DNA from: Chloroflexota bacterium
GTDB lineage: Bacteria; Chloroflexota; Limnocylindria; Limnocylindrales; CSP1-4
Direction: 5' to 3'
DNA: 39,550 nucleotides
NCBI GenBank assembly: GCA_017881915.1
Contig: JADGQK010000019.1
Span: 1 to 39,550, forward strand
Below are positions 1 to 39,550 of this stretch, in pieces. The position numbers and the translations under genes were made by a program. Every line of letters starts with the position of its first letter. Position 1 is the first letter of the stretch. The notes below the pieces were generated by a model. The model saw nothing but the letters and a program-made list of their open reading frames with translations. It was not told where the DNA came from and searched no databases.

Positions 1-49
1 GCTGCCCTGCCGCGGGCCGCTGCCCTTGTTCGCCCTTCGTGATCGTCAT
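1..49 (-). CDS. 5' end of a minus-strand gene running off the window (N-terminus MTITKGEQGQRPAAGQ); possibly a branched-chain amino acid biosynthesis gene from its context
   Basis: ATG at 49..47 on the minus strand preceded by cGGAGacccacc (SD-like); open to the window edge. Identity is inferred only from the upstream Leu-rich leader and the neighbouring leuCD/ilvD. Confidence 0.5.
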   Translation of the reverse strand, partial: MTITKGEQGQRPAAGQ

Positions 50-160
50 GGGTGGGTCTCCGTGATCCTGCCCTGGCTGGTGTGCTGCGCTCAGGTTGAC
101 TGATGTCTGCTGCGGTCTGGTCCGGATCGTACTCGCCCCGGTGGCGCGCTCTCGGCCATG

Positions 161-186
161 AAAAAACCCCCGCCTCCCGGCGAGGG
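161..186 (-). terminator. Intrinsic terminator/attenuator hairpin on the minus strand
   Basis: Minus strand reads CCCTCGCC-GGGA-GGCGGGGG-TTTTTT: GC-rich stem with short loop followed by T6. Confidence 0.75.
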
Positions 187-213
187 TCCCGTTGGTTCTC
201 GGTGGTGCCTGGG

Positions 214-417
214 CTACCTCCGCGATCCTCCGTTCTCCTGCCGGGAGCCGGTAATCAGGCCAAGAAGGCCGTCCAGCCCAAGGAGGAGGGTGCGAAGCAG
301 GGGCAGCAATACGACGTCGACGAAGCCGGTCTCGGGCATGGGCACGTTGACCCGCCGGCCATCGCTGGTGACAACGATCGCGACGTGACGACGATTCTGC
401 CGGTTGACCAAGCCCAC
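214..417 (-). CDS. Putative leader peptide, 67 aa, C-terminal half Leu/Val/Ile-rich (VDVVLLPLLRTLLLGLDGLLGLITG)
   Basis: GTG at 417..415 with GGAG about 7 nt upstream; stop 27 nt before the terminator hairpin; contains 11 Leu codons, including four CTT and one TTG. Confidence 0.5.
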   Translation of the reverse strand: MGLVNRQNRRHVAIVVTSDGRRVNVPMPETGFVDVVLLPLLRTLLLGLDGLLGLITGSRQENGGSRR

Positions 418-602
418 GTTCGACTCCGCGGCGTGCGCGCGAGGGCGTTTGCCGTCCTCGGTTCGGGCGAGTGTACGAGGCGTCCGTCGATTGCGCAACC
501 CATCTCCATGGACCGAAGGTACCGCCGCCCCGCGCCGATCTCCGGGCGGCGGGTGCAGCGACTCCCCGGCCCCCGGCGCGGAGCCTGTGCTAGCCTCCTG
601 CC

Positions 603-2057
603 GTGCCTCCATCAGCGACCACTCCAGCGCGCACGCTCGTCGACAAGATCTGGGCCAGCCACGTCGTCCACGAGGAGCCGGGGTCGCCCAGCATCCTGGC
701 CATCGACCTCCATCTCGTCCACGAGGTCACCAGCCCGCAGGCCTTCACCGGCCTCCGCCAGCGCGGACTGAAGGTCCACCGGCCGGGGCAGACCGTGGCC
801 ACGGCCGACCACTCCATCCCGACCCATGACCGGTCGCTCCCGATCTCGGACCTGATCGCGGCCGCCCAGGTCCAGCAGCTGACCGACAACTGCACCGAAT
901 TCGGGATCCCGCTCCACGGCCTGGGCTCCCCGAACCAGGGCATCGTCCACATCATCGGGCCGGAGCTCGGCCTGACCCAACCGGGCATGACCATCGTCTG
1001 CGGTGATTCGCATACCGCAACCCACGGCGCGTTCGGCGCCCTTGCCTTCGGGATCGGCACGAGCGAGGTGGAGATGGTCCTCGCCAGCCAGTGCCTCCTC
1101 CAGCACCGGCCGCGAACCTATGAAGTGCGCGTGGACGGCCAGCTCTCGGCGGGCGTGAGTGCCAAGGACATCATCCTCGCCCTGATCGCCCGGATCGGGG
1201 TGGGCGGTGGTACCGGCCACGTCTTCGAATACACCGGGGCGGCGATCCGCGGGCTGACGATGGAACAGCGGATGACGATCTGCAACATGAGCATCGAGGG
1301 CGGCGCGCGAGCCGGCCTGATCGCCCCCGACGATACGACCTTCGAGTACGTCGCCGGCCGCCCGCACGCTCCGCACGGCCGGGCCTGGGACGCGGCGCTC
1401 GAGGGCTGGCGCGATCTGCCCAGCGACCCGGCGGCCCGCTACGACCGGACGATCACGATCGATGCCTCGGCCCTCGAGCCGATGGTCACCTACGGCACGA
1501 ACCCGGGCATGGGCCTGCCGATCAGCGCCAGGGTTCCGGCCCCCGAGGACCTGCCCGATCCCGCCGCCCGGCGCGCCCTGGAGCACGCCCTCGAATACAT
1601 GGACCTGCGACCGGGCCAGGCGCTGCTCGGCCAGAAGGTCGACGTCGTGTTCATCGGCTCGTGCACCAACGGCCGGATCAGCGACCTGCGCCTCGCCGCT
1701 TCGGTCCTCAAGGGTCAGCGGATCGCCGCCGGAGTCCGGGTGATGGTGGTGCCGGGCTCGCAGGAGGTGAAGAAGGAGGCCGAGAACGAGGGACTGGCCG
1801 ACGTCTTCAGGGCCGCCGGCGCCGAATGGCGCGAAGCGGGCTGCTCGATGTGCATCGCCATGAACGGCGACCAGTTGACGCCCGGCCAGTACGCGATCAG
1901 CACCTCCAACCGCAACTTCGAGGGCCGCCAGGGCAAGGGCGGGCGAACCTTCCTGGCCTCGCCCCTGACCGCCGCCGCGTCGGCGCTGGCCGGCATGATC
2001 GCCGACCCCCGGGCATTGCCCGGGATCGAGGCGACGGTCGGCCTCGGCGGCCGCTGA
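603..2057 (+). CDS. leuC: 3-isopropylmalate dehydratase large subunit
   Basis: Aconitase-family motifs ([51 protein letters not shown]); followed directly by leuD. Confidence 0.96.
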
Positions 2058-2063
2058 CCCACG

Positions 2064-2687
2064 ATGGCCGTCGTCTTCAGCACGTTCAGCAGCGCGGTCA
2101 TTCCGCTGCCTGCCGAGAACGTCGACACCGACCAGATCGTACCGGCCCGCTTCCTGAAGATGACCGACAAGGTCGGCCTGGCCGATGCCCTCTTCCGCGA
2201 CTGGCGCTTCGACGCAGATGGCGGCCAGCATGAACCGCTCTTCGTGATGGACCGCCTGGCGATGGCCGGCCGGCGGATCATCCTGGCCGGCGACAACTTC
2301 GGCACCGGCTCGTCGCGCGAGCACGCCGCCTGGGCCCTTGCCGCCTGGGGGATCCGGGTGATCCTGTCGACGAGCTTCGCCGACATCTTCCGGAGCAATG
2401 CCCTGAAGAACGGGCTGCTGCCGATCGTCGTCGAGGCCGAGCGCCACCGCCAGCTGTTCGAGCTGGTGGCCGCCGAGCCGTCGGTCGAGCTGACCGTGGA
2501 CCTCGAGGCCCAGCTGATCCACCTGCCCGGCGACGAGGATCTGCCGTTCGAGGTCGATCCGTTCGCCAGGTCGATGCTGCTGGCCGGCACCGATGAGATC
2601 GGCTGGCTGCTCCAGCGGATGACCGCGATCGAGACGTATCAGGCGGCCCACCCCGCCCGGATTGACACGCGGGTCGGTGCCGACTGA
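2064..2687 (+). CDS. leuD: 3-isopropylmalate dehydratase small subunit
   Basis: NVDTDQIVPARFLK, GDNFGTGSSREHAAWAL, FADIFRSNALKNGLLPI. Confidence 0.96.
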   Translation: MAVVFSTFSSAVIPLPAENVDTDQIVPARFLKMTDKVGLADALFRDWRFDADGGQHEPLFVMDRLAMAGRRIILAGDNFGTGSSREHAAWALAAWGIRVILSTSFADIFRSNALKNGLLPIVVEAERHRQLFELVAAEPSVELTVDLEAQLIHLPGDEDLPFEVDPFARSMLLAGTDEIGWLLQRMTAIETYQAAHPARIDTRVGAD

Positions 2688-2720
2688 GACCGATCTGGCG
2701 GGCGCCGCGATACTGACCCG

Positions 2721-3905
2721 GTGAACCTCGTCGACGTCATCATCATCGCGGTCCTGGCCTTCGCCCTGATCACCGGGGTCGCCTCGGGTGCGTTTCCCCA
2801 GCTGGGTGGGCTGGCCGGCGCGATCGGCGGCGGAGCCCTGGCCATCCTCGTCCTGCTGCCGTTCGCCCAGGGCTGGCTCGAAACGCTCGACCCGCCGGTC
2901 CGGGCGGTCGTTGTCCTCGTCGGCATTGTCGGCATCGTCGGCCTGGGCGAGGCGATCGGCTCCGGGCTTGGATCAAGGATCCGGTCCCGGCTGATCGGCC
3001 ACAGCATCCTGGGCAACCTGGACCGGGCCGCCGGCGGCCTGCTCGGGCTGGCCCAGGGGATCCTCGTGGTCTGGCTGGTCGGCGGCGTGCTCGCGGCCGG
3101 ACCGGTCCCCCAGGTCGCGGCGGCGGTCCAGCGCTCCGCGATCGTGCGCGGCCTGGCCGGCGTCCTGCCGCCGCCGACCCAGATCGTCGGGGAGCTGGGC
3201 AAGTGGCTGGACGCCTCGGGCCTGCCCGACGTCTTCGTCGGGTTCGAACCCTTCCCGGCCCCCAAGGTCGACCCTCCAACCGACGCACTGGCCCGGGCGA
3301 TCGCGGCGAAGGCGATCGCGTCGACCCTGATCATCCGGGCTGATGCCTGCGGCTACGTCCTGAGCGGCACCGGCTTCGTCGTCCGGCCGGGCTACATCGT
3401 GACCAACGCCCACGTCGTCGCCGGATCGCACTCGATCTCGATCGGCCGGGACGGCGGCACCAAGACCCGGGCCACGGCGGTCCTGTTCGACCCCGAGCTC
3501 GACGTGGCCCTGCTCTACGCGCCCGGGCTGGGCGCGCCGCCACTGACGTTGTCCAATGGGATCCCCCAGCACGGGACCCTCGCCGCTGCCCTCGGCCATC
3601 CGGGTGGCGGCAGCCTGGCAACGATCCCGGCGGCCGTCACAAGCAGCTACAAGGCCCAGGGCCGCGACATCTACGGCACGACCCTGGTGACCCGCGAGAT
3701 CATCGAGCTGCGAGCCGCGATCATCCAGGGCGACAGTGGCGGTCCTGTCGTCCTCCAGGATGGGACCGTGGGCGGCGTCGTCTTCGCCCAGGCCCAGACC
3801 GACTCGGACGTGGGCTATGCCCTTTCACCGGTCGACGTTGCCGCCCGGATCCAGCCCGGCCTGGGCCAGACGGCCACGGTCGACACCGGACCCTGCACCC
3901 GCTGA
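2721..3905 (+). CDS. CvpA-like membrane domain fused to trypsin-like serine protease (MarP-like)
   Basis: N-terminal [25 protein letters not shown] with several hydrophobic helices, then NAHVV (His), ELDVALL (Asp), QGDSGGPVV (Ser). Confidence 0.88.
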
Positions 3906-4015
3906 TCCCCAGCGCGAGTGGCCTGCCCCGAACTGCGCGCCACCGCCGGGCGTGCCGCGCTCCTACACTTTGGCCTCGACACGACGGAAACCCGACTCCC
4001 CGAGGACACCCCGCA

Positions 4016-5749
4016 ATGACCGCCCATCCGTACGACCGCCCGACCGATCCAGCCAAGCGCCATTCACGGGGTCTGACCGACGGACCGGATCGGGCCGCCG
4101 CGCGAGCGATGCTCAAGGCAATCGGTTTCACCGACGAGGACCTGGCCAAGCCGCTCATCGGGGTGGCCACGACCTGGATCGAGACGATGCCCTGCAACTA
4201 CAACCAGCGCCGGCTGGCGGAGTTCGTCAAGGAGGGCGTCCGGGCCGCTGGCGGGACGCCGATGGAGTTCAACACCATCGCCGTGAGCGATGGCGTGGCG
4301 ATGGGGTCCGAGGGGATGAAGGCCAGCCTGGTCAGCCGCGAGGTGATCGCCGACTCGATCGAGCTCGTCGTCCGCGGTCACCTCCTCGACGGCCTCGTCT
4401 GCCTCGTCGGCTGCGACAAGACGATCCCGGCGGCCGCAATGGCCCTCGGCCGGCTGGACGTGCCCGGGGTGATCCTCTACAACGGCACGATCTATCCGGG
4501 GACGTACAAGGGCCAGCGGAATGCGACCGTGGTCACCGTGTTCGAGGCGATCGGCGCCTACCGGGCCGGCAAGATCAGCCTCGATGAGCTGTACGAGGTG
4601 GAGAACGCGGCCTGTCCCGGCGCGGGCGCCTGTGGTGGGCAGTTCACGGCGAACACGATGAGCACGGTCCTCGAATTCCTCGGCCTCTCGCCGGCGGGCC
4701 TCAACGGGATCCCGGCCGAGGATCCCGCCAAGGACGCCGCCGCCCGGACGACCGGCGAGCTGGTCATGGATCTCGTCCGGCGCGACGTGCGACCGTCGTC
4801 GATCGTCAGCCGAGCCGCCCTGGAGAATGGCTTTGCCTCGGTCGCTGCCACCGGCGGCTCGACGAACGGCGTGCTCCACCTCCTTGCGATCGCCCACGAG
4901 TTCGGGATCCCGCTCGACATCGACGAGCTCGGCGCGATTGCCGACCGGACGCCCGTGGTCGCCGACATGCAGCCGGGCGGCCGGTTCACGGCCTCGGACA
5001 TGTACGACGCCGGGGGCGTGGCCCTGGTCATGCGCGAGCTGCTCAAGCGCGACCTGCTCCACGGCGATGCGCCGACGGTCGACGGCCGCACGATCGCCCA
5101 GGTCGCGGCCGCTGCCCAGGCAACCGCCGGTCAGATGGTCGTGCTCCCGATTGAGCAGCCCCTGAAGCCCACCGGCGGGCTGGCGATCCTCCACGGCAGC
5201 CTCGCGCCGGACGGCTGCGTGGTCAAGCTGGCCGGCCACGAGCGTCGCCTCCATCGCGGACCGGCCCGCGTCTTCGACTCCGAGACGGCCTGCTTTGATG
5301 CCGTTCGGCGGCGGCTGATCGTGCCCGGCGACGTCGTCGTGATTCGTTACGAGGGGCCCGTCGGAGGGCCGGGAATGCAGGAGATGCTGAGCGTGACGGC
5401 GGCGCTCGTCGGCGAAGGCCTGGGCGAAACCGTGGCCCTGATCACGGACGGCCGCTTCTCCGGTGGGACCCACGGACTGATGCTGGGCCATGTTGCCCCG
5501 GAGGCCGCCCTGGGCGGCCCGATTGCCCTCGTCGCGGAGGGCGACACGATCGTCATCGATGTCGATCGCAAGGCCCTCGACCTCGACGTGGCGCCGGACG
5601 AGCTCGAGCGCCGGCGGGCGCTCTGGTCGCCGCCGGCCCCGAACTATCCCGGCGGGGTCATGGCCAAGTACGCCGCGCTCGTCGGCTCGGCCTCGGAGGG
5701 GGCCGTCACGACCGGTGCCCGGCTGGCGGCCAGTCTCGCCCGGCGATGA
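4016..5749 (+). CDS. ilvD: Dihydroxy-acid dehydratase
   Basis: [54 protein letters not shown]. Confidence 0.96.
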
Positions 5750-6639
5750 ACCCGGGGCGGATCTCGGTCGGCTTCAAGACGTCACCGCAGGGGGTGGGCT
5801 GGACCACCCTCGACGAGACCTGGGCGGCGGCCGGTGAAGAGGCCGCCCTGAGCGCCGGCTGGCTGAATGACCACCTGACCGACCCGGGCGTCGAGCGCGG
5901 CGGATCGAGCCTGGAGGCACTCACCCTGCTCGCCGCCCTGGCCCATCGGCTGCCCGGCAAGTGGATCGGCCACGGCGTGCTCTCGAATACGTTCCGTCAC
6001 CCGGCGGTCCTGGGCAAGGCGGTCACCCTCCTCGACCACGTGACCGCCGGCCACTTCATCCTGGGCCTGGGCGCCGGCTGGCACGAGGCGGAGCACGCGG
6101 CCTACGGCATCGAGCTGGTACCGATCGGCGAGCGGATCTCGCGCCTGGAGTCGGCCGTGCTGGTGATCCGGGCCCTGAACAGTCCGGCGGCTGCGTCGCC
6201 CGGCGGCGTCTCCCTCGACGACCCGTTCTACCCACTTCGGGGTGCCGTGAACCTGCCTGGGCCACTGACGCCGGGCGGTCCGCCGCTATGGCTCGGCGGC
6301 CAGGCGCCGCGCGGCCTGCGGATGGCGGCGAAGTACGCGTCGGGTTGGATGCTGCCGGCGATCCCGGAACTGGACCTGGGCTACTTCCAGGCGCGTCGCT
6401 CGGCGATCCTGGCCGAACTGGCGACCCTTGGCCGCGACCCGGCCGGCTTTGCCTTTGCCGCCCAGGTGCCGACCGGTGTTGATGCCGCCGGCCTGGCCCG
6501 GGCCCGGGAACGGGCCAGCGCCTACGTGTCCGCCGGGGCGAGCCACATCGTCCTTGGCCTGACCGCCAGTCTCGGACCGGAGCGCCTCCGGATCGTGACC
6601 CGCGAGGTGGCCGAGCCGCTCCTCGCCCGTGGCAACTGA
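5746..6639 (+). CDS. LLM-class (luciferase-like, possibly F420-dependent) oxidoreductase
   Basis: TIM-barrel LLM features ([47 protein letters not shown]); ATGA overlap with ilvD. Confidence 0.85.
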
Positions 6640-6744
6640 GGCGTCGGCGCGTGGCATCTGCGACGTCGGCGGTCGCATCTCCAGCGCCGGCCGGTGACAT
6701 CCGCGGCGCCGGCGGTCCGGCCCGGTTCGAGGCATGATGGCGGC

Positions 6745-6963
6745 ATGCCACCCCTCCCGATGCCCAGCGAGCTCGACCCCCAGCGGCGCGGATTGGCAGC
6801 ACCACGCCCGGCCGGTGGCCAGGATCCCGATCCCGCCACGACCGCCCGGACCGAACGCCGCTACCTGTGGCTGCTCATCCTGATGGTCGCCCTGATCGTC
6901 GGGATCACCACGATCGTGGGGATCATCGGGATGGTCGTCGTCGGCCTCGGCGGCACGACCTAG
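6745..6963 (+). CDS. Small membrane protein, unknown function
   Basis: Pro-rich N-terminus and a C-terminal transmembrane helix (YLWLLILMVALIVGITTIVGIIGMVVVGL); ATG at 6745 chosen within ORF 6694..6963. Confidence 0.5.
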   Translation: MPPLPMPSELDPQRRGLAAPRPAGGQDPDPATTARTERRYLWLLILMVALIVGITTIVGIIGMVVVGLGGTT

Positions 6964-6977
6964 GCGACCACCCTAGG
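6959..6977. terminator. Possible bidirectional terminator between convergent genes
   Basis: CCTAGG-N7-CCTAGG inverted repeat between the + strand ORF and the minus-strand marR; no long T tract. Confidence 0.3.
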
Positions 6978-6984
6978 GGGGCGG

Positions 6985-7563
6985 CTACTCGCGGCGACTG
7001 CGGATCAGGCGGCCGCGGCGCGAGATGGCGTGGGTGGCCAGGGCGGCCACGCCCATCGCGATCAGGGCGCGCTCGGCGGCGGGCATCGGCCGAACGGCCG
7101 ACAGGAATTGGTCGGCCCGGGCCCGATCCACCATCCGCAGCAGGGCGAGGCCGCGCTGGGTCAGCTCGACGCTGCGCTGGCGCCGATCGTCCGACTCGAT
7201 CCGGCGCTCGACGAGGCGCCGCCGGACCAAGCCATCGACGAGCCGGGATGTGGCTGATGGCGAGCGATTGATGGCGTCGGCCAGGTCCGACACGGTGGTC
7301 GTGCCGGTATCCGCCAGGACATACAGAGCTGCGAGCTGGGTGAAACCGAGGCGGAGGCTGCCCAACTGTGACGCGAAGCCGATCACCAGCTCCCGCCAGA
7401 GGGCCCGGCCCATCGCGACCCGCTCGGAGATCTCGCGTGGATTCTGGGCCCGGATGCCGGCCGCGACGACCGGTGCCGAGAGGTCCGCCTCGAAGATCCG
7501 GGCGATCGCCCGGCGGGGTGCGGTTGGTCGGGCGGAGCGCAACGGACCAGGGCGTTCGGACAT
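6985..7563 (-). CDS. MarR-family transcriptional regulator
   Basis: Winged-helix pattern (LGFTQLAALYVLADTGTTTVSDLADAINRSPSATSRLVDGLVRRRLVERRIESDDRRQRSVELTQRG). Confidence 0.92.
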   Translation of the reverse strand: MSERPGPLRSARPTAPRRAIARIFEADLSAPVVAAGIRAQNPREISERVAMGRALWRELVIGFASQLGSLRLGFTQLAALYVLADTGTTTVSDLADAINRSPSATSRLVDGLVRRRLVERRIESDDRRQRSVELTQRGLALLRMVDRARADQFLSAVRPMPAAERALIAMGVAALATHAISRRGRLIRSRRE

Positions 7564-7592
7564 GCTGCGAGCCTACGGTCCCGCTCGAATCC

Positions 7593-7606
7593 GTGCAACC
7601 TTGCAC
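7593..7606. promoter_or_regulatory. Candidate MarR-family operator
   Basis: Perfect inverted repeat GTGCAA-CC-TTGCAC in the marR/fabD intergenic region, coinciding with the predicted marR -35 (17 nt from TAGGCT). Confidence 0.55.
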
Positions 7607-7650
7607 CGGCTCCGACCGTGGCCGGGCGGCATCGGTCTAGGCTCGCCTGG

Positions 7651-8610
7651 ATGAGTTCGATCGCCTTTGTCTTCCCCGGCCAGGGGTCACAGGGCGTCGG
7701 CATGGGCGCCGCCCTGGCATCCGTCTCGCCGGCTGCCGCAGCCGTCTTCGCCGCAGCCGACGCAGCGCTCGGCGAGTCGATCAGCCGGCTCGCCTGGGAG
7801 GGCCCGGCCGAGACGCTGAACCTCACCGAGAAGGCCCAACCCGCCCTTCTCGCCACCTCGATCGCCTACCTCGCCGCCCTTCGGGAACGGTGGGCGGTAC
7901 GCGAGGCAAGCGGCGGACCGGCGGCTCCCCAGCCGGTCTTCGCCGCCGGCCATTCGATGGGCCAGTACAGCGCCTTCGTGGCCTCCGGCGCCCTCAGCCT
8001 GGAGGACGCGATCCGGCTCGTGCGCGAGCGCGGCCGCCTGATGCAGGCATCCGGTTCAGGCCGTGAGGGCCGGATGGCCGCCCTGATCGGGCTCGATGAG
8101 GCCCGCCTGCCCGAGCTGGTGGCCGAGGCCTCGCAGTTCGGCGTGTTCGGGGTGGCCAACCGGAACGCCCCCGGCCAGGTCGTCGTCTCCGGCGAGCGCG
8201 CCGCGGTCGAGGCTGCCCTCGAGCTGGCCAGGAAGCTTGGAGCCCGGCGCGCGATCGAGCTGCCGGTGAGCGTCGCGGCCCACTCGCCGCTGATGGCCGA
8301 CGCCGCGGAGCAGATGAAGGCGACGCTGGCTGACGTCCAGTTCCACGACCCACACCCGGCCGGCCTGGCCAACGCCGACGCCCGCCCGATCCGGACGGCG
8401 GCCGCCGCCCGGACGGAGCTGGTCGAACACCTGACGACCGGCGTCGACTGGGTCCGGGCGGTCGAGACGATGGCCGCCAACGGCGTGACTGAATTCATCG
8501 AGATTGGACCGGGCCGGGTCCTGACCGGCCTGATCAGCCGGATTGCACCCGGTGCGACTGCCTTCGCAACCAACGCCCAGAACGCCCCTGACGGCCTCGC
8601 CGTCCCGTAG
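7651..8610 (+). CDS. fabD: ACP S-malonyltransferase
   Basis: MSSIAFVFPGQGSQGVGMG, AAGHSMGQYSAFVASGAL, EIGPGRVLTGL; start set at the ATG at 7651. Confidence 0.95.
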   Translation: MSSIAFVFPGQGSQGVGMGAALASVSPAAAAVFAAADAALGESISRLAWEGPAETLNLTEKAQPALLATSIAYLAALRERWAVREASGGPAAPQPVFAAGHSMGQYSAFVASGALSLEDAIRLVRERGRLMQASGSGREGRMAALIGLDEARLPELVAEASQFGVFGVANRNAPGQVVVSGERAAVEAALELARKLGARRAIELPVSVAAHSPLMADAAEQMKATLADVQFHDPHPAGLANADARPIRTAAAARTELVEHLTTGVDWVRAVETMAANGVTEFIEIGPGRVLTGLISRIAPGATAFATNAQNAPDGLAVP

Positions 8611-8643
8611 CGCCGTCCCGCCCTAACGGAGGATTCGCATACC

Positions 8644-9906
8644 GTGCGCCAACCCGATTACACCCGCCGCGTCGCCGTCACCGGACTCGGCGTGATCAGC
8701 CCCGTCGGCAACGACAAGGCGACGGCCTGGGATGCCCTGGTCAACGGCCGGAGCGGCCTGGCCGAGATCACCTACTTCGACGTGAGTCGCTACGAGGCCA
8801 AGGCCGCCGGCGAGGTCAAGAACTTCAACCCCCTCGACTGGCTGGACGCCAAGCAGGTCCGCCGGACCGAATCGAGCTCCCAGTTCGGGGTGGCCGCGGC
8901 CAAGCAGGCGGTCGCCGATTCGGGCTTCGAGATCAACGACGAGAACCGGACCGAGGTCGGTGTCGTCTTTGGCTGCGGCGCTGGCGGGCAGCAGCTGATG
9001 ATCGACAACCACCACCTGCTCGAGCGCAAGGGGCCCCGCTTCGTCACCCCGACCTTCATCGCCTACGGGCTGGTCGACTCCGCCTCCGGGCTGATCGCGA
9101 TCGAGACCGGCGCGATCGGCCACAACGTGTGCATCGCGTCGGCGTGCGCTACCGGGACACACAACGTGGCCGAGGGCGCCGAGGCGATCCGCCGAGGCGA
9201 TTGCATCGCCGTCATCAGCGGGTCGACCGAGTCGCCGCTGCTCGAGGTTGCCCACGCCGGCTTCGGCAACATGCGCGGGCTGGGGATGCCCCGGCCGGGC
9301 GAGCCAATCACAACCGTATCGCGCCCGTTCGACAAGACCCGCGATGGCTTCGTGCTGGGCGAGGGCGCCGGTTCGCTCTTCCTTGAGGACCTTGAGCTGG
9401 CCAAGGCGCGCGGTGCCCACATCTATGCCGAGGTCGTGGGCTACGGCTCGGCGGCCGACGGCTGGGACATGATCCAGCCGGTCGCCCACGGCAGCGGCTC
9501 CGCCCGGGCGATGAAGATGGCCCTCGACCGGCGGGGCGTCCCGGCCGACGAGGTCGACCTGCTCAACCCGCACGGCACGTCGACACCGATGGGCGATGTT
9601 CGCGAAGCCGAGGCGATCTGGCACGTCTTCGGGGACCATACGCCGAAGATCGCGATCAGCGCGACGAAGTCGTTGACCGGCCACATGATGGGCGCGGCCG
9701 GCTCGTTCGAGGCGTTCGCCACGGTGATGTCGGTGGCCGAGCAGACGATCACGGCGACCCTCAACTACCGCGAACCCGACCCCGAGTGCGACCTGTTCAT
9801 TGCGACCGAGACCCATGATGCCCGGGTCCGCTTCGCCCTTTCGAACAACATCGGCCTGGGCGGCCACAACGGGGCGGTGATCTTCAAGCACTACGACGGG
9901 GACTGA
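8644..9906 (+). CDS. fabF: Beta-ketoacyl-ACP synthase II (paralog 1)
   Basis: RVAVTGLGVISPVGND; SACATGTHN active Cys, NPHGTSTPMGD and KSLTGHMMGAAG; CGGAGG SD. Confidence 0.95.
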   Translation: MRQPDYTRRVAVTGLGVISPVGNDKATAWDALVNGRSGLAEITYFDVSRYEAKAAGEVKNFNPLDWLDAKQVRRTESSSQFGVAAAKQAVADSGFEINDENRTEVGVVFGCGAGGQQLMIDNHHLLERKGPRFVTPTFIAYGLVDSASGLIAIETGAIGHNVCIASACATGTHNVAEGAEAIRRGDCIAVISGSTESPLLEVAHAGFGNMRGLGMPRPGEPITTVSRPFDKTRDGFVLGEGAGSLFLEDLELAKARGAHIYAEVVGYGSAADGWDMIQPVAHGSGSARAMKMALDRRGVPADEVDLLNPHGTSTPMGDVREAEAIWHVFGDHTPKIAISATKSLTGHMMGAAGSFEAFATVMSVAEQTITATLNYREPDPECDLFIATETHDARVRFALSNNIGLGGHNGAVIFKHYDGD

Positions 9907-9985
9907 CCGGTCCCGGCGGCGGTCGCTGGGCGAGCGGCCCGGCCCTACAATCGTCGCGCCCGACTGTCCGCCCCAGAGGTAGCCC

Positions 9986-11257
9986 GTGCCGCCCAGCACT
10001 GACCCCGCCCGACGCGCCGTAATCACCGGGATGGGCTGCGTCATGCCCAACGGCGGCGACTTCCCGACCTACTGGCGCAACCTTGTCGCAGGCGTCTCGG
10101 GCACCCGTCGGATCCAGTCGTTCGACCCGGCGAACTTCGAGGTGAAGATTGCGGCGGAGGTCCTCGACTTCGACCCAACCGTCGCGATGGACGCCAAGAT
10201 GGCTCGCCGGATGAGCCGCTTCATCCACTTCGCGATGGCTGCCGGAAAGGAGGCCGTGGCCTCGTCCGGGATCGACTTCACGGCCATGACCGAAGACCAG
10301 CGCGACCGGGTCGGCGTCGTGATGAACACCGGCGGTGGGGGCATCGAGCAGATCATCGACGGGACTCATGTCGCCGAAACGAAGGGCCCGCGCTTCGTCA
10401 GCCCGTTCGCAGTGCCGGCCCTGTCCGGCTCGATGGGTGCCTGCCTGCTCTCGATGGAGTACCACCTGACCGGGCCGGTGATCACCCAGGTCGCCGCCTG
10501 CGCCACGTCGGTGATCGCCTTCCACGATGCGCTCCGCCTGGTCCGCGAGGGGGAGTGCGATGTCGTGATCACCGGTGGCGCCGAGGCCCCGGTCCTGCCG
10601 ATGGCGATCGCCGCGCTGGGCAACATGGGCGCCCTGAGCAAGCGCAACGACGACGGCGAGCACGCGTCGCGTCCGTTCGATTCGACCCGCGACGGGTTCG
10701 TCCTGGGCGAAGGTGGCGGGGCCGTGATCGTCGAGTCGCTCGAGCATGCCCTCGCCCGCGGAGCTACGCCGCTGGCCGAGATCCTGGGCGGCGCCCTGAC
10801 GGCCGATGCCTTCCACATCAGCGCCCCCGAGCCGACCGGCCGGGGCGCGACCCGGGCGATGACCAACGCCCTCCGCAACGCCGGGGTGACGACCGACGAG
10901 ATCGACTACATCGTGGCCCACGGGACGGCCACGCCGCTCAACGACGTGACCGAGACCCGGGCGATCAAGGCCGCCTTCGGGACCCAGGCGAAGCGGGTCG
11001 CGATCAGCTCGCCGAAGTCGATGATCGGGCATCTCGTGGGTGCCGCCGGGATCGCCAGCGCCCTGGCGGCCATCGGCGCGATCCGCGACCAGGTCATTCC
11101 GCCCACGGCCAACCTCCATAGCCCCGATCCGGAATGCGACCTCGACTACGTGCCTCTGACCGCTCGTCCGGCGAAGATCGATACGGTCATGGTCAATGGC
11201 TTCGGCTTCGGCGGCCAGAATGCGGTGGCCGTCTTCCGGCGCTACACCGGGGCATGA
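9986..11257 (+). CDS. Beta-ketoacyl-ACP synthase II (paralog 2)
   Basis: RAVITGMGCVMPNGGD; AACATSVIAFHDA active Cys, VAHGTATPLND and KSMIGHLVGAAG. Confidence 0.94.
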   Translation: MPPSTDPARRAVITGMGCVMPNGGDFPTYWRNLVAGVSGTRRIQSFDPANFEVKIAAEVLDFDPTVAMDAKMARRMSRFIHFAMAAGKEAVASSGIDFTAMTEDQRDRVGVVMNTGGGGIEQIIDGTHVAETKGPRFVSPFAVPALSGSMGACLLSMEYHLTGPVITQVAACATSVIAFHDALRLVREGECDVVITGGAEAPVLPMAIAALGNMGALSKRNDDGEHASRPFDSTRDGFVLGEGGGAVIVESLEHALARGATPLAEILGGALTADAFHISAPEPTGRGATRAMTNALRNAGVTTDEIDYIVAHGTATPLNDVTETRAIKAAFGTQAKRVAISSPKSMIGHLVGAAGIASALAAIGAIRDQVIPPTANLHSPDPECDLDYVPLTARPAKIDTVMVNGFGFGGQNAVAVFRRYTGA

Positions 11258-11814
11258 TCGGGGTCGCGGTGGTCCCGGCGCCCTGGGGACCGATCCGCCT
11301 GGCTGCCAACGAGGACGCGGTCGTCGCCGTCGACGTGCTGTCCAGCCCAGACTCCTTCGCGGCGGCCTGCCTGCATCGCCTGGGCGAGGTTGCCCATGCC
11401 TCCTCCGACGTCCCGGCCACGGTCCGGCGGCGCCTCGACGAGGCCGGCGAGGCGATCTCCGCGCTGCTCGCCGGTGAGCCGGCGGCCGCCGAGTCAATAC
11501 CCCTGGCGCTGCCCGGCGTGACCGGCTGGGATCGCCTCGTGCTCGCCGCGGTGCGCCGGCTCGCCTGGGGCGAGACGATCGGCTACGGTCGGCTGGCCGA
11601 ACGAATCGGCCGGCGCGGCGCCGCCCGGGCCGTGGGCGGCGCGGTTGGTCGGAACCCGATCGGCCTGTTGATCCCCTGCCACCGGGTGATCGCCGGCGAC
11701 GGGACGCTCGGCGGCTACGGGGGCGGCTGGCTGGGCGAGCGCGAGGCGCTCCTCGAGATCAAGGCAACCCTGCTGGCCCACGAGGGGAACCATCCCGCCC
11801 GGCGCGCGCCGTGA
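11254..11814 (+). CDS. ogt: Methylated-DNA--[protein]-cysteine S-methyltransferase
   Basis: GETIGYGRLAERIGRRGAARAVGGAVGRNPIGLLIPCHRVIAGDGTLGGYGGG; PCHRV active site; ATGA overlap with the upstream fabF. Confidence 0.93.
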   Translation: MIGVAVVPAPWGPIRLAANEDAVVAVDVLSSPDSFAAACLHRLGEVAHASSDVPATVRRRLDEAGEAISALLAGEPAAAESIPLALPGVTGWDRLVLAAVRRLAWGETIGYGRLAERIGRRGAARAVGGAVGRNPIGLLIPCHRVIAGDGTLGGYGGGWLGEREALLEIKATLLAHEGNHPARRAP

Positions 11815-13493
11815 GCGTCCTCGCCGCCTATCGACGGCTCCTGCACAACCGTCCGCTCGTCCGGCTGCTCGGCGGCGAGTTCGTCTCGTCGATCGGCGAC
11901 TGGCTGTACCTCGTGGCGCTCCTCGTCCTGGTCTACCAGGCAAGCCCGGACCCGGTCCTGCTGGGCGTTGTCGGGGCGGCCCGGGTGCTGCCCTACGTCC
12001 TCCTGTCGATCCCCGCCGGGATCGTCGCCGATCGATTCGACCGGCGCCTGGTCCTGCTCGTGACCGACGTGGCGCGGGGCGTGATCATGCTCGCACTGGC
12101 CGTTCTCCAGGCGACCCATGGACCCCTCGCGGCGATCGTTGGCCTGGCCATGGTGGCCACCTGCTTCTCCACCTTCTTCGGCCCGACGATCGGCTCCTAC
12201 CTGCCCAGCCTGGTCACCGACGAGCGTGAGCTGGGGCCGGCCAACAGCGCCTGGTCGAGCCTCGACAACCTCGCCTTCGTCATCGGCCCGGCGATTGCCG
12301 GACTGCTCATCGCGATCGGTGGGCTGACGGCTGCCTTCCTGCTCAATGCCGCGTCGTTCGGGATCATCGCGATCGTCCTGTGGCGGCTGCCGACGGCCGT
12401 GGCGCGCCCAACCGAGGCTCCGCCGGCGACCGGCGCAGCCGCGCCGATCGAAGTCCGTCCGGAGCCGGCGCGCTTCCCCGTTCGGCCGCTGGCCGGACTG
12501 GCCGTGATCGATGTGGTCTGTGGCTTCGCCATCGGCGGGATCGGCATCCTGACGGTGGTCCTCGCCACCCACCAGCTGAGCGCCGGCGAAGACGGCACGG
12601 GCTACCTCAACGCCGCCATCGGCGTCGGCGGGCTGCTCGGGGCGATCGGATCGGGGCTGGTCGTGGTCCGCGGCCGGCTGTCCCTGCCGCTCATCGCGGG
12701 AGTCGTCGCATTCGCCGTCGGCCTGGTCGGGTTGGGGCTGTCGTCGGCCCTTGGCTCGGGCTTCGTCATGCTGGCGATTGCCTCGGCGGGCAGCCTGCTG
12801 GTGGAGGTGATCAGCACCACGCTGCTGCAGCGGATCGTCCCGCCGGCGGCACGCGGGCGGGCGATTGGTTCGATCCAGACGGTCGGGACCCTGGCCTACG
12901 CTACCGGCGCGTTCCTCCTGCCCGTCCTGGCCGACCGGCTGGGCGTCGCGCCGGTTCTCGGGGGAACGGCCATCCTGGTGGTCGGCGGCGGCCTCCTCGG
13001 AGCGGCCCTCGTCGGTCGGTCCGGTTCAGAGGCCGGCGACCCCGAGTTGGCGGCTGTCGCCCGGCGGGTGGCCGGATTGCCGCTCTTCGCCGGGATTCCT
13101 GCGTTCCGGGTGGCCACGACGCTCGCCCGAGGCGCGACCCTATCGATGCCGGCCGGACAGTCGATCATTCGCCAGGGTGACTCAGCCGACCGCTTCTACG
13201 TGATCCTCGACGGGATGGTCGAAGTCAGCCGCTCCGAGGCGCCGGGCGAGGCGGCCCGTCGGATCCGCAGCCTGGGGCCCGACGACGCGTTCGGTGAGCT
13301 CGGCCTGCTGACCGGGGCAGCTCGCAGCGCAACGGTCACGGCCACCACGCCCGTCCGGCTGCTGGCCCTCGATGCGGCGGTCTTCCTCGAGCTGGTCACG
13401 GCCGGACCGGAGCTCGCGCCACGCCTCCTGGCGCTCCATCGCGGGGCCACGATCGTGCCGGCTGCAAGCGGACCGCCGGCCGCGATCGCCTGA
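11811..13493 (+). CDS. MFS transporter with C-terminal cyclic-nucleotide-binding (cNMP) domain
   Basis: MFS N-terminus (RLLGGEFVSSIGDWLYLVALL, IPAGIVADRFDRRLVLL) and C-terminal cNMP fold (AGQSIIRQGDSADRFYVILDGMVEVSR...FGELGLLTGAARSATVTATTPVRLLALD). Confidence 0.9.
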   Translation: MSVLAAYRRLLHNRPLVRLLGGEFVSSIGDWLYLVALLVLVYQASPDPVLLGVVGAARVLPYVLLSIPAGIVADRFDRRLVLLVTDVARGVIMLALAVLQATHGPLAAIVGLAMVATCFSTFFGPTIGSYLPSLVTDERELGPANSAWSSLDNLAFVIGPAIAGLLIAIGGLTAAFLLNAASFGIIAIVLWRLPTAVARPTEAPPATGAAAPIEVRPEPARFPVRPLAGLAVIDVVCGFAIGGIGILTVVLATHQLSAGEDGTGYLNAAIGVGGLLGAIGSGLVVVRGRLSLPLIAGVVAFAVGLVGLGLSSALGSGFVMLAIASAGSLLVEVISTTLLQRIVPPAARGRAIGSIQTVGTLAYATGAFLLPVLADRLGVAPVLGGTAILVVGGGLLGAALVGRSGSEAGDPELAAVARRVAGLPLFAGIPAFRVATTLARGATLSMPAGQSIIRQGDSADRFYVILDGMVEVSRSEAPGEAARRIRSLGPDDAFGELGLLTGAARSATVTATTPVRLLALDAAVFLELVTAGPELAPRLLALHRGATIVPAASGPPAAIA

Positions 13494-13532
13494 TCCCGGG
13501 GTGTCCCACGGCCGAGGGGACGGGAATCGCGA

Positions 13533-14357
13533 TCAGGCCGGGCGGTTCGCGGTCGCGGCCAGGATCGTCTTCACCTCGAACGGCGTGGCCCCCGGATGGC
13601 GGCCCCGGATCAAGGCGGCCAGGCCGGCAATGTGCGGCGCCGCAAAGCTATTGCCGGTTGCCACGACGCGTCCGCCACCTTTCCAGGCAACCTCCACGTC
13701 GACACCGTAGGCCCCGAACTCAACCGGCGGCGCGGGATTGTAGAACCACGTCCACGGGTCTGCGATGTCATGGGCGGCAACCGACACGACCGCCGCGAAG
13801 AGTGACGGGTAGCTGGCGCCCTGGACGTTATTCGCGGCGCTGACCAGCAGGCAGTTCGCGAAGTACGCCCGGTCGGCCAGGTCGTGGAAGATCGGGAACA
13901 TCACCTCGCTGCGCGAGGACAGGCTGAGGTTGACGACGGTCGCGCCCTGGCCGATGGCCCATTCCAGGCCGGCCGCGAAGATCACGCCCTTGCCCCGGTT
14001 GTCGGGACCGAGCACCCGGATCGAGACGAGCTCAGCGGCGGGCGCCAGGGCGTGGATGATCCCGGCGGCCGCCGTGCCATGGCCAACCACGTCGAGCGCC
14101 TCGTCATCGACCCGGACCGTCGGCTCGTCGTCGTTCTCGCCCAGCTCGATTACGACGCTCCGGACGAGCCGGCCACCGACCGCCGGGTGATCACGTTCCA
14201 CGCCCGAATCGATGATCGCCACCGTGACTCCGGCCCCGTCCGCGCCATCAAACAGGGACGCGCGATCGAGCTCGCCGAGTGGCCGCGATCGGACCAGGCC
14301 TGCTCGTCGCTCCTCGACGAACGGCTCGCTCCAGGCCGGCAGGAGTGCCTCGGTCAC
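13533..14357 (-). CDS. S8 (subtilisin-like) serine peptidase, no visible signal peptide
   Basis: Catalytic motifs VAIIDSGVERDHP (Asp), VVGHGTAAAGII (His), ATGNSFAAPHIAGLAALI (Ser). Confidence 0.92.
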   Translation of the reverse strand: MTEALLPAWSEPFVEERRAGLVRSRPLGELDRASLFDGADGAGVTVAIIDSGVERDHPAVGGRLVRSVVIELGENDDEPTVRVDDEALDVVGHGTAAAGIIHALAPAAELVSIRVLGPDNRGKGVIFAAGLEWAIGQGATVVNLSLSSRSEVMFPIFHDLADRAYFANCLLVSAANNVQGASYPSLFAAVVSVAAHDIADPWTWFYNPAPPVEFGAYGVDVEVAWKGGGRVVATGNSFAAPHIAGLAALIRGRHPGATPFEVKTILAATANRPA

Positions 14358-15172
14358 CTGGGCCCACGTGCCCGGCCGGACCGCCGACGCTGCTCCGCCC
14401 GGCCCTCCGCCCGGCGAGCCACGACCTCCAGGATCTCGGCCAGCAGCTCAAGCTCGCCCGGATCGGCCTGGCGCAGTCGCGCCACCCGATCGACGATGGT
14501 CCACAGGCGGCCTTCGTCGTCGCCATCGAGATCGGCTGTTGCGAGCCCGACGATCCGTTCGATCGTGGGTCGATCAGCTGGCTCGGCCAGCGACGTCAAG
14601 GCCGCCCGCAGCAGGCTGGCCAGGTCACGCTCGACGCGGGATGCCCGGATCGCGACGGTGGCCTGCCCGGCGAAGACACCGGCCAGCTCGATGTCGCGCA
14701 GGCTGAATGCCACCGACGAGCGCTTGTCGAGGACCTCCAGGATCCCGATCGTGCCACGCTCATCGACAAGCGGCACGGCCACGATCGAGCGCGGGACGTA
14801 GCCGGTCGCCTCGGCCGTGCCTCGCCCGAAGCGGGCATCGCTCTCGACCTCGGACAGGGCCAGCGCCTGCCCGGTCGTGAAGACATAACCGGCGATCCCC
14901 TGGTCCGGGGCAATCGCCAGCCCGATCACGCCCTGGCCCTGCTCGCCCGCCGCAACCTCGAAGACGAGTTGACCGAGGGCCGGGTCGTACAGGGCGATCG
15001 AGGCCGCCTCGGCGTCGAACAGGCGGACGGTGGCTTCGACGATCGAGCGCAGGACGGCTCGCTCGGCACCTTCCTCGAGACGGCGGGCGATCACGCCCCG
15101 CCGGGCGATCGCGCGGAGCAGGTCGAGGGCATCGGCATCGAGCCGGTCGGCTGGCCCGCGGGGTGGGCTCAC
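14354..15172 (-). CDS. GAF-domain sensor protein
   Basis: VEATVRLFDAEAASIALYDPALGQLVFEVAAGEQGQGVIGLAIAPDQGIAGYVFTTGQALALSEVESDARF...SIVAVPLVDERGTIGILEVLDK is GAF-like; overlaps the S8 gene by 4 bp. Confidence 0.88.
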   Translation of the reverse strand: MSPPRGPADRLDADALDLLRAIARRGVIARRLEEGAERAVLRSIVEATVRLFDAEAASIALYDPALGQLVFEVAAGEQGQGVIGLAIAPDQGIAGYVFTTGQALALSEVESDARFGRGTAEATGYVPRSIVAVPLVDERGTIGILEVLDKRSSVAFSLRDIELAGVFAGQATVAIRASRVERDLASLLRAALTSLAEPADRPTIERIVGLATADLDGDDEGRLWTIVDRVARLRQADPGELELLAEILEVVARRAEGRAEQRRRSGRARGPR

Positions 15173-15179
15173 CGCGGAA

Positions 15180-15890
15180 TCATCGATCCGCGCTGCGGGC
15201 GAGCGCGCCGAGGTCGGGGATCAGGAGCTGCTCGCGTTCCACCTGGATCAGGCCGCGGGCCACAAAGTCCTGGAGGAGCCGGTTCACCGTCTGGCGCGTG
15301 CCGCCGATCATCCCGGCGAGATCCGACTGGGTGTACGGCCACTCGAGGACCAGGTTGGTTGTCGCGTCCGGATCCGCCTCACGAGCAATCGCCACGATCC
15401 GGCTGGCCAGCCGCCCGGGCAGGTCAAGGAAGTGCAGCTCTCCAACATGGCTGGTGAGCCGGCGCAGCTCGGCCACGAGGCCCGCGATCAGGGCTCTGCG
15501 GAGGGCCGGGTCGTCTTCCACCAGGTGCTCGAAGGGCTCGCGCCGCAGGACAAGCGCCTGGGTCGGCTCGACGGCGATCGCGGTGGCACTGTGATCGGCA
15601 CCGTCGAGGAGTGCCAGCTCGCCGAAGAATGCGCCCCGGTCGAGGGTGGCGATGATCGCAGCGTCCTCGCCTTCGGGTGAGGGCAGGACCACCTTGACTG
15701 AACCGGACTCGACGATGTACAGGGCGTCGCCCGGGTCGCCCTGGTGGAAGATCGTCTCGTTGCGTCGGTAACGACGGGCGCGTAGCGAGGCACACACCGT
15801 GTCCAGGGTGGCGTCGTCCACCTGCGCGAAAAGCACGCAGCGCCGAAGGGCGCTGCGCGCAAATGCCAGTTCGATTGGCCCGTCCGACAT
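15180..15890 (-). CDS. Crp/Fnr-family transcriptional regulator
   Basis: cNMP domain (IFHQGDPGDALYIVESGSVKVVL...GAFFGELALLDGADHSATA) and HTH (YTQSDLAGMIGGTRQTVNRLLQDFVARGLI). Confidence 0.94.
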   Translation of the reverse strand: MSDGPIELAFARSALRRCVLFAQVDDATLDTVCASLRARRYRRNETIFHQGDPGDALYIVESGSVKVVLPSPEGEDAAIIATLDRGAFFGELALLDGADHSATAIAVEPTQALVLRREPFEHLVEDDPALRRALIAGLVAELRRLTSHVGELHFLDLPGRLASRIVAIAREADPDATTNLVLEWPYTQSDLAGMIGGTRQTVNRLLQDFVARGLIQVEREQLLIPDLGALARSADR

Positions 15891-15908
15891 ATGGCCTCTT
15901 GAGTTCGG

Positions 15909-15933
15909 GGGCCGATCCCCTCGGGATCGGCCC
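15909..15933 (-). terminator. Hairpin between the repeat-peptide gene and crp/fnr (partial terminator or processing element)
   Basis: Perfect 11-bp inverted repeat GGGCCGATCCC-CTC-GGGATCGGCCC; no T tract. Confidence 0.4.
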
Positions 15934-15944
15934 TGGAGTGGGCC

Positions 15945-16295
15945 TCAGCCCTTTTGATGGGTCCGCTTGGGATCGTGGTCCAGGCGGTGCTGGCGAGCGT
16001 CGTTCGCCAGCTGGTGCTGGCGGGCGTCGCGCTCGATGTCCGAGTTGCGCGACTTGGCCAGGCGCATCGAGGAGCCGGCGTCGGGCATCCAGTGGCCCTC
16101 GACGTCATCCTCGCCGGTGACGCTGCGCTTGCTGTTCTTGAGCTTCAACTCGTCGGCCCCGCCGCCCTTCAGCGACTCGCCCGGCGCGAAGCTGCGCTTC
16201 ATGCCGTGGCCCTCGACGTCATCCTCGCCGGTGACGCTGCGCTTGCTGTTCTGCAGCTTGTACTCGTCGGGCGTGTTGTGCATCTTGCCTGGCAT
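15945..16295 (-). CDS. Small repeat-containing protein (116 aa) with two NSKRSVTGEDDVEGH motifs; unknown function
   Basis: Start ATG at 16295..16293 (MPGKMHNTPDEYKLQNSKR...) preceded by AGGAG; internal duplication with 38-residue period. Confidence 0.75.
   Translation of the reverse strand: MPGKMHNTPDEYKLQNSKRSVTGEDDVEGHGMKRSFAPGESLKGGGADELKLKNSKRSVTGEDDVEGHWMPDAGSSMRLAKSRNSDIERDARQHQLANDARQHRLDHDPKRTHQKG
16092..16252 (-). repeat. Two identical 47-bp copies (16092-16138 and 16206-16252) inside the small repeat protein gene
   Basis: gtggccctcgacgtcatcctcgccggtgacgctgcgcttgctgttct present twice, offset 114 bp (38 codons). Confidence 0.97.
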
Positions 16296-16468
16296 CACTG
16301 GTCTCCTATGTCCCCGCCGGTAGCCCGGAGGTGCCACCGGCCGGTCCGGGGCTGTGGCGCAATCTTGGAGTAGTGACATGGTCGCGTCCAGCGGTTTCGG
16401 CGACCCCACCAGTGTCGTCTTGGCGACAGTGCCCTCGGCGGATTGGACGGGCGTCAGCGGGCCCACGG

Positions 16469-17119
16469 CTACTGGCGGGTCACCGGCCGCATCGGATAGA
16501 CACCCACGATGATCGGCGCCTCGGGGTCGAGCTGTAGCTCGTAGCCGACTTCGCCGGCGCGGACAAGCTCGCCCAGGATCCGGCCCTCGCGCAGGGGCAA
16601 ACCGACGAAGACCCGGCCGGACTCGCTCTCGAAAGCGGTCACATCGTCGTCTTCGCTCTCGATCCCGAAGCGGCGCCGGATCTCGTGGACGGGCAGGTAG
16701 GCCCGGCTCTTGATGAATCGGCGCAACTGGGCGGGGGTGCAGCCGCCGCCGGCCAGACCGCCGGCAAGACCGCCCGGCTGGCCTCCGACAAGACCGCCCG
16801 GCTGGCCTCCGACAAGACCGCCCGGCTGGCCTCCGGCCTCCTCGACGAGGACGCTGGTCGTGGTCGTGGGCACGTGCAGCGCAGCCATCGGCAGGGAGGC
16901 CGCCGGGATCGCCGTGTCGGGCGGGGCGGCGGGCGGCCGGATCGGGCCGGCAGGGGCGGTTTCGGCGGTCGGCAGGCGCACCGACGGCAGCGCCTCGCCA
17001 GATCCGGTGGGACCAACGCGGCGCGCATCGGCGGAGCGGTGGCGAGCGTGGCGGCTCATCCGCCCGGCCGTGAACAGTGACGTGACATGGGTCCGATCGA
17101 GTCTTGGGCGATCGCCCAT
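16469..17119 (-). CDS. Uncharacterised protein with N-terminal GGQPGGLV repeats and a C-terminal conserved-looking domain (start could be further downstream, e.g. 17059)
   Basis: Coherent C-terminal sequence LRRFIKSRAYLPVHEIRRRFGIESEDDDVTAFESESGRVFVGLPLREGRILGELVRAGEVGYELQLDPEAPIIVGVYPMRPV; TATGAT-like -10 at 17143-17148. Confidence 0.65.
   Translation of the reverse strand: MGDRPRLDRTHVTSLFTAGRMSRHARHRSADARRVGPTGSGEALPSVRLPTAETAPAGPIRPPAAPPDTAIPAASLPMAALHVPTTTTSVLVEEAGGQPGGLVGGQPGGLVGGQPGGLAGGLAGGGCTPAQLRRFIKSRAYLPVHEIRRRFGIESEDDDVTAFESESGRVFVGLPLREGRILGELVRAGEVGYELQLDPEAPIIVGVYPMRPVTRQ
16763..16834 (-). repeat. Three tandem 24-bp units encoding GGQPGGLV-type repeats
   Basis: (ggcaagaccgcccggctggcctcc)(gacaagaccgcccggctggcctcc)x2. 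Confidence 0.95.
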
Positions 17120-17186
17120 CGGGTGGGCGCTCCGATCAACCGATCATACCCCGCCGCGTTCATCGAGCCCGCCCGGGGGCGAGCGA

Positions 17187-18365
17187 TCAGCGCCCGTCAA
17201 CGACCTGCAGGTCGAGCGGTGACCGATTCAGGACGAGCGGACCAACCGGTCCGCACACGACGATGTCCTCGAGGCGAGCGCCATAGCGGCCTTCGAAGTA
17301 GATCCCGGGCTCCACGCTGAACGCGTAGCCCGCCTGCAGCGGCTGGGGGTTGCCGGCGACGAGGTACGGCTCTTCGTGGGCCTCCAGCCCGATCCCGTGG
17401 CCGAGGCGGTGGAAGAACTGGGGGCCGTAGCCGCCGGCGACGATGATCCGGCGGGCGGTTGCGTCGAGATCCTCGCAGGTGACGCCCGGCTGGACGGCGG
17501 CGCAGGCCGCCGCCTGCGCCTCGCGCAGCACCCCGTACAGGCGCACGAACTCGGCGTCGGGGGCCAGCGCGGGGTCATCGCCGCCAACCCAGATCGTCCG
17601 GGTCGTGTCCGAGGTATAGCCGGCGAGCGTGCCACCGATGTCGAGCACCACCGGCTCGCCCGCCTGGATCAGCCGCCCGGATGCCTCGTGGTGGGGCGAG
17701 GCACTGTTGGGCCCGGAGCCGACGATGGCAAACTCGGCCAGTTCGTGGCCCTCGGCGACGAGCCGCTCGCGAACCTCCCGGCTGACCTCCGCCTCGGACC
17801 GGCCGATCAGCCGGCCGTGGCTGACCTGTCCGATCACCCGATCTGCCGCCTCGGCGGCCAGGCGCAGGAGAGCGATTTCCTCGGCGTCCTTGGCCATCCG
17901 CAGCTGGCGGGTGATCGTCGAGGCAACCTCGAAGATGGCACTGGGCAGGGCAGCCTGCAGGCGCAGGACGAAGATTGCCCAGGTTCGATCGCTCACGGCC
18001 ACTCGCCGAATCCCGGTCGTGGGCAGGGCCAGCTCGGCGCCGAGGCGGGCGACGAGCAGGGCAACGGGATCCTCCGTCTCGTCCCAGGTAACGACGTCAA
18101 GGAACCCGCTGGCGACGGCCGGGCAGGCGCGGGCCGAGCTGACTTCCAGCCGTGGCGCGATCAGGATCGCCGGACCGCGGGCCGGCACGACGAGCATCGT
18201 CAGGCGCTCGAGCGCCATCGCCGGGTAGCCGGTCAGGTAGCGCAGGTCGGCACCGACGCCGATGAGCAAGGCGTCGAGACCGGCCCGGGCCGTCAGCCGG
18301 GCGGCCTCGCCGATCCGCTCGGCATAGCGCGCCGGCGCGATCACCAGGTGAGCGCCGGCGCTCAA
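17187..18365 (-). CDS. M24 family Xaa-Pro peptidase
   Basis: VLDIGGTLAGYTSDTTRTIWVG, FFHRLGHGIGLEAHEEPYL, FSVEPGIYFEGRYGARLEDIVV. Confidence 0.94.
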   Translation of the reverse strand: MSAGAHLVIAPARYAERIGEAARLTARAGLDALLIGVGADLRYLTGYPAMALERLTMLVVPARGPAILIAPRLEVSSARACPAVASGFLDVVTWDETEDPVALLVARLGAELALPTTGIRRVAVSDRTWAIFVLRLQAALPSAIFEVASTITRQLRMAKDAEEIALLRLAAEAADRVIGQVSHGRLIGRSEAEVSREVRERLVAEGHELAEFAIVGSGPNSASPHHEASGRLIQAGEPVVLDIGGTLAGYTSDTTRTIWVGGDDPALAPDAEFVRLYGVLREAQAAACAAVQPGVTCEDLDATARRIIVAGGYGPQFFHRLGHGIGLEAHEEPYLVAGNPQPLQAGYAFSVEPGIYFEGRYGARLEDIVVCGPVGPLVLNRSPLDLQVVDGR

Positions 18366-18865
18366 CCGATGACGTCGAGGATGTGCCGGAAGAGATCCGC
18401 GGCGGCGACCACCCCGATCGGCCGACCGTTCTCCACGATCGGGATGTGCCGGAACTCGCCGACCGCCATCTTGTGGATCGCGATCGCGATCGTCTCGTCA
18501 TGGCGGAGGACGACCGGATCACGGGTCATGAAGTCGCGCACGAGGAATGAGCTCAGCCGGATGCCGGTCGTCCGGACCACCGCATCGCGATCGGTGAAGA
18601 TACCGGCCAGCTTGTCGCCATCCATCACCAGGATGCAGTCGACCGGGCCGGCGTGCATCAGGCCGATCGCCTCGTCGAGGGCCATCGTCGCCGGCACGGT
18701 CAGCGGTGGCTTGACCCCAAGAACGTCGAGGTGCTCGCCGAGCAGTCGGCCGTGGAAGTCGATCGCGTCCTGGGGCAGGTCGACCGAGGTCAGGTCCGCG
18801 CCGCACTCCTCGCACAGGTCTTCGCCGGCGAAGTTCTGGTGATGGCAAACGGGGCAGAGGGTCAT
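18362..18865 (-). CDS. CBS-domain pair protein with N-terminal zinc-ribbon motif
   Basis: MTLCPVCHHQNFAGEDLCEECG (CxxC...CxxC) followed by two CBS repeats (DCILVMDGDKLAGIFTDRDAV; RHIPIVENGRPIGVVAAADLF). Confidence 0.92.
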   Translation of the reverse strand: MTLCPVCHHQNFAGEDLCEECGADLTSVDLPQDAIDFHGRLLGEHLDVLGVKPPLTVPATMALDEAIGLMHAGPVDCILVMDGDKLAGIFTDRDAVVRTTGIRLSSFLVRDFMTRDPVVLRHDETIAIAIHKMAVGEFRHIPIVENGRPIGVVAAADLFRHILDVIG

Positions 18866-18878
18866 TCGCGTCGTGCCC

Positions 18879-19949
18879 CTACTCGACCGACCATGTCTCG
18901 CCGCCGGTCAGCAGCCGGCGGATGTCGCCCACCCCGCGCTGGGCCAGGGCTGCGTCGGTCTGGGCCGTCATCAGCTCGTCGTGGGTGGGCCGGCGGACGT
19001 CCCGGATCACCCCGACCGGAACCGGGAACTCCGGCCAGAAGATGCGCGAGAGCATGAACGCGATCAGCGGGTCTGTCTCGTCATGGACGAGCAGGTCCGC
19101 CTCGCGGATCCCATCCTGGCCGATCCGGACGACCTCGGGCTGGTGCCCGCTGAGCCGGATCCCCTGGTCACGGTCCTTGCCGAAGACCATCGGCTTGCCG
19201 TTTTCCAGGACCAGCATCCGGTCCTCGCGGACCTCCCGGTCGGTGAACTCGCGGTAGGCGCCATCGTTGAAGATGTTGCAGTTCTGGAGGACCTCGACGA
19301 AGGCCGAGCCACGGTGCCAGCCGACCCGGTTGAGGGTCCCCTGGAGGTGCTCGGTGTGGGTGTCGACCGAGCGGGCGATGAAGCTCGCCTCGGCCGCCAG
19401 GGCCACCGACAGGGGGCTGATCGGCTGGTCGATCGTGCCCGCCGGGGTCGACTTCGTGACCTTGCCGAACTCCGACGTCGGCGATGCCTGGCCCTTGGTC
19501 AGGCCGTAGATCCGGTTGTTGAACATCACGACCTTGATGTCGACGTTGCGGCGCATCGAATGGAGGATGTGGTTGCCGCCAATCGACAGGGCGTCACCGT
19601 CGCCGGTGATCACCCAGACCATCAGGTCCGGCCGGGCAGCCTTCAGCCCGGTCGCGATCGTCGGGGCCCGGCCGTGGATCGAGTGGAAGCCGTACGTGTT
19701 CATGTAGTACGGCAGCCGGCCCGAGCAGCCGATCCCGCTGATGAACACGATGTTCTCCTTCGGGAATCCGAAGTCGGGCATCAGCTTCTGGGTCTGGGCC
19801 AGGATCGAGTAATCGCCGCAGCCGGGGCACCAGCGGACCTCCTGGTCCGACACGAAGTCCTTGCGCGTGAGCTGGACCAGGACGGCGGCGTTCTCCGGGC
19901 TGAGCGGCGGACCCTCAGGAACGGCGGCGCTGGAGACGGGTTCGGTCAC
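18879..19949 (-). CDS. korB: 2-oxoacid:ferredoxin oxidoreductase subunit beta
   Basis: RWCPGCGDYSILAQTQKLMPDFG, GIGCSGRLPYYMNTYGFHSIHGRAPTIATGLKAARPDLMVWVITGDGDALSIGGNH (TPP motif). Confidence 0.93.
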   Translation of the reverse strand: MTEPVSSAAVPEGPPLSPENAAVLVQLTRKDFVSDQEVRWCPGCGDYSILAQTQKLMPDFGFPKENIVFISGIGCSGRLPYYMNTYGFHSIHGRAPTIATGLKAARPDLMVWVITGDGDALSIGGNHILHSMRRNVDIKVVMFNNRIYGLTKGQASPTSEFGKVTKSTPAGTIDQPISPLSVALAAEASFIARSVDTHTEHLQGTLNRVGWHRGSAFVEVLQNCNIFNDGAYREFTDREVREDRMLVLENGKPMVFGKDRDQGIRLSGHQPEVVRIGQDGIREADLLVHDETDPLIAFMLSRIFWPEFPVPVGVIRDVRRPTHDELMTAQTDAALAQRGVGDIRRLLTGGETWSVE

Positions 19950-19960
19950 GGTCGTGGTCC

Positions 19961-21814
19961 TCAGTGCTCGGCCAGCAGGCGCTCGGCCTCGGCCACGATC
20001 TCGGCGATCCGGAACGGCTTCCCCCGGACCCGGTCGTAGCCGACCGCATCGACGAGGTAGCGGGCCCGAACCAGCAGGAGCAGCTGGCCCAGGTTGAGCT
20101 CCGGGACGAGGACCCGGCGATAGCCCGCCAGCACTGCTCCGGTGTTCCTGGGAAATGGGTTGAGATGGCGCAGATGGGCGTGGGCGACAGCTCGGCCGTC
20201 GGCCTGGAGGCGTTCCACGGCGCTCCGGATCGAGCCGTACGTGGAGCCCCAGCCGAGGATCAGCAGGTCGCCCTGCTCCGGCCCGAACACCTCGAGGTCC
20301 GGGATGTCGTTGGCGATCCCGGCGACCTTGGCCGCCCGGAGCGTCTGCATCAGGTGGTGGTTGTCGGGGTCGTAGCTGACGTTGCCAAGGACGTCTGCCT
20401 TCTCCAGGCCGCCGATCCGGTGCTCAAGTCCGGGTGTGCCCGGCACGGCCCACGGCCGGGCGAGGGTGACCGGATCACGGCTGTACGGGTAGAAGCCCTC
20501 CGGCTCGGTCCGGTTGGCGACCGAGATGTCGGGCAGCGAATCCACGTCGGGCAGGCGCCATGGCTCGGCGCCGGTGGCCAGGAAGGCGTCCGACAGGTAG
20601 ACGACCGGGGTCATGTACTTGAGGGCCAGGCGGACCGCCTCGAAGGCCACGTCGAAGCACTCCGACGGCGTGGCCGGGGCGACGACGACGATCGGCGAAT
20701 CGCCGTTCCGGCCATACAGGACCTGGAGCAGGTCGGCCTGCTCGGTCTTCGTCGGCATGCCGGTCGATGGCCCGGCCCGCTGGACGTCGATGACGATGAG
20801 GGGCAGCTCGACCATGACCGCCAGGTTCATCGCCTCCGACTTCAGGGCGATCCCCGGCCCGGAGGTGCCGGTCATCCCGAGCGCGCCACCGTAGCTTGCC
20901 CCGATCGCGCTGCCGATCGCCGCGATCTCGTCCTCCGCCTGGAACGTCTTCACCCCGTAATTCTTGTAGGTCGACAGCTGGTGCAGGATCTCGCTGGCCG
21001 GGGTGATCGGATACGAGCCGTAGAAGAGGTCCCGCCCGGCCTTCTGGCCGGCGACGACCAGGCCGAGGGCCGTGGCCTCGTTGCCGGTGATGTTGCGGTA
21101 GGTCCCGGCTGGCAGGTGGGCCGCCGGCACCCGGTAGGTGGTGTGGAACATCTCGGTCGTCTCGCCGAAGGCGTAGCCGGCCTTGAGCGCCCGCTTGTTC
21201 GACTCGGCGATGACCGGCCGCTTGCCGAACTTGTCGTCGATCCACTTGAGCGTCGGTTCCATCGAGCGCTCGTAGAGCCAGAACATCAGGCCGAGGGCGA
21301 AGAAGTTCTTGGTCAGGTCGACCTGCTTGCTGGTCAGGCCGAGGCCCTCGAGGGCCCGCGCATTGAGCACGCCGATCGGGATCGCGAAGAGGTTCCACGA
21401 GGAAAGCGAGCCGTCGAGGAGGGGATTCGCGGTGTAGCCGACCTTGGTCAGGTTGGCCGGGGTGAAGGCATCCTCATTGACGATCAGGGCACCGCCGGGC
21501 GGCAGGTCGCCAAGGTTCGACTTGAGGGCGGCCGGGTTCATCGCGACGAGCACGTCCGGCTGATCGCCCGGCGTATGGATGTCGCTGCTCGAGAAGCTCA
21601 GCTGGAAGCCCGATACGCCGGGCAGGCTGCCGGCCGGCGCCCGGATTTCGGCCGGGAAGTCGGGCAGCGTGCTGATGTCGTTCCCGAAGACTGCGGCCGT
21701 CCGGGTGAACTGGGTCCCGGTCAGCTGCATCCCGTCGCCGGAATCACCGGCGAATCGAATGGTGACGCGATCGAGCTCGAGCACCTCGACCGGACGTTTG
21801 GTGGTCGTGGTCAC
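19961..21814 (-). CDS. korA: 2-oxoacid:acceptor oxidoreductase subunit alpha (gamma-alpha fusion)
   Basis: [41 protein letters not shown] (gamma) plus [42 protein letters not shown] (alpha). Confidence 0.94.
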
Positions 21815-22311
21815 GCGCCCTCGGACTCCTTCATCCGTTGATGTGGCCGGGGCGGCAGGTTGAGCAGCTCCTCCGGGAACGCCTCGGCCAGGTACTTCAG
21901 GATGTCCACCTGGCGGACGATGCCCACCAGCCGACGGTCGTCGTCGACGATCGGGACGTTGCGGTAGACCCCGGTCGCCATCAGCCAGATCGCGTCGTGG
22001 ACCGTCTCGTCGATCCGAAACGTGCGTGGTTCCCGGTTCATCATCGACTCCACCGGCCGACGCAGGTCAACCGGCTCGCCGACCAGCCGGCTGAAGATGT
22101 CGCGTTCGGTCAGGACACCGGCCAGGCGTCCCTGGCCGTCGGTCACCAGGACGGAGTCACCAACGCCGGAGCGCTGGATCACCCGCAGGCAGTCGGCCAG
22201 TGACGTCCCGGGCGGCACGGTCAGCGGACCTCGCCGCTGGACCACCCGGAGCGTCTCGCGGGCCAGGGCAGGAACGCGTTCGGCAACGGCGCGCTCAGTT
22301 GTTTCGGTCAC
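21811..22311 (-). CDS. CBS-domain pair protein
   Basis: [25 protein letters not shown] and [39 protein letters not shown]; 4-bp overlap with korA. Confidence 0.93.
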
Positions 22312-22381
22312 GCCACCAGTGTAGTGCCATCAAGTTTCGACGCTGGCGCATGGCGGTCGGCGGCCCTGCTAGGCTCGGGCG

Positions 22382-23359
22382 ATGGACCGTCGCCGCCTCG
22401 TGGGAGTGCTGCTCGTCGTCGTCTCGGCGGCGTCGTTCGGATCCGGGGCACTCTTTGCCAAGCCCGTCTACGCCGAGGGTGTCGGCTGGCTCACGCTGCT
22501 CACCTGGCGCTTCAGTCTCGCCTCGGCCCTGGCCTGGACCTGGCTCCTGCTGGGAACCGAGCGGCGAGCCGGGTTGCGCCGGATCGATCGCCGGCGGCTT
22601 GCCATTACGCTCGTCCTGGGGCTGGTCTACCTGGGCAACAGCGGGACCTACTACGCCGCACTCGAGACGGTGTCGGCCTCGCTCGCGGCGCTGATCGTGT
22701 ACGTCTACCCGGCGATCGTGGCCGTCCTGACCCTCAGGCTCGGCCGGCCGCTCGAAGGCAGGCAGGCCTGGGCCGCCCTGGGCCTGGCGCTTGTCGGGGT
22801 GGTCCTGGCGATCGGCGGCATCCCAACCGGCTCGGCCCCGCCCCTGGCCGGGCTCCTCCAGGCAGTCGCCTCGCCGGTGATCTACTCGATCTGGATCGTC
22901 TGCCAGGCGTGGCTGTCCGGTGAGCGCTCGGACCGGGTTGGGGATGCCTCGGCCGAGGGCGCCGATGGGGCGACCGCAACGGCCCTGATGATGACCTCGA
23001 CCGCGGTCGGCTTCTGGCTGATCGCCCTGGCCAGTGGCGCGCCGGTCGAGCCGGCCCGGATCCCCGGCCCGGCCTGGCCGGGCATCGCGGCCGTGGCCGT
23101 CATCAGCACGTTCGTGTCGATCCAGACGTTTTACGCCGGCGCGCGCCGGATCGGTGCCGCCCAGGCCTCGCTGATCAGCACGGTCGAGCCGGTCTGGACG
23201 ATCAGCCTGGCGGCGCTCCTCCTGGGCGAGCGTCTCGGACCGATCCAGCTCGTCGGCGGGGCACTCGTGATCGGCGGGGTGATCCTGGCCCAGCTTCGGC
23301 GGGGCGTACCGGTCCACGAACCGGTCGGCCTGGCGGCGATCCGGATCGCCGACGAGTAG
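22382..23359 (+). CDS. EamA/DMT-family transporter
   Basis: Two EamA repeats, about 10 hydrophobic helices (LLVVVSAASFGSGALFAKPVYAEG; ISTVEPVWTISLAALLLGERLGPIQLVGGALVIGGVIL). Confidence 0.92.
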   Translation: MDRRRLVGVLLVVVSAASFGSGALFAKPVYAEGVGWLTLLTWRFSLASALAWTWLLLGTERRAGLRRIDRRRLAITLVLGLVYLGNSGTYYAALETVSASLAALIVYVYPAIVAVLTLRLGRPLEGRQAWAALGLALVGVVLAIGGIPTGSAPPLAGLLQAVASPVIYSIWIVCQAWLSGERSDRVGDASAEGADGATATALMMTSTAVGFWLIALASGAPVEPARIPGPAWPGIAAVAVISTFVSIQTFYAGARRIGAAQASLISTVEPVWTISLAALLLGERLGPIQLVGGALVIGGVILAQLRRGVPVHEPVGLAAIRIADE

Positions 23360-23380
23360 ACGCGACAGCGCGCCGGCCCG

Positions 23381-24034
23381 ATGATCGCGCCCATGACCCA
23401 TCCCGTCTGGCCCCTGTACGACCTCCAGTTGCGGACCTCGCGGCTCGAGCTGCGGCTGCCGAACGAGGGCGAGATCGCCGAGCTGTGCGCGGTCGCCAGG
23501 GCTGGCATCCATCCTCCGGGCGAGATGCCCTTCGGGGTGGCCTGGTCGACGAAACCGAGCCCGAGGTTCGAGCGCGAGTTCATCCAGTGGCACTGGCAGC
23601 AGCGGGCCGACTGGACCGCCGAGGCGTGGAGCCTGGAGCTGGCGGTCTTCCTTGATCGGCGGCCGATCGGCAGCCAGTCGCTGCTGGCCCGCCAGTTCAC
23701 CACGTTCCACGCGGTTCACACCGGTTCATGGCTCGGCCTGGGGCAGCAGGGACGCGGCTTTGGCAAGGAGATGCGTGGGGCGGTACTCACGCTGGCATTC
23801 GAGGGCCTTGGCGCCGAGGTTGCCACGACCGAGGCGTTCCTCGACAACCCGGCCTCTGCCGGGGTCAGCCGGTCACTCGGCTACCTGCCCAATGGCGCCG
23901 GCTCCATCGCACCAGAGGGCGTCAGCCGCCCGACCGAGCGATTCCGGCTGACCCGGGACATCTGGGCTGCCAGGCCGCGGCCACCGGTGACGGTCGTCGG
24001 GCTCGAGGCCTGTCGGGCGATGTTCGGGGCCTGA
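23381..24034 (+). CDS. GNAT family N-acetyltransferase
   Basis: LRTSRLELRLPNEGEIAEL... LGLGQQGRGFGKEMRGAVLTLAFEGLGAEVATTEAFLDNPASAGVSRSLGY. Confidence 0.88.
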   Translation: MIAPMTHPVWPLYDLQLRTSRLELRLPNEGEIAELCAVARAGIHPPGEMPFGVAWSTKPSPRFEREFIQWHWQQRADWTAEAWSLELAVFLDRRPIGSQSLLARQFTTFHAVHTGSWLGLGQQGRGFGKEMRGAVLTLAFEGLGAEVATTEAFLDNPASAGVSRSLGYLPNGAGSIAPEGVSRPTERFRLTRDIWAARPRPPVTVVGLEACRAMFGA

Positions 24035-24068
24035 GGGTCATCGTTGGGGCCGGGCATCGCTCCCCAGC

Positions 24069-25292
24069 TCAGTCGGGGAACGCCTCCGGGCCGCGCTCGA
24101 CGAGGCGGCGCGCCTCATCCGATCCCTCGGCCGGCGGCAGCCATGAGAACGGGTAGCGGGCGTCGTCGAGCTCGGCCGCCTGGCGGGTGAGCCGGAGTGG
24201 CCGAAACGTGTCGACCATGACCGCCAGCTCTTCCGTCCGCTCCTTGCCGATCGAGGCCTCGACCGTGCCGGGATGGGGGCCGTGGGGAATGCCGGCCGGA
24301 TGGACCGTGAAGGACGCGATGTCCACCCCGCGCCGGCTCATGAAGTTCCCGGCAACGTAGTAGATGACCTCGTCCGAGTTGATGTTCGAATGGTTGTACG
24401 GGGCCGGGATCGCCAGCGGGTGGTAGTCGAACTTGCGCGGCACGAACGAGCAAACAACGAAGTTGTGGCCCTGGAATGTCTGGTGGACTGGCGGTGGCTG
24501 GTGGACCCGGCCGGTGATCGGCTCGAAGTCGGCGATGTTGAAGGCGTACGGCCAGAGATAGCCATCCCAGCCGACCAGGTCGAACGGGTGGGCCGCGTAG
24601 TAGTAGGTGGTCAGCCGGCCGCGGGCCTTGACGTCCACCTTGAACTCGCCGGCGGCGGCATTCGGCGGCCGGAACGCCGGGGTCCGGATATCGCGCTGCG
24701 AGTACGGGCTGTGCTCCAGCAGCTGGCCGTAGTCATTGCGGTAACGCCTGGGCGGTTCGAGCTCACTCGGGCATTCCAGCCAGAGCATCCGCTGGACCGA
24801 GCCGGGGTCGGGCGCCAGCCGCCAGGTCGTGCCGATCGGCAGGATGAGGTAGTCGCCCGGGCCGTAACGCAGGTCGCCGAAGACCGTCTCGAGGATGCCC
24901 TCCCCGGTGTGGATGTAGAGCATCTCGTCGCCTTCGCCGTTCCGATAGAACGCGTCCGGGGCCATCGCCTCGGCCGGCAGGCAGACCCCCATCGTCAGGT
25001 CGGCGTTGAAGAAGAGGGGGATCCTGCCGGACAGGGCGTCCCCCCGGGCGGCCAGCGGTCCGGTCTTGACCAGCCGATGGCGGTGGACGCCGTCGTCCGC
25101 TTCCTCGATCTCGATCGACCTGCCGGCCTCGATCCGGTCCGTCCGGGTGGGCGGGACGACGTGGTAGAGGAGCGAGCTTCGACCGACAAAGCCCTCGACG
25201 CCAAAGAGCTCCTCGGCGTACAGCCCACCGTCCGGTGCGCGGTGCTGGGTGTGGCGCTTGTGGGGGACGCTGCCCTCCGACACGTAGAACAT
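24069..25292 (-). CDS. hmgA: Homogentisate 1,2-dioxygenase
   Basis: Cupin HGD features (EMLYIHTGEGILETVFGDLRYGPGDYLILPIGTTWRL; DEVIYYVAGNFMSRRGVDIASFTVHPAGIPHGPHPG). Confidence 0.92.
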   Translation of the reverse strand: MFYVSEGSVPHKRHTQHRAPDGGLYAEELFGVEGFVGRSSLLYHVVPPTRTDRIEAGRSIEIEEADDGVHRHRLVKTGPLAARGDALSGRIPLFFNADLTMGVCLPAEAMAPDAFYRNGEGDEMLYIHTGEGILETVFGDLRYGPGDYLILPIGTTWRLAPDPGSVQRMLWLECPSELEPPRRYRNDYGQLLEHSPYSQRDIRTPAFRPPNAAAGEFKVDVKARGRLTTYYYAAHPFDLVGWDGYLWPYAFNIADFEPITGRVHQPPPVHQTFQGHNFVVCSFVPRKFDYHPLAIPAPYNHSNINSDEVIYYVAGNFMSRRGVDIASFTVHPAGIPHGPHPGTVEASIGKERTEELAVMVDTFRPLRLTRQAAELDDARYPFSWLPPAEGSDEARRLVERGPEAFPD

Positions 25293-25336
25293 CGCGCTCC
25301 TCCTGGCGCCAGCCTAGCGCCGGCAGCCCTGCTGCA

Positions 25337-25858
25337 TCAGCCGATTCCCTGGAGCGTGCTGCGCCGCTCGAGCAGGACCACGTCGCGCCAGCGCCCGGAC
25401 CGATCGCGTCCGAGACGCTCCTGGATCCCGACCCGGCGGAAGCCGGCCGAGCGGTGGACGGCCAGGCTGGCGACATTCTCGATCAGGATGCCCGCCAGGA
25501 GGGTCCAGATGCCGGCTGCCTCGGCGGCCTCGATCTCGGCTGCCAGCAGGGCCGTGCCAATCCCCCGCCCCTGGGCATCGGCCGCGACGTAGACACTCAA
25601 CCAGGCCACTCCGTCATAGACGTGGCGGTGTGAGTACGGGCTGAGGGCCACCCAGCCCAGGACGCGCTCGCGGTCCACCGCGACCAGCCGGCAATCGGGA
25701 CGATGCGCGTCGCTCCAGGTGGACAAGTCGAGGGCCGGCTCGCGATCGATCGTGGCATTGCCACCCAGGATCCCGGCCTCATGGATCGCCCGGACCGCCG
25801 GCCAGTGGCCCGGCCGCATCGGCTCGATCCTGATATCGGCGGTCAACCGCGGGCTCAT
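25337..25858 (-). CDS. GNAT family N-acetyltransferase
   Basis: VAWLSVYVAADAQGRGIGTALLAAEIEAAEAAGIWTLLAGILIENVASLAVHRSAGFRRVGIQERLGRDRSGRWRDVVLLER. Confidence 0.93.
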   Translation of the reverse strand: MSPRLTADIRIEPMRPGHWPAVRAIHEAGILGGNATIDREPALDLSTWSDAHRPDCRLVAVDRERVLGWVALSPYSHRHVYDGVAWLSVYVAADAQGRGIGTALLAAEIEAAEAAGIWTLLAGILIENVASLAVHRSAGFRRVGIQERLGRDRSGRWRDVVLLERRSTLQGIG

Positions 25859-26880
25859 GCCGGCCGGGCCACGATCGGGGTTGCGAGCGCTCCCAGTCGC
25901 TCGACCCGCAGGACCACCTCGTCGCCCGGTTCGAGATAGCGGCCGATGGTCGACTCCCGGATCTCGAGCAGGCAGCCGCCTCCGACCGTGCCACTGCCGA
26001 CCAGGTCGCCCGGTCGAAGGGTGGCGTCAGCCGAGGCCCGGGCCAGCATCTGGCCGAACGAGAACTGGGCGTCGGCCCAGCTGCCCCGCGACAGCTCGGC
26101 GCCGTTCACCTCGGCAGTCAGGGCGAGGGACGGGCCGGTGGACCCCGGCAGGCGAACGTCCTCGAGCTCGTCCGGGGTGACCAGCCAGGGGCCGATCGAC
26201 GAAGCGAAATCCTTGCCCTTGGCCGGACCCAGCCGAACCGTCGTCTCCTCGCGCTGGAGATCGCGCGCGCTCCAGTCGTTGAGGATCAGGTAGCCGCCGA
26301 TCGCCTCCTCGGCCCGCTCGGCGGACAGGTCGCGAGCGGGCGTATCCACGAGGGCGCAGACCTCCAGCTCGTAATCGAGCTCGACGCTGCCGCGCGGCGC
26401 CCAGACCGGATCGCCCGGGCCGCGGATCTCGGAGGTGTTGCTGAAGTAGAAGATCGGCAGGCGGTACCACGCCTCGGGCACCGGGTTGCCGCGGCGGGCC
26501 CACATCGTGGCGACGTGGCCCTCGAAGGCGTAGAAGTCGCGCAGGCTGAGGGGTCGGAGGATGGGCGGCCCGAAGGCCAGGGCGGCGGCGGCGAGAACGG
26601 CCGGATCGCCGTCATCACGCGGCACGAACCCCTCGACGAGATCCGCCAGCGCGGCGACCCGGAGGCCGCCCGCGAGGTGGGCGTCAAGGGTTGAGATGGG
26701 CATCCGGAACAGGGCCGAGTTGTGGGCCCGGCTCGGGTCCTGGCCGGCCAGCCGCCGACGAACGAGCTCGAGGTCGAGCCAGGCTGCCCCCTCGGCAGGC
26801 GTCGGCCGAAGCGACGCGGCGAGGCGCCAGGACTCGCCGGCCGGCGCGTTCAGCTGGCGGACGTGGGCGAGGATCATCAC
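25855..26880 (-). CDS. Fumarylacetoacetate hydrolase (FAH) family protein
   Basis: ELDYELEVCALV, GGYLILNDWSARDLQREE, GKDFASSIGPWLVTPDEL, LRPGDLVGSGTVGGGCL; encoded with hppD/hmgA. Confidence 0.9.
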   Translation of the reverse strand: MMILAHVRQLNAPAGESWRLAASLRPTPAEGAAWLDLELVRRRLAGQDPSRAHNSALFRMPISTLDAHLAGGLRVAALADLVEGFVPRDDGDPAVLAAAALAFGPPILRPLSLRDFYAFEGHVATMWARRGNPVPEAWYRLPIFYFSNTSEIRGPGDPVWAPRGSVELDYELEVCALVDTPARDLSAERAEEAIGGYLILNDWSARDLQREETTVRLGPAKGKDFASSIGPWLVTPDELEDVRLPGSTGPSLALTAEVNGAELSRGSWADAQFSFGQMLARASADATLRPGDLVGSGTVGGGCLLEIRESTIGRYLEPGDEVVLRVERLGALATPIVARPA

Positions 26881-27182
26881 CGGGCAGTCTAGCGACGGCG
26901 CTCGCGAACGGGCACGATCCGGGGCCGAGCGCCGTCAGCACGACGGGGCCCGGTTCTGGATGAATAGCGATCCCCATGCTCCTCGGCAAGGACTCGGCCC
27001 CGAATCGAGGCTCGAATCGGCTCGGAGCCGCCAGCGAGCACCGGGCACCTCAAGGATCGTGCCCGATCACCCAAGGGCAACCGGTCGCGAATCCGGCCGA
27101 TGTCACGCGTTCCTTGAATACGAGCATGGGCATCGGTAATCGGCACTGATCCGGGCGCGACGAGGCCGCCCGGCTGACCTGC

Positions 27183-28364
27183 CTAGAGGTTGCCCCGGTT
27201 CGCCTGCTCGCGCTCGATCGCCTCGAACAGCGCCTTGAAGTTGCCGACCCCGAAGCCGCGTGACCCGTGACGCTCGATGATCTCGAAGAAGAACGTGGGC
27301 CGGTCCTGAACGGGCCGGGTGAAGATCTGGAGGAGGTAGCCCTCCTCGTCGCGATCGGCCTCGATCCCGAGCTCCTCGAGCGTGTCGATCGGGACGCCGA
27401 CGTCGCCGACCCGCTCGGCCAGCCCAGCGTAGTACTCGTGCGGCAGCCCCAGGAATTCGACTCCGTTGTCGCGCAGCCGGCGGACCGTGGTCACGATGTC
27501 TTCGGTCCGCAACGCGATGTGCTGGCAGCCCGGGCTGAGGTACCAGTCCAGGAACTCCTGGATCTGGCTCTTCTTCTTGCCCGCGGCCGGCTCGTTGATC
27601 GGGAACTTGATCCTGCCGCTGCCGTTCGTCATCACCTTTGACATCAGGGCCGAGTACTCGGTGTGGATCACCTTGTCGTCGTAGTGGATGAGCTGGGCGA
27701 AGCCGAGGACGTCGCGGTAGAAGTCGACGAACGTGTCCATCTCGCCCAGGCCCACGTTGCCGACGCAGTGATCCACCTCGAGCAGGCTCAGGCCGGTGGC
27801 GGCGCGGGCGGGCCGCTTCACGGCGCGATAGCCGGGCGCGAACAGCCCGTGGTAGGAGCTCCTGTCGATGAACGAATGGACGGTCTCGCCGTAGGTCCGG
27901 ATCGTGGCCCGGCGCAGGACGCCGTCAGCGCCGCCGTCAGCCTCCGCCGGGGGCAGCACCCCGACTGCCCCCCGGCCGGTCGTCTCGCGCCAGGCGCTCT
28001 CGACGTCGTCGACGGCAAAGGCGATGTCGTGGACCCCGTCTCCGTGGAGCCGGACGTGGTCGGCAATCTCGCCTTCGGGCGTCAGTGGCGCGGTGAACAC
28101 GAACCGGATCCCGTTCTGGACCATGACGTAGCTCGCCCGGTCGCGAACCTTCGTCTCGAGACCGGCGAAGGCGACCGGCCCGAAGCCCCACAGGGCCCGG
28201 TAGTAGGCCGCGGCCTGCCGGGCATTGCCGACCCAGAACTCGACGTGGTCGATGCCCTTGAGCGGCAGGAAGTCGGCCGCCTGGGCATAGGCGTCCTTGT
28301 TGACCCGGGCTCCCGCCTGGTTTGCGGCGCCGCGCGTGGAGCGACGCTCCGCAGTCTCGGTCAT
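27183..28364 (-). CDS. hppD: 4-hydroxyphenylpyruvate dioxygenase
   Basis: GIDHVEFWVGNARQAAAYYRALWGF, VDHCVGNVGLGEMDTFVDFYRDVLGF, DEEGYLLQIFTRPVQDRPTFFFEIIERHGSRGFGVGNFKALFEAIEREQ. Confidence 0.95.
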   Translation of the reverse strand: MTETAERRSTRGAANQAGARVNKDAYAQAADFLPLKGIDHVEFWVGNARQAAAYYRALWGFGPVAFAGLETKVRDRASYVMVQNGIRFVFTAPLTPEGEIADHVRLHGDGVHDIAFAVDDVESAWRETTGRGAVGVLPPAEADGGADGVLRRATIRTYGETVHSFIDRSSYHGLFAPGYRAVKRPARAATGLSLLEVDHCVGNVGLGEMDTFVDFYRDVLGFAQLIHYDDKVIHTEYSALMSKVMTNGSGRIKFPINEPAAGKKKSQIQEFLDWYLSPGCQHIALRTEDIVTTVRRLRDNGVEFLGLPHEYYAGLAERVGDVGVPIDTLEELGIEADRDEEGYLLQIFTRPVQDRPTFFFEIIERHGSRGFGVGNFKALFEAIEREQANRGNL

Positions 28365-28479
28365 CGCGTCCTGCTGCCTCCTCTGGCGAGCACTGGAGCG
28401 TTCGCCGAAGCGAGGCGCTCATCTGTGATCCCGGACGATACACCGCGCCTGAGACTCCGCCGACCGGTACGATGACCGG

Positions 28480-28998
28480 GTGACGACACCAACGCCCGCC
28501 GCCGCCGAGGTCGAGCGATTGACAAGCGCCGCGGCTGCGATCGAGGCCCTCCGGGGACCGATCGAAGCGGCCGGGCCCTGGCCGGTCCGGCCCGTCGCCG
28601 GCGATGGGCCCGAGGCGGAGTGGGGAGCGCCCGAGGTCCTTGCCCATGTGGCCGAGATGCTCCAGTACTGGCTGGGCGAGATCGAACGGGTCCTGGCCGG
28701 AGCGCCCGAGCCGGTGCCGTTTGGTCGGATCGCCACGGACCCGCTGCGCACGCTGACGATCGAGCGGGACCGTTCCTTGCCGGCCAATGAGCTGATCAAC
28801 CGGATCCAGTCGGCGGTCGCTCGTTACGCCGCCCGCCTGCCCCAGCTCACGCTGGCCGAATGGGACAAACGCGGGCTTCACCCCCGGCTCGGCGAGATGA
28901 CCGTCGGGGCCATCCTCCCGCGCTTTGTGGTCGTTCACCTCGAGGAGCACGCGGCCCAGCTGCGGGCGACCCTCGCCGGCCGGGGCCCGGCCGCCTAG
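28480..28998 (+). CDS. DinB-fold/maleylpyruvate-isomerase-N-like protein
   Basis: Four-helix DinB-like pattern: WGAPEVLAHVAEMLQYWLGEIERVL ... FVVVHLEEHAAQLRATLAGRG. Confidence 0.7.
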   Translation: MTTPTPAAAEVERLTSAAAAIEALRGPIEAAGPWPVRPVAGDGPEAEWGAPEVLAHVAEMLQYWLGEIERVLAGAPEPVPFGRIATDPLRTLTIERDRSLPANELINRIQSAVARYAARLPQLTLAEWDKRGLHPRLGEMTVGAILPRFVVVHLEEHAAQLRATLAGRGPAA

Positions 28999-29189
28999 GA
29001 CGGCGGGTCGGGGCCCGGCAGCCTGGGACGCCTCCGGGCCACCACGATCCGGACGATCCCGTCCGTCGAGACCCGGTGCGGACCGGCAACTCCCCCACGT
29101 GTCGGGTCCGACTGGTACTCCCGGCTCATGGCCCGGGCAGGACTCCGGGTGCACGATCGGGGCAGAGATGACTCTCATCTCTCGGTGAA

Positions 29190-29276
29190 CCGACCGTCCA
29201 GGGCAAACCCGTCGTGAGGCGGGGACGCAAAGCCAGGGACCTCTGCCTTCGGCGGAGGCAGCCCGGCTGCCGGCGG
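29190..29276 (+). promoter_or_regulatory. Cyclic di-GMP-I (GEMM-I) riboswitch
   Basis: Matches remembered GEMM-I consensus: ccAGGGCAAACC-cguc(GUGA)ggcg-GGGACGCAAAGCC-aGGGACCU...AGGCAGCCcGGCUGCCGg; GNRA loop in the first stem, UUCG-type loop in the second. Confidence 0.92.
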
Positions 29277-29305
29277 AGATCCGCAGCCGCACTCGAGGTG
29301 CAGCG

Positions 29306-29398
29306 ATGAGGGCGAACCTGGCGCGCTTCATCATGGCTGGGGCGAACGCGCCCTCGGCTCTCACTTCGGGCGAGTCGGACAGGTTGGGTCTCACGTGA
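29306..29398 (+). CDS. Candidate small ORF, 30 aa (MRANLARFIMAGANAPSALTSGESDRLGLT)
   Basis: ATG 30 nt after the riboswitch with GAGGTG about 5 nt upstream; stop overlaps the next GTG by 4 nt (GTGA). Could instead be an untranslated expression platform. Confidence 0.4.
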   Translation: MRANLARFIMAGANAPSALTSGESDRLGLT

Positions 29399-29496
29399 AG
29401 AAACTGATCAGGTCGCAGGCCTTCCGGGTCCTGCTCGCCCTCGGAGCGCTCGGCAGCTCGGCAGTCGTGCTCGAAGCTGGTCGGCGCTGGTTCTAG
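29395..29496 (+). CDS. Candidate small membrane peptide, 33 aa (MKKLIRSQAFRVLLALGALGSSAVVLEAGRRWF)
   Basis: GTG start, basic N-terminus, hydrophobic core, basic-aromatic C-terminus; the last plausible gene on the + strand before convergent PRODH. Confidence 0.6.
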   Translation: MKKLIRSQAFRVLLALGALGSSAVVLEAGRRWF

Positions 29497-29500
29497 CAAA

Positions 29501-29550
29501 CAGGGTCGATTGACCCTGGCCGCAACGCGGGCCGCCGGATCGACCGGCGG
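29501..29550 (+). terminator. Tandem hairpins after the 33-aa ORF
   Basis: CAGGGTC-GATT-GACCCTG (29501-29518) and CCGCCGG-ATCGA-CCGGCGG (29532-29550); no T tract. Confidence 0.4.
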
Positions 29551-29576
29551 TCCGTCCGATTCAGGACACCGGCGGG

Positions 29577-30536
29577 CTAGGACGGCCGGCGGCGTTCCTC
29601 GTGGACGACGCTGCGCAGCAGGAACATCACGTTGGCTGGGCGTTCTGCCAGCCTGCGCATGAAGTACGGGTACCACTCGCGACCGTAAGGCACGTAGATC
29701 CGGACCCGATAGCCCGCCCCGACGAGCTGCTGCTGCAGGTCGCGCCGGATGCCATAGAGCATCTGGAACTCGAACCGGTCGCGCCCCAACCCCTCCCGCT
29801 CGACCAGGTCGGTAGCGGCCCGGATCATCCGGGGGTCGTGGGTGGCCAGGGCGGGCGAAGCGCCCTCGCGCAGAAGCCGGCCGAGCAGGGTCAGGTACGA
29901 CTCGTCGACCTCCGGCTTCGTCGGGAAGGCGACCGCGGCGGGTTCCCGGTACGCTCCCTTGCACAGCCGGACCGGAGCCCGCTCGGCGATCAGGGCGGTG
30001 ATGTCGTCGGCACTCCTGCGCAGCGCCGCCTGGATCACGACGCCGCTGGCCGGGTTGATCGCCCGGAGCTCCCGCCAGATCGCCAGCGTCGAGTCCGTCC
30101 TGGCGTGGTCCTCCATGTCGATTCGGACGAACGCACCGGTCGCCGCAGCCGCCTCGAAGACCCGGGCCACGTTCGCGCGACACAGCTCAGGCGACAAGTC
30201 GAGGCCCATCTGGCTGAGCTTGAGGCTGACGTTGCCGTCCAGGCCACGCCCCGCCAGGGCGTCGAGCAACTCGAGATAGCGATCGGCGGCCGCTGTGGCG
30301 GCGGCCTCGGACTGGACCGACTCGCCGAGGACGTCGACGGTGGTCCGGCGGCCGGCCGCACGGAGCCGGTCGAGGGCATCGAGCGCCTCGACCAGCGTCT
30401 CGCCGGCCACGAATCGCTGGACCATCGAGCGGGTCAACGACAGTCGGGTCGCCAGACGCCCGACTCGGGGCTGGCGCGAGAGGGACAGGATCGCCGAACG
30501 CATCGCCCGCTCGGGCAGTTCGCCGATCGCCGTCAT
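29577..30536 (-). CDS. Proline dehydrogenase (PRODH)
   Basis: GNVSLKLSQMGLDLS, VRIDMEDHARTDSTL, PVRLCKGAYREPAAVAFPTKPEVDESY, YGIRRDLQQQLVGAGYRVRIYVPYGREWYPYFMRRLAERPANVMFLLR. Confidence 0.93.
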   Translation of the reverse strand: MTAIGELPERAMRSAILSLSRQPRVGRLATRLSLTRSMVQRFVAGETLVEALDALDRLRAAGRRTTVDVLGESVQSEAAATAAADRYLELLDALAGRGLDGNVSLKLSQMGLDLSPELCRANVARVFEAAAATGAFVRIDMEDHARTDSTLAIWRELRAINPASGVVIQAALRRSADDITALIAERAPVRLCKGAYREPAAVAFPTKPEVDESYLTLLGRLLREGASPALATHDPRMIRAATDLVEREGLGRDRFEFQMLYGIRRDLQQQLVGAGYRVRIYVPYGREWYPYFMRRLAERPANVMFLLRSVVHEERRRPS

Positions 30537-30549
30537 CGGTCCGCCGGCC

Positions 30550-32517
30550 TCAGCCGGCCGCAGCTTCGTTGAGGACGTGCAGCTTGAGGAAGGCCAGGAT
30601 CCGCTCGAACCCATCGCGCCGGTTCGCCCGCTGTTCCCAACCGTGACCCTCCTCCTCGTACCACCGGATCTCGTGGTGCTTGTCCTCGATGACCAGTGCT
30701 TCGAGCAGCTTCTCACTCATCAGCGGCACAACCCGGCGGTCCTTCCGGCCGTGCAGCACGAGCAGGGGCGCCTCGATTCGCTCGGCCCGGTAGAGCGGCG
30801 ATCCACGCCGATAGGCCAGGGCGCCCGCCGGATCGTCGGGGCTGCCCATCTGGCGGTGCAGGTCGATTCGGCCGGGCCGATCGCCGTGGCGGTAGCTCTC
30901 GGCGATCTCCGAATCGCCGTACAGGTCGACGCCGGCTCGCCACAGCGACGGCTCCTCGACGAGGCAGCACAGGGTCAGGTACCCGCCGTAGGACCCGCCG
31001 TAGACCGCGAGCCGCCCGTCACACCACGGTTGCTGCTCGAGCCAGCGGGCGGCATCAATGCAGTCGAACGCGTCAGCGTGGCCCCATTCGCCGCGATTCG
31101 CCTCCCGGAACGCCCGACCGTAGCCCGTTGACCCGCGGAAATCCACATCAAGGACCGCAAAGCCCTCACGGACGAGGAGCTGCTTGAAGGGCTGCCAGGT
31201 GCGCGCGTTCTGCCACGTGGGACCACCGTGGGTATACACGATCGCCGGAACCCGGCCAGCGCCCCGCCGGCCCGTCGCCCCCGCCGGCCGCCACAGGGTC
31301 GCCTCGATGGGCAGGCCGTCCCGGGCGTTGAACCGGATCCGCTCGGGCTCGGTCCAGCGGGCGTGGCGCAGGACCGCCGGCAACGAGTCGGTCAGTGCCC
31401 GCGGCTGGTTCCGTTCGCCCGCAACTCCGGGCACCGGCAGGAGCCACAGGTCCTGCGGACGTCGCTCGCTTTCGCCGATCGCCAGGACCTGGCTGCCATC
31501 AGCCGACCAGGCGATCGCCCGCCAGACGCCCGGCCATGGCTGGATCGCCCGGCCGGCGCCGGCCGCCGGGATCGGCGCCGCGTTCTTCGGCGGCCGACCA
31601 GGCGATCGCCGGACCTGGACCCCACCCTCCGCAAGTGGGGCGACCACCAGGTCGACCAGCCCATCGTGGACGGCAATGTGGGTGAACCAGCGGCCGTCCG
31701 GCGACGGCAACGCGACCGAACCGAACCCGCCGGTCGGCTCACCGTGCTCCTGGACGCCCGACGTGAGGATCGTCCGCCCGCGCAGATCGGGGCCGACGCG
31801 GACCACCTGGAACCAGCCGTCGGCGTCGGAGATCAGGAGCAGGGCTCCGTCGGAGAGCCAGCGCGGACCGCATTCCCAGGCCCCCTGGGCCTCGATTCGA
31901 TGCTCGGCGCCGGTCGCGACCTCGAGGATCGAGACGGTCGAGCGCCAGTCGTCGACTTCGCGCTGGGCAACGAGGGCGAGTCGGGTGCCGTCGGGTGCCC
32001 AGCTGAAGTCGTCGACGTCCAGGCCGGTCGGCGTCAGCGGGGTTGCTTCGGCTGGTTTCGGATGGCGGGCCGGCCGGCCCCGACGCGGGATCGGCGCATC
32101 GATCAGCCAGACCTGGGACCAGCCCCGTCGGCGCGACACGAAGGCGAGCCGGCTGCCGTCCGGACTCCAGCGCGGGGAGCTGTTGCCGGCCGGATGCTCG
32201 GTCACCCGGACCTGGCGCGAGCCGTCTGTTCCGATGACCCAGACCGAGCCGTCCCTGATGAAGGCCAGCCGCCGGCCATCGGGCGACCAGTGCGGATCGC
32301 TGACCGACTTCTCGGACGCGGTCAGCTGGATGGCCGGGCCGCCGCGCAGCGGCAGGATGAACAGCTGGCGCGCATCGGCCGCCTCCTGGGTGTAGGCGAC
32401 GAAACGCTGGCGGGGATCGAGTCGGTACTCACGGGCTGCGTCGAAACCCAGGATTCGTTCGATGGCCAAGGGTTCGGACGAGGTGACGGCGGCCGCGTCA
32501 GCGATCAGGGAGGGCAT
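30550..32517 (-). CDS. S9 family peptidase (prolyl oligopeptidase / acylaminoacyl-peptidase type)
   Basis: WD40-like PD40 repeats (DPHWSPDGRRLAFIRDG; SPRWSPDGSRLAFVSRR) and hydrolase domain YGGSYGGYLTLCC, DSEIAESY, LVLHGRKDRRVVP, EEEGHGW. Confidence 0.94.
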   Translation of the reverse strand: MPSLIADAAAVTSSEPLAIERILGFDAAREYRLDPRQRFVAYTQEAADARQLFILPLRGGPAIQLTASEKSVSDPHWSPDGRRLAFIRDGSVWVIGTDGSRQVRVTEHPAGNSSPRWSPDGSRLAFVSRRRGWSQVWLIDAPIPRRGRPARHPKPAEATPLTPTGLDVDDFSWAPDGTRLALVAQREVDDWRSTVSILEVATGAEHRIEAQGAWECGPRWLSDGALLLISDADGWFQVVRVGPDLRGRTILTSGVQEHGEPTGGFGSVALPSPDGRWFTHIAVHDGLVDLVVAPLAEGGVQVRRSPGRPPKNAAPIPAAGAGRAIQPWPGVWRAIAWSADGSQVLAIGESERRPQDLWLLPVPGVAGERNQPRALTDSLPAVLRHARWTEPERIRFNARDGLPIEATLWRPAGATGRRGAGRVPAIVYTHGGPTWQNARTWQPFKQLLVREGFAVLDVDFRGSTGYGRAFREANRGEWGHADAFDCIDAARWLEQQPWCDGRLAVYGGSYGGYLTLCCLVEEPSLWRAGVDLYGDSEIAESYRHGDRPGRIDLHRQMGSPDDPAGALAYRRGSPLYRAERIEAPLLVLHGRKDRRVVPLMSEKLLEALVIEDKHHEIRWYEEEGHGWEQRANRRDGFERILAFLKLHVLNEAAAG

Positions 32518-32607
32518 GACCCGGATATATCACAGCAGACCGCCTTGCGACATCGGGAGATCACCGTATTGACGGGTTCAGGTGGGCGTGACACGGCTAA
32601 TTGCGCA

Positions 32608-33444
32608 TCAAATTGGCCCGACCATCGTCTCGAGCGGCTCACCGGGCGCTGGCCGCGGCGTGACCCGGATGAACCACTCATCGCCGAGCATCCGGTCGAC
32701 CATCTCCGGTGAGCCACGCTCGCCGCCCATCCCGCGGGTCTGGCTGGCATGTGCCGCCAGCGCGGCGACCTTCCGGCTCACGACCGAACGAACGTCGACG
32801 TGGGTCGTGAAGTCCTCGTCCGGGCGGGCCAGCTCGACGAACCTGCGTTGCTGGGCCAGATCGTCCGCCGTGGGCTCGCGGGCCGCTGCGCCGCCCTGCC
32901 GGGCGGCCTCCTCCATCAGCCGGCCCATCTCCGGCAAGGAGGAGCGCTGGATCGCGCAGTGGTAGAGGGCGAGGGGGCCGCCCGGCTCGCTGGCTGCTCG
33001 GCGGAACGCGGTGCTGGCAAGCAGGGAGATGGCGACGTGGTCGGGGTGACCGTAGATCCCGCCGGGGTCGAAGGTGATGATCAGCGAGGGCCTGAACCGC
33101 CGAATCTCGGCCACGATCCGCGCGATCGCTTCCTCTGGATCGGCCAGCCTCAGCGAGCCCGGCTTGGGACCCCAGCCCTCCATGCCCGAGTCGCGGTAGC
33201 CCAGGAAGACCGGCGCTTCGATCCCCAGGGCGGCACATGCCGCGCGTAGCTCGGAGAGGCGTATCTCGGGATCCATGGCGTGATCGCCGTCGTTGCCCTC
33301 CCCGCCCTCGTCACCGTTCGTGGCGCACACGACCCGGACCCGAGCCCCCCTCTCGGCCGCGAGGGCCATCGTCCCGCCAATCGAGAAGGTCTCGTCGTCC
33401 GGGTGCGCAAAGATCGCGAGCAATCCGCTCGGCGCGTCGGTCAC
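32608..33444 (-). CDS. PIG-L family deacetylase (MshB/Mca/BshB-like)
   Basis: LLAIFAHPDDETFSIGGTMALAAERGARVRVVCATNGDEG and ITFDPGGIYGHPDHVAIS; GTG start at 33444..33442 (VTDAPSG). Confidence 0.92.
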   Translation of the reverse strand: MTDAPSGLLAIFAHPDDETFSIGGTMALAAERGARVRVVCATNGDEGGEGNDGDHAMDPEIRLSELRAACAALGIEAPVFLGYRDSGMEGWGPKPGSLRLADPEEAIARIVAEIRRFRPSLIITFDPGGIYGHPDHVAISLLASTAFRRAASEPGGPLALYHCAIQRSSLPEMGRLMEEAARQGGAAAREPTADDLAQQRRFVELARPDEDFTTHVDVRSVVSRKVAALAAHASQTRGMGGERGSPEMVDRMLGDEWFIRVTPRPAPGEPLETMVGPI

Positions 33445-34493
33445 CCCGGCCAACCGCTGCGGACACACCACGGCGCGACCATCGCCAGGTGCGCCCGAAC
33501 ATGGCCGGCCAGGTCCCAATAGGTCCAGTCCCAGCCGTCGCTCGAGCGGAACTCGCCCTGATCGAGCTCGTGCGCGGCAGCGCGGATCCGCTGGCGGGCT
33601 ACCTCCAGGCGGTGGCGGACCTCGGCCCAGGGCAACGGCCTGAGCAACTCGAGATTCCGGGCATTCCAGGTATCGAGCCCCTCGGCCGGTCCGCCCCGCC
33701 AGCCGCCGCTGCGGAGGTGCTCCTCGATCGCCGCGGCACCCTCCTCGAACCAGCTGCCGAGGTGGGCGACGTGGTCCTTGAGGGACCAGTCGGGGGTTAC
33801 CCCGAAGACTTCGCGAAGTGGTGCCGGGACCGAGTCCACGAGCTGGCCGAAGGCACGGAACAGGTCGGCCTCCTCGGCCCAGAAGGCGACCTGGTCGGCG
33901 GCCCGGTCGCCCGTTCCGATCATCGGGTCCAGCCCGAACGGATCGCCCTCCACCTGGCGCTCGCGCAATCGCTCTGCCCACGGCTCGACCACCCCGAGAT
34001 GATCGAGCTGGTGGCCGTGCAGGGTCATGTAGATCCAGCCCCAGGCGTCATCGCCATGCAGGACGTCGGGCGGGAAACGCTGGGCGAGCTCGGTCAGACG
34101 CGAAATTGCCGTGCCGATGCGACTCCGGACCTCGGCCGGATGAATGCCCTCCCAGCGCTCACGCAGCGTCTCGTTGAAGTGGTCGAAGTCACCCCCGTCG
34201 AACTCCTCGTCGGTCGGCCAGCGGCCGGAATCGAGAGCCTTCTGGACGATCTCGACGCCGATCTCGGCCCAGCCCCCGATATGCGCGGCATGGTCGCGAT
34301 AGGACCACTCGGACCCGCCCGCGTCCGAGGCCGATGCACCCGGCAGGCGCCAGGCTGCGTCGTCGAGGCCGGCCCACGTGGCGCAGAACCGGTCGAGGAT
34401 CGCCCGGCCATCAGCGAAGAAGTCGCGGTCGGGGCCTCGGAAGTCGATCGCTCGAAGGTCGCCGAGCGAGGCCCGGCGCAGGTCGATGGTCAA
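33441..34493 (-). CDS. Tandem DinB-fold (maleylpyruvate isomerase N-like) protein
   Basis: Two similar halves, each with (Y/L)(R/K)DH(A/V)AH(I/L)G.W and a terminal HxxxHL-type helix. Confidence 0.78.
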   Translation of the reverse strand: MTIDLRRASLGDLRAIDFRGPDRDFFADGRAILDRFCATWAGLDDAAWRLPGASASDAGGSEWSYRDHAAHIGGWAEIGVEIVQKALDSGRWPTDEEFDGGDFDHFNETLRERWEGIHPAEVRSRIGTAISRLTELAQRFPPDVLHGDDAWGWIYMTLHGHQLDHLGVVEPWAERLRERQVEGDPFGLDPMIGTGDRAADQVAFWAEEADLFRAFGQLVDSVPAPLREVFGVTPDWSLKDHVAHLGSWFEEGAAAIEEHLRSGGWRGGPAEGLDTWNARNLELLRPLPWAEVRHRLEVARQRIRAAAHELDQGEFRSSDGWDWTYWDLAGHVRAHLAMVAPWCVRSGWPG

Positions 34494-35416
34494 TGCCGCG
34501 CCCGACCCGCCGGTCGGTTCCCGGGCTGGTCGTGCTGCCTGCCGACGCCGGCCCGGCGCGTCACCGTGCCGGTCTCGCGCTCGACGCTCGCCTCGAGCTG
34601 CTCGCCCAGTTCCACGGTTCGCCGGTAGGCGGCCCAGACCGCCTCGGAGAACACGGTCCGAAGGCGGCCCGACTCAAGCTCATGGAGGGCCGCCGCGCTT
34701 GTCCCGCCGGGCGATGTCACCATATTCCGGAGCACGGCCGGATGGTCGCCGCTGTGCTTGGCGAACGCCGTGCTGCCTTCGAGCGTCTCGATCACGAGGT
34801 CGTGGGCGACGTGGCGCGGGAAGCCGAGATGGACGGCCGCGTCGATCAGCGCCTCCATCACCAGGAACACGTAGGTCGGGCCGGTTCCGCTGACCGCGGT
34901 GGCCATCGCCACGAATTTCTCGTCGTCGACCTCGAGCTCGGTTCCCAGGGCCTGCAGCAGGGCGCGCGCCTGGCTGCGCTGTTCCTCGGTGGTGTCCGGC
35001 GTGGCGAACCAGACGGTCATCCCGCGGCCCAGGCGGGCGGGTGTGTTGGGCATGCTCCGGACGATCCGGCGATGACCAAGGAAGCCTTCCAGGGCAACGG
35101 TCGTCGCCCCCGCGATCACCGACAGGACGAGCTGACCCGGGCGGAGGTGCTGACGCAGCTCGCCGCCGACCCGGCTGAGCATCTGGGGCTTGATCGCGAG
35201 AAGGATGACATCCACCTCGTCAATCGCCTGGACGTTGTCGGGAACGGTCCGGATGCCGTACTCGCGTTCGAGCTCCTGGCGGCGCTCCAGCCGGGGATGG
35301 CTGGCGGTCACCTGATCCGGCTCGACCAGCCGGCCCCGGAGCAGGCCGGCGATCATCGCCTCGGCCATCACGCCGGAACCAACCGTTGCGATGCGGCGGC
35401 CCGCAAGAGGGGACAT
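34490..35416 (-). CDS. proC: Pyrroline-5-carboxylate reductase
   Basis: RIATVGSGVMAEAMIAGLLRG, VILLAIKPQMLSRV, VRSMPNTPARLGRGMTVW, VTSPGGTSAAALHELESG. Confidence 0.95.
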   Translation of the reverse strand: MSPLAGRRIATVGSGVMAEAMIAGLLRGRLVEPDQVTASHPRLERRQELEREYGIRTVPDNVQAIDEVDVILLAIKPQMLSRVGGELRQHLRPGQLVLSVIAGATTVALEGFLGHRRIVRSMPNTPARLGRGMTVWFATPDTTEEQRSQARALLQALGTELEVDDEKFVAMATAVSGTGPTYVFLVMEALIDAAVHLGFPRHVAHDLVIETLEGSTAFAKHSGDHPAVLRNMVTSPGGTSAAALHELESGRLRTVFSEAVWAAYRRTVELGEQLEASVERETGTVTRRAGVGRQHDQPGNRPAGRARH

Positions 35417-35434
35417 GGTCCGAGTATACGGAAC

Positions 35435-36331
35435 CTAGGCGGTGGCGCTGCCCAGCAGGAAGAAGCGTGACGTCGTCGTCACTTCGGCCCGGCTGAAGCC
35501 GGCGGCGCGGAGGGCGGCTTCGAGCTCGGCCGGTTGCCAGTAGACCTTGACCACCCGGAATTCGCGACCGTCGGCCAGGCGGCGCGGCGCGACCTCGACC
35601 TCCGCCGAGACTTCCTGATCGACGGCGCCCGAATGCGGATCGGGGCGCGAGTCGATGAACGCGAAGAGACCGCCGGGCTTCAGCCAGCGTCGGGCAAGCT
35701 CGAGGAATTCGGTCAGGCGGGCGCGCGGAACATGGCTCAGCCAGAAGCCGCAGTAGAGCGCGTCGACGGCCCGGTCGGGCTCGGCCCACGCATCGCGGAC
35801 GTGGATATGCGCACGCAGGCCATGGGCGAGGAGCCTGTCGCGAGCGCGGTCGAGCGGGAGCTCGTTGGCGTCGTAGAGCGACAGGACGCCCTTGCCAGCG
35901 AGGAGGGCCGACCACCAACCGGTCCCGGCCGCGAGCTCGACGATCTCGCCCTGGATCGGCAGTCCATCCAGCCACAGCGTCGCGCTGTCGAGGTCGGCAG
36001 TCCAGGCCAGGTCATGGACCGGGCCGCGCGAGTAGCGCCCGGTCCGCAGGTACCAGTCGTCGTACTCCGGGGCACGGGCCGCGTAGTACGCCTTCATCTC
36101 CCCGGACAGATCCTCAACGGGGGGCACGCCGTCCGCAGGCGCCGACGTGCCCGGCGCGCCGGCCGACCGCTCAGCCAGCGCCGCCTTCAGCCGAAAGCGC
36201 AGGAAGCCGTTCTCGCCCGCCCGACCGACACAGGCAGGACAGAGCTGGGCGTAGCCCTCCAGGTCGTCAGGTGAACCGACGACGTGGGCCGTCCCACACC
36301 ACAGGCAGTCGAACGCCGTCCGGAACGCCAT
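35435..36331 (-). CDS. Class I SAM-dependent methyltransferase with N-terminal Cys motif
   Basis: IVELAAGTGWWSALLAGKG, VDALYCGFWLSHVPRARLTEFLELARRWLKPGGLFAFIDSR; N-terminal CLWCGT...CPAC. Confidence 0.88.
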   Translation of the reverse strand: MAFRTAFDCLWCGTAHVVGSPDDLEGYAQLCPACVGRAGENGFLRFRLKAALAERSAGAPGTSAPADGVPPVEDLSGEMKAYYAARAPEYDDWYLRTGRYSRGPVHDLAWTADLDSATLWLDGLPIQGEIVELAAGTGWWSALLAGKGVLSLYDANELPLDRARDRLLAHGLRAHIHVRDAWAEPDRAVDALYCGFWLSHVPRARLTEFLELARRWLKPGGLFAFIDSRPDPHSGAVDQEVSAEVEVAPRRLADGREFRVVKVYWQPAELEAALRAAGFSRAEVTTTSRFFLLGSATA

Positions 36332-36334
36332 CGC

Positions 36335-37261
36335 CTAGTCGACCCGGGTCCAGCTGCCGCCGGGCGCGCTGCCCGCGGCGCCCTCCGGGTCGAACAGCTC
36401 GGCCAGCAGCTCCATGCCGTCGATCACCCGCGGTCCCGGCCGGCTGAAATAGGCCGACCCGTCGACGCAGAAGACGCGCCCGTCGCGGACGGCCGTGAGC
36501 CCAGTCCAGGATGCCGGCCGAGGCGTCCGGGCCCACTGTTCGAGACCGTCCGCGAGATGAAAGCCGCAGGGCATCAGGACGAGCATCTCAGGATCGACGT
36601 CGCGGACGGCATCCCAGCTCGTCTCGACCGATCGGCCGCCCTCGCTGCCGAGGAGGTCCCAGGCCCCGGCCCGCCGAATCTGCTCGGGTACCCAATGGCC
36701 CACGGCGAACGGCGGATCGAGCCACTCAAGGGCCACGATCCGGCGCGGGGTGCGGCCGGCTTCGCGCCGGGTGGCCACCCGGGTCTCGATCCGGCCCAGC
36801 CGTTCGCGCAACCCACCGACCACCTCGACCGCCTCGTCTTCGGCATCGGTCATCGCCCCGACCGTCGCGATCGTGTTGAAGATCCCCTCGAGGCTGGTCG
36901 GCTCGAGGGACACCACCCTGATGTCGGCGTCGATCGCGCGGGCGACCGCGTTCACCTCGCGATAGCTGAGGGCGCACGCCGGGCAGAGCTCCTGGGTGAG
37001 GATCAGGTCGGGCTCCGCAGCCTCCAGGGCGGCCTCGTCGAGCGCGTACAGCGACGAGCCGCCATGGACCGAGTGCTCGACGAGCCGATGGATCTCGCGG
37101 CTCGACGCATCGGCCTCGGCGTGCACCCTCCTGGTCATCACCGGCGTACCGGCGATCTCCGGCGGCCAATCGCATGCATGGCTGATCCCGACGAGCTCGT
37201 GGGCCAGGCCCAGGGCGCACACGATCTCGGTTGCCGACGGCAGGAGCGAGACGATTCGCAC
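36335..37261 (-). CDS. Cobalamin-binding (BtuF-like) periplasmic-binding-fold protein
   Basis: MRIVSLLPSATEIVCALGLAHELVGISHACDWPPEI; EPDLILTQELCPACALSYREV. Confidence 0.9.
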   Translation of the reverse strand: MRIVSLLPSATEIVCALGLAHELVGISHACDWPPEIAGTPVMTRRVHAEADASSREIHRLVEHSVHGGSSLYALDEAALEAAEPDLILTQELCPACALSYREVNAVARAIDADIRVVSLEPTSLEGIFNTIATVGAMTDAEDEAVEVVGGLRERLGRIETRVATRREAGRTPRRIVALEWLDPPFAVGHWVPEQIRRAGAWDLLGSEGGRSVETSWDAVRDVDPEMLVLMPCGFHLADGLEQWARTPRPASWTGLTAVRDGRVFCVDGSAYFSRPGPRVIDGMELLAELFDPEGAAGSAPGGSWTRVD

Positions 37262-37327
37262 GATCCGAGTCCAGTCCGGGCTGCGCGCCAGCCCTGTCCG
37301 ACCGCGCCGGCCGGGGAGTCGGCCCGA

Positions 37328-37615
37328 TCAGCGCGGCTTGAGGGCGTCGAGGGCGACACGCGCCGCAGCGCGGTCACTGAACCAGGTCGCCTCAATCGGC
37401 GTGTAGGCGGCCCACTCGGCCGGCAGCGACTCCTCCGGGAAGATCGCGGTGACCGGGCACTCCGGCTCGCAGGCGCCGCAATCGATGCATTCGTTGGGAT
37501 CGATGAACAGCTTCCGGTCGACGCCCTCCTCGAAATGGATGCAGTCGACGGGACAGACGGAAACGCACGACTGGTCGATCACATCGACGCACGGCTCCGC
37601 GATCACGTAGGTCAT
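37328..37615 (-). CDS. 4Fe-4S (7Fe-type) ferredoxin
   Basis: [22 protein letters not shown]...[21 protein letters not shown]. Confidence 0.95.
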
Positions 37616-37654
37616 CCGATTGCACTCCTGGCTGCGTCGAGTTCGAGGCCTGGA

Positions 37655-38179
37655 TCAGGGTAGCATCCCGGGCCGGACGAAGCGGATCGCCGCCTGCATC
37701 CCCTTGGCCCAGTGTCCGGGAATGTGACAGCCGATCAGGAGCGGCCCCGGATCGCCCGGCACGGTCCAGAGCAGGTCGACCCGCTGGCCCGATTCTACGA
37801 CGATTCGCAGGCCGGCCAACGCCGGCGGAACGGACACGAACGGAGTAGGGCCCGGCGGCGGGTTGGCAACGGCCGCTTCGGCGGCCTCCCAGGCGTCCTG
37901 GACCGGCCCATCGCCGATCACGACCTCGTGCACGACCAACCCGCCGTTGATCACGTGGAGCAGGACCGTCTCGCCGGGCACGAGGTCAACCTCGGACGGC
38001 AGGAACGAGTAGTCCTTGGTGATGATGTTCACGTCGCGCGGGTGGCCCGGCGTGCCCGGCGAGATCGGTGGCGTGGCCACGGAATCGGCCGCGCAGGCAG
38101 CCACCAGCAGGCCCACCAGAACTGGCATGGCAACGGCCGAAGCGCGAATGCCGGCCAGGCTGTTGCGAACCGTGCGCAC
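37655..38179 (-). CDS. Cupredoxin-domain lipoprotein-like protein
   Basis: LVGLLVAACAADS lipobox-like; copper ligands VVHEV...GCHIPGHWAKGM. Confidence 0.85.
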   Translation of the reverse strand: MRTVRNSLAGIRASAVAMPVLVGLLVAACAADSVATPPISPGTPGHPRDVNIITKDYSFLPSEVDLVPGETVLLHVINGGLVVHEVVIGDGPVQDAWEAAEAAVANPPPGPTPFVSVPPALAGLRIVVESGQRVDLLWTVPGDPGPLLIGCHIPGHWAKGMQAAIRFVRPGMLP

Positions 38180-38205
38180 GAACCCAGTCTAGATGGCTCC
38201 ACCGC

Positions 38206-38235
38206 TTGACACCGGCGGCCCGCATTCGGCACAGT
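38206..38235 (+). promoter_or_regulatory. Candidate sigma70-like promoter for the ABC transporter operon
   Basis: TTGACA (38206-38211), 18-nt spacer, CACAGT (38230-38235). Suggests the true ABC start is downstream of the 38234 GTG. Confidence 0.45.
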
Positions 38236-39391
38236 GCCCGCCATCCCGGACGTCCGTCCCAACCGCTCCGGCGTGGATCCTGCTCGATCGAGGCAACGTT
38301 TGGCGATCCCGCCCCTCCCCCAGACTCCGGCGGCCGGATCGTCGCGCGAGCCGGCACCTGCGGCGGCCCGTTCGGCCGTCCGCCTCGAGGGTGTCCGCAA
38401 GCACTACGGCGACGTGGAAGCCGTCGCCGGAATCGACCTCGACATCCGGGACGGAGAGTTCTTCTCGATGCTCGGGCCGTCCGGGTCGGGCAAGACCACT
38501 ACGCTCCGGATGATCGCAGGGTTCGAGCTCCCGTCGGCCGGCCGGATCCTGCTGCTGGGCGAAGACGTCAGCAACAAGGCGCCGTTCGAGCGCGACGTCA
38601 ACACGGTCTTCCAGGATTACGCCCTCTTCCCGCACATGAACGTGGCCGAGAACGTGGCCTACGGACTCGTCATCCGCAAGGTCCCCGCCGAGGAACGCCG
38701 CCAGCGCGTCGCCGCTGCGCTCCTGATGGTCCGCCTCGACGGCTTCGACAAGCGCCGTCCGAGTCAGCTGTCGGGCGGCCAGCGCCAGCGGGTGGCCCTC
38801 GCCCGCGCCCTCGTCAACCGGCCCCGGGTCCTCCTCCTCGACGAACCTCTCGGCGCGCTTGACCTGAAGCTCCGCGAAGAGATGCAGATCGAGCTGAAGG
38901 CGATCCAGCATGCCGTCGGGATCACGTTCATCTACGTGACCCACGACCAGGAAGAGGCGCTCACGATGAGCGACCGGATCGCGGTATTCAATCACGGCCG
39001 GATCGAGCAGGTCGGCTCGCCGGCCGAGGTCTACGAGCGACCGACAACGGCCTTCGTGGCCGGTTTCGTGGGAACCTCGAATCTGCTCCGGGGCGACGTG
39101 GCCGAACGGGTCTTCGGAAGTCCTGGCACGTTCACGGTCCGGCCCGAGAAGATCCGGCTGGCCGAGCCGGGGGCGGCCATCGCGACTGACGAGATCGGCG
39201 TCGACGGCCGGATTCGCGAGGTCGTCTACCTTGGCTCGGAGACGCGCTACCACGTGGCCCTCGACGCGGGTTCGGAGCTCGTGGTCACGCAGCAGAACCT
39301 GAGCACCTCGTCGATGCAGGCGCTGGCAGCCGAAGGGCGCCCGGCTCGCCTCATCTGGAAGCGTCTGCACAGCCTGTCAATCAATGCCTGA
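38234..39391 (+). CDS. potA: ABC transporter ATP-binding protein (spermidine/putrescine PotA-like); start uncertain
   Basis: GPSGSGKTTTLRMIAGFE, LSGGQRQRVALARAL, VLLLDEPLGALD, YVTHDQEEALTMSDRIAV, C-terminal TOBE-like region. Confidence 0.9.
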   Translation: MPAIPDVRPNRSGVDPARSRQRLAIPPLPQTPAAGSSREPAPAAARSAVRLEGVRKHYGDVEAVAGIDLDIRDGEFFSMLGPSGSGKTTTLRMIAGFELPSAGRILLLGEDVSNKAPFERDVNTVFQDYALFPHMNVAENVAYGLVIRKVPAEERRQRVAAALLMVRLDGFDKRRPSQLSGGQRQRVALARALVNRPRVLLLDEPLGALDLKLREEMQIELKAIQHAVGITFIYVTHDQEEALTMSDRIAVFNHGRIEQVGSPAEVYERPTTAFVAGFVGTSNLLRGDVAERVFGSPGTFTVRPEKIRLAEPGAAIATDEIGVDGRIREVVYLGSETRYHVALDAGSELVVTQQNLSTSSMQALAAEGRPARLIWKRLHSLSINA

Positions 39392-39410
39392 GCGACTTGG
39401 AGGAGGAGCG

Positions 39411-39550
39411 ATGAAGCACCGGACTGTCCTGACCGTGGTGGCCACGGTCGGCCTGCTCGCGGCGGCCTGCAGCAGCGGCGCCACGACCGCACCGGCGGCG
39501 AGCACCGGCGGCGGCTCGCCCGTGGCCTCGGCCGCGAGCCCCAGCAGCGC
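39411..39550 (+). CDS. ABC transporter solute-binding lipoprotein, 5' fragment
   Basis: GGAGGAG SD then MKHRTVLTVVATVGLLAAACSSGATTAPAAS (lipobox LAAAC, Ser/Ala-rich linker); truncated by the window end. Confidence 0.75.
   Translation, partial: MKHRTVLTVVATVGLLAAACSSGATTAPAASTGGGSPVASAASPSS

Follow-up and report, generated by a model that had tools for sequence, protein, structure and literature searches.

A recurrent c-di-GMP-I riboswitch cassette with probable membrane microproteins in a family of Ca. Limnocylindrales

Organization of the locus

The window, by which we mean the whole 39,550-nt stretch analysed here (contig JADGQK010000019.1 of a Chloroflexota genome), carries on its plus strand an aptamer of the c-di-GMP-I (GEMM-I) type followed by two tiny ORFs. 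A DinB-family gene lies immediately upstream, as in most of the window's genus. The features of the locus are as follows:

29073-29096 (+): conserved upstream element CCGGTGCGGACCGGCAACTCCCCC, a possible regulator site (found by eye)
29110-29131 (+): promoter element GACTGGTACTCCCGGCTCATGG, consensus nactGGTACtncCGgccCATgG (EM motif, PWM)
29152-29157 (+): presumed -10-like hexamer CACGAT (YASSRT in relatives), at a fixed spacing of 20 nt from the promoter element
29164-29182 (+): leader hairpin AGAGATGA-CTC-TCATCTCT, immediately 5' of the aptamer (covariation)
29193-29275 (+): c-di-GMP-I type aptamer, GCCAGGG subtype (RF03167, RF01051)
29295-29300 (+): Shine-Dalgarno-like GAGGTG ahead of ORF1, within a hairpin at 29289-29301
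29306-29398 (+): ORF1, apparently a decayed copy of peptide A, 30 aa, ATG start (judged against intact A copies such as that of L034)
29395-29496 (+): ORF2, intact peptide B, 33 aa, GTG start (profile match, pN/pS)
29501-29518 (+): 3' hairpin CAGGGTC-GATT-GACCCTG, a possible RNA end, with no U tract and no terminator call
29577-30716 (-): convergent PRODH gene (PF01619)

The original prediction, made from the letters alone, had described two tiny overlapping ORFs squeezed between an aptamer and a convergent PRODH gene, and this arrangement stands, with the stop codon of ORF1 overlapping the start codon of ORF2.

The aptamer and its leader

That the plus strand carries a GEMM-I-type aptamer is borne out by covariance models: in cmscan, positions 29193-29275 (+) match RF03167 (c-di-GMP-I-GGC) with E = 4.3e-13 and 64.3 bits, the gathering score being 59, and RF01051, the model named for the purpose in the original prediction, at 62.3 bits against 35, which makes the match significant under both. 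It is the sole match of either model in the 2.92 Mb genome. RF03167 matches are present in 59 of the 107 genomes of the window's family and fall into two subtypes distinguished by the third helix, which reads GCCAGGG (as in the window) or GCCACGG or similar.

In sequence and structure the aptamer resembles known c-di-GMP-I riboswitches (RF01051/RF03167). From a manual alignment by eye, we take the Vc2 ligand contacts G20, A47 and C92 to correspond to G29203, A29230 and C29270 of the window, and the columns of these three nucleotides are invariant across 25 relatives. Where the RF03167 consensus has GCGAA the window reads GCAAA, so the pocket has a canonical look and the ligand to be expected is c-di-GMP. 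The two models score alike, and the RF03167 label makes a variant ligand possible. The leader hairpin at 29164-29182 shows compensatory changes in all of its consensus pairs (5/5, 25 sequences), and both this covarying 5' hairpin and a recurrent promoter element are additions relative to the usual c-di-GMP-I riboswitches.

The GCAC-tcgag-GTGC hairpin around the Shine-Dalgarno sequence had been put forward as a plausible switching site. It does exist at 29289-29301 in the window and in some relatives, yet it is not conserved: over 26 sites, folds of the Shine-Dalgarno region were no more stable than shuffles (mean fold z -0.04), and for this reason we rejected it as a conserved switch. An intrinsic terminator was likewise rejected as the expression platform, none being found. 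Since the aptamer and the first start codon are only about 30-40 nt apart and the terminator search found none, translational control by the riboswitch, in either direction, would be the simplest reading; the switching step itself is a proposal, because a search for a conserved expression platform over the 26 sites found none.

A family of paralogous tiny peptides

The ORFs behind these aptamers form one family with two kinds of member, peptide A (~29 aa, consensus MKANLARFTWALALLASMALTLGAGMRW, ending in GAGxRW) and peptide B (~33 aa, consensus MKxxxRxQAFRxLLALxALASSALVLEAGxRW, ending in EAGxRW), which occur in tandem or singly. They are paralogous, the profile of each retrieving the other, and the invariant positions of both concentrate at the C-terminal (A/E)AGxRW. 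The hydrophobic body of the peptides (best 15-residue Kyte-Doolittle mean of about 2.3 in B of the window) is consistent with one membrane helix, and A and B are probably single-pass membrane microproteins. Against curated profiles, peptide A found no Pfam match at E 0.01 and no NCBIfam match at 0.1, and peptide B matched no Pfam or NCBIfam model. A literature search for such peptides returned none, although the work defining the GGC variant may have noted such ORFs; the family appears to be undescribed.

Both peptides are under purifying selection in frame. As calculated from nearest disjoint pairs, pN/pS for B is 0.33 in frame but 1.69 and 3.21 in the two remaining frames; for A it is 0.50 in frame, compared with 0.94 and 1.93. 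Substitutions are biased towards third positions. These values bear on the alternative that the ORFs are leaders whose translation matters (it might serve RNA stability or riboswitch read-out, for instance) and not their product. Several lineages do keep only the first codons of A, much like an initiation leader, but selection acts in a frame-specific manner across the body of both peptides, the C-terminus is conserved and B is also found as a stand-alone gene with no aptamer, so that we consider a pure leader function very unlikely.

In the window itself, the two ORFs named as the riboswitch targets in the original prediction fared differently. ORF2 matches a B profile built without the window's genus at E = 7e-16 (the runner-up among 778 window frames has E = 0.74) and is conserved immediately 3' of the aptamer in every relative of the genus, and also in further genera; this supports the prediction of a small membrane peptide, easily overlooked in gene calling, as the riboswitch target. 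ORF1 scores 11 bits to peptide A, compared with 51-64 bits for intact copies, and keeps about nine N-terminal codons, having lost both its AGxRW terminus and the hydrophobic core; it reads as a decayed copy of A and is a poor candidate for a functional peptide in this genome. The same A stub is found in L033 and in genus g20 (L020, L022, L026, L027 and L030), where it apparently arose independently. Within the window's genus, both A and B are intact in L034; A has been lost in L035 and L036, which have B immediately 3' of the aptamer. Where both peptides are intact, the B start overlaps the A stop or follows it within about 7 nt, which makes translational coupling of B to A plausible.

Recurrence of the aptamer-peptide pairing

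GTDB genomes were searched with a GCCAGGG-subtype pattern free of coding sequence. This gave 28 stretches, 26 of them titled Chloroflexi, Chloroflexota or Limnocylindrales. The other two are titled Acidimicrobiia and Deltaproteobacteria and may be misbinned Chloroflexota; contigs of these two MAGs (L073 and L081) carry the same cassette type. When the pattern scan and the family search were combined, 28 distinct GCCAGGG sites were obtained, most of them from the coding-free pattern. An A and/or B profile match lies within 420 nt of 27/28 of these sites (the single site with no intact peptide being L073), as against 0/38 for the other aptamers of the family (Fisher p 1e-17, a nominal value as the sites are related by descent). 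In the family search alone a peptide stands behind 27/31 GCCAGGG-type aptamers, a count that shares loci with the former and is not independent of it. GCCAGGG-type aptamers L047, L048, L059 and L060 precede larger, mostly secreted proteins, at least one of them an S8 protease.

The pairing of riboswitch and peptides thus recurs in many related genera, and the aptamer-peptide unit stays together as the neighbouring genes vary between copies. The label of an orphan riboswitch, given in the original prediction, was therefore too narrow, as the cassette in the window is of a recurrent type that has a promoter element of its own. One could still suppose a chance GEMM, or a relic of an aptamer in decay, with spurious ORFs behind it, given that ORF1 is decayed and that the genome has one aptamer only; this is contradicted by the association (27/28 versus 0/38), the in-frame selection and the covariation, and is in our view extremely improbable. 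It is very probable that c-di-GMP signalling has a genuine output in the A/B peptides.

Several side observations concern tandem copies and the other subtype. Three riboswitch-peptide cassettes stand in tandem on one contig, about 550-600 bp apart (L071, G002:C392). At L007, L011, L017, L028 and L070, GCCACGG-type aptamers lie immediately 5' of tiny hydrophobic ORFs of 31-36 aa; these are of a third kind (e.g. MATARPRLDALVRVLAVAALAFAGIASVRPI) that has no AGxRW end. Among the GCCACGG-type loci within L037-L069, many GEMM aptamers precede secreted-looking proteins, several of which start with M(x)FWDGxxW, and the promoter element is also present at some of these loci.

Peptide B itself is nearly limited to one Ca. 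Limnocylindrales family, where it is found in 33/107 genomes and 14/27 genera; outside the family, a search of 399 genomes of the phylum gave only three marginal matches (E 9e-5 to 9e-4). A viral origin was considered and rejected, the GCCAGGG-subtype pattern having no match in viral contigs; a looser pattern hit one viral contig, in a different aptamer context and with no A/B peptide seen by eye. Roughly half of the cassettes, riboswitch-bearing or not, have immediately upstream a gene recognized from a sequence motif as DUF5317-like (of three examples tested, two reach Pfam DUF5317), and its membrane protein product is possibly a partner of the peptides or merely a stable neighbour.

A shared promoter element and a candidate regulon

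Nearly all cassettes have nactGGTACtncCGgccCATgG at a fixed distance upstream, followed after ~20 nt by a YASSRT-like hexamer, and the CCGGTGCGGACCGGCAACTCCCCC element recurs, by eye, ahead of many of them, with and without riboswitch. The promoter element is common to the riboswitch cassettes and the stand-alone B genes: with riboswitch loci as its only training set, a PWM reaches at least 11.9 in 18/18 of the latter, the 99th percentile of 260-nt controls being 9.5-10.2. Since some B genes have no riboswitch, RNA-borne control by c-di-GMP is inessential to the peptide.

A genus-level pattern search placed the element ahead of one conserved gene in 4/4 genomes, and the product of this gene is a protein of 1518 aa with HTH_17, four GAF, PAS, two GGDEF and one EAL domain. 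Across genera, 23/30 homologs of this HTH-GAF-GGDEF-EAL protein score above 10 upstream and 18/30 pass the stricter cut-off of 12.0, to be read against 99th percentiles in 450-nt controls of 10.0 (reversed DNA) and 12.0 (real DNA) and with related loci not being independent. Protein and peptide B are found together in 15/33 genomes, a modest excess over expectation (one-sided p 0.026). The protein looks like a member of the regulon and is only possibly a regulator of the cassettes; we rejected it as their required or sole regulator, given this co-occurrence and the several peptide-bearing genera that have no close ortholog.

Besides this gene, a relaxed promoter pattern gave mostly noise in the window's genus. 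One match in the window's genome, just 5' of a likely sigma-factor gene (L169, G000:C79), may be due to chance. The same promoter element also occurs at 506-527 (-) of the window, upstream of an ORF of 67 aa close to the beginning of the contig (214-417, minus strand), relatives of which (RRHVAIVxTxDGRRV) are found downstream of several peptide cassettes (L016, L056 and L081).

We tentatively raise the idea, which we hold to be rather unlikely, of a dedicated Ca. Limnocylindrales c-di-GMP regulon, in which an enzyme that combines domains for making and degrading c-di-GMP with a DNA-binding HTH domain (HTH_17-GAF-GGDEF-PAS-GGDEF-EAL) would share, and perhaps bind, the element, the riboswitch would serve as a second c-di-GMP check at the level of the mRNA, and the paralogous ~30-aa membrane peptides would be the end products. 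If true, this would be a two-layer c-di-GMP circuit ending in microproteins.

Proposed mechanism

With good confidence, we interpret the locus as a self-contained output cassette for c-di-GMP, a riboswitch-controlled operon of A/B membrane peptides in which the cassette's own promoter, a leader with a covarying hairpin, the GEMM-I aptamer and the tiny A-B operon would follow one another in this order. Binding of c-di-GMP to the aptamer would most likely alter the access of ribosomes to the first start codon, and B, whose start overlaps or closely follows the A stop, would be made by translational coupling to A. The product would be a single helix in the cell membrane, with its conserved (A/E)AGxRW end probably touching a membrane protein. 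As the riboswitch would gate peptide synthesis and this end probably makes such a contact, the level of c-di-GMP may set the amount of a small subunit or effector. Points against this reading are the four GCCAGGG-type aptamers that stand ahead of larger proteins, the B genes that have no riboswitch, and the failure to find a conserved expression platform.

A related case comes from C. difficile, where in type I toxin-antitoxin pairs such as CD0977.1-RCd11 a riboswitch that works through termination stands 5' of the antisense RNA antitoxin (PMC7699646). As in the window, a c-di-GMP-I riboswitch is tied there to the locus of a tiny membrane protein; unlike there, what follows the riboswitch here is the peptide mRNA itself, on the same strand, with no terminator seen. 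Apart from these C. difficile systems, no precedent for a riboswitch-peptide cassette was found in the literature.

This likeness raises the alternative that A and B act as small hydrophobic toxins or depolarise the membrane, in the manner of type I toxins, and that the riboswitch restrains or releases them. Their size and hydrophobicity, their occurrence in several copies, also in tandem (L071 has three cassettes), the repeated decay of A and the position of the C. difficile c-di-GMP-I riboswitches ahead of antitoxin RNAs of type I pairs (PMC7699646) would all suit such a role. However, the strong conservation of the polar C-terminal AGxRW in both paralogs and the promoter held in common with a c-di-GMP enzyme better fit a regulated effector, and toxicity seems to us distinctly unlikely.

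CydX and KdpF are comparable small regulatory membrane proteins. Like A and B, they have about 30-40 aa and one predicted hydrophobic helix and are easily missed by annotation; A and B differ from them in being, on our reading, riboswitch-controlled and in having no Pfam or NCBIfam match.

Significance

The kind of riboswitch is known; the microprotein targets and the promoter common with a c-di-GMP enzyme appear to be undescribed. Instead of the motility, adhesion, secreted or turnover genes that usually follow c-di-GMP-I riboswitches, ~30-aa membrane peptides stand downstream here. Riboswitches with no annotated gene downstream usually stay unexplained, and in this case the missing genes are conserved, unannotated microproteins, which indicates that riboswitches can flag real small ORFs. 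Through the common promoter element the peptides are tied to an enzyme of c-di-GMP turnover, which opens the regulon to testing. In a large lineage that is uncultured, c-di-GMP signalling gains a class of output that is, as far as it appears, undescribed.
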